This document shows, piece by piece, positions 1 to 64,000 of a stretch of 64,000 bases of DNA. The notes under the pieces were generated by a model. It was not told the DNA's origin and searched no databases. It worked only from the letters and a program-made list of their open reading frames with translations. The position numbers were made by a program, and so were the translations under genes. The number at the start of each line of letters is the position of its first letter. Positions within the stretch are counted from its first letter, which is position 1. The DNA is from a virus, in the IMG/VR virus record IMGVR_UViG_3300032213_001568, positions 1 to 64,000 of that record; one strand, 5' to 3'.

Positions 1-2697
1 AATGGTTCTTCGGGTACAAGTGGAAGTAGTGGTAGTTCTGGTTCCGTTGGTACGTCAGGTTCTTCAGGAAGTTCAGGTTCAAGAGGAAGTAGTGGTTCTT
101 CAGGGTCTAGTGGTAGTGTAGGAACAAGCGGAACTTCTGGTTCTTCAGGAACTTCTGGTAGTTCAGGTTCAAGTGGTTCTTCAGGTTCGGCAGGTACATC
201 AGGTGTTAATGGTAGTTCAGGAACATCAGGGACAAGTGGTTCGTCAGGTTCTAGCGGTAGCGCTGGAAGCTCAGGAAGTTCTGGTTCTGTTGGTACTTCA
301 GGAACATCTGGTTCAAGTGGAAGCTCGGGGTCATCTGGAAGCTCAGGAAGTAGTGGTTCATCAGGTACATCGGGGGCCAACGGAAGTTCAGGTACAAGTG
401 GCTCTTCAGGAAGTAGTGGTAGTTCAGGGTCATCTGGTTCTGCGGGTACATCGGGAGCTAACGGAAGTTCAGGAACATCTGGTTCAAGTGGTAGTGCTGG
501 AAGCTCAGGAAGTAGTGGTAGTTCTGGTTCCGTTGGTACGTCAGGTTCTAGCGGTTCATCAGGAAGTTCTGGCACGAGTGGAAGTTCAGGAAGTAGTGGC
601 TCATCAGGTTCTTCAGGAAGTACTGGTTCAAGAGGAACATCAGGTACTTCAGGAACATCTGGTACATCAGGTGCTAATGGAAGTAGTGGAACTTCTGGTT
701 CATCAGGTTCTAGTGGAAGTGCTGGTTCATCAGGAAGTTCAGGTTCAACTGGTACATCTGGTTCTTCAGGAACATCGGGTTCAAGTGGTAGTTCAGGAAG
801 TACAGGTTCTTCTGGTTCAAGTGGAACATCAGGTTCGTCAGGAAGTAGTGGAAGTTCCGGCTCATCAGGCTCAAGTGGGTCTGCTGGAACTTCAGGGGCT
901 AACGGAAGTTCAGGAACAAGTGGTTCTTCAGGTTCTAGCGGTAGTGCTGGAAGCTCAGGAAGTTCTGGAACATCAGGTAGTAGTGGTTCTAGTGGAAGTG
1001 CTGGTTCATCAGGAAGTGCTGGTTCATCAGGTACATCAGGTGCTAATGGAAGCAGTGGAACCTCTGGGTCAAGTGGTTCATCAGGAAGTGCTGGTTCATC
1101 AGGTTCAAGTGGAAGTTCAGGAACATCAGGAGCTAACGGAAGTTCGGGAACATCAGGGACAAGTGGTTCGTCAGGTTCTAGCGGTAGTGCTGGAAGCTCA
1201 GGAAGTACTGGTTCATCGGGTACATCAGGTGCCAATGGAAGCAGTGGAACATCTGGTTCAAGTGGTAGTTCAGGAAGTAGTGGAAGTTCTGGTAATACAG
1301 GTTCATCAGGAACGAGTGGGAGTTCAGGAACATCAGGTTCAAGCGGAAGTTCGGGCTCAAGTGGAAGTTCAGGTAATACAGGTTCTTCGGGTACAAGTGG
1401 TAGTTCAGGAACATCAGGTTCATCAGGAACTAGCGGTTCATCAGGTAGTGCTGGCTCAAGTGGAAGTTCAGGTAATACAGGTTCTTCGGGTACAAGTGGT
1501 AGTTCAGGAACATCAGGTTCTTCAGGAAGTAGTGGTAGTTCAGGTTCAGTAGGAACTAGTGGTTCTTCAGGAAGTGCGGGTAGTTCAGGGTCAAGTGGAA
1601 ATACAGGTTCATCTGGTACTAGTGGAAGTTCAGGCACATCAGGTAGTTCAGGGTCAAGCGGAAGTTCAGGTTCATCAGGTAATACTGGAAGTAGTGGAAC
1701 TAGCGGTAGTTCTGGTAGTACAGGTTCTAGTGGAAGTTCAGGTTCATCAGGTATTACAGGAAGTAGTGGAACTAGTGGTAGTTCAGGAACATCAGGTAGT
1801 AGCGGTTCATCAGGAAGTTCTGGTTCATCGGGTATTACAGGTAGTAGTGGAACGTCAGGTTCTTCGGGTACATCTGGGTCAAGTGGAAGTGCAGGGTCAT
1901 CGGGAAGTTCAGGTTCAGGCTCTTCGGGTACTAGCGGTTCATCAGGGACATCCGGTTCAAGTGGGTCGTCAGGTTCAAGTGGAAGTGCTGGGTCAAGTGG
2001 GACTAGTGGCTCTTCGGGAACGTCAGGTTCATCAGGTTCAAGTGGAAGCTCAGGTTCTTCAGGTATTACAGGAAGTAGTGGAACTAGCGGTTCTTCAGGA
2101 AGTGCCGGTTCATCAGGTAGCTCAGGTTCAGGTTCATCAGGAACAAGCGGATTAGATGGTATTAGTGGAACATCTGGTTCATCAGGTTTTGGTTCTTCAG
2201 GGACAAGTGGAAGCTCAGGAACATCAGGTTCAAGTGGTTCATCAGGTAGTTCTGGGTCATCAGGAAGTACAGGTTCAAGAGGTACTAGCGGTAGTTCGGG
2301 AACATCAGGTTCATCGGGAACAAGTGGTACTAGCGGTTCATCAGGAACATCGGGAAGTGCTGGTTCATCAGGTACTAGCGGTTCATCAGGAACATCGGGG
2401 TCAAGTGGCTCATCAGGCTCAAGTGGAACTAGCGGTAGTTCGGGGACATCAGGTTCTAGTGGAAGCTCAGGTTCTTCAGGAAGTACAGGGTCAAGAGGTA
2501 CGAGCGGAAGTTCTGGTACATCAGGTTCTAATGGAAGTAGTGGTACTAGCGGAAGTTCAGGAACGTCGGGAAGTACTGGTTCATCAGGAAGTTCAGGTTC
2601 AGGTTCTTCAGGAACTAGTGGAGCAGCAGGTGCTGCGGGTGGAACATTCACATTAGGACTTGTTTATACAACAGCAAACAATTTTAACTTTATATAA
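1..2697 (+). CDS. Gly-Ser/Thr triplet-repeat fibre protein, 5' truncated
   Basis: Frame 1 is open from the first base to a TAA at 2695-2697, so the gene begins upstream of the window; 898 residues are visible. Nearly the whole protein is Gly-X-Y triplets in which X and Y are Ser or Thr, with occasional Ala, Val, Arg, Ile or Asn (units such as GSSGTSGSSGSA and GTSGANGSS). The period slips at a few GSG sites near the C-terminus. The repeat ends in GAAGAAGG and a short hydrophobic tail containing GLVYTTANNFNF. The pattern is collagen-like in period but has almost no proline, so a classical collagen helix is uncertain. The codons for Ser and Gly vary freely while the residues stay fixed, which indicates selection on the protein. 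Open frames in other registers here encode V/Q/H-rich shadows and are not genes. Position directly before adhesin genes points to a tail fibre shaft. The high Ser/Thr content makes it a possible glycan acceptor (inference). Confidence 0.85.
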   Translation, partial: NGSSGTSGSSGSSGSVGTSGSSGSSGSRGSSGSSGSSGSVGTSGTSGSSGTSGSSGSSGSSGSAGTSGVNGSSGTSGTSGSSGSSGSAGSSGSSGSVGTSGTSGSSGSSGSSGSSGSSGSSGTSGANGSSGTSGSSGSSGSSGSSGSAGTSGANGSSGTSGSSGSAGSSGSSGSSGSVGTSGSSGSSGSSGTSGSSGSSGSSGSSGSTGSRGTSGTSGTSGTSGANGSSGTSGSSGSSGSAGSSGSSGSTGTSGSSGTSGSSGSSGSTGSSGSSGTSGSSGSSGSSGSSGSSGSAGTSGANGSSGTSGSSGSSGSAGSSGSSGTSGSSGSSGSAGSSGSAGSSGTSGANGSSGTSGSSGSSGSAGSSGSSGSSGTSGANGSSGTSGTSGSSGSSGSAGSSGSTGSSGTSGANGSSGTSGSSGSSGSSGSSGNTGSSGTSGSSGTSGSSGSSGSSGSSGNTGSSGTSGSSGTSGSSGTSGSSGSAGSSGSSGNTGSSGTSGSSGTSGSSGSSGSSGSVGTSGSSGSAGSSGSSGNTGSSGTSGSSGTSGSSGSSGSSGSSGNTGSSGTSGSSGSTGSSGSSGSSGITGSSGTSGSSGTSGSSGSSGSSGSSGITGSSGTSGSSGTSGSSGSAGSSGSSGSGSSGTSGSSGTSGSSGSSGSSGSAGSSGTSGSSGTSGSSGSSGSSGSSGITGSSGTSGSSGSAGSSGSSGSGSSGTSGLDGISGTSGSSGFGSSGTSGSSGTSGSSGSSGSSGSSGSTGSRGTSGSSGTSGSSGTSGTSGSSGTSGSAGSSGTSGSSGTSGSSGSSGSSGTSGSSGTSGSSGSSGSSGSTGSRGTSGSSGTSGSNGSSGTSGSSGTSGSTGSSGSSGSGSSGTSGAAGAAGGTFTLGLVYTTANNFNFI

Positions 2698-2705
2698 TAT
2701 TTATA
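2698..2705 (+). promoter_or_regulatory. TATTTATA motif upstream of 2734 gene
   Basis: This is one of at least 13 gene-oriented TATTTATA/TATTTATT elements in the window. Here it lies 28 nt before the ATG. It is a candidate phage promoter element. Confidence 0.3.
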
Positions 2706-2733
2706 ATAAACTAAATTAAATTATAATAATAAT

Positions 2734-3162
2734 ATGCCAGCAAATACATCACCAATTTTTACACTAACTCCAGCGGTTGAATGGGGGTTAAATATGAACG
2801 TTGCAAATACGGGTAATATGTCTGCGGGAACCGCATATCTAATATGGAGCGCTGGAACCAACGGAAGTTATGTACAAAAAATAAGATTTAGACATCAATC
2901 AACTAATACAACTAATAGTGCAGCGACTGTTGCTCGTGTTTTTATCAATAATGGTGGGGCAACTGGAACTACAGCTAATAATACAATATTTGATGAAATA
3001 ACAATTGCCGCAAATACGGTATCTCAAGTTGCTGCATCAACAAACTATGAGTTACCATTAAACTTTGCCTTACCTCCATTATATACAATATATGTTACTT
3101 TAGGTACCGCCCCAAGTGCTGGTTCATTTATTCAAGCAACTGCTATAGGAGGGGATTACTAA
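2734..3162 (+). CDS. Probable tail fibre/virion beta-sandwich protein
   Basis: A 142-residue protein with no signal peptide. It is rich in Ala, Thr, Asn and Gly in alternating hydrophobic/polar stretches typical of a small beta-sandwich such as a fibre knob or virion decoration protein. No catalytic motif is visible. It sits between the Gly-Ser/Thr fibre and three glycine-rich adhesins, and its stop codon overlaps the next start (TAATG), so it is probably translated with them. I cannot assign a named family; the structural role comes from composition and neighbours. Confidence 0.6.
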   Translation: MPANTSPIFTLTPAVEWGLNMNVANTGNMSAGTAYLIWSAGTNGSYVQKIRFRHQSTNTTNSAATVARVFINNGGATGTTANNTIFDEITIAANTVSQVAASTNYELPLNFALPPLYTIYVTLGTAPSAGSFIQATAIGGDY

Positions 3163-3338
3163 TGATTTATGACAAAATTAGATTTGAGTATGGGTCACCT
3201 GTTGAATACGGGTATAGAATCTTGGATAGTAGTGGTAACGAAATTAGAATAACTGATTTGGATGGTAATACATTAAATCTAACTCAATATGGTTATATGT
3301 GTGTGTTACCAAATCCATTACCATCATGGGCGACATAA
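3162..3338 (+). CDS. Small protein in tail fibre operon
   Basis: A 58-residue reading frame starting MIYDKIRFEYGSPVEYG and ending LPNPLPSWAT. It begins on the ATG that overlaps the previous stop (TAATG) and ends 3 nt before the next ATG, which is the spacing of a genuine operon gene. It is acidic and soluble with no recognisable domain. Location suggests a fibre-associated structural protein or a folding factor, but there is no direct evidence for either. Confidence 0.6.
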   Translation: MIYDKIRFEYGSPVEYGYRILDSSGNEIRITDLDGNTLNLTQYGYMCVLPNPLPSWAT

Positions 3339-3341
3339 TTT

Positions 3342-4247
3342 ATGATTGACTATTATCATTTAGCCGACAATCAATATCACAATCAAATCTATACTGGACC
3401 AATAGGTACCAACGCAACTTTAAGTACTTTTTTTTGGGTTAAACCAAGAGGTATTACTATGGTACATATTACAGCTATTGGTGCTGGAGGAGGAGGAGGT
3501 GCAGGTGTCGCGTCCGCAACATCAACTGCTGGTTCAGGAGGTAGCGGTGGTGGTTCAGGGGCAATAACAAGATTGACGATACCTGCAATTTTTATAACTG
3601 ATAGTTTAGAAATAACCGTTGCCGCTGGAGGTTCTGGTGGACCTACAGGTGGTGGAGCTACTGCGGGTAACACATTTGTTGATTGTGCTAGAGGTACCGA
3701 TGTTGCGGCAACTCGTTTAATACAGGCTAATGGAGGTGCAGGAGGTAGTGTCGGAAACGCGGCAGGTAATGTCGCAGGTGGAAGTGCAGGAGCCATTGGA
3801 GTAACAACAAATGCAATATACCAATCATTAGGTTCGTGGGTATCTATTGCCGGACAAACAGGTGCTAACTCAGGAGCGGGAGGAGCCGATGGTCTATCTA
3901 TTGCATTTGCAAGTTCAGGATTACCTATAACAGGTGGTGCAAGCGGTGGTGGAAAAACTGCGGCTAACGCCAATAATACTGGAGGTAGTATTACAAGTAG
4001 TGTTTTGGTTTTACCAACTATTGATGGTGGTGCCGCAGCAACTAACGGTGGTGGAGGTTATTTTTCACAAACTCCATTTTTTTCATTAGGTGGTGCTGGT
4101 GGAGGAGCAAACGCTGCGGGTACCGGAGGACGTGGAGGTAATGGAGAAATTGGTTGTGGGGGCGGAGGTGGTGGAGCAGGTCTTACTGGTGGTAATGGAC
4201 CAGGAGGTAATGGTGGGCCAGGCATGGTAATAATCACGTGTTGGTAA
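3342..4247 (+). CDS. Glycine-rich tail fibre adhesin, copy 1 of 3
   Basis: A 301-residue protein. The N-terminal 45 residues form an attachment region ending in the motif KPRGITMVHITAIGAGG. It is followed by about 240 residues with repeated poly-Gly runs (GGGGG, GGSGGG, GGAGGG), and the protein ends in GMVIITCW. It is clearly paralogous to the next two genes, sharing the GITMV...GAGGGG block near residue 40-50 and the VIIxCW terminus. Poly-glycine motifs separated by variable loops are the hallmark of distal receptor-binding adhesins such as gp38 of T2/S16-like phages, where they form a polyglycine-II lattice with receptor-contacting loops. That resemblance is compositional; homology was not tested. 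Likely role: host receptor recognition at the tail fibre tip. Confidence 0.7.
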   Translation: MIDYYHLADNQYHNQIYTGPIGTNATLSTFFWVKPRGITMVHITAIGAGGGGGAGVASATSTAGSGGSGGGSGAITRLTIPAIFITDSLEITVAAGGSGGPTGGGATAGNTFVDCARGTDVAATRLIQANGGAGGSVGNAAGNVAGGSAGAIGVTTNAIYQSLGSWVSIAGQTGANSGAGGADGLSIAFASSGLPITGGASGGGKTAANANNTGGSITSSVLVLPTIDGGAAATNGGGGYFSQTPFFSLGGAGGGANAAGTGGRGGNGEIGCGGGGGGAGLTGGNGPGGNGGPGMVIITCW

Positions 4248-4259
4248 TATATATGTAAT

Positions 4260-5144
4260 ATGAGTTTTTTATATGATTTAGCGGATACAAGATATAAGAC
4301 AAGTGTGTTCTATCAGTCAGGCAGTTGGACCAAACCACAAGGTATAACTATGGTATCTATCACGGCTATTGGTGCTGGTGGTGGAGGTCTTGGTGGGGCA
4401 ACTAGTACCTCTGGTAACACAAGACAAGGTGGTTCCGGCGGAGGTTCTGGAAATATTACAAGATTAATTATTCCTGAGATGTTTATTACTGATTCCTTAA
4501 TAATAAATATAGGTATTGGAGGTAACGGAGGGGCATCAGGTGGAGGAGTTGGAGGTAATGGTGGTAACACAACTGTTGATATGCCTGTACGAGGTAATAC
4601 TGACATATATACACGTGTTATTATCGCCTCAGGTGGAACTGGAGGTGTTTCAATCGCTCCTGGTGCTGGCGCAGCCGCTTCGGTCATTGGTGATGCGTTA
4701 TATTCAAGTATGGGTGTTTGGATGTCACTTGCGGGTGTTAATGGTGGAGGTGGAAGTGGTATTGATGGACTCTCAGTAACTTTTGCAAGTGGTGGACTAC
4801 CAATAACAGGTGGTGCTGGTGGTGGTGGAATGACTGGTAACGTAACAACACCATCTTCAGGTGGAGCAATCACAGGTGCTGGATTTGTGCCTACAAATCC
4901 TGGTGGTGTTGGTAATACCGCCTCATCAGGAGGAACTATGGGGGTATATTCAATCACCCCTTTTTATTCTCTTGGTGGTAGTGGAGGTGGAGGTGGGGGA
5001 ACAACTCCAGTTTCAGGTGGGAACGGTGGTAATGGTAATCCTGGATGTGGAGGTGGTGGAGGTGGTGCTGGCACTTCACCTACAGGTGCTGGAGGAACAG
5101 GAGGACGTGGTGGAGATGGTTTAGTAATAATACAGTGTTGGTAA
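4260..5144 (+). CDS. Glycine-rich tail fibre adhesin, copy 2 of 3
   Basis: A 294-residue paralogue of the preceding gene. The N-terminal 35 residues (MSFLYDLADTRYKT...SWTKPQGITMV) align with copy 1. The body is poly-Gly motifs interrupted by divergent Ser/Thr/Pro-rich segments, and the end is GLVIIQCW. Only 12 nt separate it from copy 1 and 10 nt from copy 3, so the three are co-transcribed. Divergence is concentrated between the glycine blocks, where receptor-binding loops would lie in a gp38-like adhesin. The function is inferred from architecture. Confidence 0.7.
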   Translation: MSFLYDLADTRYKTSVFYQSGSWTKPQGITMVSITAIGAGGGGLGGATSTSGNTRQGGSGGGSGNITRLIIPEMFITDSLIINIGIGGNGGASGGGVGGNGGNTTVDMPVRGNTDIYTRVIIASGGTGGVSIAPGAGAAASVIGDALYSSMGVWMSLAGVNGGGGSGIDGLSVTFASGGLPITGGAGGGGMTGNVTTPSSGGAITGAGFVPTNPGGVGNTASSGGTMGVYSITPFYSLGGSGGGGGGTTPVSGGNGGNGNPGCGGGGGGAGTSPTGAGGTGGRGGDGLVIIQCW

Positions 5145-5154
5145 AAATTTAATT

Positions 5155-6072
5155 ATGGATTTTGCATATAATTTAACAAATAACGCTCACAAAACGCAAA
5201 TATATCAAAGTGATGGTACATACGTTTATACTTTACCTAAAGGTATAACTATGGTCTATATCTTATGTATGGGCGCGGGAGGTGGAGGAGGAGGAGGATT
5301 TACTCGAGCCGCTGGTTCAGCTGGTGGTGGAGGTGGAGGTGGAGGAACAGGGGCTCTTACTCGTGTAGTTATACCTAAGATTTTTTTATCAGATTCTTTA
5401 ATTATATCGGTTGGTACGGGAGGACCAGGTGGTGCTGGTGGTAATCCTGCAACTGCGGGTACTGCTGGTGGTCAATCTATTGTTAGTACTAACTTAGGTG
5501 GTGCGCTGACTTTAACTAATTTATATATTGCTCAGGCTAATGGAGGTTCTGCCGGAAATCCTGGAACAGGTGCTGTGGGGGGTACAGGAGGTAATGGTGG
5601 TACTTCGACAACTAATACAGGTATGGGTATGGTATCATTGGGTACATTTACAAACAGAATTGGTATTAATGCTGGTGATGGTGGTTTCCCTGCCTCAGGA
5701 AATGTTTTATATGGTGGTGGGTCAATACCTTTTACCGCAGGAAGAGGTGGTGGTGGTATTAACGCAGCAACGCCTGGACTAGAACGAGATGGTGGTGGAA
5801 TTACTGGTAGAGGATTTGTTCCTGATTTTGCAGGCGGTACTGGAGGAAATGGAGTTGCCGGTGGAAATGGACCTAATGGAAACTTTATGATGAAACCATT
5901 TGTTTCTTTCGGTGGATGCGGTGGTGGAAGTAGTAACTCAACCACAGGTGGAAACGGTGGAAAAGGTGGACAAGGTACAGGTGGAGGTGGAGGTGGTGCT
6001 GGAACATCACCATCTAATGGAGGTGCCGGTGGTCCTGGTGGAGATGGTTTAGTAATCATAACTTGTTGGTAA
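5155..6072 (+). CDS. Glycine-rich tail fibre adhesin, copy 3 of 3
   Basis: A 305-residue paralogue. It starts MDFAYNLTNNAHKTQIYQS, then has LPKGITMVYILCMGAGGGG, long poly-Gly tracts and the terminal GLVIITCW. The conserved N- and C-terminal ends across the three copies, with a variable middle, suggest that all three attach to the same scaffold and present different tips or form a hetero-oligomer. The next gene starts 10 nt later. Alternative explanation: a family of interchangeable adhesins maintained for host-range change. Confidence 0.7.
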   Translation: MDFAYNLTNNAHKTQIYQSDGTYVYTLPKGITMVYILCMGAGGGGGGGFTRAAGSAGGGGGGGGTGALTRVVIPKIFLSDSLIISVGTGGPGGAGGNPATAGTAGGQSIVSTNLGGALTLTNLYIAQANGGSAGNPGTGAVGGTGGNGGTSTTNTGMGMVSLGTFTNRIGINAGDGGFPASGNVLYGGGSIPFTAGRGGGGINAATPGLERDGGGITGRGFVPDFAGGTGGNGVAGGNGPNGNFMMKPFVSFGGCGGGSSNSTTGGNGGKGGQGTGGGGGGAGTSPSNGGAGGPGGDGLVIITCW

Positions 6073-6081
6073 TTATATAAT

Positions 6082-6381
6082 ATGACATACGTAGAAATAT
6101 CAAATATAAACGGAACACCACCTTTTCAAATTTATTTATGTGATTATGGTGGTAATAATTGTTCTTTGGTTCAGACGGAATATGACCCTGTTTATTGGCC
6201 CGTAATTGTTTATCTTCCATTGTCTTTGATTGGGTCAAGTCAAGTGATGTGTAAAGTTATTGATGGAAATTCTTGTGAGACTTTTAATATTTTAGTTTGT
6301 CCAACACCTACACCAACACCGACTATGACAGTTACCCCAACATCAACACCTACTCCAACACCTACACCAAGTACTACTTAA
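6082..6381 (+). CDS. SprB-like domain with Thr-Pro tail
   Basis: A 99-residue protein. Residues 1-73 contain the motif NGTPPFQIYLCD, which resembles the GGTPPY core of SprB-type repeats found in Bacteroidota surface adhesins. They are followed by a Cys-containing strand and a 25-residue Thr-Pro tail (CPTPTPTPTMTVTPTS...). The first part is similar to the 73-residue product at 13899-14120 on the other strand, which has TGSTPFDIYLCLSGG. It lies immediately before the SprB-repeat fibre gene, mirroring the order in the minus-strand cassette. Probable small fibre or spike component; the Thr-Pro tail would be an extended linker. Confidence 0.55.
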   Translation: MTYVEISNINGTPPFQIYLCDYGGNNCSLVQTEYDPVYWPVIVYLPLSLIGSSQVMCKVIDGNSCETFNILVCPTPTPTPTMTVTPTSTPTPTPTPSTT

Positions 6382-6421
6382 TTTTATTATGATTTATCAT
6401 ACATAAAAATAAATTTCTTGT

Positions 6422-6429
6422 TATTTATA
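6422..6429 (+). promoter_or_regulatory. TATTTATA motif 4 nt before ATG at 6434
   Basis: The gene-oriented TATTTATA element ends exactly 4 nt before the start codon. The same spacing occurs at 14120 (minus), 44306 (minus) and 57405, which would give a leaderless transcript if this is the -10 element. Confidence 0.4.
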
Positions 6430-6433
6430 TGTA

Positions 6434-8497
6434 ATGGCACTTGGATTTCAAAATTGTTGTGATGTAGAAGATTATTTTTATGTAACAGGTATACCTGGTT
6501 CGGTTTCTGAATTTGAAATATATTATATAGAAACTGTCGAAGGTGAAACTTTATGTGGGACATATGTTGAACTACCTACATTAAACTATCAACCAATTAC
6601 TTATGATTTGGTTGGAATGACCGCACAGACAAGTTGTGCAAATTGTAATTTATTAAACCCTTGTCCGACAGGTATTATTATAGATTTTAACACTCAAAAT
6701 ACCGGTATTTTCACAACTGTTAACGAATGTAATATTAGAACTATTTTTCCGTTTTCTGCTGAATGTGTAACAACATATCCTACTATTGAAGGTATTACAG
6801 ATGGTTCAGTTGGTTTATTTGTTACGGGTGGAACACCACCCTATAGTTTCTACAGTGCAACTACTGAAACACCAATACGTATTGGTAATGATGGATTACC
6901 TATTAATAATGTTTATTCATTATTTGAAAATGTACCTGGTGGAACATACTCAATTTTAGTTCATGATTATTATGGTGATAATATTCAGATAATTGACTGT
7001 ACGATTCCTGCGGTACCTGAGCGTTTAGGTGGTATATGTTTACCTACTAATCCTGAATTTGGATTACCTAGTTCAGGTGAACTTAACTTATATATTACAG
7101 GTGGAACTTATCCATATTTTTATACGTTAAATGGAATTCCTATTGCGTTACCGCTAACAAATCTTACTGCTGATACATATACTATTATTGTAGAAGATAG
7201 TGGGGTTGACGCTTACAATCAAACCTTTACTATTTCGTGTACTTTACAAAACGCTGAAGATGTTGTTTATCCAAGTCAGTTATGTATGAGTTTTGAATAT
7301 TGTAATGTACAATTTTATTTAAATTTTGTAAGTGCTAGTACATACAATTATCGACCATTATATAGTGCGACAACACCAAGTAATATAAGTGTTACAGGTA
7401 TGACCTTATATTATGAAGATTATTGGTTATCGTCTATTCAAAATCATAATGCTCCGTTGGCAGTTCCTGGTGAATGTACACAACAAGAAACTGTTAGTTT
7501 TAATATTGGTAATATTAATAGTATACTGCCTACAGATTCTGCTTGGATTGGTGGTGGTACTTTTACTGGTGTAAATAATATCAGTGTTATTGAAGGGACT
7601 TGTGCTCAAACAACACCACCAACATTAAGTGTTCAATCAGAAAATATTTGTTCTACATCATCATGTCAAGCAAGTGCTACCATAACGGCTAACTCACCAA
7701 ATGGTGGACCATTTATTTATTTTGTTGATGATGTTCAATCAAACTCACCAATATTTGAAAATTTATGTACGGGTAGTCATATTGCTCAAGTAATTGATGG
7801 TGTGGGTAATTTAAGTAATACTGTAAGTTTTACTGTTGAAAGTAATGTACCCGCACAGGCTACCGCCTTGAGTTGTATTACATTTCCGGCTTTAAATAAC
7901 ATTGTTAATACACCAACAGGTGGTAACAAAAAATGGACTTTTAAGTTTAAACTTCAAAACATTTCCCAAGGGTGTTTAATGAGTGCTAAAGTTAGAATTA
8001 TCTATTCGTATAAAGAATGGTCACCTAATACATTAGTGACTAATCAGGTGATAACACCTTACGCTCCAAGTAATACTATACTTGCACAAACTGTCACATG
8101 GACTGAATCTACAACATTCGCTAATTTTTCAGTTCCTGAATGTTTAAGTGGACTTTATTTATCATGGCCTAATTATGTTAAAACTTATGAATCGACAAAC
8201 TTAATTAGTTTAACTAACAATACTATAATAGAATTAAATAATTTAGGATATAGTTGGAGTTGGGGTTCTCAACCCGCAACTAATCCATCATACCCTGGAT
8301 GTAAACCAAGTGTGTATGGTAGTGTTACTGTTCAGTTATTTGACTTTAAAATAAAAACCGCGGCATTATGTCCATGTCTATTACCACCAAATAATATTAC
8401 ATCAAGTATTGCTCAAGTTGGTTTAGGATATAATAATACAACACAAGCTCCTAATCTTGTTAATAATAGTCCAATAGCGCCTAATTGTACTTTTTAA
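6434..8497 (+). CDS. Fibre protein with SprB-like repeats
   Basis: A 687-residue protein beginning MALGFQNCCD, which matches the MALNFYSFSGCC start of the 824-residue minus-strand fibre (11420-13894). At least two, probably three, SprB-like repeats are readable: around residues 120-195 (TDGSVGLFVTGGTPPYSFY ... VPGGTYSILVHD), 207-280 (SSGELNLYITGGTYPYFYT ... ADTYTIIVED) and 395-475 (SCQASATITANS ... IAQVIDGVGN). SprB repeats are known from the mobile gliding adhesin of Flavobacterium. The C-terminal 210 residues are a separate Cys-containing beta-rich region. There is no signal peptide, consistent with a virion protein assembled in the cytoplasm. Likely tail fibre or side-fibre adhesin; the receptor is unknown. 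Confidence 0.6.
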   Translation: MALGFQNCCDVEDYFYVTGIPGSVSEFEIYYIETVEGETLCGTYVELPTLNYQPITYDLVGMTAQTSCANCNLLNPCPTGIIIDFNTQNTGIFTTVNECNIRTIFPFSAECVTTYPTIEGITDGSVGLFVTGGTPPYSFYSATTETPIRIGNDGLPINNVYSLFENVPGGTYSILVHDYYGDNIQIIDCTIPAVPERLGGICLPTNPEFGLPSSGELNLYITGGTYPYFYTLNGIPIALPLTNLTADTYTIIVEDSGVDAYNQTFTISCTLQNAEDVVYPSQLCMSFEYCNVQFYLNFVSASTYNYRPLYSATTPSNISVTGMTLYYEDYWLSSIQNHNAPLAVPGECTQQETVSFNIGNINSILPTDSAWIGGGTFTGVNNISVIEGTCAQTTPPTLSVQSENICSTSSCQASATITANSPNGGPFIYFVDDVQSNSPIFENLCTGSHIAQVIDGVGNLSNTVSFTVESNVPAQATALSCITFPALNNIVNTPTGGNKKWTFKFKLQNISQGCLMSAKVRIIYSYKEWSPNTLVTNQVITPYAPSNTILAQTVTWTESTTFANFSVPECLSGLYLSWPNYVKTYESTNLISLTNNTIIELNNLGYSWSWGSQPATNPSYPGCKPSVYGSVTVQLFDFKIKTAALCPCLLPPNNITSSIAQVGLGYNNTTQAPNLVNNSPIAPNCTF

Positions 8498-8523
8498 AAT
8501 TAAAAAATGAATAATTATAAGAT

Positions 8524-10725
8524 ATGGGATATATCATAAAAGAAAATCAAGGATTATTAGTTACAAGAATTACAGATGTTGGAAGAAGAAAAATATCTGA
8601 AGGTAATTTTAATATTAGTTATTTCCAAATTGGGGATAGTGAAGTTAATTACAATACATTAACGGATTATAATAATTCTAATTTTCAAATACTCGAACCT
8701 TCATATAATGCACATAATAATGTTGGTGTACCACAGTCGAATAAAAATGATGTAAAGTATCCTTTCTATTTACAAGGTTCAACAGGAGCAACGTATGGTA
8801 TACCATTTATGGCATCTTCAGATGATTCTATTTATAATACTGCGGCACCTAATGGATTCTTTAGTGCTAGTACTGCAAGTACTTGTTTTATGCCGTATCA
8901 TTCATCGGCATATACTTATAATTCACAATATACCGTAAATTTAGCATCATCATCATTTAACGGTAATTCATCGATTATGACTTTAACGTCTAATCCATGT
9001 TTTGATTCGGCATCGGGAACTACAATATCTGCGGGAACACTTGTAACCATTTATATGAGTGGTGGTTCATCATGTGGTTGTATTAGGTCGTGTTATCCAA
9101 TATTAACATATCAAGTAACCGCATGGAATTCAGGGACATTACAATTGACAGTCGATAGACTTTTACCTGATTTAAATGGATTAGGATATACTGGAACTGC
9201 TAGATTATTCTTTTACCCTTCAGGGATGACTGGTTACGATTTACCAACTCCTATGAACTATTGGAATGATAGTGTAATCAACTATGAGTCTGTTTGTACA
9301 CCTGAGGATGGTTTAGTTAAGATTTGGAATATGAATATTCCTTGGTCTGAAAACCCTGCAGGATTATTTGAAACACAGAATAGAGGATTTAACAATTTTG
9401 GTTCTAAAGATTATATCAGTACTAAAGAATATTATGGTTATATGTCATCTAGTGGACAAACAGATACTTCAGGAACATCTTATTATAATTCATTCAATGA
9501 ACAGATAATTGTAACACCTGAAGAACAAAAGGCTATTGCAATTGTTCACTATACAAATAATACTATAATTAATTTTTACGGTGAAAAATTTGCTTGTGAA
9601 GCATATGATGTAACCGACCCAGGTGCTACGGGACAAGCTAGAAATTTCTCAATAAATTTACCATGGTTAATGTGGCATAAAAACCCAACATCATGTTGTA
9701 GTGGTGAAACATTTTGGATTGACCCTGCAGGATTTGATAATTATGATTTATTAATACCATATTACATACAATCATCTAAGAGTGTTGATATGAATAGTCC
9801 GGGTATTAGATATTATCATTTATATGATACACATGCTAATCCTGTTACAGGTAGACCAAATAGAGTTGGTAAAGTATTTCCTGATGACAAGATTATAATA
9901 TTTGACGATGAAGAAATAATCGCTGCGATGAGTAATATATCAAATAGAAACTTTACGCTTCCAGCACCTAAATTAGGGTTAATCGCTCCCGGCTCTTGTG
10001 GTGACAATTCAACGGACGGATTATTAGATAATGAAAGTCAATGTGTTTGGGTTACTTATGGATTTGAAGGTGATTGGCAAGGACTTCATTGTAATTATTA
10101 TCAAAAAATCATTGGACCAAATTCAGGTTGTAGTTTAACTGAACAAAACGTTACTGTTAGATTTGGAAATGAATTTAGATGTATGACAACTGGTACTACT
10201 AATGGATTTGGTGCAAATGGATTCTTTATACTTGCTCAAACAGGTACTACTTCACAAATCAGACCTAATCCTGAAAATTGGGTTCAGATAGATTATACAG
10301 GGGATTTATCTAATTATATATTAGGTAATTCATATATAAATCCACTTGGGTTAAGTGCAACAACATTTACTATAACACCTTCTTTATACCAGGGAGGTAC
10401 TTTATATAATTTAAATGAACAAATTGTAATACCAAGTAATTCAATATCGGAAAATGGTTTATTAGGATTTGGTGATGAATATTATTTTTACGGTAATATA
10501 AATACGGATATCCAAGCAACTATCTATGAGATGAGGTATTTAGTGAATTTACCTAACTCACAATTTGTAAATTCGTCAAATCCTACATGGACCCAAGGTA
10601 TCACACCTTATATGTCTGAAATAGGATTATATGACTCTAATAAAAATTTACTTGTGTTATCTAAGTTTCAATCACCTCAAGTTAGACAAGGTATTCAACA
10701 AGCATTAGTTAAGTTAGATTTTTAA
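8524..10725 (+). CDS. Large virion structural protein (tail/baseplate-like)
   Basis: A 733-residue protein starting MGYIIKENQGLLVTRITD followed by VGRRKISEG. It is rich in Asn, Tyr, Ser and Thr with no catalytic motif and no signal peptide. The N-terminal block (about 1-60), with its GDSEVNYNTL segment, is compact and charged, whereas the remainder is beta-rich and Cys-containing, as expected for a baseplate or fibre-anchoring protein. It closes the + strand fibre operon and is followed by the nuclease gene. I do not recognise the family with certainty. Confidence 0.55.
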   Translation: MGYIIKENQGLLVTRITDVGRRKISEGNFNISYFQIGDSEVNYNTLTDYNNSNFQILEPSYNAHNNVGVPQSNKNDVKYPFYLQGSTGATYGIPFMASSDDSIYNTAAPNGFFSASTASTCFMPYHSSAYTYNSQYTVNLASSSFNGNSSIMTLTSNPCFDSASGTTISAGTLVTIYMSGGSSCGCIRSCYPILTYQVTAWNSGTLQLTVDRLLPDLNGLGYTGTARLFFYPSGMTGYDLPTPMNYWNDSVINYESVCTPEDGLVKIWNMNIPWSENPAGLFETQNRGFNNFGSKDYISTKEYYGYMSSSGQTDTSGTSYYNSFNEQIIVTPEEQKAIAIVHYTNNTIINFYGEKFACEAYDVTDPGATGQARNFSINLPWLMWHKNPTSCCSGETFWIDPAGFDNYDLLIPYYIQSSKSVDMNSPGIRYYHLYDTHANPVTGRPNRVGKVFPDDKIIIFDDEEIIAAMSNISNRNFTLPAPKLGLIAPGSCGDNSTDGLLDNESQCVWVTYGFEGDWQGLHCNYYQKIIGPNSGCSLTEQNVTVRFGNEFRCMTTGTTNGFGANGFFILAQTGTTSQIRPNPENWVQIDYTGDLSNYILGNSYINPLGLSATTFTITPSLYQGGTLYNLNEQIVIPSNSISENGLLGFGDEYYFYGNINTDIQATIYEMRYLVNLPNSQFVNSSNPTWTQGITPYMSEIGLYDSNKNLLVLSKFQSPQVRQGIQQALVKLDF

Positions 10726-10781
10726 ATTATTTACAATTAAGTTAATTAATTTAATATTATGACTAATAACTAATATTAGAT

Positions 10782-11375
10782 ATGGCAAAAAGTATTAAAA
10801 ATTCTCCTAAAATTTTGGGGTTGGATGTTTCAACTAAAACTATTGGTGTTGCATTGTTTGATTTATCTTCGAAAGATTTATTGGAATTAACTCATGTTTC
10901 ACCACAACCGAAACCAACACCTGAAACAAAGATTGAAGAAATGTTATTAAAATCTGCAACATTCAGAAAGAAGTTGGAAGAATATAAAGGTGTTGGTGTT
11001 GTTAGATGTGTTATTGAAGAACCTCTATTGAATAGTAATAATGCGTATACCATCGGTACATTATTAAGATATAACACATTAATTACTAAAGAAGTTTATG
11101 ATGTCTTGGGTATTGTCCCTGAATATGTATCAACGTATAATTCAAGAAAAGAAGCTTGGCCTGAATTGGTTAAGAAAAACGAAAAAGGTAAGTTTGTTTT
11201 ATTTGGAGGATATCCTAAAGATTGTGATAAGAAAATGATTATATGGGAACTTGTTGCGAAAAGAGAACCTCAGATTAATTGGTTATATACAAGAAACAAT
11301 ACATTAAAGAAAGAAAACTTTGATATGACAGATGCTTATACTGTTGTATTAAGTTATCTAAACTCTAAAAAATAA
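10782..11375 (+). CDS. RuvC-like (RNase H fold) nuclease/resolvase
   Basis: A 197-residue protein. The first strand carries LGLDVSTKTIG (residues 12-22, catalytic Asp15), the second acidic site is CVIEEPL (Glu79/Glu80), and a C-terminal NFDMTDAY (Asp181/Asp184) supplies the remaining acidic residues. This is the D...E...D order of the RuvC/YqgF branch of the RNase H fold. Likely function: cleavage of branched DNA such as Holliday junctions or replication forks before packaging. It lies between the two inverted fibre cassettes and ends at a bidirectional terminator. Exact substrate cannot be read from sequence. Confidence 0.75.
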   Translation: MAKSIKNSPKILGLDVSTKTIGVALFDLSSKDLLELTHVSPQPKPTPETKIEEMLLKSATFRKKLEEYKGVGVVRCVIEEPLLNSNNAYTIGTLLRYNTLITKEVYDVLGIVPEYVSTYNSRKEAWPELVKKNEKGKFVLFGGYPKDCDKKMIIWELVAKREPQINWLYTRNNTLKKENFDMTDAYTVVLSYLNSKK

Positions 11376-11396
11376 TAGGATTTTTATTAAAAATTT

Positions 11397-11421
11397 AAGG
11401 GACTTTTTAGTCCCTTTTTTT
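11397..11421. terminator. Bidirectional intrinsic terminator
   Basis: An 8-bp perfect stem, AAGGGACT / AGTCCCTT, with a TTTT loop is followed by a T-run on the + strand. An A-rich stretch on the other side gives T residues on the minus strand. It separates the convergent nuclease gene and the minus-strand fibre gene. Confidence 0.85.
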
Positions 11422-13894
11422 ATTTACATAATTCGTAAACATTCTGTTGAGAAGTCATATATAATGAATTCTTATTAGTGTCTACTGTTAATCCTAAAAT
11501 CAGTTTAGGTGAAACCGAATTAGTTTTTACAACTGTATTTGTACTCGCATTAATAACTGTAATAGTGTCATCATTATAGTTACCAACATATACATACGTA
11601 GAATCAAATGTTAATGTGTATGGTAAATCACCTACAGATATTGTTGAACCTGATGATAAAGTTATTGTATTATATGTTAAAACTTGGTCGTTAGCTCCTC
11701 TTAATACATATAATGTATTATTATTATAATTAACATAACATCTTGTCATATTTGTTTGACCTGTGATTGTGTTTGTAATTGTATTAGTGAATGTATCAAT
11801 TACTGAAATTGTATTTGCTCCTTGATTAAGTACAAATACTCTTCCTGTATTAACATCATAAGTTATAGACGTTGGATTAGTACCGACACTTATTGTTGAT
11901 AATACTGTGTTAGTTGGTGCATCAATTATTGACACACTATTTGTACTATAACTTGTGACGTAAATTCTATTATTGATTGAATCAAAAGTAGATTCTCGAG
12001 GGTTACTAACTAAAGAACCACCTATATATGAAAATGTTGAAGTTGTTTTATCAAAATCGACAGCGTAAACTATACCACCTAAATATCCTGTGGTAACAAT
12101 ATATAAGTAATTGTTTGTTGTGTCTAAAGTTAAATGAATAGGAACAGAACCTGAGAATAAACCGATTGATGTAATTAAATTATCATTATCCTGAGTATCT
12201 ATAATTCTAACGACCTGACCAACTGAATCTGCCACGAATAATAAACTATTTAACTCGTCATATACTGGACTATATAATGCGTTAGTATATCCTGATATGG
12301 TTGCAATAATACTTGGACAATTTAGTATTGGGGTTGGTGATGGTGTTGGTGTTAACGTTGGTGTTGGAGTTTGACTTGGTACTGGATTACAGAATTCACA
12401 ATCAAATAAATTACCACTTTCAATTGATTGAAGTATATTTGTTGGTGAACTTAAAATATCTGAAACATAAGTAACACATGATGATTTGCCATCAATTATT
12501 ACACTAAATGTTGCACCTGTAGAAAATGGGATATCTTCCGATACATAATACTTGTTAATGTTATTACAATCTTGTAAATATTTAGAAAATAAACTTGTAA
12601 ATTTAGATGAAAATGTATTAAATTCAGATGTACCTGTAACAATAACTCCTTTAACTGCGTTTGTTGGTGTAACACTTGGTGTCGGACTTGGTCCTGGGTA
12701 TGGATAATTAACTCCACTAAATGATAATGATTTATTATTACAAAGTGGGGTTGGTGATGGTGTGGTTGTTGGTGTTAAAGTTGGTGTTAAACTAGGTGTT
12801 GGTGTAGGTGTTGCTCCCGAAGTTATATTACAATCAAACACTGCTGTGAAATCAAAAGTATTACAAGAGTCAGTATTTGATGGTGTTGGTGTTGGACAAG
12901 AAGTACTTACATATGTATTATCTAAGTCTGGACAAACAGTATTACTACCTGTTTGTCCAAACAATTTACATTCACCATTTACACAAGATGATAAACACCA
13001 TCTTGTTTCACCTGTATTATAATAGATGTATGCTGAATTAATACCATCTGGTTTATAGAATACGTTATAACCATTAAATTGGTCGTAATTATAGTATATC
13101 CCATCATATTGGGTATACGCACTTAAATTTGTAAATACACAATAACTTGATTGAGGACATGCGGTGTAAATTGGTGATGGGGTGGGTGTATTTGTAGGTG
13201 TTACGGATAATGTTGGTGTTAAAGTTACACAAAATGTTGGAAGAGGTGTTTTAGTTACTGTAGGTGTTGGGGTCTTTGTTGGTGTAATCGATAATGTTGG
13301 TGTTGAAGTATTAGTTACTGTAGGTGTCGGTGTTTTTGTTTTAGTTACTGAAGGTGTTGGTGTTTGTGTTCTTGTTGGTGTGTTTGTTGGTGTTATTGAC
13401 AATGTAGGGGTAATAGTTGGTGTTGGTGTCGGTGTTTTTGTAACCGTTGCAGTAATTGAGACTGTTGGTGTAACTGTCGGTGTTTTAGTATTGGTTACTG
13501 AAGGTGTCGGTGTTTTAGTATTAGTGGGTGTTGTAGTTTTAGTTGGTGTGGTTGTTGGTGTTGTGGTTTTAGTTGGTGTTTGTGTTGGAGTTTTTGTCGG
13601 AGTAGTTGTTGGGGCGGGAGTGGACGTTGGGGTTGGAGTTGGACCTGGAACGCAAGGGTATATAGTTGTACATGCGGAACATGTTAAGTACGATGTTGTA
13701 TTTGCGCTAATTAAATTGAATTCAGTTGTTCCACTATTATAACCTGAGGTTATATATTGAGAACATCCGGTATATTTGTCGGTTATTAAATAATAGAAAG
13801 TATTTGCCGAAAATGTTCCCGCAGAATATGTTGTCTGTATTTGGAATGTAGTACCACTACAACAACCTGAAAATGAATAAAAATTTAATGCCAA
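11420..13894 (-). CDS. Fibre protein with Thr-Pro stalks and YVTN beta-propeller
   Basis: An 824-residue protein. Residues 1-82 are a Cys-rich head starting MALNFYSFSGCC. Residues about 83-235 are a long stalk of TPTPT/KTPT units. They are followed by a Cys-rich globular segment (about 236-330), further short Thr-Pro linkers, a domain around 400-505, and from about 523 to the end a beta-propeller with repeats of the type NNRIYVTSYSTNSVSIID, NTGRVFVLNQGANTISVID and NNTLYVLRGAND. These are typical YVTN/NHL-type blades. There is no signal peptide. It is paralogous at the N-terminus to the + strand gene at 6434. Likely a long side fibre whose propeller binds a host glycan or protein. The + strand frames antisense to the Thr-Pro stalk encode only GVGV-type shadows. 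The Thr-rich stalk is also a possible glycosylation substrate (inference). Confidence 0.75.
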   Translation of the reverse strand: MALNFYSFSGCCSGTTFQIQTTYSAGTFSANTFYYLITDKYTGCSQYITSGYNSGTTEFNLISANTTSYLTCSACTTIYPCVPGPTPTPTSTPAPTTTPTKTPTQTPTKTTTPTTTPTKTTTPTNTKTPTPSVTNTKTPTVTPTVSITATVTKTPTPTPTITPTLSITPTNTPTRTQTPTPSVTKTKTPTPTVTNTSTPTLSITPTKTPTPTVTKTPLPTFCVTLTPTLSVTPTNTPTPSPIYTACPQSSYCVFTNLSAYTQYDGIYYNYDQFNGYNVFYKPDGINSAYIYYNTGETRWCLSSCVNGECKLFGQTGSNTVCPDLDNTYVSTSCPTPTPSNTDSCNTFDFTAVFDCNITSGATPTPTPSLTPTLTPTTTPSPTPLCNNKSLSFSGVNYPYPGPSPTPSVTPTNAVKGVIVTGTSEFNTFSSKFTSLFSKYLQDCNNINKYYVSEDIPFSTGATFSVIIDGKSSCVTYVSDILSSPTNILQSIESGNLFDCEFCNPVPSQTPTPTLTPTPSPTPILNCPSIIATISGYTNALYSPVYDELNSLLFVADSVGQVVRIIDTQDNDNLITSIGLFSGSVPIHLTLDTTNNYLYIVTTGYLGGIVYAVDFDKTTSTFSYIGGSLVSNPRESTFDSINNRIYVTSYSTNSVSIIDAPTNTVLSTISVGTNPTSITYDVNTGRVFVLNQGANTISVIDTFTNTITNTITGQTNMTRCYVNYNNNTLYVLRGANDQVLTYNTITLSSGSTISVGDLPYTLTFDSTYVYVGNYNDDTITVINASTNTVVKTNSVSPKLILGLTVDTNKNSLYMTSQQNVYELCK

Positions 13895-13898
13895 TTTT

Positions 13899-14120
13899 TT
13901 ATATACTTGTACAACCTGTTATTATGCAACCATTAGCATCTACAACCTTTAAACAATAGTAAGAAAAATCTTGTATTGGTTTTGGGACTGAAAAATCGTA
14001 TGGTAGCTCACCACTTCCAATACTTTTAACGTAATAACATGGACTACCACCTGAAAGACATAAATAAATGTCAAATGGAGTTGAACCTGTAATACTACTA
14101 ACCGTAATTGTTGTTGGCAT
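13899..14120 (-). CDS. Small SprB-like domain protein
   Basis: A 73-residue protein with the motif TGSTPFDIYLCLSGGSPC and a C-terminal VVDANGCIITGC, resembling a single SprB-type repeat. It is similar to residues 1-73 of the + strand gene at 6082 but lacks the Thr-Pro tail. It is the first gene of the minus-strand cassette and is followed after 4 nt by the propeller fibre. A TATTTATA element lies exactly 4 nt before its ATG. Confidence 0.6.
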   Translation of the reverse strand: MPTTITVSSITGSTPFDIYLCLSGGSPCYYVKSIGSGELPYDFSVPKPIQDFSYYCLKVVDANGCIITGCTSI

Positions 14121-14124
14121 ATGA

Positions 14125-14132
14125 TATAAATA
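14125..14132 (-). promoter_or_regulatory. TATTTATA motif 4 nt before minus-strand ATG at 14120
   Basis: Read on the minus strand, TATTTATA is followed by TCAT and then ATG. It is the best placed candidate promoter for the minus-strand fibre cassette. Confidence 0.4.
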
Positions 14133-14158
14133 TAAAAGGGATTAAAACTTTGTGAAGT

Positions 14159-14189
14159 TTGACAACAATAAGTTTTTATCTTATTATTA
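14159..14189 (+). promoter_or_regulatory. Possible promoter for primase gene
   Basis: TTGACA at 14159, then 17 nt to TATTAT (14182-14187), resembles a sigma-70 promoter. In Bacteroidota terms it is TTG-N20 followed by a degenerate TATTATTA. It ends 5 nt before the chosen ATG at 14195. Confidence 0.35.
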
Positions 14190-14194
14190 AGGTA

Positions 14195-15091
14195 ATGGAT
14201 GAAGATGAAATTTTACTTGAAATTATTAGGGACTTATTTGGTAAAGAGAAACATTATTATGCTTCCAAGGGTCAGATTTCAATAAACTGTCCATATTGTG
14301 ATGATGGGAAAAACAAGGGAAACCTTGAAATTAATATTAATGAACACGTATATAAATGTTGGTCGTGTTCAGATTCAAATGGAACACACGGGGTTTTAGG
14401 TAAGTTAATTGATATATTTGGAACCAAAAACCAAAAGAAAACTTACGACATATTCAAACCTGAGGAACACAAATCAAAACATGTTGAACTAAAAAAGTTA
14501 AAACTCCCCAAAGAATTTATTTCAATTAAGGATGCTAACCCCCTTCACATTCCACACAGAGAAGTTTTAAAATATATTAAGACACGTGGTATTACTGATG
14601 AGATGATTCAAAAGTTTAATATTGGGTTTGCTACCGATGGTGACTACGGAGGTAGAATTATCATACCTTCATATGGTATGGATGATGAGATTAACTACTT
14701 CATATCAAGAGCATGGTTTAAAACGAAGAACAAGTATAAAAATCCTGAATACCCAAAGGAAACAATCATATTCAATGAGAGGTTGATTGATTGGGAAAAA
14801 CCAATTTACTTATGTGAGGGTGCGATTGATGGGTTTTTTACACCCAACCCAGTTGTTCTACTTGGGAAGGTATTACATGAATTATTGTTTGAAACAATAT
14901 ATACCAAAGCTAAGTCAGATGTTATTATATGTTTGGACGCAGATGCTTGGAAAGACGCTCAAAAACTTTACAACCAACTAAATGGTGGGAAGTTAAGGGG
15001 GAGAGTGAAGATTCTAAAACTACCAAAAGATTCTGATATTGCGGATTTAAAAGGTAAGATAGATGATTATTTTTATGAAATGAGTTATTAA
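14195..15091 (+). CDS. DNA primase, DnaG type (CHC2 zinc finger plus Toprim)
   Basis: A 298-residue protein from the ATG at 14195. A longer frame from a TTG at 14159 is rejected because that TTG is part of the likely promoter. The N-terminal zinc finger has Cys32-x2-Cys35 (NCPYC) and Cys55-x2-Cys58 (YKCWSC). The Toprim core has the catalytic glutamate in LCEGAID (Glu208) and the metal-binding LDADAW (Asp248, Asp250). These are the defining motifs of bacterial/phage primases, which make RNA primers for lagging-strand synthesis. It heads a + strand operon of nucleases and replication genes (next ATG 4 nt after the stop). No helicase domain is fused. Confidence 0.85.
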   Translation: MDEDEILLEIIRDLFGKEKHYYASKGQISINCPYCDDGKNKGNLEININEHVYKCWSCSDSNGTHGVLGKLIDIFGTKNQKKTYDIFKPEEHKSKHVELKKLKLPKEFISIKDANPLHIPHREVLKYIKTRGITDEMIQKFNIGFATDGDYGGRIIIPSYGMDDEINYFISRAWFKTKNKYKNPEYPKETIIFNERLIDWEKPIYLCEGAIDGFFTPNPVVLLGKVLHELLFETIYTKAKSDVIICLDADAWKDAQKLYNQLNGGKLRGRVKILKLPKDSDIADLKGKIDDYFYEMSY

Positions 15092-15094
15092 GAT

Positions 15095-15949
15095 ATGGAT
15101 TTATATAAAATAAGAGAAGAAATTATAGAAATAATTTCACAAAAACAAAAAGAACTTCAATTAACTTTTGAAGAAGAAAGTCATACGTATACAATGGCCG
15201 ATAAGGATGGTAACTTACGAAGTGATTGGCCCTCAGTATCTAAAATATTAAAGTTGTTTTATCCTGAGTTTCCAACTGACGAAGCTGCTCAAAAGAAATC
15301 TAAAGGTGACCCAGTTCTCAAACAACAATTAATTGAAGAATGGGCGGCTGCCGGTGATTACTCAACCAATATGGGTAGTAGGGTCCATTACATTTTAGAA
15401 CAAGCTTCACATAAAATGTTTGGAATAGATAAAGAGATTAGAAAACCTGAATTTGAATGTGATATCACCCAAATATTGAAAGGTGATAGTATGGTTACTG
15501 CAGGTAAAAAGTTTCTTAAATTAATGGAAGGAAGAGAAACAGTTTTATTAGATACCGAAATTGTTTTGGGCTCAAATGAATTGGGATATGTGGGGCAACC
15601 CGATAAGGTGTGGTTGGTGATAAATAAGAAGAAAGATGGGTTTGGTATTTTAGTTACTGACTATAAAACAAACAAACCTAAAAACTTTGAAAGTAACAAC
15701 TTTACAAAACCTATGTTTAAACCATTCCAAAATCTACCAAATACCGCTCTTGGACACTACTATGTTCAACTACCTTTATATGGTAAGTTAATCCTAAAAA
15801 TGTTGGAAGGAACAAAATACGAAAACATGAAATTATATGGATGTATTGTCGTATTATTGCAAGAGGATTCAGAGTTTAAAGAGTTTAGAGTACCACAAGA
15901 TGTGATAGATACTGTGATGACTATGAATGTAAAGGACTATCTGAATTGA
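15095..15949 (+). CDS. PD-(D/E)XK nuclease (RecB/Cas4-like)
   Basis: A 284-residue protein. Motifs in order are RVHYIL with His98, Glu155 in LLDTEIV, Asp170 in YVGQPDKVW and LVTDYKTNK with Asp189 and Lys191. This H...D...DxK layout is that of the RecB-like exonuclease branch of the PD-(D/E)XK superfamily. It is in an operon between primase and the SbcD gene, so a role in phage DNA recombination, end processing or host DNA degradation is likely. No iron-sulphur cysteine cluster of the Cas4 type is visible. Confidence 0.75.
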   Translation: MDLYKIREEIIEIISQKQKELQLTFEEESHTYTMADKDGNLRSDWPSVSKILKLFYPEFPTDEAAQKKSKGDPVLKQQLIEEWAAAGDYSTNMGSRVHYILEQASHKMFGIDKEIRKPEFECDITQILKGDSMVTAGKKFLKLMEGRETVLLDTEIVLGSNELGYVGQPDKVWLVINKKKDGFGILVTDYKTNKPKNFESNNFTKPMFKPFQNLPNTALGHYYVQLPLYGKLILKMLEGTKYENMKLYGCIVVLLQEDSEFKEFRVPQDVIDTVMTMNVKDYLN

Positions 15950-15976
15950 CAACGAACAAAAAAAATACTATATTTG
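15946..15976 (+). promoter_or_regulatory. Bacteroidota-type promoter TTG-N20-TATATTTG
   Basis: TTG at 15946-15948, exactly 20 nt, then TATATTTG at 15969-15976. The ATG at 15981 follows after 4 nt, predicting a leaderless or nearly leaderless mRNA. The -33 part overlaps the end of the nuclease gene. Confidence 0.6.
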
Positions 15977-15980
15977 AACT

Positions 15981-16178
15981 ATGATAAAACTAACATTTAA
16001 CACAACAGACAAAACAGTAAGCGTTGATTTAGGTCAACTTCATTTTGAGGATTACTTAAACGTATCAACAGTACAAATTAGAGAAGGTTACTACGAAGTA
16101 ATGACTAAAACTGATGAGAAATCTAAACCAGTACTTAGAGTACCGATTAGTAATACAATAATGTTTATAGTAGAATAA
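15981..16178 (+). CDS. Small hypothetical protein
   Basis: A 65-residue acidic/basic mixed protein (MIKLTFNTTDKTVSVDLGQL...), predicted to be mostly beta-strand, with no known motif. It is expressed from its own Bacteroidota-type promoter and followed 1 nt later by the zinc-ribbon gene, so the two may act together within the recombination operon. Function unknown. Confidence 0.6.
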   Translation: MIKLTFNTTDKTVSVDLGQLHFEDYLNVSTVQIREGYYEVMTKTDEKSKPVLRVPISNTIMFIVE

Positions 16179-16179
16179 T

Positions 16180-16413
16180 ATGCAATTAGAAAAACCAAAA
16201 ATTAATTTAAGAGACATGGACTTCATTGTCTGTGACAAATGTGAACATAACGAGTTCAAAGAAATTACGTATCTAAAACGAGTACCAAAGTTATTGACTG
16301 GTTCACCTGATGATACTGTTGTACCTTTCCCAACATACGCTTGTTTGGCTTGTGGACATGTGAATGAAGAGTTAAACCCATTTCATACTGAATCTCCGAA
16401 ATTAGAACTATGA
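16180..16413 (+). CDS. Small zinc-ribbon protein
   Basis: A 77-residue protein with two Cys pairs, CDKC (near residue 20) and CLAC (near residue 59), separated by about 35 residues. This is a rubredoxin/zinc-ribbon arrangement expected to bind one zinc ion. Its stop overlaps the start of the SbcD gene (ATGA), suggesting translational coupling with the recombination nuclease. A role as a small nucleic-acid-binding or regulatory protein is inference. Confidence 0.65.
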   Translation: MQLEKPKINLRDMDFIVCDKCEHNEFKEITYLKRVPKLLTGSPDDTVVPFPTYACLACGHVNEELNPFHTESPKLEL

Positions 16414-17189
16414 TAAAAAAGTTAGTTCATTTTTCTGATTTACACATTAGGTTGTTTAAAGACCACCAATTGTATAAAACAATATTGGAGGATGCATTTA
16501 AACAATGGAAAGATATTGTTCCTGATAGAATTGTGTTTACAGGAGATTTGGTTCACTCAAAGAATCAGATGACACCTGAACTTGTTGAGTTTATCGCTTG
16601 GGTATTAACGGAATGTTCAAAGATTGCTAAGACGGTATTAATACCTGGTAACCACGACTTCCTTGAAAACAATATGGAAAGGTTGGACGCTCTAACACCT
16701 GTGGTTGATTCACTTAAAAATGAAATGGTGGTTTACTACAAGAACAGGGGGGTGTATCAGGATGAAAACATTGATTGGTGTGTGTATTCACTTATGGACC
16801 ATAACATACCACCTACGATTGAAAAATCTGATAGAGTTAAGATTGGATTATTTCACGGACCAGTTCAGGGACTTACAACCAACTTAGGATTTAAGTTTGA
16901 GGATGGGTTTGAAACATCAAAGTTTGATGGATGTGACTTGGTATTATGTGGTGATATTCACAAGAGACAAATCTTTGATATACCGGGTGGTAAGAAGGCT
17001 TACATGATTGGGTCAACCGTTGGACAGAACTATGGTGAAACAGTAACTAAACACGGATATGGAATTTATGATGTGGAAAAGGATGAGTATACAACAGTAG
17101 ATTTATTCAACCCAAAACCTTTCATATCGTTTAGAATAAACTCATACGAAGATATTGAAAATGGAACAGAAAAATTCGTTAACTATTGA
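16410..17189 (+). CDS. SbcD/Mre11-like nuclease subunit (T4 gp47-like)
   Basis: A 259-residue calcineurin-type metallophosphoesterase. Metal-binding motifs in order are HFSDLH (His7, Asp10, His12), FTGDLVH (Asp46), PGNHD (Asn81, His82), LFHGP (His149) and CGDIHKR (Asp182, His184). It is the length of the catalytic domain only, with a short C-terminal extension, as in phage gp47 proteins. It should pair with the SbcC-like ATPase encoded at 18180 to process double-strand breaks during recombination-dependent replication. The end overlaps the next gene by 29 nt. Three small genes separate it from its partner. Confidence 0.9.
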   Translation: MIKKLVHFSDLHIRLFKDHQLYKTILEDAFKQWKDIVPDRIVFTGDLVHSKNQMTPELVEFIAWVLTECSKIAKTVLIPGNHDFLENNMERLDALTPVVDSLKNEMVVYYKNRGVYQDENIDWCVYSLMDHNIPPTIEKSDRVKIGLFHGPVQGLTTNLGFKFEDGFETSKFDGCDLVLCGDIHKRQIFDIPGGKKAYMIGSTVGQNYGETVTKHGYGIYDVEKDEYTTVDLFNPKPFISFRINSYEDIENGTEKFVNY

Positions 17190-17613
17190 GTTAGCCAAAC
17201 AAGACATTGAGGATTTCAATTCGTTCTGTAAGATTAATGAAATAACCGACCCTAATGGTTTTGTTAAACTATGTTTTAGAAAGGGTTATTATATTGAAAA
17301 ATATGGGTTATTAAATCAGGGTAATCTCCCTGAGGTTATTGACAGAGAATTTGAAAAGGAAGTTATTGTTGAGGATAACTCAAAGATTGAAGAACTACAA
17401 AATGAAATTTACATTCTTAAAGGTAAATTGGAAGATAAAAAGGAAGTTGAGTGTGGTAAACTACAGGAAACCCTTTTTGAACTAAACAGACAATTAAGTG
17501 ATAAAAATAACACAATAAAAGAATTAACAAGAAAGGTAAATGAGCTTGAAGATATGACAAAAACTTCTTATGCTTTCTACCTACAGAATTCAAACTTAAA
17601 AAACAGAATATGA
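17161..17613 (+). CDS. Coiled-coil hypothetical protein
   Basis: A 150-residue protein from the ATG at 17161, inside the end of the SbcD gene. An alternative TTG two codons upstream is less likely. Residues 1-50 are a compact helical region (ELAKQDIEDFNSFCKINEI...), and residues about 75-135 are Lys/Glu-rich heptad-like coiled coil. It is embedded between the two subunits of the SbcCD pair and overlaps the next gene by 4 nt. Function unknown; context suggests a recombination accessory factor. Confidence 0.6.
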   Translation: MEQKNSLTIELAKQDIEDFNSFCKINEITDPNGFVKLCFRKGYYIEKYGLLNQGNLPEVIDREFEKEVIVEDNSKIEELQNEIYILKGKLEDKKEVECGKLQETLFELNRQLSDKNNTIKELTRKVNELEDMTKTSYAFYLQNSNLKNRI

Positions 17614-17960
17614 CACAGTTAGTATTATTTATGATTTTAGCCTACGGGTTTTCAACAATTATGGTTTATGGAACCATCTTCAAAGGAATGAGAGATTTCA
17701 TCAAAGCTTATGGAAACTCCGATTTAATTTTATCAAACACGTTCAACTTCATTTCAGGTATCTTATCCTGTATGATGTGTTGTTCCACTTGGATAGGTTT
17801 CTTTTTGGGAACGGTTTTATTCTCACCTACATATCAGTTTTTCGGAACAAGTCCATACATCTCATGGTTCTTTGACGGATTATTTGCGTCAGGTGCGGTA
17901 TGGGCAATCAACGCTTTCATTGAATGGTTTGAAGTAAACCGACCAGCTAAAATAGATTAA
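17610..17960 (+). CDS. Small membrane protein, three predicted TM segments
   Basis: A 116-residue protein. Hydrophobic segments lie at about 2-24 (LVLFMILAYGFSTIMVYG), 47-72 (FISGILSCMMCCSTWIGFFLG) and 82-107 (ISWFFDGLFASGAVWAINAF). It begins on an ATG overlapping the preceding stop (ATGA). There is no enzymatic motif and no signal cleavage site. Inner-membrane location is likely. Its place inside a recombination operon is unusual, and its role is unknown. Confidence 0.6.
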   Translation: MTQLVLFMILAYGFSTIMVYGTIFKGMRDFIKAYGNSDLILSNTFNFISGILSCMMCCSTWIGFFLGTVLFSPTYQFFGTSPYISWFFDGLFASGAVWAINAFIEWFEVNRPAKID

Positions 17961-17980
17961 TTTAAAAACCAAATAAATAT

Positions 17981-18163
17981 ATGCCAAAGTCAAGATTAAG
18001 ACCAAACCACAAGCAGAAGGTTGCTGCGTGGAAATTAAGAAACATCCATGCTGAAAGACGCTATCAAAGAACAATGTCAGATTTGTTTGAAAAGATGAGA
18101 CAAACAGCTTCTGAAAAGACAGAAGAAGTAGAAACAAATGGACCTGTTCAGCCCGCAAATTAA
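17981..18163 (+). CDS. Small basic hypothetical protein
   Basis: A 60-residue protein (MPKSRLRPNHKQKVAAWKLR...) with a strongly basic N-terminal half and an acidic C-terminal tail. It could contact nucleic acid or a partner protein. It lies directly upstream of the SbcC-like gene, whose longest possible frame would overlap it by 26 nt. No family recognised. Confidence 0.55.
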   Translation: MPKSRLRPNHKQKVAAWKLRNIHAERRYQRTMSDLFEKMRQTASEKTEEVETNGPVQPAN

Positions 18164-18179
18164 TTTCACAAAAGTTAGA

Positions 18180-20507
18180 ATGATAAAAGATTTAGATTTT
18201 TCAAAACTTGAAAATCCTTACGTACAAGTAGTATGGGAAGACACACCCGAAAATTTTACACAAGAAAAGTTAAAAAGTGTGAAAGCGTACTTTCAAAAAA
18301 AGTATTCAACTACAAGCGTAAATGTTATTACCAAGTTAAAGAAAACAGAAGAGGTACAAGACAATGTTGATGTAACTATTAACATTATGGACGAGAACTA
18401 TCAACACGATTTGATTAAGTCCATCCTTCAATCTAAATCCCAAGAAAACCTTTACGAAGATATACTGAAGATTGACTCGGCGGTAAACAATAAGATGATT
18501 GCCGAACAAGACGAGATTGCTTCATTTAAGAAGTGGTATATTAAGAAGATTGAGTTTTCTAACTTTCTATCTTATGGTGAAAACCAACATATAAACTTCG
18601 AAAAGTTGGGTGGGATTACCGTAATTGAATCGGACCCACCTAACTTTGGAGGTAAGACTGTGTTGTCTGTAGATTTGTTGATGTTTTTGTTTTTTAATAC
18701 AACAACAAAGACAAACAAAGCTGAGGAGATATTCAACAGATATTCTGACAAAGATAAAGTATCTGTTAGAGGAGAGATTATTATTGATGGTGAGGATTAC
18801 ATTATTGTTCGTGAACTTGAACGTAAGAAATCTAAATCAGGTGAATGGAATGTTAAGACAGAGTTAGACTTCTTTAAAAAGTTTCCTGATGGTTCATTGG
18901 TTAAATTCACGGGTGAACAACGACGTGAAACTGAAAAGTTTATTAAGACATCCATTGGAAGTTATGAAGACTTCCTGATGACGATATTAACCACTGGTAC
19001 TAACCTTGAGGACTTGTTGGAGGCAAAACCAACGGCTCGTGGACAAGTCCTATCAAGATTTTTAGGATTAGATTTCCTTAAAAGAAAAGAAGAGACTGGA
19101 AAAGAAATATATTCAGAGTTCTCCAAGTCAATGATTTCAAACATATACAATACTGAAACATTGAAGAATGAGAACGAAGAACTATTGGTTAAAAACCAAG
19201 AGTTTGATAAGAATATTGCTGAAAGTGAAGTTAAGATTGAAGATGTTAAGGGTAGGATTGTTAAAGGACAAGAATATCGTGATAACCTTTTGAAATCAAA
19301 GGTTGTTGTTGATAGAGAAATTTCATTACTTAATCCTGACAATACAAAGAAAGAAGTAGAAAACTTTGAACATCAAATCAAACAAAATGTTCAGTTAAGA
19401 GATGGTGTTAAGATTGTTGAACCTTCGGAGTTTTATTATGAAAATGAACATGATAAGGTTAAGGAAGAGTACCAAAAGACTTACAAACAAAAGGTTGAGT
19501 TAGATACTAACATATCATCCATCCAAAAGTTAAAGAGTTCAGTAAGTGGTGGTATCAAGTGTGAACACTGTGGTATTGAACTTATGAGCGCAGCAATTAC
19601 ACAATCAAGAATTGCTGAACTTGACGGACTTATCGGGCAAAAAACCCAAATTGAGGGGTTAATTCAAGAATTATCGGACAAAGAACAAGGTTTTGTTAAA
19701 CTTAAAAAAGACTTTGATGAGTATGAAAGAAACAAACTTGTATACGAAAAATACCAAGCAACTATTGAAAACTTTGAGTTAAAAAAGGAAAGTTTATTAG
19801 ATAAGTTGAAAAGATATGATGATGTACAAGATGTTATCAAATCTAACGAACAGATTGAAAGTCAAATCATTAAGGCTAACTTACGATTGGAAGATTTAAA
19901 ACGAGAGGAACAACTTGCCCAACAAGAGGTTGCTAATACAAGATTTAAGATAACTAATAACCTTGAAAAGATTAATTCTAATAACAACTTAATCATTAAG
20001 ATTTCTGAAGAACAACAAAAGGAAGTTAAGTATAAAGTTTATTTGGAGTTGTTTGGTAAGAACGGTATCTCAAAAAGAATTATGAAGAGCATGATGCCTT
20101 TGATTAATTCGGAACTTCAACGACTATTACAGGATTCTTGTTACTTCAGATTGGAAATCCGTATCAGTGAAAAGAATGAGGTGGAGTTTTGGATGATAGA
20201 TAACAATACTCAAATTGAAAAGTTAATGACTTCAGGTTCAGGATATGAAAAAACAATTGCTTCATTGGCGTTAAGAGCAGTGATGGCTAAAGTATGTTCC
20301 TTACCTAAACCAAACATTACAGTATTTGATGAAGTATTTGGTAAAATATCTAACGACAACTTGGAAATGGTTTATGAGTTCTTTATTAAGATTAAAGAAT
20401 ACTTTGAAAATATACTTGTTATTACTCACAACCCATTGATTTCAAATTGGTCTGATAATATTATTAGAATAACTAAAACGGATAATATATCCAAAGTATC
20501 ACAATAA
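18180..20507 (+). CDS. SbcC/Rad50-like ATPase (T4 gp46-like)
   Basis: A 775-residue protein from the ATG at 18180. A longer frame starting at 18138 would overlap the upstream gene. The first 115 or so residues are an extension not seen in typical SbcC. The ATPase starts near residue 120 (KKIEFSNFLSYG) with a Walker A region at 150-162 containing GGKTVLS (Lys159, Thr160). A long coiled coil follows, with a zinc hook CEHC at 461-464. The C-terminal half has the signature ATSGSGYEKT-like segment (TSGSGYEKTIASLALR) and Walker B TVFDEVFG (Asp717, Glu718), then VITHNP. It partners the SbcD-like nuclease at 16410 for break processing and recombination. The Walker A is atypical: NFGGKT replaces the usual GxxGxGKS/T. 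Confidence 0.9.
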   Translation: MIKDLDFSKLENPYVQVVWEDTPENFTQEKLKSVKAYFQKKYSTTSVNVITKLKKTEEVQDNVDVTINIMDENYQHDLIKSILQSKSQENLYEDILKIDSAVNNKMIAEQDEIASFKKWYIKKIEFSNFLSYGENQHINFEKLGGITVIESDPPNFGGKTVLSVDLLMFLFFNTTTKTNKAEEIFNRYSDKDKVSVRGEIIIDGEDYIIVRELERKKSKSGEWNVKTELDFFKKFPDGSLVKFTGEQRRETEKFIKTSIGSYEDFLMTILTTGTNLEDLLEAKPTARGQVLSRFLGLDFLKRKEETGKEIYSEFSKSMISNIYNTETLKNENEELLVKNQEFDKNIAESEVKIEDVKGRIVKGQEYRDNLLKSKVVVDREISLLNPDNTKKEVENFEHQIKQNVQLRDGVKIVEPSEFYYENEHDKVKEEYQKTYKQKVELDTNISSIQKLKSSVSGGIKCEHCGIELMSAAITQSRIAELDGLIGQKTQIEGLIQELSDKEQGFVKLKKDFDEYERNKLVYEKYQATIENFELKKESLLDKLKRYDDVQDVIKSNEQIESQIIKANLRLEDLKREEQLAQQEVANTRFKITNNLEKINSNNNLIIKISEEQQKEVKYKVYLELFGKNGISKRIMKSMMPLINSELQRLLQDSCYFRLEIRISEKNEVEFWMIDNNTQIEKLMTSGSGYEKTIASLALRAVMAKVCSLPKPNITVFDEVFGKISNDNLEMVYEFFIKIKEYFENILVITHNPLISNWSDNIIRITKTDNISKVSQ

Positions 20508-20515
20508 GAAAAAAT

Positions 20516-21184
20516 ATGTTTTATTATTACGGAAGAAAAGAAAGAATATTTGGGAAATATCCAAAACCAAAACATGATATCATTATTGAACCATTTGCGG
20601 GTTCTGCGGCATACGCCATGAATTATCATGAAAGAGAAGTTATATTGGTTGAAAAAGATGAAAAAATTGCTAACCTATGGAATTATTTAATTAATGTTAC
20701 ATCAGATGAAATATTATCATTACCCATGGTACCAAAGGGTGAATCATTAAATGATGAAAAATACGGTTATCTAAATGACAATCAAAAATCATTAATAGGT
20801 TTATATTTAAATCCTGGTTCTTCACAACCAAAAAAATCACCAGGTAATTTCTGTGCTTGGCATGAAAAAAATAGGGTAAAATTATCAAAAGAAGTTTTGA
20901 AGGTTAAACATTGGAAAGTAATCCTTGGTGATTATACTCAAGCTCCTGATGTACAAGCGACTTGGTATATTGACCCACCATATCAGGGTAATGGTGGACA
21001 GTATTATCGACATGGTAATAAAGGGTTTGACTATCCTAAATTAAAAGATTGGGTGATGAATAGAACAGGACAAATTATTGTTTGTGAAAATACTGAAGCG
21101 ACTTGGATGGATTTTAAACCACTCGTTGAAATACAAGGTCAAAAAAAGAAAACAACTGAAGTAATTTTTTATTTGGAAAAGTAA
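20516..21184 (+). CDS. DNA adenine methylase (D12/Dam-like)
   Basis: A 222-residue protein. The SAM-binding motif IEPFAGSAA is at residues 24-32 and the catalytic DPPY at 153-156 (WYIDPPYQG). The order of motifs (FxG first, DPPY second) fits the alpha/D12 class of N6-adenine methylases. It lacks a large target-recognition insertion, so it is shorter than Dam (about 270 residues). It would protect phage DNA from host restriction or mark it for a partner nuclease. The next gene, transcribed from its own promoter, has a possible PD-(D/E)XK site, so a restriction-modification pair is conceivable. Confidence 0.8.
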   Translation: MFYYYGRKERIFGKYPKPKHDIIIEPFAGSAAYAMNYHEREVILVEKDEKIANLWNYLINVTSDEILSLPMVPKGESLNDEKYGYLNDNQKSLIGLYLNPGSSQPKKSPGNFCAWHEKNRVKLSKEVLKVKHWKVILGDYTQAPDVQATWYIDPPYQGNGGQYYRHGNKGFDYPKLKDWVMNRTGQIIVCENTEATWMDFKPLVEIQGQKKKTTEVIFYLEK

Positions 21185-21203
21185 TTTTTTAATAGTATAT
21201 TTG
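21173..21203 (+). promoter_or_regulatory. Bacteroidota-type promoter TTG-N20-TATATTTG
   Basis: TTG at 21173-21175 and TATATTTG at 21196-21203 are separated by 20 nt. The ATG follows 31 nt downstream, so this transcript would have a short leader rich in A and C. Confidence 0.65.
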
Positions 21204-21234
21204 TAGAACAATTAACAACTACTACAAAAAAACT

Positions 21235-22038
21235 ATGCAAAAGACATCTTCTACCGAAATGATTAAATTGTCAATTTATCAGTTTGTTTTACAAATGAAT
21301 CAAAGTAAAAAATACCCAACTTATCCTGAAATAAGACAAAAAATGAATGATATCATTGATACTGCACCATATCTTTTTGGTGACAGTCAAAGTTCAAGTA
21401 CTAAAGGTACTATGAGAAGTATGTTGTCAGAACTTGTTAATAAAAAAAATAATCCACGTATTTCAAACGTTTTTTTTCAAGAGATTAACGGTATTCAAAA
21501 GTTTTTTGTTGACCCATCTTTAATTGTTCAAAAACAAATTGAAAATGATTCAAAAGACATTATTGAATCTCCAAATAACACAATCCATTCTGACAGTCAA
21601 TATATGATTTGTGATATTTTTACCCAAGAAGGATGTGACATTTTTGTACCCAAAGGTGACCGAAATCAAAAAAATTCTTTTGGAAAAACAATTGAAGAAT
21701 CATTTTCAAATAACATGGTTGAAGTTGAAGATGAAAGGGGTAAATTTATTGATGTTATTGTTATGAAAAATAATAAACCTATCATTTTATTTGAAGTGGA
21801 AGAAAGTACAAATGTTCGTAATGGTTTAACAAGAATGTTAACTTTCAAAGACACGGGTATTAAAGTAAAAACATTTATTGTATCATCTAAGGATTCATAT
21901 AAAAAGAAATTTGATAAAGAAACAAAGTGGGATACTTTTAAAGATTTGAAATCCAAATTTTTATCTTTTTCTGACTTGAAAGAAATTTTTGAAAACAAAA
22001 ATAGAAAAGAAATAATTAGTGAAGTTTTTGGAATATAA
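21235..22038 (+). CDS. Possible PD-(D/E)XK-type nuclease or restriction-like protein
   Basis: A 267-residue protein. Residues 1-95 look like a helical winged-helix type region (STEMIKLSIYQFVLQMNQS ... YPTYPEIRQKM). In the C-terminal half, FIDVIVMKNNKPIILFEVEE places Asp173, Glu187 and Glu189 in the D-x13-ExE spacing of a degenerate PD-(D/E)XK core, followed by a helix with Arg residues. This could be an endonuclease working with the adjacent adenine methylase, or a DNA-binding regulator that kept the fold. The assignment is tentative because ExE replaces the usual ExK. It is preceded by its own strong promoter and followed after 6 nt by another gene. Confidence 0.45.
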   Translation: MQKTSSTEMIKLSIYQFVLQMNQSKKYPTYPEIRQKMNDIIDTAPYLFGDSQSSSTKGTMRSMLSELVNKKNNPRISNVFFQEINGIQKFFVDPSLIVQKQIENDSKDIIESPNNTIHSDSQYMICDIFTQEGCDIFVPKGDRNQKNSFGKTIEESFSNNMVEVEDERGKFIDVIVMKNNKPIILFEVEESTNVRNGLTRMLTFKDTGIKVKTFIVSSKDSYKKKFDKETKWDTFKDLKSKFLSFSDLKEIFENKNRKEIISEVFGI

Positions 22039-22044
22039 AAAAAT

Positions 22045-22593
22045 ATGGAATATATATTATTTGCATTCGGGGAATATAAAGAAAACCCACAGGCTTTAAA
22101 CCTTTTAACTGAAACGGTATCGCAGATATCAAAAGGTGAGATAAAATTCCAACATGGAGACAGTGGTGTCATAATAACATTTGGCACGAAGTTGGATTGG
22201 GAAGATATAGACGACTATATGAAGAAAAATATTGTTAAATTAACTGCAATGTATTTTGTTTTCCCTATTGAATCTGACATGATATATTCTATGGACGAAG
22301 ATATTAAAAAACATTTGTTTGAAAACACTGACATTTTGACAGAAAATGAAGAATTAAATCAGACTAGATACGTAAGTGATAATACAGGAGTTCCTGAATT
22401 TTTAAAGGGTATACATATTCACAGGGGTAGTCCTTTTGATGATATTCTTAAAATTCTTAATGAAGAAGTTATTCAAGATGCACCAGTTATGACACTTAAT
22501 GATTTGTTAGACAAGATAAAAGAAAAAGGTATTGATAGTCTTTCAGAAATTCAGTTAAAACAATTAGAAATTTACTCAAAACAAATAATATGA
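22045..22593 (+). CDS. Hypothetical protein
   Basis: A 182-residue acidic protein. The N-terminal 75 residues alternate strands and helices (MEYILFAFGEYKENPQALN...), and the C-terminal 45 are helical with LNDLLDKIKEKGIDSLSE. No catalytic motif, signal peptide or TM segment is seen. It overlaps the sigma factor start by 4 nt (ATGATG at the stop), so the two are co-translated. It may regulate or partner the sigma factor, but that is only inferred from coupling. Confidence 0.6.
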   Translation: MEYILFAFGEYKENPQALNLLTETVSQISKGEIKFQHGDSGVIITFGTKLDWEDIDDYMKKNIVKLTAMYFVFPIESDMIYSMDEDIKKHLFENTDILTENEELNQTRYVSDNTGVPEFLKGIHIHRGSPFDDILKILNEEVIQDAPVMTLNDLLDKIKEKGIDSLSEIQLKQLEIYSKQII

Positions 22594-23390
22594 TGGAAAA
22601 AAACCAAGTTATCCCGATTAATCAAGACGAAGTACAAATCTACCTTAAAGAACTTAGACGTATTAAGGTAATGACTCCTGAAAGAGAAAGGGAACTGTCG
22701 GCTAAGATGCAAAGTTCTGAAACATCTGACAGAGAAAAGGCAGGTATATGTAAAGAATTGTTAGAGGGTAACCTACGATTTGTCATCACTGTTGCTAAAC
22801 AGTATCAGGGACAAGGTGTTGATTTTAGTGATTTAGTTGCAGAAGGGAATATCGGACTTATGAAGGCTATTCAGAGTTTTGATTGGACAAAGAACCTTCG
22901 TTTTATATCATATGCGGTGTGGTGGATTAGACAATCTATCCTACAGTCTTTGAATGAACACTCAAGAACAATTCGCATCCCTGTGAATGTTATTCAAGAC
23001 TTATACAAAGAGAAAAAACGTACAGACAAGACAGGTGAGAGAATTGATGACCGATTTGCTAATCTACCATCAACAATCAACCTACAAACTCAGATTAATG
23101 AAGATGGTGATACATTAATTGATTTGATTGTGAACAAAGACAGTGATATGCCTGATGAGGTATTCAATAATGGTGAACAACTTAAAGACGGATTATTCAA
23201 CATCATGAATATTTTGGATGAACGTGAAAGACAGATTATTGAAGACTATTATGGTATTTCAGGTACCCCAAGAACACTTGAAGATATCGGTTCAGATTTC
23301 AGTTTAACTAAGGAAAGAGTAAGACAAATTAAAGAAAAGGCTCTTCGTAAATTACGTAATGAGAGTGTTACCTTGTTTGATTATATGTAA
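22590..23390 (+). CDS. RNA polymerase sigma-70 family factor
   Basis: A 266-residue sigma factor. It contains the start of region 1.2 (DEVQIYLKELRRIKVMTPE), region 2 with GNLRFVITVAKQYQGQGVD, LVAEGNIGLMKAIQSFD and the -10-binding helix FISYAVWWIRQSI, a region 3 (RTIRIPVNVIQDLYKEKKR), and a region 4 HTH with LEDIGSDFSLTKERVRQIK near residues 229-247. It resembles primary-type RpoD of Bacteroidota, which is short, rather than divergent phage late sigma factors such as T4 gp55. It would redirect host polymerase to phage promoters, perhaps the TATTTATA class. No anti-sigma gene is obvious. Confidence 0.9.
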   Translation: MMEKNQVIPINQDEVQIYLKELRRIKVMTPERERELSAKMQSSETSDREKAGICKELLEGNLRFVITVAKQYQGQGVDFSDLVAEGNIGLMKAIQSFDWTKNLRFISYAVWWIRQSILQSLNEHSRTIRIPVNVIQDLYKEKKRTDKTGERIDDRFANLPSTINLQTQINEDGDTLIDLIVNKDSDMPDEVFNNGEQLKDGLFNIMNILDERERQIIEDYYGISGTPRTLEDIGSDFSLTKERVRQIKEKALRKLRNESVTLFDYM

Positions 23391-23439
23391 CCAACTATTT
23401 ATTGTTATAAATTTAATTTTAAATTATATAAAAAACATT

Positions 23440-23718
23440 ATGGAAAAATTACAGAAATACTTTATTCCCGCGATTTTGGTAATCGTATTATTATCCTTCT
23501 TTAAAGGATGTGGGACCTCAACACAGGTTAAAACAACTGAAAAACAGGTTGAGTTATTAACAAAGAAAGTTGATTCTTTAAGTACTATCGTAGTATCTCA
23601 AGATAAACTAATTAACATTATTAAAGAAACTCCAAGTTGGAAGACTTTAGAAATTGAAGAATTATCGGATAAAAACCATATGCCCATAAACCATTACAAG
23701 AATGAGTTGGGACAATGA
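23440..23718 (+). CDS. Small membrane-anchored protein, lysis cassette candidate
   Basis: A 92-residue protein from the ATG at 23440; a longer frame would overlap the sigma gene. Residues 6-24 form a TM segment (YFIPAILVIVLLSFFKG) followed by CGTSTQ, so it is either a lipoprotein-like or an N-terminally anchored protein. A coiled-coil region follows (EKQVELLTKKVDSLSTIV). It overlaps the next gene by 4 nt. This is a topology compatible with an inner-membrane spanin or antiholin, unproven. Confidence 0.5.
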   Translation: MEKLQKYFIPAILVIVLLSFFKGCGTSTQVKTTEKQVELLTKKVDSLSTIVVSQDKLINIIKETPSWKTLEIEELSDKNHMPINHYKNELGQ

Positions 23719-24656
23719 AAAATTGGTTTAGTAGAAATTTAACAAACATAATTTCTTTAGCCTTTGTTATTCCAATATTACTCGTAGCGTTTGTGTCAAT
23801 ATCACACGTTACGAGTTTTTATGGTTTATCCAATCCTTTAACTTGGGCTATATACCTTTCAGTAGGTATTGAAATTGCTGCGTTATCTGCCTTAGCTGCC
23901 GTGTCAGTTAACATGGGTAGATTTGTTTATTTCCCGTTTTTAATCGTAACATTTATTCAAATGTTGGGGAACATATTCTTTTCGTTTACATACATTGATG
24001 AAACATCACAGACATTCCAAGATTGGATTTCAATGGTTGGTGGATTACTTGAAAATATGGGTATTGAAAAGACTGATTTGAATACTCACAAGACAGTACT
24101 CGCGTTTTTAACTGGTGGATTACTTCCAATCATATCTTTAACATTTGCTCACATGTTAGTTAAGTTCACTGAGAAGAATAAAGAAGTGGTTGAAGAGGTT
24201 AAAACTGAATTAACTGAAGAAGATGTTCAAGAAATATTTGAAGAACAAATTAAAGAAAAAGAAAAAGAAAAGTGGACACCTTCTAATGAAGATTTAGAAA
24301 AGTTAGAAAAAATATTACAAAATAATTATCCTGTTAAATCAGATGTTGAACACAAACCTTACAATCCGTCAGAAGAAGATTTACGTAAAATTGAAGAAGT
24401 TTTAAATGGATATACTGAAATTGTTGAAGAAAATATTAATGATAACAATGAGGTAATTACTGGGGACATTATTGAGGAACCTGTAAAAGAAATTAAACCT
24501 ATTACGGAAGAAAGTCAGTATGACAATACTGTTTATATGGGATTACTTAATAGATATGAGGATATCCAACCTGAAGAGGTTGAAAAAAAAAATGATATAC
24601 CCACCGAAACAGGTGAAGATTACAAGGTTTTAAACTACAGAAAAAGAGATGCTTGA
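23715..24656 (+). CDS. Multi-pass membrane protein with long acidic tail
   Basis: A 313-residue protein. Four hydrophobic segments are seen at about 8-30, 42-63, 72-92 and 132-155, the third ending in a FSFTYIDE turn. They are followed by about 150 residues of Glu/Lys-rich cytoplasmic tail with repeated PSNEDLEKLEKIL and PSEEDLRKIEEVL units. The repeat and the tail suggest interaction with another protein. It sits just before an amidase-like gene and overlaps it by 8 nt, so a holin-like or lysis-regulating role is possible, although it is larger than classical holins. Confidence 0.5.
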   Translation: MKNWFSRNLTNIISLAFVIPILLVAFVSISHVTSFYGLSNPLTWAIYLSVGIEIAALSALAAVSVNMGRFVYFPFLIVTFIQMLGNIFFSFTYIDETSQTFQDWISMVGGLLENMGIEKTDLNTHKTVLAFLTGGLLPIISLTFAHMLVKFTEKNKEVVEEVKTELTEEDVQEIFEEQIKEKEKEKWTPSNEDLEKLEKILQNNYPVKSDVEHKPYNPSEEDLRKIEEVLNGYTEIVEENINDNNEVITGDIIEEPVKEIKPITEESQYDNTVYMGLLNRYEDIQPEEVEKKNDIPTETGEDYKVLNYRKRDA

Positions 24657-25251
24657 AATTAAAAAGTATGGTAAGTTTTCTAATTTTGAAAAAAATAAAA
24701 AGAAAAAACAAATAATTCTTTGTAACAGTTTTAGACCGCAAGGAGAATATCTAAACTCTTTGAAATACCGTTTTAATGGTAACTACAAGAAAATTCCTAA
24801 TTATTTAATAACCAAATCAGGAGTGGTTTTAAATCTCATTTCAGATGATTCTTACGGTAATTTTTTTTCAGAAAATGAAGTAAATAAAAATTCAATTGTG
24901 ATTTGTTTAGAAAATTTAGGGTGGTTACAAAAAACACCATTAGGTTTATATTATTCTAATTGGATTGGTGATATTTATAGTAAAGATATTTTTGAAAGAA
25001 AGTGGAGAAGTAAAATTTTTTGGGAACCATATACTAAAGAACAAATAACTTCACTGATAGAACTTTCAAAAAAACTTTTAAAGAAATTTTCGATAGACAA
25101 TAAATTTATAGGACACAATACGAGAGTTGATGGTGTTAAATTATTTAATGGAATTGTCTGTAGAAGTAATTTCAGTGATAAATTTTTGGATTTAAATCCA
25201 TCATTTGAATATGAATATTTTAAAAAAGAGATAGAAAATTATGAGAGATAA
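24649..25251 (+). CDS. Amidase_2/PGRP-like protein, possible endolysin
   Basis: A 200-residue protein. PNYLITKSGVVLNLI near residue 45-60, SIVICLENLGWL near 84-95, YTKEQITSLIELSKKL near 128-143 and FIGHNTRVDGVKLFNG near 155-170 follow the order of an N-acetylmuramoyl-L-alanine amidase of the peptidoglycan-recognition type (start strand, substrate strand, YTxxQ helix, GH-containing strand). The first zinc histidine of the family is not evident, so it may be inactive or a divergent member. There is no signal peptide. It lies among membrane-protein genes, in keeping with a lysis cassette. Confidence 0.5.
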   Translation: MLEIKKYGKFSNFEKNKKKKQIILCNSFRPQGEYLNSLKYRFNGNYKKIPNYLITKSGVVLNLISDDSYGNFFSENEVNKNSIVICLENLGWLQKTPLGLYYSNWIGDIYSKDIFERKWRSKIFWEPYTKEQITSLIELSKKLLKKFSIDNKFIGHNTRVDGVKLFNGIVCRSNFSDKFLDLNPSFEYEYFKKEIENYER

Positions 25252-25840
25252 CCAAGACATAAAAGACCAACTTAAAAAAGTTAGACAAATTCTTGAATCA
25301 AAAAATGAAATAGTTCAAGGACACATAAAGGAAATTAAAAAGTCGTATTTGATTACTGAAGAAGAAATTGAGGACAATAATATATCTACAAGATATAATG
25401 TCCCTAAATCTGTTGAAGATGATATACAAGGTGATACTGATGAACCAAATAAAGCTGAACAAGCGTATAGAATATCTGGCGGTATATTAGTTATCCATGC
25501 GGATACTATGAAAGACACTGAATTAACTACTGATGATAAAAAGGCTTTTCAGGAAACTATGGATGAGTTTGTTAGTGAAGTTTCTGATTTAGTTAATTTC
25601 AATCAATTAAATGTTTACAAAAACAATGTTGATTGGAGTGGTAAAATTGTTGATTTTGACATTGATTTTTATTTCACTATTGGTGAAAATAATGGTTTAT
25701 ATATAACTTGTGATATGGTTAAAGTTGATGAAAATTTCACAGCGTCAATGGATAAATTACAAACATATTATGAAAAGTTCAAATCTAAATGGGCTAAAGT
25801 AATTGCTAGTAGAAAGAAAACAAAACCAATGGGAGCATGA
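25241..25840 (+). CDS. Hypothetical protein
   Basis: A 199-residue acidic protein. An N-terminal helical region (residues 1-45) is followed by a Glu/Asp-rich linker with EEEIEDNNISTRY and an alpha/beta C-terminal domain from about residue 80 (AYRISGGILVIHAD ... FYFTIGENNGLYITCDMVKVD). No enzymatic motif is visible. It overlaps both the amidase-like gene (11 nt) and the next gene (4 nt). Could be a virion or lysis accessory protein; function unknown. Confidence 0.55.
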   Translation: MRDNQDIKDQLKKVRQILESKNEIVQGHIKEIKKSYLITEEEIEDNNISTRYNVPKSVEDDIQGDTDEPNKAEQAYRISGGILVIHADTMKDTELTTDDKKAFQETMDEFVSEVSDLVNFNQLNVYKNNVDWSGKIVDFDIDFYFTIGENNGLYITCDMVKVDENFTASMDKLQTYYEKFKSKWAKVIASRKKTKPMGA

Positions 25841-26175
25841 GTCAAAAAATAATTATAATATTAGTTAGTATTTTAATTTTATTGGTTGGATACAATATTA
25901 TTACAACTACAAAGATTAAAACCGATGTTGAAAAATATCAAACATCAATTGACAGTATACAAACAAAAATTGATTCTGTCAGTTTAATAAATAAAGAATT
26001 GGATTTAAAACTTGCGTCATTAGATACGAATATCAATCAAATCACAAAAGAAATTGATTTGGTTGATAATAACATAAATGTAATAAAAAAGAAAACAAAT
26101 GAAAAAATTATTGTTGTTGACCATTATGACAATGCTGAGCTTAATGGGTTTTTCTCAGGAAGGTACGGTAACTAA
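25837..26175 (+). CDS. N-anchored coiled-coil protein, spanin-like
   Basis: A 112-residue protein. TM segment at residues 4-20 (IIIILVSILILLVGYNII), then a long periplasmic coiled coil (SIDSIQTKIDSVSLINKEL ... NQITKEIDLVDNNINVI). This is the topology of an inner-membrane spanin (i-spanin/Rz-like). The 3' end overlaps the next gene by 77 nt in another frame, reminiscent of nested Rz/Rz1 arrangements. Function by topology and neighbours only. Confidence 0.5.
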   Translation: MSQKIIIILVSILILLVGYNIITTTKIKTDVEKYQTSIDSIQTKIDSVSLINKELDLKLASLDTNINQITKEIDLVDNNINVIKKKTNEKIIVVDHYDNAELNGFFSGRYGN

Positions 26176-26521
26176 AGATACAACTAAGGTTGTTATAAGT
26201 TCAGAAATTGCAAGACAAATAGCTAAAGATTTAATTAGATTAGATGGTTGTATTCAAGAAAATACCGAATTGTATACTAAGATATCAAAGATAGAAGATA
26301 GAGAAAAACAAAAAGACCAAAAGATTGAAATTTTACAAGAAAAAGATAAAAACAATCAAGTTATAATTGGTGAAAAAGATAAACAAATTGGTTTGTATGT
26401 TAATATGACTAACGATTTGAAAGATGAAATTAAAACCAATAATGATAAAACTAAATGGTGGAAAGTCGGAACCTATACCGGTGGAGGATTAACACTTCTA
26501 TTATTAATACTCGCATTTTAA
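26099..26521 (+). CDS. Exported coiled-coil protein with C-terminal TM
   Basis: A 140-residue protein. Signal peptide at residues 1-20 ending MGFSQ, then a Lys/Glu coiled coil at about 60-110, and a C-terminal TM segment at 122-139 (VGTYTGGGLTLLLLILAF). It starts inside the previous gene. It could span the periplasm, with the signal-peptide end outside and the TM in the inner membrane, as in unimolecular spanins. No lipobox cysteine is present, so it is not a classical o-spanin. Confidence 0.55.
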   Translation: MKKLLLLTIMTMLSLMGFSQEGTVTKDTTKVVISSEIARQIAKDLIRLDGCIQENTELYTKISKIEDREKQKDQKIEILQEKDKNNQVIIGEKDKQIGLYVNMTNDLKDEIKTNNDKTKWWKVGTYTGGGLTLLLLILAF

Positions 26522-26522
26522 A

Positions 26523-26765
26523 ATGGCTTTTAATCAATCTGAAAAAAACGAAATAGAAAAAATTGTCAAAAAAGAAGTAAAAGGATTTTTTGAATCAAAT
26601 ACTTTAAAACAATTTGAAGAAAAAATTATAGAATTACTGGTAAAAGATATTAAAAAAGGTAAATCTGAAAAAGAAATTAAAAATATAATTTCTAAGACTA
26701 TGTTAGATTTTTACGAATATTTATGGAATAACAGGTCAGTTTGGTCTGATAAAATTAAAAGGTAA
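26523..26765 (+). CDS. Small Lys/Glu-rich helical protein
   Basis: An 80-residue, highly charged, almost wholly helical protein (EKNEIEKIVKKEVKGFFES ...) ending WSDKIKR. It lies 1 nt after the preceding stop and 1 nt before the next start. No family recognised. Small charged helical proteins next to virion genes are often prohead or assembly factors, but no motif proves this here. Confidence 0.5.
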   Translation: MAFNQSEKNEIEKIVKKEVKGFFESNTLKQFEEKIIELLVKDIKKGKSEKEIKNIISKTMLDFYEYLWNNRSVWSDKIKR

Positions 26766-26766
26766 T

Positions 26767-27501
26767 ATGAATATAAAAGATGCGTTATTAAAATCTCTAC
26801 AGAGTAAAATGCCAAGGGATACCGACTCTTTAAAAGATATGAATAGTTTTGCAACCAAGTTAAAAACTGAAAGTGAGGAGTTTGACGAAGCGACTGGCTC
26901 AGGAAGTGCTGGTGGATATGTTGGACCATTATTAGGAGGTGAAATGGAGGAAGAAAAATTAAAAGGCGGTAAATCGGATAAGATGAGTTTATTGGATATT
27001 GCTAAAAAACACACTAATAATCCAAAATCTGAAGATAGTGTTAAAAAGACACTTAAACAATTAGAATCACAACTAATAAAAGGTTTAGAAGTTGAAAAGG
27101 AACATACCAAAGATAAAGAAAGAGCTAAAGAGATTGTTATGGACCATTTAGTTGAAGACCCTAATTATTATGATAAGTTAAAAAAAGTTGAAGCAACTGA
27201 AGCGACAGGTTCTAGTTCATCTGGTTCATATGAAGGTCCTTCATTTTTAGCAAAATCACAAAGTAAAAAAAATTGGAGAGGTGCGGCAAAACCTTTATAC
27301 AAAGGTGGGAAGTTTGTTAAAATTAAAAAGAAATGTTTAAAATTCCCATATTGTAATCAAGGGGATATTAACGCTATTAAATTAAGTGAACTTGATGTCT
27401 TTGAAAGTATTGTCAAAAAATTAGCATTGGAATATAAAATAGATGAAAATCTAATTAAAAAATTAATCAAAGAAGATATTCTAAAAAACATGAATATCTG
27501 A
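26767..27501 (+). CDS. Virion-associated protein with DUF5661-like region
   Basis: A 244-residue protein. The motif EATGSGSAGGYVGPLLGG (about residue 42) recurs as EATGSSSSGSYEGPSF near residue 145, an internal duplication. Between them, residues about 104-138 (KEHTKDKERAKEIVMDHLV, then EDPNYYDKL) match the DUF5661 pattern found in phage proteins. A basic segment follows (RGAAKPLYKGGKFVKIKKKC), and the tail is helical. The repeat pair and DUF5661 occur in phage structural gene neighbourhoods, so a capsid or neck role is likely though unproven. Confidence 0.6.
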   Translation: MNIKDALLKSLQSKMPRDTDSLKDMNSFATKLKTESEEFDEATGSGSAGGYVGPLLGGEMEEEKLKGGKSDKMSLLDIAKKHTNNPKSEDSVKKTLKQLESQLIKGLEVEKEHTKDKERAKEIVMDHLVEDPNYYDKLKKVEATEATGSSSSGSYEGPSFLAKSQSKKNWRGAAKPLYKGGKFVKIKKKCLKFPYCNQGDINAIKLSELDVFESIVKKLALEYKIDENLIKKLIKEDILKNMNI

Positions 27502-27502
27502 A

Positions 27503-27510
27503 TATTTATT
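27503..27510 (+). promoter_or_regulatory. TATTTATT motif 13 nt before ATG at 27524
   Basis: Gene-oriented member of the TATTTATA family, lying just after the preceding stop codon. Confidence 0.3.
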
Positions 27511-27523
27511 AATAAAAAAACTA

Positions 27524-28918
27524 ATGTCTAAAATCGAACAAATTATCAGTAATGTTATTTCAGAATCTCTTTCTAAAAGAGCTGACGAACTTACGGAAAA
27601 GATATTTGGTAAAATTGAATCAAACGAAGATGTTGATAAGTATGATTTAGAGGTTGGTATGGATTACGGTTTTGATGACGATGATGAGGATTATACGTTT
27701 ATGAGAAGAGGTAAACATTCCTCACATGGACCATTTCATTTTAAAAGAAATAAAAGAGGTGGTGAAACTGCCTTTGGAGAAAAAAAAATAGCAAACATGA
27801 AAAAAAGAATTAAAGAACAAACAGAAAAAGATTTAGATTTAGCAATTGCTTTACAATCTATGGAAGAAGAAGAGGTAGGAGAAGGAAATGCTTTTACTGG
27901 AGCTTTGGCTAAAGCTAAAAAAGAAGGTAAAAAATCTTTTAAAGTTGATGGTAAAGAATTTGAAGTAACTGAAGATTTAGGTGGTATGGGATTAGGTATG
28001 GGACACGACGACCTTGAAGATATCAATCTATCTGATGATGAAAACCCAAGAGTTAAATCTTTGAAGAAAAAGTATATGAGAAATTACCCTAAGTATGATG
28101 AAGTTGACCAAGAAGTTGATTTTATATCAGGTGATGAAGAGCCGGTTAATTATAGAATTAAGATGGGTGATGGTGATTTTCTTGACTTAGCGGAATCCGA
28201 ATTAGTTGATATGATTGAAGAACTTGTTAATGAAGAAAAAGTAAAAGATAATTTAAAAAAGACAGGTAAGCCAGCTGGTTTGGTTCAATACGATAGAGTT
28301 TCTAAAAAAGATAAAGAACAGAACTCAAAGGCTAATCAAGCTTCTTTTAAAAAGATGGCTGATTATGTTGAAAAAACAGGTTCTAAAGGTAAGTTTGACT
28401 CTAAACCTGTTATGTTCCCAAAAGGTAATGGTGAACTTGCTAAAATGGATAAGAAGGCTTATACACCATCTGAGTATGTTGATGAGTATATAGATGCGTT
28501 TGCGTATCCAGGACAAACTAACATAGTGTTTGATGAGATTAAACCTGATGATAAAAAAATTGAGATGTATCTTAAAGGTAATAGACTAACAGGTAATGCT
28601 CAGGTTGATGACGAAGGTAATCCTTTAGGTAATGTTGTTCCAAGTGAGTTAGGTGAAAAGATGTATAAAAACTACAAGGATAATTTATATGGTGCTGAAC
28701 AGTTAGAAGCTTCTTATAAGAGACAATCACAACCTGTTGATGTTGCTGGTGAAGTAACTCAAAAAGGTAAATTAAAAAGTAAAAAAAGTTCATCGGTGGC
28801 TAAGGCTCAAAAAGTTTTAGATAATGTTAGTGAATCCATTTTAAATGAAAAAAGTTTATTACTTAATGAAGAAATGGAAAACATGAAAAAACTTATTGGA
28901 TACCAATACAAAAAATAA
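27524..28918 (+). CDS. Probable prohead/virion protein
   Basis: A 464-residue highly charged protein. N-terminal 90 residues are acidic then basic (GKHSSHGPFHFKRNKRGG). The block GNAFTGALAKAKKEGKKSF followed by KVDGKEFEV near residue 125-150 is a motif seen repeatedly in large-phage structural proteins. The C-terminal half is Lys/Asp-rich, with a final MENMKKLIGYQYKK. Length, charge and the recurring motif suggest a scaffolding or prohead core protein, or an internal virion protein. Its single gene is terminated by a strong hairpin that contains the next start codon. Confidence 0.55.
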   Translation: MSKIEQIISNVISESLSKRADELTEKIFGKIESNEDVDKYDLEVGMDYGFDDDDEDYTFMRRGKHSSHGPFHFKRNKRGGETAFGEKKIANMKKRIKEQTEKDLDLAIALQSMEEEEVGEGNAFTGALAKAKKEGKKSFKVDGKEFEVTEDLGGMGLGMGHDDLEDINLSDDENPRVKSLKKKYMRNYPKYDEVDQEVDFISGDEEPVNYRIKMGDGDFLDLAESELVDMIEELVNEEKVKDNLKKTGKPAGLVQYDRVSKKDKEQNSKANQASFKKMADYVEKTGSKGKFDSKPVMFPKGNGELAKMDKKAYTPSEYVDEYIDAFAYPGQTNIVFDEIKPDDKKIEMYLKGNRLTGNAQVDDEGNPLGNVVPSELGEKMYKNYKDNLYGAEQLEASYKRQSQPVDVAGEVTQKGKLKSKKSSSVAKAQKVLDNVSESILNEKSLLLNEEMENMKKLIGYQYKK

Positions 28919-28946
28919 TTAGTTACTTTAAAATATTTTAATCTAT

Positions 28947-28978
28947 AATTCTCCATATAACTATGGAGAATTTTTTTT
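28947..28978 (+). terminator. Intrinsic terminator overlapping next start codon
   Basis: Perfect 11-bp stem AATTCTCCATA / TATGGAGAATT with a TAAC loop, then eight T. The ATG of the next gene (28963) lies in the 3' arm. Confidence 0.85.
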
Positions 28979-29436
28979 CATACATATCCAAACCAATAGA
29001 CCCTGAAGAATTTGAATTTTGGGTTGAATCAAATAACATCTGTTTTTTAAAATTAGAGTTATATGAGACTTTTGTTAAATCATTGGTTAATTTAGTTTCC
29101 CAAACATACTTGGGGGAGTCTGAATTTAATGAAACTAACATTAATTTTACCGAACAGGATATCAATAATCATTTTGATTGGTGTTGGGGTAAAATCGTCG
29201 ATAACTTTAAAAAAGAAAAAATTTTTTTTGAAAATAATGGTGAACATAAAAAATTTATCAAAGAGTTTATTTTTGAAACCTTTTATCTACAAAAAAACAA
29301 AGAGGTTAAATCATCATTAAATAAGTTCTTTAATGAAATATTTGATATTGAGAGCTCAATGACAAAATCTGATTTGGATTTGTTGACTACGATTTATAAA
29401 TTGATGGAAAAAAATGTAAAAGTAAATTTACAATAA
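28963..29436 (+). CDS. Hypothetical protein starting inside a terminator hairpin
   Basis: A 157-residue protein, Phe/Asn/Glu-rich, mostly helical (MENFFSYISKPIDPEEFEFW...). No known domain. Its ATG is part of the right arm of the upstream terminator, so read-through transcripts would hide the start codon in a stem while transcripts initiated inside the hairpin could be translated. A longer frame does not extend upstream. Function unknown. Confidence 0.55.
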   Translation: MENFFSYISKPIDPEEFEFWVESNNICFLKLELYETFVKSLVNLVSQTYLGESEFNETNINFTEQDINNHFDWCWGKIVDNFKKEKIFFENNGEHKKFIKEFIFETFYLQKNKEVKSSLNKFFNEIFDIESSMTKSDLDLLTTIYKLMEKNVKVNLQ

Positions 29437-29489
29437 TAAATAAATTACTATTCTTGATAGTGTAATAAACAATTTTTATTTTTAACAAA

Positions 29490-29666
29490 ATGGATACAGT
29501 TGAAAAAATTAAAGAATTAACTGAACTACTTTCAGTAGATGCTACTAAGTTCTACAAAGGAAATAAGAGTGCTGGTACAAGAGCAAGAAAAACTGCTCAA
29601 GAACTAAAGGCTCTTCTTCAGACATTCAGAGGTGAAATTTTACAAGAAAAAAAACAAAATGACTAA
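29490..29666 (+). CDS. Histone H1-like DNA-binding protein (Bacteroidota Hc1 type)
   Basis: A 58-residue gene too short for most gene finders. It reads MDTVEKIKELTELLSVDATK, then FYKGNKSAGTRARKTAQELK and ALLQTFRGEI. The FYK-GNKSAGTRARK-xxQELK core is the signature of the small histone H1-like proteins common in Bacteroidota, where they bind and compact DNA. The charge distribution (basic middle and C-terminal tail) fits DNA binding. Phage carriage may help package or silence DNA or shape host chromatin. Overlaps the next gene by 8 nt. Confidence 0.75.
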   Translation: MDTVEKIKELTELLSVDATKFYKGNKSAGTRARKTAQELKALLQTFRGEILQEKKQND

Positions 29667-29847
29667 TCTAAATAATTTATTTTTATTTATTTTTATTTTT
29701 AGTATTTTAAATGTTTTTAAAATTTCAATTATTTTTATAAAATCCCTACTACAAACTCCACCCCAAAAGATGGAGTTGAGTAGTGGGATTAATTTATTGT
29801 TCCATTTAACATTAACTTACATAATAACTTATATAATTGCAATCTGA
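29659..29847 (+). CDS. Small two-TM membrane protein
   Basis: A 62-residue protein from the ATG at 29659 that overlaps the histone-like gene's stop. Two hydrophobic segments flank a short hydrophilic loop with TPPQKMELSSG: residues about 4-26 (LNNLFLFIFIFSILNVFKIS) and 45-62 (LTLTYIITYIIA). Possibly a holin-like small membrane protein, but the setting gives no strong support. Confidence 0.5.
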   Translation: MTNLNNLFLFIFIFSILNVFKISIIFIKSLLQTPPQKMELSSGINLLFHLTLTYIITYIIAI

Positions 29848-30284
29848 TGAGTTTATATACTGAAATCAAACCTTTATTTGACTATCTTAATCAAATACGA
29901 AAACTTGAAAATTATATCGTTTTTGATATGACTTTTCCAAAGACATGGAAAATACCTAAAAAATTTATAATTGAAGATAAATTTTTAAATAATGGTTCTG
30001 ATGATGATTCACTTATTTTATCTTTTATTTCTGAGTACGATGAGTCTGAAATAAATAAAAACCAACAAAATATTTTGGGAATAGTTAATTATAATTTAGA
30101 AAGAGAAGCTAAAGAAAAACTATTGGAAAATAAAATAAATGAGTTAAAAAATATATTTGAAAAAGAAACTTTAGATAATTTAAAAGTTCTAAAATTTGAA
30201 TTAAAATCCGAAAAACCTGTAAAAAATGCTGTCACAAAATCAAATACAGAAAGAGTTGGAAGCCCTGAAATCGTTGAGGACTAA
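29847..30284 (+). CDS. Hypothetical protein
   Basis: A 145-residue protein with a Glu/Lys-rich helical C-terminal half (residues 80-125). The N-terminal half looks compact and beta-rich (NYIVFDMTFPKTWKIPKKFI). The last 59 nt overlap the next gene in another frame. No motif known; function unassigned. Confidence 0.55.
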   Translation: MSLYTEIKPLFDYLNQIRKLENYIVFDMTFPKTWKIPKKFIIEDKFLNNGSDDDSLILSFISEYDESEINKNQQNILGIVNYNLEREAKEKLLENKINELKNIFEKETLDNLKVLKFELKSEKPVKNAVTKSNTERVGSPEIVED

Positions 30285-30417
30285 GAACGAACTTGATTTA
30301 AATAAAGAAAAAGAAAAGTTGGCTGAAATTTTTAAGGATATTAAAAAGAAAGATTTATTTCCTGAAAAGAAAAAATATACATTATGGCAGAGAATAAAGA
30401 AAGTAATGAATTTTTAG
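30226..30417 (+). CDS. Small helical protein, nested overlap
   Basis: A 63-residue Lys/Glu-rich helical protein ending LWQRIKKVMNF. It starts inside the previous gene and its 3' end overlaps the next gene by 34 nt, giving three staggered frames. The KYTLWQRIKKV tail is amphipathic and recalls small phage proteins, but no function can be named. Confidence 0.5.
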   Translation: MLSQNQIQKELEALKSLRTKNELDLNKEKEKLAEIFKDIKKKDLFPEKKKYTLWQRIKKVMNF

Positions 30418-30599
30418 GTAAATTAGCAATGATTGCAGATGCTTCTCAATCGTTAATTGAAGGTAAAGTATCTGTGGTTATTGAAGTTTACCAACAGGAG
30501 TTTGACATTATTAAACAAAACTTCGAACAAAATACTGCTGAAGATAGATTTAAAGTTGAAATCTCAGATGTTGATTTTATATTTATTTTGGATAAGTAG
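30384..30599 (+). CDS. Small hypothetical protein
   Basis: A 71-residue acidic protein with a helical first half (FLGKLAMIADASQSLIEGK) and a short strand-rich end (VDFIFILDK). It starts within the preceding gene and its end overlaps by 17 nt the convergent minus-strand gene. Function unknown. Confidence 0.5.
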   Translation: MAENKESNEFLGKLAMIADASQSLIEGKVSVVIEVYQQEFDIIKQNFEQNTAEDRFKVEISDVDFIFILDK

Positions 30600-31215
30600 T
30601 AAAACTTGTGTATAGTTGTTTTCTGGTAAATCCCTTTTCTTCTAAGATTTCATAAAGATATTTTCTGTGTATTGTTGAAATATCTTTTACTATAATCAAA
30701 TTTTTTTTTGGGTTGTTGTTGAAAAGAAGGTCTAAAAATCTATCACAGTCTTCTTCATTTTTTAAACTAAATAATTTATAATCATCATCATTTTGAACTA
30801 TGAATTTATTTTTTAGTTTTGACACCATTAATATTTTATCATGGTTTAAGTAAGTTTTCAAAAATTCTGAAAATGTAATTCTTTTATTTTTTCCTATGTC
30901 AAAAATAAGTTCTTCTAAATTATATCTATCTATTTTGAGTAGATATTGATTTTCGGATATCTTGGGATTAATTACTTTATTTCGACCAAACTCGTCAGTG
31001 TAATGGATAGTTTCTCCAATATAATCACTGGTAACAATCCCCAAGTTAAATTTACAATCATGTCCACTTTCAAATTGTTTATTAAAAATTATATCACTTG
31101 ACTTTTTTAATAAACCTTTGTAATAATTTTCAGCCAAAGTTTGTTTAACAAAAGATTTGAGTTTTTTCTTTTTTTTGTTATTCTTAAACAATATGATATG
31201 AAATTTTTGTTCCAT
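30583..31215 (-). CDS. Hypothetical protein, minus strand
   Basis: A 210-residue protein with a basic N-terminal 30 residues (KNNKKKKKLKSFVKQTLAE), an alpha/beta centre and a Thr/Tyr-rich C-terminus. No known motif. It is a lone minus-strand gene between + strand neighbours, divergent from dnaJ with a 37-nt A/T-rich gap that may hold both promoters. Function unknown. Confidence 0.5.
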   Translation of the reverse strand: MEQKFHIILFKNNKKKKKLKSFVKQTLAENYYKGLLKKSSDIIFNKQFESGHDCKFNLGIVTSDYIGETIHYTDEFGRNKVINPKISENQYLLKIDRYNLEELIFDIGKNKRITFSEFLKTYLNHDKILMVSKLKNKFIVQNDDDYKLFSLKNEEDCDRFLDLLFNNNPKKNLIIVKDISTIHRKYLYEILEEKGFTRKQLYTSFTTYPK

Positions 31216-31252
31216 ATTAATAAATTAATAAAATTTTAAAAAATAAAAACAG

Positions 31253-32173
31253 TTGGAAAATTTTTATCAGATTTTAGATGTACCAGAAACTGCAAGTCAG
31301 GAAGAAATAAAAAAGGCGTATAGAAAAAAAGCGGTGGAATCACATCCTGATAAGGGTGGTGATGAGGAAGTATTTAAGAAGATTTCAGAAGCTTATGATA
31401 CTTTAGGTGATGAAGAAAAAAAGAGACAATATGACAATAATCGAAATAACCCTTTTGGTAGTTTTGACGGTGACCCCTTCAACATGTTTCATGATTTCTT
31501 TAATAATGTAAGACAAAATAATCCAAGAAAGGCTCCTGATAAAGTTGTTGAATTAAATGTTGGAACTTTAGATTCTTATATTGGAAAGAACGTTGATATT
31601 AATTTTAGTCGAAAAATTAATTGTAATACCTGTAATGGTAAAGGTGGTGATAGGGTTACATGTTCGAAATGTAACGGTTCAGGTAGACTAACACAAAGAA
31701 TTGGTAATTCATTCTTTAGTAATATAGTACAGACACCGTGTGATGTTTGTTCAGGTCAAGGATTTAGTTTAAATAACGTTTGTTTTTCTTGTGCTGGTGA
31801 GGGTAAAAATAATGAGATGAAGACAATTAACATTAATTTACCTCATGGTATTACTGATGGTCAAATGATAAAGGCAAAACAAATGGGTGATTATCATGAA
31901 GGTAGTTTTGGGGATATAATTTTTAAAGTTAAGGTAAATCCTCAGGATGGATTTGATAAAGTAAATAATGACTTAGTATACAATTATCAAATGTCATTAG
32001 AAGATTTTAATAAAGATATGATTGATGTGCCACATCCATCAGGTAACCTAAATATAAAATTACCTGAAGAGATAGATACGACAAAACCCCTACGTGTTAA
32101 AGGTAAGGGTTTTAAAAATGACGGTATTGGTGATTTCTATGTCAACATGTACGTTAAACACAAAAGGGGTTAG
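31253..32173 (+). CDS. dnaJ: DnaJ-type co-chaperone
   Basis: A 306-residue protein starting at a TTG (no upstream ATG fits the J-domain start). J domain at 1-65 with HPDKGG at 31-36; a Gly/Phe/Asn-rich linker (NPFGSFDGDPFNMF); four zinc-binding CxxCxGxG repeats (CNTCNGKG, CSKCNGSG, CDVCSGQG, CFSCAGEG) from about residue 125; and the C-terminal substrate domain. This is a full type A DnaJ, shorter than the bacterial one (about 375 residues). It would stimulate host DnaK, possibly for fibre folding or replisome remodelling. Its last 4 nt overlap the convergent gene. Confidence 0.9.
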   Translation: MENFYQILDVPETASQEEIKKAYRKKAVESHPDKGGDEEVFKKISEAYDTLGDEEKKRQYDNNRNNPFGSFDGDPFNMFHDFFNNVRQNNPRKAPDKVVELNVGTLDSYIGKNVDINFSRKINCNTCNGKGGDRVTCSKCNGSGRLTQRIGNSFFSNIVQTPCDVCSGQGFSLNNVCFSCAGEGKNNEMKTININLPHGITDGQMIKAKQMGDYHEGSFGDIIFKVKVNPQDGFDKVNNDLVYNYQMSLEDFNKDMIDVPHPSGNLNIKLPEEIDTTKPLRVKGKGFKNDGIGDFYVNMYVKHKRG

Positions 32174-32556
32174 TAGTCAATTTCTGTAAGATACATCCAA
32201 GCGTAATCGTTATACTCTATTGCTATGAATACATACCCTTGAGTCTCTGACGGACCCATATGGAAGTTACAGTTACCACCTTGTGAATCTACCATTCTAT
32301 AAGTGATATATGAATTTTCGTCACTTAGTTTGGTTACTACACGATATACTTGGATTTGTTGACTAAAAATGGTTACTTTGTCGTCCTCAAGTTTAATCAG
32401 GATGTCTACGGATGTTGGTGAACCGTTCCATACGATTTCGTTATTTGTGTCTCTATAACCTGTGTAGAGCTCTACGGCTTTAGCAAAACCTATTTCTTGA
32501 GAAAATGATAATAGTGTTGAAAGAACTAAAAAGACTGATAAGATAAATTTTTTCAT
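32170..32556 (-). CDS. Secreted hypothetical protein
   Basis: A 128-residue protein with a typical Bacteroidota signal peptide (MKKFILSVFLVLSTLLSFSQ, cleavage after SFSQ). The mature part is beta-rich, with GNCNFHMGP and one Cys, and shows no recognised domain. It would be exported to the periplasm or medium. The gene is isolated on the minus strand and looks like an accessory moron gene. Its upstream 50 nt are very T-rich on the + strand. Confidence 0.55.
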   Translation of the reverse strand: MKKFILSVFLVLSTLLSFSQEIGFAKAVELYTGYRDTNNEIVWNGSPTSVDILIKLEDDKVTIFSQQIQVYRVVTKLSDENSYITYRMVDSQGGNCNFHMGPSETQGYVFIAIEYNDYAWMYLTEIDY

Positions 32557-32629
32557 TGTGTATATTTTTTTTTGTAAAGATAATATATTCTATGGATTTA
32601 TGAAATAAATATTGTTATTTTTTTTAGGT

Positions 32630-35230
32630 ATGAAGAAAATATTATTTATAGTCCCACACCTATCTACTGGAGGACTACCACAGGTTACTACGAATAAGAT
32701 TCAACTTCTTAAAGACGATTATATTATAAAGTGTGTTGAATACGGATGTTATTCATGGGATTTTGTTGTTCAGAAGAACCGAATTAAGAATTTGATTGGG
32801 GAAGATAACCTTGTTACTTTATGGGACGATAAAAATGTTTTAATTGATTTTATTAATGATTTCCAACCTGATATCATATCAATGGAGGAGTTCCCTGAAT
32901 TTTTTATGGATAACAACATTACAAGACAAATTTATAGACAAAACCGACCATATAAAATATTTGAAACAACACATGACTCAAGTTTCAAACCAACATCTAA
33001 AGTTTGGTTTCCTGATAAATTTATTTTTGTTAGTGTGTTCAATGCTATTCAGTATTCAATGTTTGATATACCCTATGAGGTGATTGAATATCCTATTGAA
33101 AATCGAGATAAAAGAAAAGAACTCTTCCAAGAAAAACTTGGACTTGATAAAGGTTATAAACATGTTGTTAACGTCGGGTTATTCACTGAAAGAAAGAATC
33201 AAAAATACATTTTTGAAATTGCTCGTAAGTTAGAGAACTCTAAAATTAAATTTCATTTCATTGGTAACCAAGCGGATAACTTTAAAGGTTACTGGGAACC
33301 ATTGATGAATAACAAACCTGAGAACTGTATTGTTTGGGGTGAGAAGGATAATGTAAATGAATTTTTGGAAGCGTCCGATTTGTTTATGTTTCCATCTAAA
33401 GGTGATAGAAATAATAAAGAATTAAATCCAATAGCTATTAAGGAAGCCATTGAATATGGTATTCCTATGATGATGTATAACTTGGATGTGTATTGTGGGA
33501 AATATGATAAACTACCTCAGGTTACATTTTTAACTGGAGATATTGATAAAGATGTGAATAATATGATGGATGTATTAAATGTTGGTGGTATTGATTCCCT
33601 ATTCAACTTGGGTTTTAATGGGGATAATAATCAGATTACAATAACCTATAATGGAAACCAAAAATTTGATTTTAATGTAAGTATTAGAGACATGACTTCA
33701 AAAGCTCCGATGTATTGGTTTAATTTACCTTTGGAGTATCCAATATTTTACTGGACAATACCTATTCCAATTCATATTAAGAAATTCAAAGACAATACTA
33801 ATTTCAGAGGATTTTTAGTTGAGTTTTATGATTCTCAAACAAATGAGTTAGTTTTTGGTCAAGAGTTGATTGTTAATCCTAATTTTCATCCAAGAATCCC
33901 TGAATTTAAATTTAAACCTTTGGATTGTAATTATATTAATTATTATGAATTTTTTGTTGATAGATGTTTTGACGATTTAAAGTTAGAAAATCTTGATACA
34001 GTAATTGATATTGGTGCCAATGTTGGTTTGTTTGCAAAGTATATGTATACCATAAATGCTAAAAAAGTTATTTTAGTTGAAGCAAATCCATATTTACAGG
34101 AAAGTATTGAATATCATTTAGATAATGATTTGGAAAAATCTGTTATTTACATGAATCCTGTTTATAAAGAACATACCAAGATTGATTTTAGATTTTCAAA
34201 AGAAAACTCAACTATTGGTTCAAATGTTTTTGATGGTAATGTGGGAGAATATGGACAACTTAACAATCTAATTAGTTGTGATACAATTACAATTGATGAT
34301 ATATACAAAGATAATAACTACGGTAGAATATCTCTATTTAAATGTGATATTGAAGGTGGGGAGTATCCGATTTTTGAATCAATTACCGATGAACAAATTG
34401 GATTAGTTGACAGATTCATGGTTGAGTTTCACGAAAATACTAATGGTGAAATTAATATTATACTTGAAAAATTAGATAGAAATAATTTTGAGTATGACAT
34501 TATTGTTTATGAAATGGGTAGGAAAACTAAAGCCGATAAAAATGCTAAACATGGTGTTATTTTTGCTAAACCTAAGAATGTTAAATTAAGAAAACCTGGT
34601 ACTTTATCATCGTCAGTTTATGATGTAACAAAGAGTTTTGAAGAACGATTAGCGGAATATACAGGGGCACCCTATGCTGTTACTATTGATAACCAAAGTA
34701 ATGCTTTGTTCTTGGCTTTGTATTATGAAAAGATTACTGGTAAAACAATTAAAATACCAAGTAGAACATACCCTTCAGTTCCTTGTGAGATTATCCATGC
34801 CGGTGGTAAAGTTGAATTTGAACCTGTTTATGGTTCTACTCTTAAAGGACCTTATCAATTATCACCAACAAATGTTTGGGATTCAGCGTTAAGATTCACC
34901 AACGATATGTATATACCAGGAACTCATATGTGTTTATCATTTACGGGCCCGTATAAACACTTGAAACTAGGTAAGGGTGGTGCAATCCTAACTGATGACT
35001 TTGAGGCTTACAAGTGGTTTAAACGGGCAAGATACTCAGGTAGAAATGAAGTTTCATATCATGATGATAATTTTGACATGTTAGGATGGAATTTTTACAT
35101 GATGCCTGAAATCGCTTCAAGAGGTTTACTGCTTATGAATCAATTCTATAACATGGATGGTACACCTAAACACAATGAGGATTTAGAATTACCATATCCT
35201 GACTTATCAAAATTTGATATCTATAAATGA
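32630..35230 (+). CDS. Three-module fusion: glycosyltransferase, FkbM methyltransferase, DegT aminotransferase
   Basis: An 866-residue protein from the ATG at 32630. Residues 1-330 form a GT-B type glycosyltransferase (start KKILFIVPHLSTGGLPQV; NVGLFTERKNQKYIFEIA as the usual substrate-binding loop). A beta-rich linker follows. Residues about 455-650 are a SAM methyltransferase of the FkbM family (VIDIGANVGL, CDIEGGEYPIFESI). From about 653 to the end is a DegT/DnrJ/EryC1-like PLP aminotransferase (SSVYDVTKSFEERLAEYTGA; SFTGPYKHLKLGKGGAI with the candidate PLP lysine near residue 772). It begins the glycan island. A single frame with no stop supports a real fusion. Function: making and attaching a modified amino sugar, inferred. 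Confidence 0.75.
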   Translation: MKKILFIVPHLSTGGLPQVTTNKIQLLKDDYIIKCVEYGCYSWDFVVQKNRIKNLIGEDNLVTLWDDKNVLIDFINDFQPDIISMEEFPEFFMDNNITRQIYRQNRPYKIFETTHDSSFKPTSKVWFPDKFIFVSVFNAIQYSMFDIPYEVIEYPIENRDKRKELFQEKLGLDKGYKHVVNVGLFTERKNQKYIFEIARKLENSKIKFHFIGNQADNFKGYWEPLMNNKPENCIVWGEKDNVNEFLEASDLFMFPSKGDRNNKELNPIAIKEAIEYGIPMMMYNLDVYCGKYDKLPQVTFLTGDIDKDVNNMMDVLNVGGIDSLFNLGFNGDNNQITITYNGNQKFDFNVSIRDMTSKAPMYWFNLPLEYPIFYWTIPIPIHIKKFKDNTNFRGFLVEFYDSQTNELVFGQELIVNPNFHPRIPEFKFKPLDCNYINYYEFFVDRCFDDLKLENLDTVIDIGANVGLFAKYMYTINAKKVILVEANPYLQESIEYHLDNDLEKSVIYMNPVYKEHTKIDFRFSKENSTIGSNVFDGNVGEYGQLNNLISCDTITIDDIYKDNNYGRISLFKCDIEGGEYPIFESITDEQIGLVDRFMVEFHENTNGEINIILEKLDRNNFEYDIIVYEMGRKTKADKNAKHGVIFAKPKNVKLRKPGTLSSSVYDVTKSFEERLAEYTGAPYAVTIDNQSNALFLALYYEKITGKTIKIPSRTYPSVPCEIIHAGGKVEFEPVYGSTLKGPYQLSPTNVWDSALRFTNDMYIPGTHMCLSFTGPYKHLKLGKGGAILTDDFEAYKWFKRARYSGRNEVSYHDDNFDMLGWNFYMMPEIASRGLLLMNQFYNMDGTPKHNEDLELPYPDLSKFDIYK

Positions 35231-35850
35231 TTGTAGGTTTCAACGAATATAAACATAAGTATGACTTTAATGTTACTGGTGTAATTCATGTTGGTGCTCA
35301 TGTTGGTCAAGAGTATGATGAATATATAAGAACATTTGGTGTAATACCAACATATTGGTTTGAACCTATACCACATGTATATAAAGAACTATCTAAAAAT
35401 TTAAATGGTAAACCTAACACATTTTATTATAATGTTGCGATAGGTGATAGAAATGGTATACACGAAATGTATCTTGATGAAGGTAATGGACAACAAAGTT
35501 CTTCATTATTAAAACCAAAGGAACATCAAAATTTTTACCCACATATTAAATTTAGTGAAGAGAATACTATTAATATTACATTAAGCACATTAGATTTTTA
35601 CAATATAACTTCTTGTAATGTTTTAGTTTTAGATACACAAGGATATGAGTTAAACTCTCTTAAAGGTTCAATTAATACTTTAAAGAATATTGATTATATA
35701 TTTACGGAGTTTAATTTGATTGAAATGTATGATGGTTGCCCATCTATTGAACAACTTGATGAGTTTTTATTACCATTTGGGTTCCAAAGACAAGAGACAT
35801 GGAATGTTGACGGTGTTTGGGGTGATGCATTTTATTTAAAAAGAATATGA
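35227..35850 (+). CDS. FkbM-family methyltransferase
   Basis: A 207-residue protein. VTGVIHVGAHVGQEYDEY near residue 16-32 is the SAM-binding motif, LVLDTQGYELNSLKG near 136-150 is the FkbM signature (D-x2-G-x-E), and FTEF follows. FkbM proteins methylate sugar hydroxyl groups on glycans and polyketides. It overlaps the fusion gene by 4 nt and the acyltransferase gene by 4 nt, so all are co-translated. It duplicates the activity of the middle module of the preceding gene, perhaps on another hydroxyl. Confidence 0.75.
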   Translation: MIVGFNEYKHKYDFNVTGVIHVGAHVGQEYDEYIRTFGVIPTYWFEPIPHVYKELSKNLNGKPNTFYYNVAIGDRNGIHEMYLDEGNGQQSSSLLKPKEHQNFYPHIKFSEENTINITLSTLDFYNITSCNVLVLDTQGYELNSLKGSINTLKNIDYIFTEFNLIEMYDGCPSIEQLDEFLLPFGFQRQETWNVDGVWGDAFYLKRI

Positions 35851-36434
35851 TTAAGAAAGCGTTTATTGGTAATGGAGGGCATTTAAGAGAAGTAATTGCT
35901 CATACAAACTATGATGTAACTAGGTTTGTTGAAGATGAGTATTTCAAAGGGGAGGATAAAACATTACCATTATCACAATTCAATCCAAAAGAGTTCTATA
36001 TTATGATTGCAATTGCTGATAGTCAAGTTAGGTCAAGAATTCAAAAATCACTACCTGAAGATACTAAATATTTTTCATTCATCCATCCATCATCAATTTT
36101 ATTGGATAGAAATATTGTAATTGGTGAAGGTTCATTTATTGGTGCTAATTGTGTTATAACTACCAATGTTAAGATTGGTAATCATACTATTTTGAATAGA
36201 AATGTTAATATCGGACACGATGTTGTAATAGGTGATTGTTTTAGTGCTATGGCCGGTTCTGTTGTTTCAGGTAATGTTTTAATTGGTGATAATTGTTATA
36301 TGGGTAATAACTCATCAATAAGAGAAAAGATAACAATTTGTGATGATGTTATAATTGGAATGAATGGAAGTGTTGTTAAAGATATTGATAAACCTGGAAC
36401 TTATGTTGGGGTTCCTGTAAATAAAATAAAATAA
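35847..36434 (+). CDS. Sugar O- or N-acyltransferase, NeuD/PglD-like
   Basis: A 195-residue protein. N-terminal Rossmann-like domain (KKAFIGNGGHLREVI) followed from about residue 75 by left-handed beta-helix hexapeptide repeats (VIGEGSFIGANCVI, VKIGNHTILNRNVNIGHD, VLIGDNCYMGNNSSI, VIIGMNGSVV). The family acetylates amino groups of 4-amino sugars (PglD) or sialic acid (NeuD). The candidate catalytic His is in NIGHDVVIGD near residue 118. With the DegT-type module next door it suggests an acylated amino sugar. Confidence 0.8.
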   Translation: MIKKAFIGNGGHLREVIAHTNYDVTRFVEDEYFKGEDKTLPLSQFNPKEFYIMIAIADSQVRSRIQKSLPEDTKYFSFIHPSSILLDRNIVIGEGSFIGANCVITTNVKIGNHTILNRNVNIGHDVVIGDCFSAMAGSVVSGNVLIGDNCYMGNNSSIREKITICDDVIIGMNGSVVKDIDKPGTYVGVPVNKIK

Positions 36435-38170
36435 TGGAAAAATTACTTTCGGTCATTGTATCGTCATATAATTTTGAGAAATACCTCAAGGAGTGTGTTG
36501 ATTCAATTTATAAACAAAAAATCACCTATGGTTTTCAGGTAGTAGTTAGAGATGATTGTTCAACAGACAATACTAAAGATGTTTTAGTTGAATTAAAAGA
36601 AAAGTATCCTGATTTAGTTATTTTAAATGGTAATGTTAATTTAGGGGCTCTTGAAAATATTAGAACTTTATTAAATTACTGTAAAACAAAATACATTGCA
36701 TATATTGATGGTGATGATTATTTTGATAATTATACAATCTTAAATGAAGAAGTTGAGTTTTTAGAAAACAGCCCAAATTATAGTATGGTTTGTACAGGAA
36801 CAAGATATTTGTATCCTGATGGTACCAAGATACCTACAGTTCCCGAATTGTTTATTAGTTCATTTCTTGACGATGTAACAACAAATGATTTATTAACTAT
36901 CAATCACGCATCTTTTGCAAGGGTATTTAGGAACATACCAAATCTAATAAAGGATTATTTTACAAATTTACCTTATGTTGATTGGCCGCTTAATTATGAA
37001 ATTAGTAAACATGGTTTAATTAAGTGTATTCATAAATGTGGTGGAATATATAGAATATCAAATGATGGTATGTTTTCAAATGTTTCAGAAGAGGAAAAAA
37101 ACAAAAAAAACATAATAGTTTCTAATGAACTCAAAAGACAAAATATTAAAGATGAGTTTAAAACAATAACAATAGTTGATTGTTTTATTCATAATGAAAA
37201 TGTTTTAAATAAGTTGGAGTTATGTGTTAATAACTTAAAAAAGTATAACCATACAATACTTCTTGTGTCTAATACTATTGTTCCTGAACATATATTAAAA
37301 ATTGTTGATTATCATTTATATAACTCAAATAACATTCTTTTTGAAGGTGAATACACTAATTCCGAACCAGTTATTTTTTGGAAAAACCTTGGTTCATTAA
37401 CAACTCATGAAGTTACAAATACAATACAAAAACATGGATTACCTGTTATGGTTAATTTGTTTAACTCATTAGATTTGTGTAAGTCATTTGGGTTTACACA
37501 TTTCCAAAGAATTGAAGTTGATGATTTATATAGTGAAGAAGGTTATGAATATATGAAAACTGTACCAGTGATTTGTTCTACTCAAAACAAAAAGGGAATG
37601 TTTTATTTTAATGAAGGTAGAGATGTTTCGTTCCATTATTTTTATTGTGAAATAGAATACTTCCAACAGATAATTAATAGGATTAATTGTGAGGAAGATT
37701 ATAAAAATTATTTACAAAATAATGGGTATGGTACTGACTTTATAAATGTTGAAAAATATCTTTATGATAACATAAATAGAAAAGATTATGGTTTAATAAT
37801 TCGAAAAGACGGAGAAGTTGATATGAACACTGATTTCCAAAATACCTTATGGAATACGGAAACAACTGTTAGTAATGTATCTTCAAAATTCAAAGGATGT
37901 TCTACAAAACTTTATAATATTTCAGGACAAAATTCTATAATGTTATTATCCTACAATTACAATCATTTTAGGTCGGAAAGAAAAATAGTTGTTAATTATA
38001 TTGATGGTAGTTTAGAAACTATATACCACGGGTTAGAAAATTATGGACATTGGTCATTTAATATTTTTGAAAATAAAGTTGAAAAAATATCAGTGTACGA
38101 TACTCAAGATGATGAATTTTTATATGATTTTATAAATAAAAATATTCTTGATTACATTATTTTTTCATGA
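36434..38170 (+). CDS. GT2 glycosyltransferase with C-terminal extension
   Basis: A 578-residue protein. A family 2 GT-A domain occupies residues 1-220: LSVIVSSYNFEKYLKECVDS, VVRDDCSTDNTKDVL and the DxD-like IDGDDY near residue 95. The remaining 350 residues contain a second globular region, partly like a tyrosine-rich sugar-binding or glycosyltransferase-associated domain, and a beta-rich C-terminus (SSKFKGCSTKLYNISGQN). It overlaps both neighbours by 1-4 nt. The acceptor is unknown; the second half may be another transferase domain. Confidence 0.75.
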   Translation: MEKLLSVIVSSYNFEKYLKECVDSIYKQKITYGFQVVVRDDCSTDNTKDVLVELKEKYPDLVILNGNVNLGALENIRTLLNYCKTKYIAYIDGDDYFDNYTILNEEVEFLENSPNYSMVCTGTRYLYPDGTKIPTVPELFISSFLDDVTTNDLLTINHASFARVFRNIPNLIKDYFTNLPYVDWPLNYEISKHGLIKCIHKCGGIYRISNDGMFSNVSEEEKNKKNIIVSNELKRQNIKDEFKTITIVDCFIHNENVLNKLELCVNNLKKYNHTILLVSNTIVPEHILKIVDYHLYNSNNILFEGEYTNSEPVIFWKNLGSLTTHEVTNTIQKHGLPVMVNLFNSLDLCKSFGFTHFQRIEVDDLYSEEGYEYMKTVPVICSTQNKKGMFYFNEGRDVSFHYFYCEIEYFQQIINRINCEEDYKNYLQNNGYGTDFINVEKYLYDNINRKDYGLIIRKDGEVDMNTDFQNTLWNTETTVSNVSSKFKGCSTKLYNISGQNSIMLLSYNYNHFRSERKIVVNYIDGSLETIYHGLENYGHWSFNIFENKVEKISVYDTQDDEFLYDFINKNILDYIIFS

Positions 38171-38934
38171 TTGGATTAACTATAACAACTTGTAAACGAA
38201 TTGATTTATTTGAAAAAACAATAATTTCTTTTACCAAAGAATGTGAAGATTTAAATTTAATTGATATCATAATCCACTACGATGATTCTTCGTCTTTAGA
38301 GGACAGAAATAAAATGTTTTCTTTACTGAATAGATTGTTTCCTGAAACTTTAATAGTATCTAAAAGATTTAACGTTAACTCATTTAATACTAGTAGAAGA
38401 CATTTAGAAATAATGAAAAAATGGAAAGAAGATATTAAATTTTTTAATATTGATTATGTTTTTCATTTGGAAGATGATTGGTTTTTTGAAAATCCATTTA
38501 ACCTTCATGAGGGTATTGAGTTATTAAAAAATAATGAAGATGTTGGTATGGTAGGATTTTCATGGAAGAAAAAAATATTCCCAATGGAATTATTCCAACC
38601 TAAATTAATTGGTAATTTTTGGGAATGGTATTATTCTGATAAACATTATTTAAATGAACCGTTGTTTAATGACACTGTTGAAGAAGATTTACATGTAGTT
38701 AAGGGATTGTGGATTAAATATATTAATTGGCCATACTTTGGTTTTAGACCGGCAATTCATGATGTTAATAAATTAAATCAAATTGATACTTTTAATGATA
38801 ACATGGATTCTTTTGAATTAGAATTTGCAATAAGATTCTCAAAAAGATTCAAATCGTTTTTACATTCAGAAAGAATTTGTTATCATATTGGTGATGAAAA
38901 TTCATCATATAATTTAAATAATTCTTTAAGATAA
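38167..38934 (+). CDS. Glycosyltransferase, GT-A fold
   Basis: A 255-residue protein. LTITTCKRIDLFEKTIISF opens the GT-A fold, IIHYDDSSSLEDR is the nucleotide-sugar strand, and HLEDDWFFENP near residue 99-109 is the metal-binding acidic motif. The C-terminus is rich in aromatic and acidic residues. Overlaps neighbours by ATGA and TAATG junctions within the glycan operon. Donor and acceptor not readable from sequence. Confidence 0.7.
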   Translation: MIGLTITTCKRIDLFEKTIISFTKECEDLNLIDIIIHYDDSSSLEDRNKMFSLLNRLFPETLIVSKRFNVNSFNTSRRHLEIMKKWKEDIKFFNIDYVFHLEDDWFFENPFNLHEGIELLKNNEDVGMVGFSWKKKIFPMELFQPKLIGNFWEWYYSDKHYLNEPLFNDTVEEDLHVVKGLWIKYINWPYFGFRPAIHDVNKLNQIDTFNDNMDSFELEFAIRFSKRFKSFLHSERICYHIGDENSSYNLNNSLR

Positions 38935-39506
38935 TGGATTACAATTTTTTATGGGTACCTAAGACCACTTATCATAGGTCAGCACAAAGTCAGTTTGTTG
39001 TTGATGTTTTTCCTAAAATATTAAAAAATTTTGAATTAATAATTGAAATTGGAACATTTACAGGGGCGTTCACTTTATGGTTGTCTGAAAATAAATCTGA
39101 TAATTGTAAAATAATTTCTTACGATATTAATCCTGATTATTGTGAAGTTAATAATCTTAAAGATACTGAATTAAGAATTGGAGATTGTTTTGATATTGAT
39201 GTTATGAAAGATATTCGTGATTTAATTAACAATTCGGGTAGAACTATTTTTTTATGTGATGGAGGGGATAAGGAACTTGAGTTTAGATTATATTCAAAGT
39301 ACTTGAAAAAGGATGATGTTATAATGCTTCACGATTATTCACATAGTGATGAAGAGTATAATATTATTAAAGAAAAAATAAATTGGCCAACAAATTCAGA
39401 ATCACACTATAAAAATATTGAAAGATACTTACCTGAACTTAATTTGACTACATTTATGTATGATGATTTTAAACAAGTTTTATGGGGTTCGTTTATAAAA
39501 AATTGA
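38934..39506 (+). CDS. SAM-dependent methyltransferase, CmcI-like
   Basis: A 190-residue protein. IIEIGTFTGAFTLWLSENK at residues 36-54 is the glycine-rich SAM-binding loop, ISYDINPDY the second acidic strand, and IFLCDGGDKELEFRLY and VIMLHDYSHSDEEY are later conserved acidic segments as in the cephalosporin hydroxylase/CmcI methyltransferase group. Likely a sugar O-methyltransferase in this island. It is shorter than typical CmcI (about 230-250 residues). Confidence 0.65.
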   Translation: MDYNFLWVPKTTYHRSAQSQFVVDVFPKILKNFELIIEIGTFTGAFTLWLSENKSDNCKIISYDINPDYCEVNNLKDTELRIGDCFDIDVMKDIRDLINNSGRTIFLCDGGDKELEFRLYSKYLKKDDVIMLHDYSHSDEEYNIIKEKINWPTNSESHYKNIERYLPELNLTTFMYDDFKQVLWGSFIKN

Positions 39507-39507
39507 T

Positions 39508-40227
39508 ATGAATTATAAGATTAAATTAGTTCATTTACAGACAACACAGAATGAACATAGAGAAAAACTATCACGAAAATCTATACAACAAGTAATACCT
39601 TACGGTATTGAATATGTTTTACATCAGAACGAGTTATATACTTCGTTACCTCCAGTTCATACAAGTGTTAGACCACATAATGTTAGAATCGGTAAGTATG
39701 AAGATGTTAATGACCCTGAATATGGGAACGCATTAACTCCAGCTCACTACGGATGTTTTGAAGCTTTTAAAATTGGTATCCTATCAGAATTTGATAATGA
39801 TTTAGATTTCTTAATTGTCTGTGAGGGTGATTGTATAATAGAAGTACCTATTGAAGAATTTATAGATAAAGTTAATTGGGTATGTGGTATTGTTAATCAG
39901 GAAGATATTTCTTATTTTTCATTTGGTGATACTAAAACTTTAGATTATGGGTGGCATCAATCTGACGTTGTTAGAGAAATACCGAACCAAGATTTATTGT
40001 TTATTACTAATAAAATAATTGGTTTACAGTGTATTATGTTTTCAAAAAAATCACGTAAAACAATTATGAACCAGTTAAGAACACATAGATGGGATTGTGC
40101 TGACACATTTTTTAATATAATATGTGCTGAACAGAGATTAACTATGGGTGTTTTAAAGAAAAGAATAACAACCCAAGCGGATGGGGAATCATTCATAGAT
40201 AAAGAATATAAAGTTTTTACAAAATAA
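39508..40227 (+). CDS. Putative glycosyltransferase, LPS family-like
   Basis: A 239-residue protein. KIKLVHLQTTQNEHREKLSR resembles the start of family 25 type transferases (conserved N-terminal Arg-containing loop), LTPAHYGCFEAFKIGILSEF recalls the GEIGCxxSH helix, and LDFLIVCEGDCIIE is in the position of the acidic DxD site although it reads EGD. The C-terminal TQADGESFIDKEYK is conserved-looking. Assignment is tentative; a role as nucleotide-sugar-dependent transferase fits the operon. Confidence 0.5.
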   Translation: MNYKIKLVHLQTTQNEHREKLSRKSIQQVIPYGIEYVLHQNELYTSLPPVHTSVRPHNVRIGKYEDVNDPEYGNALTPAHYGCFEAFKIGILSEFDNDLDFLIVCEGDCIIEVPIEEFIDKVNWVCGIVNQEDISYFSFGDTKTLDYGWHQSDVVREIPNQDLLFITNKIIGLQCIMFSKKSRKTIMNQLRTHRWDCADTFFNIICAEQRLTMGVLKKRITTQADGESFIDKEYKVFTK

Positions 40228-40228
40228 T

Positions 40229-40774
40229 ATGGCACACGAACAACAAAAGAATTTTTTTAAAAGAGTTAAAGATAAATATCCAAAATATTTTACAGATGTA
40301 AAAGTTTTAGATATTGGTTCTTTGGATATAAATGGTTCAATACGGGATTTATTTGATTATCCATTTTATTATGTTGGGTTAGATTTAGCTGAGGGTAAAA
40401 ATGTTGATGTAATTTGTCCTGGGCATTTATATGACTCAGGATTTGAATTTGATGTTGTTTCATCTGGAGAATGTTTTGAACATGATATGTATTATGCAAG
40501 AACAATACAGAATATGATTAGACTTCTTAAGTGTGGAGGTTTAATGGTTTTTACTTGTGCGTCAACAGGTAGACCTGAACACGGTACTTTAAGGACTACA
40601 CCTGAAAACGCTCCTTTTTTAAGTGGTATTAGTGAAAAGTGGGGAAATTATTATAAAAATTTAACTGAAGATGATATAAGGTCGGTTATTGATGTTAATG
40701 ATATCTTTAGTGATTTTGGATTTGAATATGAACCAGTAACTTGTGATTTATATTTTTGGGGGATAAAAAAATGA
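40229..40774 (+). CDS. SAM-dependent methyltransferase, Methyltransf_11-like
   Basis: A 181-residue protein. VLDIGSLDINGSIRDLF (residues 26-42) is a SAM-binding motif variant, YVGLDLAEGKNVDVI the second, FDVVSSGECFEH the third and RLLKCGGLMVFTCAS the post-core helix-strand. A TGRPEHGT loop follows. A small-molecule or sugar methyltransferase in the glycan operon, starting 1 nt after the preceding stop and overlapping the next gene by 4 nt. Confidence 0.7.
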   Translation: MAHEQQKNFFKRVKDKYPKYFTDVKVLDIGSLDINGSIRDLFDYPFYYVGLDLAEGKNVDVICPGHLYDSGFEFDVVSSGECFEHDMYYARTIQNMIRLLKCGGLMVFTCASTGRPEHGTLRTTPENAPFLSGISEKWGNYYKNLTEDDIRSVIDVNDIFSDFGFEYEPVTCDLYFWGIKK

Positions 40775-41466
40775 TTGATGTTGATGTGATTTGTCTGACA
40801 AATACAACTTCTGATGATTTGTATTGGATGACTCGTCGTACATTAACTACCATACACGATTCGGAAAAAGATTATAAATTTCATATTCATTTGATTGAGA
40901 CAAATTCTGATAGTAAATATGACTATTCAGATATTGTTGAAAATTATGTAAAACCAAATGAAAAATTTAATTACAATAGATTTTTAAATCACTCATATCC
41001 ATATGTAAAACATGATTGGGTATTAATTACAAATAATGATGTAAGATACGAAAGAGGATGGTTTTCAAAAATAATTGAAGTTTACACTAAAAGACCTGAT
41101 GTTGAATCTTTTTCACCTAAATGTCCAATTTTATATTCTAAATATTTTTACGATGATTTCTTAGGTGGTGATTTAGATTTTCATGAAAGTGTTGGTACTA
41201 GTGTTCATTTAATGGGATGGTCATTAGTTATGAAAAAAAGAGTTTTTGATATTGTTTATCCTTGGGACGAAAATTTTTATATGTATTACCAAGATAATGA
41301 TTACGCTGAAATTCTATTAAAGAATAATATTAAACATGGTTTGGTTAGGGACTCAATTGCAACTCACTTAGAATCACAAACTATAAAACATAAATTTAAT
41401 TCAAATACAATTGATAATCTTAAAGTAAAAAATTATTTTTATCAAAAATGGGGAAAGGAGATTTAA
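40771..41466 (+). CDS. GT2-type glycosyltransferase
   Basis: A 231-residue protein from the ATG at 40771, chosen over an upstream TTG because it overlaps the previous stop (ATGA). IDVDVICLTNTTSDDLYWMT starts the fold; FNYNRFLNHSYPYVKHDW and VLITNNDVRYERGW (acidic NND metal site) follow; the end has YPWDENFYMYYQDNDYAEIL, which resembles the catalytic WDExFF...DxD region of rhamnosyltransferase-like GT2 members. Inverting transferase likely; substrate unknown. Confidence 0.7.
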   Translation: MIDVDVICLTNTTSDDLYWMTRRTLTTIHDSEKDYKFHIHLIETNSDSKYDYSDIVENYVKPNEKFNYNRFLNHSYPYVKHDWVLITNNDVRYERGWFSKIIEVYTKRPDVESFSPKCPILYSKYFYDDFLGGDLDFHESVGTSVHLMGWSLVMKKRVFDIVYPWDENFYMYYQDNDYAEILLKNNIKHGLVRDSIATHLESQTIKHKFNSNTIDNLKVKNYFYQKWGKEI

Positions 41467-41467
41467 T

Positions 41468-43594
41468 ATGAAAATTACACAAGTAACACCTGGAATTATT
41501 ACAATACCACCTAACGGATGGGGAGCGGTCGAAAAAGTAATATGGGAATATTACAACAATATTAAAGAGTTAGGTTACCAATGTGACATAAAATATCTTA
41601 ATGAGGTAGATACTAATAGTAGTGATATTATTCATATTCACATGGCTAATTTAGCAATTGATGCTGCTAACAAAGGAATACCCTACATTTTTTCATTACA
41701 CGACCACCACGTTGTTTATTATGGTAAGGACTCATCTAACTACCAACAAAATTTAGAGGCGATTAAAAGGTCTGTGGTATCTTTTACACATGCTGAGTTT
41801 TTAGTTGATTACTTTGATGAAACTGATAAGTTGTTCTACCTATCACATGGTGTTAATACAGAGTTCTTTAAGAATGACAAACCGAAAAGAAGTGAACATA
41901 AATTATTATGTTTAGCGAACAATGGTATTGGGGGAGATTCAACGTATGATAGAAAGGGATTTAGATATGCAATTGAAGCGGCAATTAAATTAGATTTACC
42001 TATTACAGTTGCCGGTCCTGAAAATAATAGAATATTCTTTGAACATCATAATGACTTATTAAATTATGATAAGTTAACTTTAATGTTTTCAAATCCAAAC
42101 GAAGAACAAATATTAGAATTATATAAAAGTCATTCTATATTCTTACATCCTTCTATGTTAGAGGCCGGTCACCCTAATCTAACATTATTAGAAGCAGTAT
42201 CTTGTAATATGCCAGTTGTTGGTACTTACTTAGGTTCACAAACGATAGAAGGAATGGTTGTGGTTGAAAGAGATGTAAATCAAATAGTTAGTGGTGTTAA
42301 ACAAATCATTGATAATTACGATTTATATTTAAGTAACACTGAATTAGATAGACAAAATTATGATTGGAGTATTATTACCAAGAGAATGGTTAGAATTTAT
42401 GAAGACCTGATTAACAGTAGAAAAAATTTGAATAGTCTTGAGACTAAACAAAGATTTGATAAAGTATTTGAGAATACTGAAATAAAACCAAAAGAGATGG
42501 TTGAAAAAATTGAAGTGATTAATCACTACATCAACGGAGCATTAGTAGAAATTAAAGGTAATACTGATAAGAAATATTTGGTTGAGTTTTGGAACCAAAA
42601 TGGTGATTGTGAATATCGTGAGGAGATTGGGTGTAATATGTGGGTTAGATTAAGTAAGAAGTATTTTGATGAATACACATTGAAAATTTACTCTGAAGGT
42701 AATTTAATCAGTGAAAAGAAATACAACGCTGAAAACAAACGAGTTTATATTGCATTAGATTCAAAATCTTTGGGTGATACATTTGCTTGGGTACCTTACG
42801 CTGAAGAATTTAGAAAGAAACATAACTGTAAAGTTATCTGTTCAACATTCTTTAACGATTTGTTTGTAAAACAATATCCTGAAATACAATTTGTTCCACC
42901 TGGAAGCACGGTTGATAACCTATATGCTATGTATGAGATAGGTTGGTTCTACAATGGTGATAATGTTAAAACTGATAGACACCCAAGTGATTTTAAATTA
43001 GGACCATTACAAAAAACTGCTACAGACATCTTAGGTTTGGAATACAAGGAGGTAAAACCTTTAATCAAAAATCCTAACAAGTTAAAAAAGAAAAGAGTTG
43101 GACTTGGTATACACTCAACCGCTCAATCAAAATACTGGAACAACCCAAATGGGTGGCAAGAGATTACTGATTATCTAATATCTCTTGGTTATGAGGTTAT
43201 TATCTATTCAAAAGAGGAAGATGGGTATATGGGTAATTACTATCCTAAAGGCGCTAAACAAAACCCACCAGGTTCCATCTATAAATTGATTGAAGAATTA
43301 TCTACCTGTGAATTCTTCATAGGTATATCAAGTGGTATATCATGGGTTACTTGGGCTTTGGACATCCCAACAGTATTAATATCAGGATTTACTGAAGAGT
43401 TTAATGAGCCTTATGATAATGTTTATAAGGTTAGTGCTCCTGAAAATACTTGTAGAGGATGTGCTAATAAATTTAGATTAGACCCGGGTGATTGGAATTG
43501 GTGTCCAATAAATAAGGGAAATGATAAGATATTTGAATGTTCTAAAAAGATAACATCTGATATGGTAAAAGAACAAATCGTTAAAATAATTTAA
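41468..43594 (+). CDS. Bifunctional glycosyltransferase: GT4 plus BAHT-like heptosyltransferase
   Basis: A 708-residue protein. Residues 1-320 are GT4-like (ITQVTPGIITIPPNGWGAVEK; HPSMLEAGHPNLTLLEAVSC). A linker and small beta domain follow to about 410. Residues 410-708 resemble the bacterial autotransporter heptosyltransferase family (TibC/AAH-like): LDSKSLGDTFAWVPYAEEF, GIHSTAQSKYWNNPNGWQE, CEFFIGISSGISWVTWALD and the metal-binding cysteines CRGC (about 661-664), WCP (678) and FECSKKIT (691). That family adds heptose to Ser residues of strand-loop-strand repeat proteins, so protein O-glycosylation of the phage's Ser/Thr-rich fibres is plausible. The last gene of the operon ends in a perfect hairpin. 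Confidence 0.75.
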   Translation: MKITQVTPGIITIPPNGWGAVEKVIWEYYNNIKELGYQCDIKYLNEVDTNSSDIIHIHMANLAIDAANKGIPYIFSLHDHHVVYYGKDSSNYQQNLEAIKRSVVSFTHAEFLVDYFDETDKLFYLSHGVNTEFFKNDKPKRSEHKLLCLANNGIGGDSTYDRKGFRYAIEAAIKLDLPITVAGPENNRIFFEHHNDLLNYDKLTLMFSNPNEEQILELYKSHSIFLHPSMLEAGHPNLTLLEAVSCNMPVVGTYLGSQTIEGMVVVERDVNQIVSGVKQIIDNYDLYLSNTELDRQNYDWSIITKRMVRIYEDLINSRKNLNSLETKQRFDKVFENTEIKPKEMVEKIEVINHYINGALVEIKGNTDKKYLVEFWNQNGDCEYREEIGCNMWVRLSKKYFDEYTLKIYSEGNLISEKKYNAENKRVYIALDSKSLGDTFAWVPYAEEFRKKHNCKVICSTFFNDLFVKQYPEIQFVPPGSTVDNLYAMYEIGWFYNGDNVKTDRHPSDFKLGPLQKTATDILGLEYKEVKPLIKNPNKLKKKRVGLGIHSTAQSKYWNNPNGWQEITDYLISLGYEVIIYSKEEDGYMGNYYPKGAKQNPPGSIYKLIEELSTCEFFIGISSGISWVTWALDIPTVLISGFTEEFNEPYDNVYKVSAPENTCRGCANKFRLDPGDWNWCPINKGNDKIFECSKKITSDMVKEQIVKII

Positions 43595-43605
43595 CGATTT
43601 GTTTT
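43572..43605. terminator. 14-bp hairpin at end of glycan operon
   Basis: AACAAATCGTTAAA / TTTAACGATTTGTT form a perfect 14-bp stem with an ATAA loop. The + strand stop codon lies in the right arm and the minus-strand stop in the left arm. The T tail is short, so it is a weak bidirectional terminator. Confidence 0.6.
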
Positions 43606-43733
43606 ACTAAATCAACGGCTCCATAAACCGCTAAAGACATGATTAATAAAGCGAAAAATACTTGAGGTAACATTTTTTTAATGTTGTTACATTTATTACA
43701 AGTTTTTTCTTCAGATTTTTTTAAATTTTCCAT
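43581..43733 (-). CDS. Small CxxC membrane protein
   Basis: A 50-residue minus-strand protein: MENLKKSEEKTCNKCNNIKK, a TM segment (about 24-42, VFFALLIMSLAVYGAVDLV) and a short basic tail. The CNKC pair before the TM may bind a metal. Its last codons overlap convergently the end of the heptosyltransferase gene. Sits 21 nt downstream of the next minus-strand gene's stop, so probably co-transcribed with it. Confidence 0.55.
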   Translation of the reverse strand: MENLKKSEEKTCNKCNNIKKMLPQVFFALLIMSLAVYGAVDLVKQIVKLF

Positions 43734-43754
43734 AATATAATCTTAAAAGGATAT

Positions 43755-44306
43755 TTAATCTAAGTAAACAATTGGAATACTTTCTGAAATAGATTCTATG
43801 AAAACTTTTGGAGCGTCAGGACCTTTGAATTTCTTAAGCATCTTTCCATCTTTAGAAAAGGCTGAAGTAAAGATGAAATAAGTTTCACCAATTTCACGGG
43901 CTAAACCTATTTCCATATAATCGAAGTCTTCTTCTCTTGGGTTATCAGTATATCTTTTAACAAATATAATTTTTTGACCATCAATAAATTTATTATTAGA
44001 AGGAACACCGTATTTTTCGTAAAAATACTCTTTTATTTTTTCGTAGTTATCATCAAAAAAATCAGTAATCATATCATTTGGAATACCAACTCTGACTACA
44101 TATTCAGGTTTGTCTAAGTTCCTGTCCTTATCCTCTAAATAGAAATCAGCAATCTTATCAAAACTGAATTTTCCGTATCGGTCTTCCCATTGGTGATACG
44201 AAGCAAATAGTCTAACCCTTTTATCTTCAATAACATCAGCAAACAAAAGAATGGGCCTTCTCCCACTTTCTAATAATATCTGCTTAACGGTATCTAAAAG
44301 TTTCAT
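43755..44306 (-). CDS. Hypothetical protein, minus strand
   Basis: A 183-residue protein from the ATG at 44306; the TATTTATC motif lies 4 nt upstream and the longer frame would run into a terminator. The N-terminal helix (KLLDTVKQILLESG) is followed by alternating strands and helices with conserved-looking WEDRYGKFSFDKIADFYL. No known family. The start is preceded by a terminator of an upstream minus-strand transcript, so it has its own promoter. Confidence 0.55.
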   Translation of the reverse strand: MKLLDTVKQILLESGRRPILLFADVIEDKRVRLFASYHQWEDRYGKFSFDKIADFYLEDKDRNLDKPEYVVRVGIPNDMITDFFDDNYEKIKEYFYEKYGVPSNNKFIDGQKIIFVKRYTDNPREEDFDYMEIGLAREIGETYFIFTSAFSKDGKMLKKFKGPDAPKVFIESISESIPIVYLD

Positions 44307-44310
44307 ATAA

Positions 44311-44318
44311 GATAAATA
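44311..44318 (-). promoter_or_regulatory. TATTTATC motif 4 nt before minus-strand ATG at 44306
   Basis: Minus-strand TATTTATC followed by TTAT and ATG, the same 4-nt spacing as at 6434, 14120 and 57405. Confidence 0.35.
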
Positions 44319-44321
44319 TAG

Positions 44322-44356
44322 AAAAAAACGAAAGGGAACCATTTCTGATTCCCTTT
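44322..44356 (-). terminator. Minus-strand intrinsic terminator
   Basis: AAAGGGAA / TTCCCTTT stem (8 bp, 10-nt loop) followed on the minus strand by a run of seven T. No minus-strand protein gene lies upstream of it, so it appears to terminate a non-coding transcript. Confidence 0.7.
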
Positions 44357-44462
44357 CTTTGACCTGGGGGTCGGGTTTTTCAACCTGTGTCTACTTACGC
44401 TAAACACCCAACGGTAAGTTTTTTTGTGGAGAGCTTACTTCCTTAATTCTTTTACAAATATA
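44322..44462 (-). ncRNA. Candidate small structured RNA
   Basis: A gene-free stretch read on the minus strand. It contains a hairpin GTGTTTA / TAGACAC whose G-U pair exists only on this strand, a GGTT-GAAA-AACC hairpin with a GNRA tetraloop, and a CTTAC segment able to pair with GTAAG either upstream or in the hairpin loop (a pseudoknot or switch). It ends at the minus-strand terminator. CAAATATA at about 44455 is the reverse complement of TATATTTG, a possible -7 element. Family unknown; length about 130 nt. Confidence 0.4.
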
Positions 44463-44509
44463 TATCTAAAAATCCCAACAAAAAAATATATTTTAAACTT
44501 TTTTTGATA

Positions 44510-44517
44510 TATCTTTG
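44510..44517 (+). promoter_or_regulatory. TATCTTTG -7 element 4 nt before ATG at 44522
   Basis: Matches TAnnTTTG and lies exactly 4 nt before the start codon, as at 15981, 50636 and 55525. No TTG is found 20 nt upstream. Confidence 0.45.
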
Positions 44518-44521
44518 TCGT

Positions 44522-44659
44522 ATGAAACAGGAAATACTACCACTTAATCTTCGTCATGTTGCTCAAATTGTGAGACGAAATATGATTACAAAAGTTGTGC
44601 CGTCAGGTAAGGTTTATTCCCGTAAGAGAGGTAAAAAGGTTGATATCTACCAAGATTAG
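44522..44659 (+). CDS. Small basic protein
   Basis: A 45-residue protein: MKQEILPLNLRHVAQIVRRN ... SRKRGKKVDIYQD. It is strongly basic, with one likely helix, and could bind nucleic acid. It has its own -7 promoter element 4 nt upstream of the ATG, and lies 23 nt before the D12 methylase, so it may be part of that transcript. No family recognised. Confidence 0.5.
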   Translation: MKQEILPLNLRHVAQIVRRNMITKVVPSGKVYSRKRGKKVDIYQD

Positions 44660-44682
44660 AATTATATTTTACGAAAAAAGTT

Positions 44683-45522
44683 ATGCTAAGTTATATTGGT
44701 GGTAAAAGTAAGATAGGTAAGTGGATTGTTCCATTCTACCCAACAGATATGGAAACGTATGTTGAAACGTTTGGTGGAATGTTTTGGTGTTTCTTCAATA
44801 TGGATTTGAAACTATATCCTAATTTGAAAAGAGTTGTTTATAACGACTTCAATCCTTTGAACTATAACTTGTTTGTGTGTCTTCAGAACCCTGAGACTTT
44901 GTTATCGGCGATTAATAACATCCCATGTCAACAACAAGGTGTGGAAGTAACACCACCAGTTTATAAAGAACAATTTAATGAGTTTCAGAAGGAAATTTTC
45001 TCTCATGGTTTAACAATTAACTATCCTGATTATGGTGTTGCGGCAAAATATGCTTATGTTCTGACACAGGTTTTCAGTGGTTCAAAACCTGAGACCTCAA
45101 GTTTTATTGATTTGAAGGGAAAATATAAGTCAAAATATCTTACCTTTAGAGATAAATTATCTAAACCTGAATGGGTAGAACATTTCAATAAAATATCAGA
45201 GTTTAGATTGGGTGATTTTGAAGATGTGATTAAAGAGTTTGATAGTCCTACAACATATTTTTATGTAGACCCACCATATTGGAAGACTGAGAACTATTAC
45301 TCAAACCATGATTTTGATAGGGAAGACCATGAAAGATTGGCAGATTGTTTGAAAGGTATTGAAGGTAAGTTTAGTTTATCTTACTACGATTTTCAGTTGT
45401 TGAATGAGTGGTTTCCAAAGGAGGAATACAAATGGGAGAAGAAAGAATTTGCTAAAGCTGCCGCTGCGAAGAAAGGAAAGGCACAAAATATGGGTGAAGA
45501 ACTATTAATTATGAATTATTGA
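44683..45522 (+). CDS. D12-class N6-adenine DNA methyltransferase
   Basis: A 279-residue protein. LSYIGGKSKIGKWIVPFYP (residues 2-20) is the typical D12 start, YVETFGGMFWCFFN the SAM-binding FxG region, RVVYNDFNPLNYNLF the second acidic loop, and FYVDPPYWKTENYYS near residue 196 the catalytic DPPY. Length fits the Dam/DpnIIA group. It modifies adenine in a specific site, protecting phage DNA. It is the second of three DNA methylases in the window. Confidence 0.85.
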   Translation: MLSYIGGKSKIGKWIVPFYPTDMETYVETFGGMFWCFFNMDLKLYPNLKRVVYNDFNPLNYNLFVCLQNPETLLSAINNIPCQQQGVEVTPPVYKEQFNEFQKEIFSHGLTINYPDYGVAAKYAYVLTQVFSGSKPETSSFIDLKGKYKSKYLTFRDKLSKPEWVEHFNKISEFRLGDFEDVIKEFDSPTTYFYVDPPYWKTENYYSNHDFDREDHERLADCLKGIEGKFSLSYYDFQLLNEWFPKEEYKWEKKEFAKAAAAKKGKAQNMGEELLIMNY

Positions 45523-45524
45523 TA

Positions 45525-45532
45525 TATTTATA
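45525..45532 (+). promoter_or_regulatory. TATTTATA motif 14 nt before ATG at 45547
   Basis: Gene-oriented element just after the methylase stop codon. Confidence 0.3.
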
Positions 45533-45546
45533 TAAAAACTTTAGAA

Positions 45547-46899
45547 ATGAAATTTACTAATATCTTAACAAACATTATTTTAGAAGATTCAAGATTTACC
45601 CTTCTATATGATAAATTAGTTGACAAGGGTGGTAGAAAACCTGAACCAGGTAAAATCCCTTTTGAAACATTAAGAACTATTATCTTTGCTGACCCTACAA
45701 CAAGAGCTCCGCAAAGCTTACTTCAAAATATTGATAGTCTAACACCTGAACAAATGGAAATTGTTAAGGTTGGTAAGTATACTAACTGGATATTAAAGAA
45801 TTTCTTAAAACCATCATTTAGTGATGAAAGAGCGGATGTTGAAGTTGGTTCACCTGAATATAAACAATTAGTTAAAAGATATCGTGACTTATACCTTGAG
45901 GATTTATACAAGGTTACTGACGACTTAAAGAAGTTTGAGAGATTCAAAGGTCAATTAGAAGCTGACAAAAGAGATATTAATAAATTGACTGTTGATACAT
46001 TATTTGATGCGGTTAAGGACTTTAAGTTAGAAAAAACAAAAGGAACAAAACAAGAAAAAGAAGAAGCTAAATCAACTTACCAATACCCTGGTTCAACGAT
46101 TGCATTTAAAGGGCCAAACTGGACTGTAGTTAAGATTGAAGACCAAAGTGAACTTGGTAAGAACGCGGCTTGTTTCTTTGGTGGTTATCACGAACCTGAT
46201 ATGGGTGAAACAAGATGGTGTACATCATCACCTGGTTTAAGTTACTTTAACACTTATATCAAACAAGGACCATTATATGTAATTCTACCTAATCAAAGTT
46301 CTGATTTGGGTAAAAAATCAGGTCTTCCTGTTGAAAGATACCAGTGGCACTTCCAGTCTAATCAGTTTATGGATAGACATGATAGAAATGTGAATATCGT
46401 TGAAATGTTACAAGGTAAGTTGTCGGAACTTAAAGATTTCTTCAAACCTGAATTTGCTAAAGGATTGGCAAAAGAAAATGGTAAGAGAGTTGATATTGTT
46501 TACCCTGAATCTTCGGCTGGTAAGTTTGTTGGATTGTATGGATTTAAAGAATTATTTGACAACCTACCAGATGACTTGGAACAATTAATCATCCAAACTT
46601 CAAAGAACATTAAAGAAACAATCGCTCTTGAAGTTCCTGAAAGTATTGGAAGATTTGATAAGTTACAAACACTTTTATTAGGTGGTATGGTTAAATCTGT
46701 TCCTGATAGTATTTGTAATTTGACGAGTTTACTATTACTTGCTTTACCAAACAACCCTCAGTTAACGACTATTCCAGCGTGTATTAAAGATTTACCTATG
46801 TTAGGTTTCTTGAACGTAAGTGGTAGTAATGTTAAACTTCCTGAAGAACTTAAAGATGTTTTACATGAGGAAGGTGATGGTTATTATTATGTAGTTTAA
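45547..46899 (+). CDS. Large protein with WCT phage domain and leucine-rich repeats
   Basis: A 450-residue protein. Residues about 195-280 contain GETRWCTSSPGLSYFNTYIK, GPLYVILP and RYQWHFQSNQFMDRHDR, the hallmarks of a domain often seen in large phages (WCT...FN-x-YI...QFHF...DRxD). The C-terminal 110 residues are leucine-rich repeats: IGRFDKLQTLLLGGMVKSVP, DSICNLTSLLLLALPNNPQ, CIKDLPMLGFLNVSGSNVK. LRRs are mostly protein-protein modules and rare in phage. No catalytic residues can be assigned. Possible host-interaction or virion assembly function. Confidence 0.6.
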   Translation: MKFTNILTNIILEDSRFTLLYDKLVDKGGRKPEPGKIPFETLRTIIFADPTTRAPQSLLQNIDSLTPEQMEIVKVGKYTNWILKNFLKPSFSDERADVEVGSPEYKQLVKRYRDLYLEDLYKVTDDLKKFERFKGQLEADKRDINKLTVDTLFDAVKDFKLEKTKGTKQEKEEAKSTYQYPGSTIAFKGPNWTVVKIEDQSELGKNAACFFGGYHEPDMGETRWCTSSPGLSYFNTYIKQGPLYVILPNQSSDLGKKSGLPVERYQWHFQSNQFMDRHDRNVNIVEMLQGKLSELKDFFKPEFAKGLAKENGKRVDIVYPESSAGKFVGLYGFKELFDNLPDDLEQLIIQTSKNIKETIALEVPESIGRFDKLQTLLLGGMVKSVPDSICNLTSLLLLALPNNPQLTTIPACIKDLPMLGFLNVSGSNVKLPEELKDVLHEEGDGYYYVV

Positions 46900-46910
46900 T
46901 AAATTAGTTA

Positions 46911-46918
46911 TATCTTTG
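46911..46918 (+). promoter_or_regulatory. TATCTTTG -7 element upstream of 46938
   Basis: Matches the TAnnTTTG consensus and lies 19 nt before the ATG. There is no TTG exactly 20 nt upstream, so it is weaker than the other sites. Confidence 0.35.
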
Positions 46919-46937
46919 TTTCCTAATCTTACTGCCT

Positions 46938-47228
46938 ATGAAAAATGTAGATGCGGAAATTTACTTAAATCAGTTGATAGGGTTCTTTGAAAAGAACCCC
47001 AACGACTTGATTGACTTAATCGGGAAACTTAAGAAAAATACTTTCTATGAAAGGGTTAAAGAAAAAGTTTACGAAAATCTTGATAATGGTTTGGAACTTA
47101 TCCTTACCCAGCAACAACTTATTGATATTGTTGTAGGTATGTACGATGAGACAAACAAAACTGTTAAACCATTAGAAATAAAAACACCTGTTATCAAAAC
47201 AAATTACGGAATTATTTGGCTTAACTAA
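46938..47228 (+). CDS. Small hypothetical protein
   Basis: A 96-residue mostly helical acidic protein (DAEIYLNQLIGFFEKNPND ...) with a short strand at the C-terminus (PVIKTNYGIIWLN). No known motif. Preceded by a possible TAnnTTTG promoter and followed by the DUF932 promoter. Function unknown. Confidence 0.55.
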   Translation: MKNVDAEIYLNQLIGFFEKNPNDLIDLIGKLKKNTFYERVKEKVYENLDNGLELILTQQQLIDIVVGMYDETNKTVKPLEIKTPVIKTNYGIIWLN

Positions 47229-47246
47229 GAAACTGTTGTATATTTG
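47216..47246 (+). promoter_or_regulatory. Bacteroidota-type promoter TTG-N20-TATATTTG
   Basis: TTG at 47216-47218, 20 nt, then TATATTTG at 47239-47246. The ATG at 47269 gives a 22-nt distance from the -7 element. Confidence 0.65.
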
Positions 47247-47268
47247 TAGTCATAAATAAATAAACACT

Positions 47269-48015
47269 ATGAACCTACAAGATTTAAAAACAACAGTACC
47301 AGCATTATTCCAAACAGAAAAACTTTCAAAATTGTCTGACCGTTACACTATGGTCCCTACCATTGATGTAGTTGACAAGTTCATCCAAAACGGATGGCAA
47401 GTAAGCGGAGCAAAACAAGTGGGTAAGAGCTCATTTGGTAAACACCAAGTTCGTCTTCGTAACGCAGAACTTCCACAAGTAGGTGACTCGTTATTAGAGG
47501 CGGTAATCACCAACTCACACAACGGAAGTTCAACTCTTCAAGTAGGTGCAGGTTTATTCCGACTTGTATGTAGCAATGGTTTAACTGTTCCTGTATCAAC
47601 CTTCGGGGACATGAAACAAACTCACTTGAACTTGAGTATGAGTGATGTTGAATTGATTACTGAGCAGTTCGTATTGAATACTCCAAAAATCCAAAAGTCA
47701 GTAACCCGTATGATGGAAGTGACTATGGATACTGAAAGAAAGATTGACTTCGTATCTAAGGCGGTTGGTATCCGTTGGAAGAACACCGAGGATATCTCAA
47801 CTCTAACTTTGGAAACAATCATTGACCCACTTCGTGATGGTGATAGTGATGACAACCTTTGGACCACCTTCAACGTAGTACAAGAGAAGTTAATTCGTGG
47901 AGGGTTCATCAAACAACAAGGACGTAACACTCGTTCAGTAAAGGGTATCCAATCCTTGAATATGGATAACATGATTAACACAAAACTTTGGGAACTAGCT
48001 GAAACATTTTGCTAA
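47269..48015 (+). CDS. DUF932-type phage/plasmid protein
   Basis: A 248-residue protein. LSDRYTMVPTIDVVDKFIQN (residues 22-41), GWQVSGAKQVGKSSFGKHQV and a later SNGLTVPVSTFGDMKQTHLN match the DUF932 pattern (SDRYxxvPT... HxVrLR... nGlt) of proteins common in large phages and plasmids. Its codons are more C/G-ended than its neighbours', hinting at high expression or transfer. The stop overlaps the next start (TAATG). Biochemical function unknown. Confidence 0.7.
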   Translation: MNLQDLKTTVPALFQTEKLSKLSDRYTMVPTIDVVDKFIQNGWQVSGAKQVGKSSFGKHQVRLRNAELPQVGDSLLEAVITNSHNGSSTLQVGAGLFRLVCSNGLTVPVSTFGDMKQTHLNLSMSDVELITEQFVLNTPKIQKSVTRMMEVTMDTERKIDFVSKAVGIRWKNTEDISTLTLETIIDPLRDGDSDDNLWTTFNVVQEKLIRGGFIKQQGRNTRSVKGIQSLNMDNMINTKLWELAETFC

Positions 48016-49709
48016 TGGACAACCTATTCACACTCATCAACGAAAAATATTATGTCGGTCACTATCTCCCCTACAATTCGGTGGGGGAGAATAATTCCGA
48101 TTTTAATGAGGATGACGAGCCATTATTTATATTACGTAAGTCAAATCCTAGAGACCATTTTGATGGTAAACATTTGTTTTATACGTTTGATAAATCTGTA
48201 AATGGTAGTAAAGAAGAGTTTGAAAAAAACTATGGTAATCCTCTTTGTGAGGTAACTGTACAAAGAAGTACTTTTGTTGTTGAGGAAAATGAGGATAAGA
48301 TTTGCTTAAAAGTATTCTATTGTGGGAAACATAGAAAGGCTGGAGAAGTATTTTTTCGTAAAAGTACTAAACTAAACTACATTACGTTTAATAAGAAAAC
48401 CAATATTTTTACGGTTGGTAAAAATACTGAATACCATAAGAAAAGAGGTAAGGGTAAGAGTAGTGTTGTTAGACGTAATTCATTCCCGATATCGTTAACT
48501 ACGGATGCTTATCATTCATTTATGAATGGGTTAGATGATACCAAAACATACAATTTGGAGATTATCGAAGGTATTAATGTATTTTTATCTAAAATCGGAG
48601 CTGAAAAAGTTTTAAACTACACTGGGTTACCGATGTCTTTATTTGGATGTTTGTTGGACAAACAAGGTGTTAAAAAACCTGACAATTGGAGAGGGTATTA
48701 CAATGTATATCCAAAACCAATTAAAAAAGACTATAAGAAATACGGATTTAAGATGGTTGATGCTTATATGAAATTAAACGATGTAAGTTCAGAGAAAATT
48801 AAAAAAGTATTACATAAAGTTCAAAATCCTTGTTTCAAAAGTATTAAAATGTTGATGGATATCTTTGGGAGAGATTTTATTTTACAAAGACCTGAAGAAG
48901 AATTGTGTATTATTTTTAATACTAAAATTGACGAATCACCATTTCAACCTGTAAGACATTACTTTGAAAATTTTAGTAAAAGGGATATGAGTAATTGTTA
49001 TCAGATTTACTTAATATCTAAAACAGACCATTTAGCATCTACTCATAGTTTTTACGACCACGTAAGATTTTTTGATGTTCTATCAAGAAACGAACCGATT
49101 AAATGGATGTCTAAAACTTTGAAAGAATTTAATGCTGAACATACTATTTGGTCAGACAAAGTTGACTTTTATACCACAGGGAAATACTCAAGACAATATT
49201 CTAATGAATTTGTTGAACGAGTATCAAAACCAATAATAACAAGTGATAAAATTACATTTAACCCTCTTGTGTTACAAAGTAGTGAAGAATATGTTGATGA
49301 GTCAGTACACCAATCTAATTGTGTAAGAACTTATCAAAATAGACCTTCATCGTTAATTATATCACTTCGTAAAGAGAATGGTGATAGAGCGTCAATTGAA
49401 TATAGGCCTTCAATTGGTAAGTTTGGTATGAATGAAAATCAACCAGTTAATTTCAAACGAGTTCAGACACTTGGAAGGTTTAATAATATGTTAGATGATA
49501 CTTGGGATGATGCGATTTTTATATTAGATGTTAGATTAAAAAGTATTACTAGTAGAGTGTGGGGTAATCCTATTGCTGAGTTTGTTACTGGTGGTGGAAG
49601 AAAAGAATACAACTTTATTTTTGATAAAGACGGACAACTTAACTGGGAACATTTAACAAATTCAATTGACATTGGGGACGACTTACCTTACATTGACTTT
49701 GAATGGTAA
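48015..49709 (+). CDS. PcfJ-like protein
   Basis: A 564-residue protein from the ATG at 48015, coupled to the DUF932 gene. The C-terminal third contains EEYVDESVHQSNCVRTYQNR, LIISLRKENGDRASIEYRP and VKRVQTLGRFN-like segments, matching the PcfJ C-terminal pattern (EG..L.HCV..Y... I.SLR... ATIE). PcfJ proteins are found on mobile elements; their exact role is unknown. The N-terminal 300 residues are Lys/Asn-rich with no recognised domain. Confidence 0.5.
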   Translation: MDNLFTLINEKYYVGHYLPYNSVGENNSDFNEDDEPLFILRKSNPRDHFDGKHLFYTFDKSVNGSKEEFEKNYGNPLCEVTVQRSTFVVEENEDKICLKVFYCGKHRKAGEVFFRKSTKLNYITFNKKTNIFTVGKNTEYHKKRGKGKSSVVRRNSFPISLTTDAYHSFMNGLDDTKTYNLEIIEGINVFLSKIGAEKVLNYTGLPMSLFGCLLDKQGVKKPDNWRGYYNVYPKPIKKDYKKYGFKMVDAYMKLNDVSSEKIKKVLHKVQNPCFKSIKMLMDIFGRDFILQRPEEELCIIFNTKIDESPFQPVRHYFENFSKRDMSNCYQIYLISKTDHLASTHSFYDHVRFFDVLSRNEPIKWMSKTLKEFNAEHTIWSDKVDFYTTGKYSRQYSNEFVERVSKPIITSDKITFNPLVLQSSEEYVDESVHQSNCVRTYQNRPSSLIISLRKENGDRASIEYRPSIGKFGMNENQPVNFKRVQTLGRFNNMLDDTWDDAIFILDVRLKSITSRVWGNPIAEFVTGGGRKEYNFIFDKDGQLNWEHLTNSIDIGDDLPYIDFEW

Positions 49710-50044
49710 ACGAAAAAAAGATATTTCTATTTGAGGATAGATTGTTGGATAAAGAAGGACTTTTATCGATTCTTCAGTTATCTGATGGACACAATCTTTT
49801 ACCTAATGACTTTTTGAAAAGAGATAACATAGAAAAAGTTTTTATCAACTCAATCATGTATAGTGATGGTGAGGTTTATTCCGATTTAATATGTAAACTA
49901 CCTAACGGTAGTTTCATTTATTTATCTAAAGCTGATGGGGTTGAGTATAAAGTAAAATTATATTATAATGCCGACAAGTTGAGTGAGGTTAAGTTCTTCT
50001 TAACTCAAATTTTGAAACAAAAAAAGGAAAGTAAAAATATTTAA
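49703..50044 (+). CDS. Hypothetical protein
   Basis: A 113-residue protein overlapping the PcfJ-like gene by 7 nt. Mixed alpha/beta (MVNEKKIFLFEDRLLDKEGL ... YKVKLYYNADKLSEVKFFLTQ), without known motif. Position in the same transcript as DUF932/PcfJ and the thioredoxin suggests an accessory role. Confidence 0.55.
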   Translation: MVNEKKIFLFEDRLLDKEGLLSILQLSDGHNLLPNDFLKRDNIEKVFINSIMYSDGEVYSDLICKLPNGSFIYLSKADGVEYKVKLYYNADKLSEVKFFLTQILKQKKESKNI

Positions 50045-50048
50045 AAGT

Positions 50049-50354
50049 ATGGAACAATTAACAAGTAGTCAGATACAAGAAAAGATTAACAACGGGGAAG
50101 ATTTTATTTTAAAGATGTATGCCACATGGTGTGGTCCCTGTAAACAATTAACAGAAGAATTAAAGAAAATTACAACTGATGTGCCAATCTATGAATTTGA
50201 TGTTGAAAGTGATATTTTCTTTTCAAAGAGTTTGGGTGTTAGAAACGTACCAGTTTTAAAATTCTATAAAGAAGGTGTTGATACACACACAATGGTTGGT
50301 TTAAAACCTGCTGATATAGTATCATCATTAATCCTTGAACACATTGAAAACTAA
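50049..50354 (+). CDS. Thioredoxin
   Basis: A 101-residue thioredoxin fold protein with the classical active site WCGPCK (Cys28, Cys31), the cis-Pro region VRNVPVLKF near residue 63-72 and a Gly in the final helix. It is slightly shorter than host TrxA (about 105-110). It would reduce ribonucleotide reductase or virion protein disulfides. It is directly followed by a glutaredoxin-like gene (1-nt overlap). Confidence 0.9.
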   Translation: MEQLTSSQIQEKINNGEDFILKMYATWCGPCKQLTEELKKITTDVPIYEFDVESDIFFSKSLGVRNVPVLKFYKEGVDTHTMVGLKPADIVSSLILEHIEN

Positions 50355-50626
50355 TGGCTAATTTATTGGTAGCATACACAATGAAAGGATGTCATTGGTG
50401 TACGGAGTTTAAAAAACAACTCAAAGAAAACAAAATTAAGTTTAAAGAAAGAGACATTGAAAAATACGAAGAGGAATATAACCTTTTTGTTGAAGTGACT
50501 GGTAACGATTTTGTTCCAGCATTTATGATTGTGGATACTGTAACAGAAGATGCTAAATTATTTGCTCCTGACAGAGATTTTCAAGATATCAACGAAGCTG
50601 TTGGAATTATCAAAAATATTTTGTAG
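50354..50626 (+). CDS. Glutaredoxin-like protein
   Basis: A 90-residue protein with CHWC at residues 13-16 (YTMKGCHWCTEFKKQL) and the cis-Pro site NDFVPAFMIVD near residue 50-60. The pair of redoxins likely supplies reducing power for deoxyribonucleotide synthesis, although no ribonucleotide reductase lies in the window. Its end contains the promoter of the next gene. Confidence 0.8.
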   Translation: MANLLVAYTMKGCHWCTEFKKQLKENKIKFKERDIEKYEEEYNLFVEVTGNDFVPAFMIVDTVTEDAKLFAPDRDFQDINEAVGIIKNIL

Positions 50627-50631
50627 TTTTG
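50601..50631 (+). promoter_or_regulatory. Bacteroidota-type promoter TTG-N20-TAGTTTTG
   Basis: TTG at 50601-50603, 20 nt, TAGTTTTG at 50624-50631, then 4 nt to the ATG at 50636: predicted leaderless start. Confidence 0.6.
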
Positions 50632-50635
50632 TTCC

Positions 50636-51163
50636 ATGAAGGAACTAACATTTAAAAAGAAAGGGGTAGTTCATACCCCTTTGACATTTTGGCAAGTTGA
50701 CCCAACATCAAAGATTGCTATCTATCAAGGTGGAAGAGGGGCTCGTCCTGATTTGGATTTCATAGTAAAACATAAGGAAGAAGGTAAGAGACTACGAACA
50801 CCATCACATACACATTGGATTGTTGATTTGATTGCTAAGAAACAATGCGCTCCGAATGTTATTGTAGGATTTATTGACGACCTGATAAAAATCTATGATG
50901 AAACCGAACCATTTAATTGTGAGACATCAAGAGACACCTACCAATTACAGTATGTTAATAAACTCACACCAAAGTATCTTGCGTTACAAGGATGTGGTTA
51001 TTATTCTATTGAAGTTTTAATTTCTTTTGTTGAGTTGTTTTCCAAGTGTGAAAAACAAACACCAGGTGCCTTCATGTTCCGAAACCTATTGGTGATGGTT
51101 AAGCAATATATTGATGGTGAAAGAGACTTCTACCAAATCGTTGGTTATTCTAAACGTGTTTAA
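50636..51163 (+). CDS. Hypothetical protein with own promoter
   Basis: A 175-residue protein (MKELTFKKKGVVHTPLTFWQ...). Alpha/beta with no known catalytic motif; the segment YQGGRGARPDLDFIVKHKEEG could be a substrate loop. It has a strong leaderless-type promoter and no co-transcribed + strand partner. It overlaps the convergent minus-strand gene by 4 nt. Function unknown. Confidence 0.55.
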   Translation: MKELTFKKKGVVHTPLTFWQVDPTSKIAIYQGGRGARPDLDFIVKHKEEGKRLRTPSHTHWIVDLIAKKQCAPNVIVGFIDDLIKIYDETEPFNCETSRDTYQLQYVNKLTPKYLALQGCGYYSIEVLISFVELFSKCEKQTPGAFMFRNLLVMVKQYIDGERDFYQIVGYSKRV

Positions 51164-51792
51164 ATAACGTTCAGGAACAATTTAGAAGGTAGTTGGTAGT
51201 CATCTGATACCTTACCTTCAAAGTTGTCGTTTAATATAGATAATAGAAGTTCTGAACTATAGTAACTATCTGATTTTACCTTTGTGAACTTCAGGTTACC
51301 CTCATTACTTTCAAATTCTAATCTAAGGTTTCTGAACTTAAAGTACGGTTGTGATTTCTCCGAGATTTTATAAAGGTAAGAATAAAGATTACCTAAATAG
51401 TTTTTAGAATATCCGTGAGGGAATGTTGATTGTATTGTTATTGATGATAGATTGTTTGTTGTGAAAGTTTCAGGATATTCAAATACGAATTTGGTATCCT
51501 CAAAGTTAGTGTCTTTGGTGTCGTAATCTATGATGTCTAATGTTTTAAGGTTAAGTCCTGTTAGGTCTGAATAGTTATCTTGGTGTTCTTCTATGAACTT
51601 ATCTGTAATGTTGTTAAGAACAAGAACGTTTGGGTTCTTTGTATAACCTTTAATTATGAATAGACTATTACAATCAACGACGGATAGTTTAGTTTTGTAA
51701 GTGTTATTTTCACTTACTTCTTGACATAAGAAATCTGCAAACTTATTAACAAATTCCTGATTTAAAATACAACTCTCTTTTTCCATATTCAA
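51160..51792 (-). CDS. Hypothetical protein, minus strand
   Basis: A 210-residue protein (MNMEKESCILNQEFVNKFAD...). Mostly alpha/beta, Asp/Asn-rich, no motif known. A block of four to five small and medium minus-strand genes begins here (51160-53360). Function unknown. Confidence 0.5.
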   Translation of the reverse strand: MNMEKESCILNQEFVNKFADFLCQEVSENNTYKTKLSVVDCNSLFIIKGYTKNPNVLVLNNITDKFIEEHQDNYSDLTGLNLKTLDIIDYDTKDTNFEDTKFVFEYPETFTTNNLSSITIQSTFPHGYSKNYLGNLYSYLYKISEKSQPYFKFRNLRLEFESNEGNLKFTKVKSDSYYSSELLLSILNDNFEGKVSDDYQLPSKLFLNVI

Positions 51793-51827
51793 TTTTAGAA
51801 CTAAAATTTTAAAGGTTAAAGTCTAAA

Positions 51828-51923
51828 TTATTTTCTATTGTATTTAAAATATTCTTTTCTGTCTCGGATGACTAAAGAAACGTTAAAAAATAAAAATATT
51901 GAAATAAAAATTAAACTAATCAT
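51828..51923 (-). CDS. Tiny predicted membrane peptide
   Basis: A 31-residue frame MISLIFISIFLFFNVSLVIR followed by DRKEYFKYNRK: one TM segment with a basic tail. It lies alone in a 200-nt gap between two minus-strand genes. There is no other support; it may be a chance ORF in A/T-rich DNA. The rest of the gap shows nothing recognisable. Confidence 0.3.
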   Translation of the reverse strand: MISLIFISIFLFFNVSLVIRDRKEYFKYNRK

Positions 51924-51993
51924 ACCAATATATAGGTATAGAATGTTGAAAGTGTGTTAAGGAATTATTAACAAATCTTGAATAAATTTATTA

Positions 51994-53106
51994 TTATAAA
52001 TAACTATTAAACTCAATATTAAGACATTTTTTAACGTCACCAAAATCAGGGTAGTCAGGAACTCTACCAGAATTCAACCAATTTAAGTCACCATTATCAA
52101 ATAAGTTTTTAAGTAAGTCGAGATAACCTCTGAAATAATTTAAATTTTCATATTGGTTATTTACGTTACTTTCAAGCCAAAGTTTAATATTATAATGAGC
52201 GGTTTTTGTTACTTCATATCTTACACCATATCTATCTGTGTATCCAGTTCTAGAGTTGTTGTATTTTTTGTATTTATACTCTTCTGATTTTTTATTATCA
52301 ATAACCTCACCGACTAATTGTCCTATAAGTGATTCATACAATTCGTTAGCATAAACCGACGAATAACAATTTGAGTATAATGAGTATAAATCATGGTTCA
52401 GGTCTAAACTAAGATTATTCAAACAATATTCCAAACAATCGTTGTCATTAATAATTTGTGTTACAATATTCTCATCTAATTTAAGTGTTGACTCATCACC
52501 TTGTTCTTTAGCTAAATCTTCTATGAATTCAGGTGTTTTATATCCAACAGATAACTCACCAAGTTTAAGTAATTCTTCTTTAAGATAATTTTTTATTTGT
52601 TGTTGGTATTCTGGTTCTAGGTCTTCATAAACATCTTTGAATACATCATTTGTTAAATCATCATAAAAATAACCATCATAATCCCCATTTAATATTTCGG
52701 CAATTCTATCTTCACTAATATCGTTTCTACCACTACTAAAGAATTGTGCTAGTTCACCGGAATCTTCTAAATCAACATAATATTTTCCATCAATTTCAGT
52801 TATATCTGAAAATTCCATTTCCATCATCTTATAGATATAATTTGGGTCTTTTTGTATTAATTGATAAATTATTTTATTTTGATAATCCGACCAATCACTA
52901 TTAAAAGGGTCAATGTAATGTGTTAAATTATTTTTAATTATTAACTCAAAAAATTTATCAAAACTACCCATGGCATTTTCAATATCCTCTTCAGTAACAT
53001 CTCCGTTTTGGAATAGAGTAATAAGTTTTACTAACTTATTTTGGAAACCTGTTAGTACGGGTTTTTCCTCTTCTTCGTTTAATTTTTTGAAAATTTTAAA
53101 TTCCAT
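51994..53106 (-). CDS. Large acidic hypothetical protein, minus strand
   Basis: A 370-residue acidic protein (MEFKIFKKLNEEEEKPVLTG...) with many Asp/Glu/Asn/Tyr residues and predicted helices; repeated Asp-Glu-Leu patterns near YEDLEPEYQQQIKNYLKEEL. No known domain. Its start is preceded by a TATTTATA element 3 nt upstream and by a terminator. It resembles in composition the acidic gene at 53451. May be a regulatory or inhibitory protein such as a DNA mimic, unproven. Confidence 0.5.
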   Translation of the reverse strand: MEFKIFKKLNEEEEKPVLTGFQNKLVKLITLFQNGDVTEEDIENAMGSFDKFFELIIKNNLTHYIDPFNSDWSDYQNKIIYQLIQKDPNYIYKMMEMEFSDITEIDGKYYVDLEDSGELAQFFSSGRNDISEDRIAEILNGDYDGYFYDDLTNDVFKDVYEDLEPEYQQQIKNYLKEELLKLGELSVGYKTPEFIEDLAKEQGDESTLKLDENIVTQIINDNDCLEYCLNNLSLDLNHDLYSLYSNCYSSVYANELYESLIGQLVGEVIDNKKSEEYKYKKYNNSRTGYTDRYGVRYEVTKTAHYNIKLWLESNVNNQYENLNYFRGYLDLLKNLFDNGDLNWLNSGRVPDYPDFGDVKKCLNIEFNSYL

Positions 53107-53109
53107 AAT

Positions 53110-53117
53110 TATAAATA
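53110..53117 (-). promoter_or_regulatory. TATTTATA motif 3 nt before minus-strand ATG at 53106
   Basis: Minus-strand TATTTATA, then ATT and ATG. Confidence 0.35.
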
Positions 53118-53118
53118 T

Positions 53119-53144
53119 AAAAAAAGGGGAAAAATTCCCCTTTT
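53119..53144 (-). terminator. Intrinsic terminator of tiny-gene transcript
   Basis: AAAAGGGGAA / TTCCCCTTTT stem (10 bp, 3-nt loop) with T-run on the minus strand. It ends the transcript of the tiny genes at 53169 and 53235, upstream of the acidic gene. Confidence 0.75.
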
Positions 53145-53168
53145 AGTTTTCTTATGTTGCGGGAAAGA

Positions 53169-53210
53169 TTATTTTCCACATCCGCAACCACCACCGCCGT
53201 TGTTTTTCAT
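53169..53210 (-). CDS. Tiny Gly-Cys peptide
   Basis: A 13-residue frame, MKNNGGGGCGCGK. Its C-terminal GCGCGK echoes the MGCGCKK start of the neighbouring small protein, and both precede the same terminator. It may be a very small functional metal-binding peptide or a remnant. Support is weak because of its size. Confidence 0.3.
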   Translation of the reverse strand: MKNNGGGGCGCGK

Positions 53211-53234
53211 TGTTCTTAATTTATTTGAGGTTTA

Positions 53235-53360
53235 TTACTTTTTCTTGTTTTTGTTGTAGTACTTATCAATAGTACTCTGAACTGCGTTTTTAATACTTTC
53301 AGTTCTTAACTTTTTCACCTGTTCAGGTGAAGCGTTTTGTTTTTTACATCCACAGCCCAT
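53235..53360 (-). CDS. Small GCGC-motif protein
   Basis: A 41-residue protein: MGCGCKKQNASPEQVKKLRT ... YYNKNKKK. The N-terminal Cys pair in GCGC may coordinate a metal or accept a lipid or prosthetic group; the rest is a basic helix. Such very short N-terminal CGC proteins recur in large phages, but I know no function. Transcribed before the terminator at 53119. Confidence 0.45.
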   Translation of the reverse strand: MGCGCKKQNASPEQVKKLRTESIKNAVQSTIDKYYNKNKKK

Positions 53361-53427
53361 ATTGTTGGTATTTTATTATAAATATTTACCACATGTGATT
53401 TAATAGTAAATAATATAGTTATTTTAA

Positions 53428-53435
53428 TATTTATT
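53428..53435 (+). promoter_or_regulatory. TATTTATT motif 15 nt before ATG at 53451
   Basis: Gene-oriented element in a 90-nt A/T-rich divergent gap. Confidence 0.3.
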
Positions 53436-53450
53436 AATATAATTTTTATC

Positions 53451-54749
53451 ATGAGAGTTAATATAGATATATCACAAATACAAAAGGTTGTTCAGATGTT
53501 GGTTGAGGAAGAAGGACAAGAGAGTGTTGTTATAACACCTGAGCAATATATTAATTTTTTAAAGTTCACTAATTATAACGGTAAATTGGTTCAAAATATG
53601 AAACAATTCAGAGGTAAAAGGATTGTTATTGATGGTGATTTAAGTCTGAGAGGTACGGATGCTAATAACATCACAAATATCACAGTTAATGGTGGTTTAG
53701 ATTTATCATACACTCAAGTTAATTCTCTTGAGGGAGTTAAATACAAGCATATTTCAACATATGGAACACCGTATGAAAAAATTCAAATCAAAAAACAAAG
53801 ACAGATTGAATTAGCCAAACAAAACGATTTACGACAAGAGGACGAGTGGAATTTAGAAACTGCTACAAGTGATATTGCGATTTTAGCAAATGTTTTATTT
53901 GAGTATCTGACTTCATCTTTTGGTCTTTATGAAGCTAAAGAACCTAATCATGATACAAGGTTACAAGAACTTTATGCTGAAAAAGAAAGAATGGAAGAAA
54001 TTGAAAGAGAAACAGAAGATAATGAAAATCTGATGGATTTAGAGGCAGTTGAAGAAGAAATTGAAGACCTTGAAAAAAGAATTGACGTATATAACTTGGT
54101 TTATGCCTACAAATATTATAGTATGAGAGTTTTCTATGTGTTAACCAATGACTTAGAAGAATCAAAAGAAAGATGGGCGGTTGGTGGTGATTATGATACC
54201 CACATGTCGGCATATGAAAGAATTGATGAATTGATTGATGATATTGGAATAAAAGGTTTTAATTCAAGTTTTGTTGAAGATTATATTGATATTGAAGAAC
54301 TTAAGGAAACTTTTAGAGAAGATGAAGAAAATAATGTTAGAGAAAACCTTGAAGACTATTTTGATGAAGATGAGTTTGAATATTCAGACCCGGAAGTTCA
54401 AAAAAGAATTGATGAACTTGAAGCGAGATTGGAAGATTCTGAAATAGACCAAGAAGAAGCTGATGAATTAAATGAAGAACTTGATGAGTTAAAAGATAGT
54501 GATAAAACTATTCCTGAAAATTTAATTGAGGAAAAGGTTGAAGATTTAATTAGTGATTTGGTTGATGACCCAATGAGCGTAATAGAAAACTACGGTTTGG
54601 AAATTGAAAATTATATAGACACACGAGCATTCAAAGAAGGATTACTTCAATCTGATGGTATCGGTCACACATTGAACACTTACAATGGTGATTACGATAC
54701 TATTGAATTTAATGATGAAACATATTACATTTTACAAATAGAAGGGTAA
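53451..54749 (+). CDS. Large acidic coiled-coil protein
   Basis: A 432-residue protein with a pI predicted to be very low. N-terminal region around residues 55-90 reads like a short pseudo-repeat (KRIVIDGDLSLRGTDANNIT, VNGGLDLSYTQVNSLEGV), a parallel beta-solenoid motif. The middle and C-terminal thirds are long Glu/Asp coiled coils (VEEEIEDLEKRIDVY; DELEARLEDSEIDQEEADEL). No enzyme motif. It could be a scaffolding, DNA-mimic or virion protein. Starts the + strand operon with the next gene. Confidence 0.55.
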   Translation: MRVNIDISQIQKVVQMLVEEEGQESVVITPEQYINFLKFTNYNGKLVQNMKQFRGKRIVIDGDLSLRGTDANNITNITVNGGLDLSYTQVNSLEGVKYKHISTYGTPYEKIQIKKQRQIELAKQNDLRQEDEWNLETATSDIAILANVLFEYLTSSFGLYEAKEPNHDTRLQELYAEKERMEEIERETEDNENLMDLEAVEEEIEDLEKRIDVYNLVYAYKYYSMRVFYVLTNDLEESKERWAVGGDYDTHMSAYERIDELIDDIGIKGFNSSFVEDYIDIEELKETFREDEENNVRENLEDYFDEDEFEYSDPEVQKRIDELEARLEDSEIDQEEADELNEELDELKDSDKTIPENLIEEKVEDLISDLVDDPMSVIENYGLEIENYIDTRAFKEGLLQSDGIGHTLNTYNGDYDTIEFNDETYYILQIEG

Positions 54750-54750
54750 A

Positions 54751-55512
54751 ATGGAAACCAAACCAAAAAAAAGAAGAACGAAAAAAAATAATCATTTCAG
54801 ATTAACGACAGACTGGTTATTAACAGAACCAATTGACTACGAACACAAATATTATATGTTGATGGACTTTTTAAAGTTCTGTGACGATAAGATTGAGAAG
54901 TTTGAGTTATATCCATTATTTAGTGAAATGTCATTACACTTGGCTAATCTACAAGTGATGTCTTCGGAATTTAAATATATTGTTGTTAATAAGAAGTTTG
55001 AAGTTATTGATGATGAAATATTAATTAATGAACTTAAATTCACACCCATCCCAAAATTAAATGATGATGAGTTGGAAGAATTAAATAAGATATTAAAATA
55101 TGCAGGACCAAAGTTTTTTGAATACTTTAATGTTATCAAAGCTCTTTGGACATTAACCTACGACTCGGTTTCAATCAAACACACCAACGAAAATAAAAAA
55201 CAGAATTTAGAAAGAGGTTACTTCTTCACACTTAACGGAAACAACAAAAAGATTTGGAAGTATACAACTGGTGGTATTGATACTGTTAAACACGACAGTA
55301 AGTTTGCGGTTCAGTTAATATTTGATGGGGAAAGTAAGAAGGTAATTAGAACAATATTAAATGAGTTAACTCAAGATATAAGTTTACCCATCTTTGAATT
55401 AATGTCATCCAATGACTTACCATTTGAGAATACACTCCTACCCATCTTTAAAAGAAAGGTATTAAGTTACATAGTTCAGAAAAAAACAATTGTAAATCTA
55501 AAGAAAAATTAA
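54751..55512 (+). CDS. Hypothetical protein
   Basis: A 253-residue protein with a basic N-terminal tail (METKPKKRRTKKNNHFRLTT), followed by a mainly helical body. The segment YFFTLNGNNKKIWKYTTGG could be a ligand loop. No recognised family. It lies 1 nt after the acidic gene, so the two may be a pair. Contains the promoter for the next gene at its end. Confidence 0.55.
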   Translation: METKPKKRRTKKNNHFRLTTDWLLTEPIDYEHKYYMLMDFLKFCDDKIEKFELYPLFSEMSLHLANLQVMSSEFKYIVVNKKFEVIDDEILINELKFTPIPKLNDDELEELNKILKYAGPKFFEYFNVIKALWTLTYDSVSIKHTNENKKQNLERGYFFTLNGNNKKIWKYTTGGIDTVKHDSKFAVQLIFDGESKKVIRTILNELTQDISLPIFELMSSNDLPFENTLLPIFKRKVLSYIVQKKTIVNLKKN

Positions 55513-55520
55513 TACTTTTG
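55490..55520 (+). promoter_or_regulatory. Bacteroidota-type promoter TTG-N20-TACTTTTG
   Basis: TTG at 55490-55492, 20 nt, TACTTTTG at 55513-55520, 4 nt to the ATG at 55525: predicted leaderless mRNA. Confidence 0.6.
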
Positions 55521-55524
55521 TAAT

Positions 55525-55686
55525 ATGGGATTCAACAAAAAAATAATAGGGGAAGAACAAATCAAAAGTTTAGAAAAAGATTTAACTATTATTAATTACT
55601 ATCTCAAAGCCGATTCCATCATTTTTACAAATAACAACGTTGCTAAAAAATTTAAAGAGTATGAGAAACAATATAGACCCGTATGA
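55525..55686 (+). CDS. Small hypothetical protein
   Basis: A 53-residue protein (MGFNKKIIGEEQIKSLEKDL...KEYEKQYRPV), predicted helical and basic. Begins a set of overlapping small genes leading to the DNA methylase at 56056. Overlaps the next gene by 26 nt. No known family. Confidence 0.5.
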   Translation: MGFNKKIIGEEQIKSLEKDLTIINYYLKADSIIFTNNNVAKKFKEYEKQYRPV

Positions 55687-55861
55687 AGTTCTGTTAAGAA
55701 AACTTGAAAAACCAGTTCATATCAATTACATTTGTGATTATATCCTACGAGTTGGAATCGACGAAACAAGAAAACGAATTGAAAAACTTGTAAGTGAGGG
55801 TATACTTGAAGAAAGTAAATATGGAAAAGAATATTATGTCAGAACAAAAAGAAATGGTTAA
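55661..55861 (+). CDS. Small winged-helix-like protein
   Basis: A 66-residue protein from the ATG at 55661: MRNNIDPYEVLLRKLEKPVH ... RKRIEKLVSEGILEESKYGK. The pattern helix-turn-helix then YxVRTK strand resembles a small winged-helix DNA-binding domain (VGIDETRKRIEKLVSEGIL as recognition part). A transcriptional role is inference. It overlaps the preceding and next genes. Confidence 0.5.
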   Translation: MRNNIDPYEVLLRKLEKPVHINYICDYILRVGIDETRKRIEKLVSEGILEESKYGKEYYVRTKRNG

Positions 55862-56063
55862 TCATCCATCACACTATGGTGGTAAAGATAATCCATATGA
55901 GGCAATCAAAGTCATTGACGCTTGGGATTTAGATAAAGATTTTTATTTGGGTAACGCAGTTAAATACCTATCACGAGCTGGTAAGAAAGACAACGTGGTT
56001 CAGGACCTGAAGAAGGCTATATGGTATATTGAAAAAAAGATAGAAAAATTACAGAATGATTGA
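55821..56063 (+). CDS. DUF3310 protein
   Basis: An 80-residue protein from the ATG at 55821 (an ATG at 55836 is also possible). The body VNHPSHYGGKDNPYEAIKVI followed by DAWDLDKDFYLGNAVKYLSR and AGKKDNVVQDLKKAIWYIEK matches DUF3310 (HPSHY... E.I.v... GNA.KY..RaG.K....DL.KA.wY). DUF3310 proteins are common in phages; function unknown, often next to nucleotide metabolism genes. Overlaps the methylase by 8 nt. Confidence 0.8.
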   Translation: MEKNIMSEQKEMVNHPSHYGGKDNPYEAIKVIDAWDLDKDFYLGNAVKYLSRAGKKDNVVQDLKKAIWYIEKKIEKLQND

Positions 56064-56913
56064 GAATTATATTAACAGAGTCCTAAATGGTGATACCATT
56101 GAGGTGATGAGTGAGATGCCGGAAGGATGGGTTGACTTGATTGTGACATCGCCGCCATATAATGTAGGTATCCAATACGACATACATAACGATGAGATTG
56201 TTATGGATGAATATTGGGAGTGGTCTGAAAAATGGTTGACAGAAGCTTATCGTCTACTTAAAGACGATGGAAGAATGGCTATTAACATACCCTATGAAGT
56301 TAATGTACAAGCTCGTGGTGGTAGAGTATTCTTTGCTTCAGAACTATATCAGGTAATGAAAAAAGTTGGGTTTAAGTTCTACGGTATTGTTGACCTTGAA
56401 GAACAATCACCTCATAGAAGTAAGACAACTGCTTGGGGTTCTTGGATGAGTCCATCGGCACCTTACATCTACAACCCAAAAGAATGTGTTATCTTGGCTT
56501 ATAAAAAAGTTCATATTAAGAAAGTTAAAGGTGAACCACAATGGAAGGGTGAACCTTATCTAACTGAAGAGGGAAAGAACAAAGTTGCCTATTCTGAACA
56601 AGATAAGAAAGAGTTTATGGAATTAGTGTTTGGACAATGGAAATACTTTGCGGATACCCGTTCATTAACAAAGGCAACGTTCTCCATGGATATCCCTGAA
56701 AAGGCAATCAAGATATTGTCATACAGAAATGATATCGTATTAGACCCCTTCAATGGTTCAGGGACCAGTTGTGTGGCATCAGTTGTTCATGACAGACGAT
56801 GGGTCGGTATTGAATTAAGTGAAAACTATTGTGAAATTGCTAAACAACGAATACAAAGTTTTGTTGACCAAAAGAACCAACAGAAGTTACAATTTGAAAA
56901 CGGAGTCCAATAA
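56056..56913 (+). CDS. N4/N6 DNA methyltransferase, beta-class
   Basis: A 285-residue protein. The catalytic TSPPYNVG motif is at about residue 32-39, early in the protein, and the SAM-binding VLDPFNGSGTSCVASVVHDR is near 229-248, an order typical of beta-class amino methyltransferases. Position of Ser before PPY is common for N4-cytosine enzymes but also occurs for N6-adenine. No linked restriction gene. It is the third methylase in the window, expressed with DUF3310 and the small genes before it. Its stop lies in the loop of an intrinsic terminator. Confidence 0.85.
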   Translation: MIENYINRVLNGDTIEVMSEMPEGWVDLIVTSPPYNVGIQYDIHNDEIVMDEYWEWSEKWLTEAYRLLKDDGRMAINIPYEVNVQARGGRVFFASELYQVMKKVGFKFYGIVDLEEQSPHRSKTTAWGSWMSPSAPYIYNPKECVILAYKKVHIKKVKGEPQWKGEPYLTEEGKNKVAYSEQDKKEFMELVFGQWKYFADTRSLTKATFSMDIPEKAIKILSYRNDIVLDPFNGSGTSCVASVVHDRRWVGIELSENYCEIAKQRIQSFVDQKNQQKLQFENGVQ

Positions 56914-56926
56914 ACTCCGTTTTTTT
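56899..56926 (+). terminator. Intrinsic terminator of methylase operon
   Basis: AACGGAGT / ACTCCGTT stem (8 bp) with a 7-nt loop containing the TAA stop, then a T-run. Confidence 0.85.
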
Positions 56927-56937
56927 ATTTATTTGTA

Positions 56938-56945
56938 TATTTATA
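56938..56945 (+). promoter_or_regulatory. TATTTATA motif 13 nt before ATG at 56959
   Basis: Gene-oriented element between the terminator and the DUF5856 gene, where a new promoter is required. Confidence 0.4.
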
Positions 56946-56958
56946 ATTAAATGTTATT

Positions 56959-57330
56959 ATGAAAAATTCGGAAGTTGTTAAATTTTTACTAGAAACACAA
57001 ACTCAGTTTAGAATACTACACTGGCAAACAAAATCATTCTCAAGACATGGGGCTTATGGACGTATTTATGATTCACTTGATGATTTGATTGATAAGTTTG
57101 TTGAAGTTTGTATGGGTAAACACGGAAGACCTAGTTTTACAGGTGGTTACACATTAGCGGGTAAAGATATTGAAGAACTTGAGTTAACTGAGTTTATTAA
57201 TTTAGTATGTGAATACTTGGTGGGATTGTCTGAAAGCTACGACCCAAAGATGGACTCAGATTTATTAAACATTAGAGACGAAATGTTAGCGGAAATTAAC
57301 CAGTTGAAATACTTGTTAACTTTAAAATAG
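56959..57330 (+). CDS. DUF5856 ferritin-like protein
   Basis: A 123-residue helical protein. LLETQTQFRILHWQTKSFSR, HGAYGRIYDSLDDLIDKFVE and VCMGKHGRP match DUF5856, a small phage family with resemblance to the Dps/ferritin fold (LHWQT...H.A....D..iD.f.E). Dps-like relations suggest four-helix bundle and DNA or metal contact, not proven here. It is a single-gene transcript between terminators. Confidence 0.7.
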   Translation: MKNSEVVKFLLETQTQFRILHWQTKSFSRHGAYGRIYDSLDDLIDKFVEVCMGKHGRPSFTGGYTLAGKDIEELELTEFINLVCEYLVGLSESYDPKMDSDLLNIRDEMLAEINQLKYLLTLK

Positions 57331-57354
57331 AGGTATATTACTTTTTTACTTTAA

Positions 57355-57385
57355 AAGGTTCATCGTAATGATGAACTTTTTTTTT
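57355..57385 (+). terminator. Intrinsic terminator
   Basis: GTTCATC / GATGAAC stem (7 bp, extended by A-T pairs past one bulged G), GTAAT loop and nine T. Confidence 0.8.
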
Positions 57386-57392
57386 GTTATAA

Positions 57393-57400
57393 TATTTATT
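57393..57400 (+). promoter_or_regulatory. TATTTATT motif 4 nt before ATG at 57405
   Basis: Placed directly after a terminator and 4 nt before the start codon; a clear candidate for a leaderless phage promoter. Confidence 0.45.
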
Positions 57401-57404
57401 ATTA

Positions 57405-58808
57405 ATGAAAAAGATAATTTCTGAAGGTGGTATTAGAAACATAAAAGAACTTTCTGATAGATACAAAAAAGCGAAGATATACTTTCACCAAGATTTAGAT
57501 GGTGTTGCAACTGCATTAGCAATGAAAAAGTATTTGGAAGACAATGGAATTAAAGTTGTTGATGTTGAAGTAATCCAATACGGAGATAAAGAATTTGCGG
57601 TTAAGAAGGCGGATGCTGAAGGTGAAATTATGCCAGTTCTTGTTGACTTTGCTCACGGAAAACCAATGTTCGTGGTTCATACCGACCACCACGACAGACA
57701 AGCTGGAGCTGACGAAACTCAGTCAACTCAGTTCAGAGGAGCTCGTTCAAATGTTGAAACTCTTTCACAGATTGTTCCATCATCTGAGATTTTTACACCT
57801 GAAGATGTTGCGACAATATCTATGGTTGATAGTGCTGATTACGCTTCCAAAAATATTACACCTGAAATGGTGATGAATTATGTTTATGGAACATCAAAAG
57901 AAAAGAGTGCTAAAGAAAATAGAATGTTATTAGGTTTGGTTACAAACAAATTATTGTTGGCATTCAAAAGTAAACCAGGATTTTTAGAGACATTAGTATT
58001 AGATTGTAAACCTTCACTTCTTTCAATCTTCAATAAGATTAAGGAATTAATGAAGACAAACAGATATGCTGATATATCTTCATTAGAGAAAAACAAAGAA
58101 GATTACGTTCAGACAATGAAAGGACATAAGAATGTTCAGGTTAAAGATAATATCATCGTTCAGTATGGTGGTGGAAGTATGATGAAACCTGGTTCATATG
58201 ATAGATATACCCCATTTAGAAACAACCCTGAGGCTGACTTCCTTGTTATTGCTTGGCCACTTGGTTTATTACAGGCATCATGTAACCCTTTTAAAAAAGA
58301 AAGAGAACTTAAAGGTGTTAACTTGGGAGAGATTGCTCAAGAAGTATTATCACATTGGGAAGGACAACTTAAAGAAAAACAAATACCACTTTCAACAATT
58401 AAATGGGTATCTGAAACTGCTGCAAAAGAAGAATCAGTTGGATTTACCTTTAAGGATTTTGCGGCAATATACGGAGACAAGTACTTGGATGAGAAAGATG
58501 GTGTTAAAACACTTATGGATATTAAATCTTTGATGGAAAAGAAATCAACTGAATTGACTGAAGAAGAATGGAGTGTGTTAGACGGTGTTACTGTTCCTGT
58601 ATGGGAAGTTATTCAAGCTAATTCAGGTGGACACAAGTGTATTACAAATGTATCTGGTTTAAATTATATTGGAAGAAGTAAACGACCACCACAAGGTAAG
58701 TACAAGTACGAGTCTGAAAAAGAAGATTCACCTTACATCAAGTTTTTAAAGATGTTACAGAATAGATTTGTGAATGTTTTACAACAGAAGATTGAAGAAA
58801 GTAAGTAA
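57405..58808 (+). CDS. DHH-family phosphoesterase
   Basis: A 467-residue protein. YFHQDLDGVATALAMKKYL (Asp30, Asp32), LVDFAHGKP (Asp81), VHTDHHDRQ (Asp94, His95, His96: the DHH motif) and the C-terminal SGGHKC (about residue 408-411, DHHA1 GGGH-like) give the full set of metal sites. The DHH family includes RecJ, NrnA and cyclic-nucleotide phosphodiesterases. The long insertion between the domains is unlike NrnA (about 320 residues). Likely nuclease on short oligonucleotides or second-messenger hydrolase; cannot be separated from sequence alone. The latter would be relevant to anti-defence. Confidence 0.8.
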   Translation: MKKIISEGGIRNIKELSDRYKKAKIYFHQDLDGVATALAMKKYLEDNGIKVVDVEVIQYGDKEFAVKKADAEGEIMPVLVDFAHGKPMFVVHTDHHDRQAGADETQSTQFRGARSNVETLSQIVPSSEIFTPEDVATISMVDSADYASKNITPEMVMNYVYGTSKEKSAKENRMLLGLVTNKLLLAFKSKPGFLETLVLDCKPSLLSIFNKIKELMKTNRYADISSLEKNKEDYVQTMKGHKNVQVKDNIIVQYGGGSMMKPGSYDRYTPFRNNPEADFLVIAWPLGLLQASCNPFKKERELKGVNLGEIAQEVLSHWEGQLKEKQIPLSTIKWVSETAAKEESVGFTFKDFAAIYGDKYLDEKDGVKTLMDIKSLMEKKSTELTEEEWSVLDGVTVPVWEVIQANSGGHKCITNVSGLNYIGRSKRPPQGKYKYESEKEDSPYIKFLKMLQNRFVNVLQQKIEESK

Positions 58809-58809
58809 T

Positions 58810-59157
58810 TTATTTAAAGAACTCACAAACTTGTCCTTCTTTGATACCTAAATCTTCACAGGTACCACCTTCAAGTTCTAATACATACATTCCTTTACCT
58901 ACAAACCTTTCACAAGGTTGAGACTTACATGGTTCACAGTTGTGATGTATCTTATTGATTTTAAAGTTTTTATCTATAAAGATAATATCTAAAGGGATGA
59001 TACAATTCATCATCCAAAAACTATGTAAACCATCACCCATGATGAACAACATACCGTCAAAATTGTCAAAAGTCTTGTTCATCATACCTTCACTGGTTTC
59101 GGAACTTTCAATTAATACTTTGACATTGAAACTATTTTTATTTATTTTTAACAACAT
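58810..59157 (-). CDS. DUF192 protein
   Basis: A 115-residue protein. The DUF192 pattern is readable: EGMMNKTFDNFDGMLFIMGD, FWMMNCIIPLDIIFIDKNF and YVLELEGGTCEDLGIKEG. It lacks the usual N-terminal signal peptide. Two CxxxC groups (CEPCKSQPCERF) in the middle may bind metal. DUF192 proteins have been linked with polysaccharide or envelope functions, but their activity is unknown. Convergent with the DHH gene by 1 nt. Confidence 0.8.
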   Translation of the reverse strand: MLLKINKNSFNVKVLIESSETSEGMMNKTFDNFDGMLFIMGDGLHSFWMMNCIIPLDIIFIDKNFKINKIHHNCEPCKSQPCERFVGKGMYVLELEGGTCEDLGIKEGQVCEFFK

Positions 59158-59164
59158 ACTTATT

Positions 59165-59172
59165 AATAAATA
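59165..59172 (-). promoter_or_regulatory. TATTTATT motif 7 nt before minus-strand ATG at 59157
   Basis: Minus-strand element in the 20-nt divergent gap between DUF192 and Nudix genes. Confidence 0.25.
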
Positions 59173-59177
59173 TTTCT

Positions 59178-59588
59178 ATGAAACAAAGTGCAGGAATTAT
59201 TGTGAAAGTAAATGATAAATGTTTGGTTTGTAAGAGAGCTTCAGACATTAATGAACCATCAAAGTGGGCAATACCTATGGGTGGAATAGAAGAAGGTGAA
59301 GACCCTAAAGAGGCGGCATATAGAGAGTTCTATGAAGAGATGGGTGTTTCAGTTGATGGTGTTATTAAACCTTTGTCTAGGATTAATCGTTATAATAAGT
59401 TAGGACAGATAAAAACAATTTTACATGTTTTTATTTTTAAAACCGATACTGAAATCATTCCTGATTTAGATGGTGCTGTAGATGGTTTTGAACACACAGA
59501 ATGTGAGTATATGACTTTAGACCAAATTAAAGGGCTTAAGATGTCATCAGGTATTAAGGAAGTTTTAACAGATGTGTTAAACTTTTGA
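59178..59588 (+). CDS. Nudix hydrolase
   Basis: A 136-residue protein. The Nudix box begins at Gly35 with GIEEGE and continues with REFYEEMGV to residue 57, keeping all residues of the GX5EX7REUXEEXGU pattern. Likely hydrolyses nucleoside diphosphate derivatives (oxidised nucleotides, NADH, nucleotide-sugars or RNA caps). In this phage a nucleotide-sugar or dNTP-cleansing role is possible. It is divergent from DUF192. The large ncRNA region starts right after its stop. Confidence 0.9.
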   Translation: MKQSAGIIVKVNDKCLVCKRASDINEPSKWAIPMGGIEEGEDPKEAAYREFYEEMGVSVDGVIKPLSRINRYNKLGQIKTILHVFIFKTDTEIIPDLDGAVDGFEHTECEYMTLDQIKGLKMSSGIKEVLTDVLNF

Positions 59589-59606
59589 TTTTTTTGATAT
59601 ATTTAT

Positions 59607-59637
59607 TTGACACTACGGAATATTTGCCGTAAGTTTG
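59607..59637 (+). promoter_or_regulatory. Promoter P1, TTG-N20-TAAGTTTG
   Basis: TTGAC from 59607, 20 nt after TTG, TAAGTTTG at 59630-59637. Excellent match to the Bacteroidota consensus. The 20-nt element CGTAAGTTTGTAAAAGATTT (59628-59647) recurs at P2. Confidence 0.7.
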
Positions 59638-59642
59638 TAAAA

Positions 59643-59686
59643 GATTTAACACTCATAGGGAATGAAAGATACTCGGTAGTTAAATC
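59643..59686 (+). other. Hairpin between P1 and P2
   Basis: GATTTAAC at 59643-59650 pairs perfectly with GTTAAATC at 59679-59686, and the 28-nt interior contains a GGGAATGAAAGATACTCGG segment. It lies at the 5' end of a P1 transcript and could be a processing site or a small RNA. Confidence 0.5.
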
Positions 59687-59708
59687 AAAAAAAAAGTTCA
59701 CAAACTAC

Positions 59709-59739
59709 TTGACAGAAAGAAAAAAAAGTCGTAAGTTTG
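59709..59739 (+). promoter_or_regulatory. Promoter P2, TTG-N20-TAAGTTTG
   Basis: TTGACA at 59709, 20 nt after TTG, TAAGTTTG at 59732-59739; start of transcription is expected near 59743. Confidence 0.7.
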
Positions 59740-59758
59740 TAAAAGATTTGAGATGAAG

Positions 59759-59805
59759 AGGTTGTAAAGATTCCTACTTCGGTAGGTTGTAAAGATTCCT
59801 ACTTC
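59759..59805 (+). repeat. Tandem 22-nt repeat at RNA 5' end
   Basis: AGGTTGTAAAGATTCCTACT followed by TC occurs at 59759-59780 and 59784-59805 (25-nt period). The first copy's end and the second's start form the TTCG hairpin, so one copy can pair with the other locally. Confidence 0.75.
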
Positions 59806-60742
59806 TTCTCTTTTTGAAAAAGCGTTCTTTGAAACAAAAAGATTATCCGTTCAGGAAACACAAAGTGTCGGTGATATTATCCACCGAGTAAATGGCAGAA
59901 AGTCCGCAGCTTGAGTGTAACTGATAAACGATAATGGGCCGTGTATGGTCCTTAAATAAACTACGAAAGTAGGATAAAGTGGTCTCCCTCGTGTTGAGGA
60001 GACTGCGGTTTGAAACCCCGTAAGGGTGATTGAACTCGAGTACACAAGTGGGATATCACCACACCGTAAGTACCGAGGATAACTTCGTAGGGAAAATGGT
60101 AGGGTGACCTGGCAAAGTAGATTGTCAGGTTGAGTTCGGAAGAACGATAAGAATAACCCATAGGAACTCTGTAAGAAATGTGACCATCCAGTTACACTAT
60201 TGCGGGTCCCAATATGATAGAGGACTTAAAACCGAAAGGTAAGATGGAGAACGAGTGGTGTCGCTACTATCCCTAAGGAAGACCTACCAAGGTCTCTTTA
60301 TGAAGTAATCTTGAAATATGGAGGTGGGGACACTTCACGGAGTAGTTTAGTATTTCGTTTCTCAAAAGGAGACGGAGCTTACGTTGGACCACTACTCTGA
60401 CACATCTACAACACAAACCTAAAATTATTACAAAATAACAAAGGAAAAGTGTCCATCAGGTTTGAGTGAAAGGTGACTACATAGTAATGAGCTGTTCATT
60501 GCATACAGAGACCCCAAGTCAATGTGTATTGTTAAGAAAAACCTTTAGTCCCGCAAGGACGAACTGGGGTGGCAACCTCGGAAAGAGTTAAGTACTGATA
60601 GAGTAATTCAAACCTCAAGGAGTGGTACACCTAAAATACCGTCACTAAGAAATACTACCCAAAAGGTGGTGGATACGAAGGGAAACAATAATCCTTCAAA
60701 AGTTTCTTAACATAAGCTGTAATCTCAGGCTTTTCTAATCTG

Positions 60743-60766
60743 ACCTGTCAATTGACGGGTTTTTTT
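60743..60766 (+). terminator. Intrinsic terminator of the giant RNA
   Basis: ACCTGTC / GACGGGT stem (7 bp with one G-U), AATT loop, then a run of six or more T. Confidence 0.8.
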
Positions 60767-60773
60767 ATTTATA
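60766..60773 (+). promoter_or_regulatory. TATTTATA motif 14 nt before ATG at 60788
   Basis: Gene-oriented element between the ncRNA terminator and the next gene. Confidence 0.35.
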
Positions 60774-60787
60774 GATACTTATAAACT

Positions 60788-61012
60788 ATGACAATATTAG
60801 AAAATCTTAAAGAAGTATTACCATCATGGGCGGTGGTAACACAAAAGGAACTACCATATAAGATGGAGTATGAGATTAGACTTCAACCTACTTTGGATGA
60901 GGATGAACATTTTGCTTTAACACCAAAACTTAAGGAGGCTTGTCAGGGTAAGTTTATGGAAAGATACACTGTGGATATTGGTGAACACTTTTATATTTAT
61001 ACTAAAAAGTAA
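60788..61012 (+). CDS. Small hypothetical protein
   Basis: A 74-residue alpha/beta protein (MTILENLKEVLPSWAVVTQK ... RYTVDIGEHFYIYTKK). No known family. Starts a two-gene unit 21 nt after the RNA terminator stem. Function unknown. Confidence 0.5.
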   Translation: MTILENLKEVLPSWAVVTQKELPYKMEYEIRLQPTLDEDEHFALTPKLKEACQGKFMERYTVDIGEHFYIYTKK

Positions 61013-61014
61013 TC

Positions 61015-61200
61015 ATGACACAAGAAGAACTTAAAGAATTAGTTGACAGATACCCTAACAGTTATGAATTAGGTGAGGAAGTTAAAAAAATTTATTATAA
61101 AAATAAAGAAGAAGAAAACTCTAATATTGGTATGTTATGGGTGGGTTTTTTATTTTTAGCGATATTATTATCACTCATAACTTGGATTGTAGTCGTTTAA
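61015..61200 (+). CDS. Small tail-anchored membrane protein
   Basis: A 61-residue protein with an N-terminal helical cytoplasmic part (TQEELKELVDRYPNSYELGE) and a C-terminal TM segment at about 40-59 (GMLWVGFLFLAILLSLITWI). A tail-anchored topology. It starts 2 nt after the preceding stop and is near the endolysin gene; a holin role is conceivable but the single TM and distance give little support. Confidence 0.5.
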   Translation: MTQEELKELVDRYPNSYELGEEVKKIYYKNKEEENSNIGMLWVGFLFLAILLSLITWIVVV

Positions 61201-61217
61201 TTTCCAGACTTTAAACA

Positions 61218-61225
61218 TATTTATA
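61218..61225 (+). promoter_or_regulatory. TATTTATA motif 16 nt before ATG at 61242
   Basis: Gene-oriented element upstream of the endolysin gene. Confidence 0.35.
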
Positions 61226-61241
61226 ATTAAAATTATTAATT

Positions 61242-62087
61242 ATGTTACTAAAAGTTGGGTCTAAAGGGGAAGACGTTAAACAACTCCAAGCAAAATTAGG
61301 ATTAACCGCAGATGGTTCATTTGGTCCTAACACAGAAAAAAAAGTTAAAGAATGGCAAGCGGCTAACGGACTAACTGCTGATGGTATCGTTGGTGATGGT
61401 ACTTGGTCTAAAATGTTCGGAGCAACAACTCAACCTGTTCAACCAGCACAAGTGGTTAAAGAAGATGTTGTTATCCCTACAAGTTCAGAATTTAAATTAC
61501 AAAATCTAAAAGGACATGTTCCTGACGCAGTAATTGTTCAAATCCCTGACACTGCTAAAAAATTCAATATTACTAACCCATTAAGATTGGCTCATTTCTT
61601 AGCTCAGTGTGGACACGAGTCAGGTGGGTTTAAAGCTGTTTCTGAGAACCTTAACTATTCTGCTGACGGACTTAAGAAAATCTTTGGTAAGTATTTCCCT
61701 GGTAACTTAAACGAGTCATACGCTCGTCAACCTGAAAAGATTGCTTCACGTGTTTATGGTGGAAGAATGGGTAATGGTGATGAGTCAACAGGTGAAGGTT
61801 TTAAGTTTCGTGGAAGAGGTTACATTCAACTGACTGGAAAACAAAACTATACAAACTTTGCTAAGTTCATTGGTGAAGATACTGTGTCTAATCCTGATTT
61901 AGTTGCTACCAAATATCCTTTAGCTTCTGCGGCGTTCTTCTTTGATTCAAATAAACTTTGGTCAATCTGTGATAAGGGTGCTGACGAAGCAACTGTCACG
62001 GCAGTTACCAAAAGAGTTAATGGTGGTACAATAGGTCTACCAGATAGAATAAAACACTTCAACGAGTATTATAACTTACTTAAATAA
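61242..62087 (+). CDS. Endolysin: peptidoglycan-binding plus GH19 domain
   Basis: A 281-residue protein. Residues 1-60 are a PG_binding_1 domain with the repeats SKGEDVKQLQAKLGLTADG and WQAANGLTADGIVGDGTW. After a Pro/Gln/Val linker, residues about 85-281 form a glycoside hydrolase 19 (chitinase-like lysozyme) domain: LRLAHFLAQCGHESGGFKAV (catalytic Glu), YGGRMGNGDESTGEGFKFRG (second Glu) and GRGYIQLTGKQNY. It cleaves peptidoglycan glycan strands to release virions, or acts as a virion lysin. No signal peptide, so it needs a holin or is packaged. It is followed by a terminator. Confidence 0.9.
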   Translation: MLLKVGSKGEDVKQLQAKLGLTADGSFGPNTEKKVKEWQAANGLTADGIVGDGTWSKMFGATTQPVQPAQVVKEDVVIPTSSEFKLQNLKGHVPDAVIVQIPDTAKKFNITNPLRLAHFLAQCGHESGGFKAVSENLNYSADGLKKIFGKYFPGNLNESYARQPEKIASRVYGGRMGNGDESTGEGFKFRGRGYIQLTGKQNYTNFAKFIGEDTVSNPDLVATKYPLASAAFFFDSNKLWSICDKGADEATVTAVTKRVNGGTIGLPDRIKHFNEYYNLLK

Positions 62088-62090
62088 TCT

Positions 62091-62116
62091 AAACCCCCTC
62101 TAAACAGGGGGTTTCT
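62091..62116 (+). terminator. Intrinsic terminator after endolysin
   Basis: AAACCCCCT / AGGGGGTTT stem (9 bp) with a 6-nt loop; the T-run is short. Confidence 0.7.
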
Positions 62117-62179
62117 AATTAATATGTTGATTTAGTCAACCAAATCTTCTATTATTACCTAAACATAAAAAAACAAACT

Positions 62180-63202
62180 ATGAAAAAAATTAAATTATTT
62201 CTCTTAACCCTTTTCGCATTCATTGGATTGAGTGCTTCGTCACAAGTATTAACATCGTTTAATCTTGATGTAATCAACCCTGAAGGTTGTCCATACACTT
62301 TAATTGGAAACTACTATGGTGGTGGTATCCAAGGAACGATAACTTTCTCATCACAACCTTTAGCAGGATATTATGTTTGTACAGTACCGGCGATTGACAG
62401 TTTGAATATTAGTATTTGTGTGGTTTCAGCGCCACCTTGTTTTGGTGAATCTTGTATAAATGAAGTTATATATCTTGGACCTGGACAAGGAGTTCAAACA
62501 TTTACTGTTGTACTACAACCTCAAGATATTGATGGGGATGGTTTCTTTGATAGTGTTGACTGTAACCCATTTGACCCAACTGTTTATCCTGGAGCACCTG
62601 AGTTGTGTGATGGTATTGATAATAATTGTGATGGGATATTTGATTTAACACCATCAATTAGTATGTATTTTGTTCCTGACTCAATTGTTACTGAACCAAA
62701 CTCAATATTCATTGTATGTCAAACAACAAATGTTACTTCTTGGAATTGGAATTTTGGAAATGGTGTGACATCAAATACATCTTACCCAACTACAAATTAC
62801 GATATTGATGGAACATACTCAGTATGTTTATATGGAACTTCATACGATGGATGTGTAGTTGATTCTTGTCTAACATTTACAATTGATTCACTTGGATGGA
62901 CACCAGGAGGTGTTATGACTAACTACACTTTAAATATTGTACCTGAGTATACTGTTGGTGTGACTGAATTAACTAACAACGTTAAAGTTTGGCCAAATCC
63001 TGTGTTAGGTATTGTTAATATTAACACACCATCAAATAGTGGAACATTAAGAATTATGTCTATTGACGGAAGATGTGTTTACCAACAAAAATATTTCACT
63101 AGCAACATTCAGTTTGATTCTGAAACATTAAGTGATGGAACTTATGTTATTACTCTTACTGACGATAGTGGTAAGTTTTACACAACAAGAATTATTAAAT
63201 AA
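62180..63202 (+). CDS. Secreted protein with MopE motif, PKD domain and type IX sorting domain
   Basis: A 340-residue protein. Signal peptide at 1-22 ([20 protein letters not shown], then SQ). A MopE-type metal-binding stretch at about 116-156 includes [35 protein letters not shown]-like domain at about 163-235 has [18 protein letters not shown] and GTYSVCLYG. Residues about 268-340 are a type IX secretion C-terminal sorting domain ([45 protein letters not shown]). It would be moved across the inner membrane by Sec, then through the host type IX system to the cell surface or medium. This is a strong host marker and unusual on a phage; it has its own terminator. Confidence 0.85.
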
Positions 63203-63205
63203 TAA

Positions 63206-63229
63206 AATCCCCCTGAAATATGGGGGATT
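63206..63229 (+). terminator. Intrinsic terminator after secreted protein
   Basis: AATCCCCC / GGGGGATT stem (8 bp) with an 8-nt loop; an A/T-rich stretch follows rather than a clean T-run. Confidence 0.6.
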
Positions 63230-63247
63230 ATAATTTTTATATTGGAT

Positions 63248-63511
63248 ATGAAAATTAAAATGGGGGTGGTTGAAAAACACCAATACGAAGGTGTTAGGGA
63301 ATTTGAAGAAATTGACTTGGACAAGTTTCCGATAATTAAACAATTTATGGATGTTAATCCAGATTGCACCGAGCATGAATTACTTTCTTATATTAAGAAA
63401 ATTAAAGATGAGGAGTTCAAAAAATTCATAACAGAATTAAGTTGGAACTCTATCATTAAAGAAAACTTCAGTAAGAACAAGACTGAATTTAAAATAGAAA
63501 TAGAGAAATGA
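63248..63511 (+). CDS. Small hypothetical protein
   Basis: An 87-residue protein from the ATG at 63248 (a TTG two codons upstream is possible). Acidic, mostly helical: FEEIDLDKFPIIKQFMDVNP and FKKFITELSWNSIIKENFSK. It overlaps the RmlB start by 4 nt (ATGA), so may be linked to nucleotide-sugar synthesis. No known family. Confidence 0.5.
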   Translation: MKIKMGVVEKHQYEGVREFEEIDLDKFPIIKQFMDVNPDCTEHELLSYIKKIKDEEFKKFITELSWNSIIKENFSKNKTEFKIEIEK

Positions 63512-64000
63512 ATATATTAATAACTGGTGGATTAGGTTTTATTGGTTCTAATTTTTATAATACCTTTAAAAATAAATATCCTGACTATAATTTAGTTATC
63601 CTTGATAGTGAAACATATGCTGCTGATGAAGATAATATTGAAGATTATGGAAAGGCAAGAATAATCAAGTTCAGTATTACTGAACGAGAAAGATTATTTG
63701 AGTTATTTGAAAATTACAAGTTTGATTCGGTGATACACTTTGCAGCTGAATCACATGTTGATAACTCAATATTAAATCCGATGGAGTTTGTTCAAACAAA
63801 TATTATTGGAACGTTGAATTTGTTGGATGCTTCTGTTAAGTATGGTATTAACTTGTTCTATCATATATCAACCGATGAAGTTTTCGGACATTTAGGTGCT
63901 GTGGGTTCTTTTGATGAGAAAACCGCTTACGACCCAAGAAGTCCTTACTCGGCATCAAAAGCATCATCCGACCATTTTGTTAGAGCGTATTACCACACTT
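63508..64000 (+). CDS. rmlB: dTDP-glucose 4,6-dehydratase, 3' truncated by window edge
   Basis: 164 residues are visible; the gene runs off the window. MNILITGGLGFIGSNFYNTF is the NAD-binding glycine motif, SVIHFAAESHVDNSI the typical RmlB segment, HISTDEVFG the Thr-Asp-Glu catalytic triad region and SPYSASKASSDHFV the YxxxK catalytic motif. The enzyme makes dTDP-4-keto-6-deoxyglucose, precursor of rhamnose and of 4- or 3-amino sugars, which a DegT aminotransferase would use. It thus links with the glycan island at 32.6-43.6 kb. Confidence 0.92.
   Translation, partial: MNILITGGLGFIGSNFYNTFKNKYPDYNLVILDSETYAADEDNIEDYGKARIIKFSITERERLFELFENYKFDSVIHFAAESHVDNSILNPMEFVQTNIIGTLNLLDASVKYGINLFYHISTDEVFGHLGAVGSFDEKTAYDPRSPYSASKASSDHFVRAYYHT

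Follow-up and report, generated by a model that had tools for sequence, protein, structure and literature searches.

We found that the window, a 64,000-nt stretch of viral DNA (positions 1–64,000 of IMG/VR record IMGVR_UViG_3300032213_001568, itself a 110-kb fragment), encodes a genuine and conserved fusion protein in which a GT4-like glycosyltransferase, a β-sandwich module, an FkbM methyltransferase and a half-size sugar-aminotransferase-like domain, here called mini-DegT, are joined in one polypeptide (Table 1). We think it reasonably probable that this phage, itself probably of Bacteroidota, encodes a route to a decorated 4-amino-4,6-dideoxy sugar, three steps of which lie in the one polypeptide.

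Table 1. Modules of the fusion protein and associated genes (window coordinates unless indicated).
Feature	Position	Strand	Remarks
Fusion ORF, GT4–β-sandwich–FkbM–mini-DegT	32630..35230	+	866 aa
GT-B glycosyltransferase (GT4-like) module	32630..33565	+	aa 1–312; EX7E motif E264/E272
β-sandwich module	33593..33919	+	aa 322–430; seven predicted strands, aa 325–414
FkbM SAM methyltransferase module	33932..34573	+	aa 435–648; D460-G462-A463-N464-G466, E484, D573-E575-E578 invariant
Linker without in-frame start codon	34574..34609	+	KLRxPGTLSSSVYD text, which also opens the free mini-DegT of relative L008
Mini-DegT module, half-size sugar-aminotransferase-like domain	34610..35227	+	aa 661–866; D751 (WDSA), S770, K776 (SFTGPYK), N821 (GWN) invariant
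Second, separate FkbM methyltransferase	35227..35850	+	207 aa; 4-bp overlap with fusion stop
Hexapeptide sugar N-acetyltransferase, NeuD/PglB/VioB family	35847..36434	+	149 bits, just under cut-off 160.8
Rest of glycan cassette	36434..43594	+	Pfam search
GT2	starts 36434	+	glycan cassette
Unassigned GT-like gene	starts 38167	+	glycan cassette
Methyltransferases	start 38934 and 40229	+	glycan cassette
Gene of unknown type	starts 39508	+	glycan cassette
GT2-like gene	starts 40756	+	glycan cassette
GT4+GT9 (heptosyltransferase) fusion	41468–43594	+	708 aa; another fusion in the same cassette
RmlB, dTDP-glucose 4,6-dehydratase	63508–64476 of record (window ends at 64000)	+	TIGR01181, 404.5 bits, cut-off 365.1
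RmlA-like enzyme	about 102802–103668 of the 110-kb record		PF00483 and reading of sequence

The 866-codon frame is intact on the plus strand and starts with ATG at 32630, a TTG being present at 32612 as well. A preliminary description had placed three glycan enzymes in this frame, and all domain matches lay above their cut-offs: Pfam Glycos_transf_1 (PF00534) at residues 164–284 (45.1 bits, cut-off 26.4), which corresponds to the C-domain of the glycosyltransferase; the FkbM family Methyltransf_21 (PF05050) at residues 460–621 (48.4 bits, cut-off 22.7); NCBIfam TIGR01444 FkbM (54.6 bits, cut-off 37.7); and DegT (PF01041) at residues 664–730 and a second stretch (47.3 bits, cut-off 19.8). The motifs quoted in that description (VIDIGANVGL and CDIEGGE) are present and are conserved in aligned relatives. 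EX7E of GT4 and DxGAN and DxExxE of FkbM did not vary among 13 aligned sequences, the most distant of which had 34% identity. Domain search and modelling thus recovered the three enzymes but added a fourth module, the β-sandwich. In the AlphaFold2 model of the full-length protein the glycosyltransferase, β-sandwich and FkbM parts were mostly confident and the DegT part was poor, probably owing to too shallow an alignment. Since that part failed, a separate model of mini-DegT was built from a deeper alignment (pLDDT 84.5). The glycosyltransferase module had no phmmer match in the PDB, and a near-DNA search in phage records gave no match.

RmlA, RmlB, the aminotransferase-like module, a VioB/NeuD-type acetyltransferase, methyltransferase and glycosyltransferase all occur in this one phage record. 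In the proposed route, RmlA and RmlB would produce dTDP-4-keto-6-deoxyglucose, which the half-size DegT module would aminate with PLP in the manner of VioA or Per. The VioB/NeuD-type enzyme at 35847 would then N-acylate the amino sugar, FkbM would add an O-methyl group to the sugar or to the glycan, and GT4 would transfer a sugar to an acceptor on the virion or host surface. The product would be an N-acylated, probably O-methylated, viosamine-like 4-amino-6-deoxy sugar; the catalytic activity of the half-size enzyme, the identity of the sugar, the position methylated and the acceptor are all proposed from protein family and gene context. In the window the fusion with its mini-DegT is followed by the separate FkbM gene and then the acetyltransferase gene, and RmlB and RmlA lie 29 kb and 68 kb from the fusion, both outside the glycan cassette. 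In the 110-kb record no RmlC was found and RmlD gave no match except RmlB itself; both absences are provisional because the record is a fragment. Right behind the RmlA-like gene, at about 103883–104908 of the record (L260 2579–3604), there is by reading of the sequence a glutamine synthetase-like gene, a possible supply of amino donor, with a cysteine-synthase-like fragment upstream of it.

The neighbours of mini-DegT were counted at 67 dereplicated places. The gene right after it was a hexapeptide acyltransferase in 34 of 66 places, overlapping the mini-DegT stop by 4 bp in 20 of these 34; the second gene was of this type in 12 of 62 places, and no such gene occurred at positions −8 to −3. 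A separate Pfam count gave Hexapep after mini-DegT in 32 of 63 places, 17 of them with PglD_N. A dehydratase was close to mini-DegT at only 9 of 67 places. In a sister phage (242 kb, fusion 96% identical) a mini-DegT paralogue has a hexapeptide acetyltransferase-like gene on one side and a gene for a Gmd-like dehydratase (380 bits, cut-off 415) on the other. N-acetylperosamine is made by Gmd, Per and PerB, and the paralogue appears to occupy the Per slot. As dehydratase types vary between phages, the sugar may vary too. In the glycan cassette of close relative L008 a MaoC-like hydratase (11801–12166) is flanked by the acyltransferase and a GT2, and might provide a 3-hydroxyacyl group to be used in N-acylation, compare the 3-hydroxybutyryl viosamine of Pseudomonas syringae.

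Of 59 distinct GT4 relatives, 31 had the GT4–sandwich–FkbM core. Mini-DegT was fused to it in 4 of these 31, lay one or two genes downstream in 6, and was not found within five genes of the fetched stretch in 21. The C-terminal partner of the core was a second FkbM in L007/L008, L208 and L212, a GT-like module in L029, GT2 in L205 and L247, GT2 plus CmcI in L201 and GT34 in L219; another methyltransferase also serves as the C-terminus in some relatives. The L201 (5853–9170), L205 (4995–8768) and L247 (111–4148) proteins, of 1106–1346 residues, belong to a wider fusion-enzyme family. In the mini-DegT tree the fused copies formed one clade (support 99/96) in which one unfused copy, L027, was nested. 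L008, a near-copy of L027, has its second FkbM between core and mini-DegT, and its mini-DegT opens with almost the same text as the linker of the window's fusion. Together these observations are best fitted by one fusion event that was later undone in one branch. Unfused GT4-FkbM and mini-DegT genes adjoin in several divergent phages (L017–L025, L030, L059, L124 and L191), which suggests that the association predates the fusion. We therefore regard the fusion as one product of widespread module shuffling and of a single joining of adjacent genes within one lineage of phages.

This distribution bears on the earlier suggestion that the fusion channels one sugar through amination, methylation and transfer. 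Substrate channelling is neither required nor supported by it: the core usually stands without a nearby mini-DegT and carries other modules at its C-terminus, mini-DegT mostly stands as a free gene, with an acyltransferase as its most regular neighbour, and in close kin at 95% identity mini-DegT is unfused. The related idea of a single amino-sugar pathway stays plausible in view of RmlA, RmlB and the VioB/NeuD-type acetyltransferase in the same record. Since the core is usually found without mini-DegT, the sugar handled by GT4-FkbM need not be the aminated one. The main alternative, which we judge unlikely although it deserves weight, is that each of the three modules works on a different sugar within one glycan and that their fusion is incidental, arising from shuffling and giving at most co-expression or co-localisation. 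It agrees with the varying C-terminal partners, the single fused clade with its nested unfused copy and the mostly free mini-DegTs, but it does not readily account for unfused core and mini-DegT genes standing side by side in divergent phages.

The DegT assignment of the preliminary description held for the family match and the catalytic motifs, but the module is only about half of a canonical DegT protein. It does not contain the whole two-domain fold of about 360 residues, covering only positions ~23–90 and 165–231 of the 360 in the PF01041 profile. In profile comparison with PDB sequences, its residues 10–80 and 105–179 corresponded to about 33–106 and 173–245 of enzymes of 374–382 residues, so that about 42 central and about 125 C-terminal residues are missing. 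The solved sugar aminotransferase relatives found here have about 360–445 residues each, and the C-terminal domain is present in all solved relatives found. No further DegT piece was detected elsewhere in the 110-kb record, and a split enzyme with its C-terminal half in another gene was rejected accordingly. D96, S115, K121, K127-G-G and N166 (domain numbering) were invariant in 27 aligned sequences; among these, K121, the PLP Schiff-base lysine, aligned with the PLP-lysine position of the DegT family in profile comparison, and D96 was assigned from its motif as the aspartate facing PLP N1. Absence of catalytic residues from alignments had been named as grounds for giving up the description, and the key residues of GT4, FkbM and mini-DegT all proved invariant. 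Foldseek searches with the mini-DegT model returned only members of the sugar aminotransferase/dehydratase family as top matches, the best solved one being GDP-perosamine synthase (E 2.8e-8; TM-score ~0.62 by query and ~0.37 by target).

In ArnB and PseC a Gln or His three residues past the aspartate stacks on the PLP ring. In the WDSAL segment of mini-DegT this residue is Leu. It is rather improbable that mini-DegT binds PLP in some other role, for instance as a sugar dehydratase/epimerase or as a scaffold for the acyltransferase, and is not an aminotransferase; the differing ring-stacking residue, the loss of about half of the fold and the occurrence of sugar dehydratases such as ColD among the solved relatives would suit such a role, while the invariant lysine, aspartate and partner-subunit asparagine positions in the 27 copies, and a next gene often of the acyltransferase type that acts on amino sugars, speak for the aminotransferase. 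Whether phages own a class of half-size, single-domain PLP sugar aminotransferases (about 205 residues), free or fusible, which serve N-acylated amino-deoxy sugars and are possibly the smallest fold-type-I PLP enzymes, we hold to be evenly balanced. If they do, a widespread viral family that retains the catalytic lysine at about half length would show how little of the fold suffices. This is the surprising part of the find and the one most worth an experiment, and a cultured phage, immuto, carries such a gene. At one locus (L075 10744–11376) a second, divergent mini-DegT (48% identical) has a more canonical lysine motif, SFHIKKN, and Lys at the ring-stacking position.

Most mini-DegTs are free, unfused genes. 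They were found as such in at least 500 viral stretches and encode proteins of 195–229 residues, typically about 209. Among GTDB contigs only 8 carried mini-DegT; phage-type genes were present in three of the five tested, namely RNR and primase (L076), DNA polymerase (L079) and a major head protein (L078), and the other two of these five gave no clear phage sign. A further 147 genomes from one bacterial order all lacked it. A bacterial family borrowed by phages was rejected on these counts, and mini-DegT is a virus-borne family with hardly any occurrence outside viruses. No PHROG is dedicated to it, and the five mini forms tested matched phrog_3139, an aminotransferase family of 387 positions. 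In cultured phages it stands under ordinary annotation, as WecE in Flavobacterium phage immuto and as AHBA synthase in cyanophage S-SCSM2R. Within L174 8001–11668 the S-SCSM2R mini-DegT is near a gene annotated as inosamine amidinotransferase, a hint of an aminocyclitol or amidino sugar.

The triple fusion recurred in contigs from 13 metagenomes (L002–L006, L009–L014, L016 and L098), ranging from near identity to ~65% identity in the GT domain. dN/dS was far below 1 in the fusion domains wherever it could be computed, dS having reached saturation in the GT domain of the two most divergent copies, and the domains are under purifying selection. An error of sequencing or assembly that wrongly joined separate genes, the other ground on which the description was to be abandoned, has a negligible probability in view of these independent copies, even though mini-DegT is a separate gene in close relatives L007/L008. 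From codon 629 to codon 693 the fusion has no start codon in frame, so an internal start giving a free mini-DegT with its proper N-terminus was rejected.

Several known systems resemble parts of this one. The viosamine island of P. syringae, vioA-vioM-vioT-vioS-vioB-vioR-acp, which was studied by mutants, leads to a methylated N-acyl viosamine (PMC3927599). It likewise provides aminotransferase, methyltransferase, glycosyltransferase and N-acyltransferase for one dTDP-4-amino-6-deoxy sugar, but its enzymes are separate and bacterial and VioA is full-length (372 aa). Mimivirus makes UDP-2OMe-Vio4NAc with R141, L136, L142 and R132, established largely by enzymology, the methyltransferase being only predicted (PMC10117803). 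As in the present phage, a virus has its own dehydratase and PLP aminotransferase, there with an acetyltransferase-glycosyltransferase fusion and that predicted methyltransferase; Mimivirus differs as a eukaryotic giant virus with a UDP route, a full-length aminotransferase (352 aa) and another fusion pair. Mini-DegT shares the PLP-lysine and aspartate positions and the GxN motif with Per (3bn1, 3dr4 and 3dr7) and the DegT/DnrJ/EryC1/StrS family (PF01041), but solved Per chains have 364–368 residues against about 205 in the phage form, which lacks the C-terminal domain and a central segment. The joining of viral glycan enzymes in a single polypeptide is already known, and the phage fusion is a further variation on it: A064R of chlorovirus PBCV-1 has three domains of ~200 residues (PMC9614988), and A111/114R has three glycosyltransferase functions according to a title cited in PMC10117803. 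PBCV-1 is a eukaryotic virus. To our knowledge, neither of its two proteins contains a DegT module. Closest to the phage module is the free mini-DegT of the cultured Flavobacterium phage vB_FspM_immuto (QQO91778.1), which is 72.6% identical, unfused and followed by a gene annotated as pilin glycosylation protein; a longer DegT-type gene (399 aa) is also present there. No paper on this fusion or on a half-size DegT was found in the literature searched, which left subscription journals mostly outside.

The virus appears to be a large tailed phage of a Bacteroidota host. The host is suggested by bS21 in sister phages G001 and G002, together with a study of freshwater Bacteroidetes phages with bS21, where DegT is listed as one of the families to which their proteins commonly belong and the genes with the highest transcription include one for an FkbM protein (PMC9723584); the fragment that contains the window yielded no bS21. 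Large, modular glycan cassettes that include fusion enzymes thus occur in phages of aquatic bacteria, and in one such phage the enzymes for a rare amino sugar seem to be all present, as judged from its predicted genes. Shortly upstream of the fusion, at 31253–32173 of the window, lies a DnaJ-like phage gene with zinc-finger repeats.
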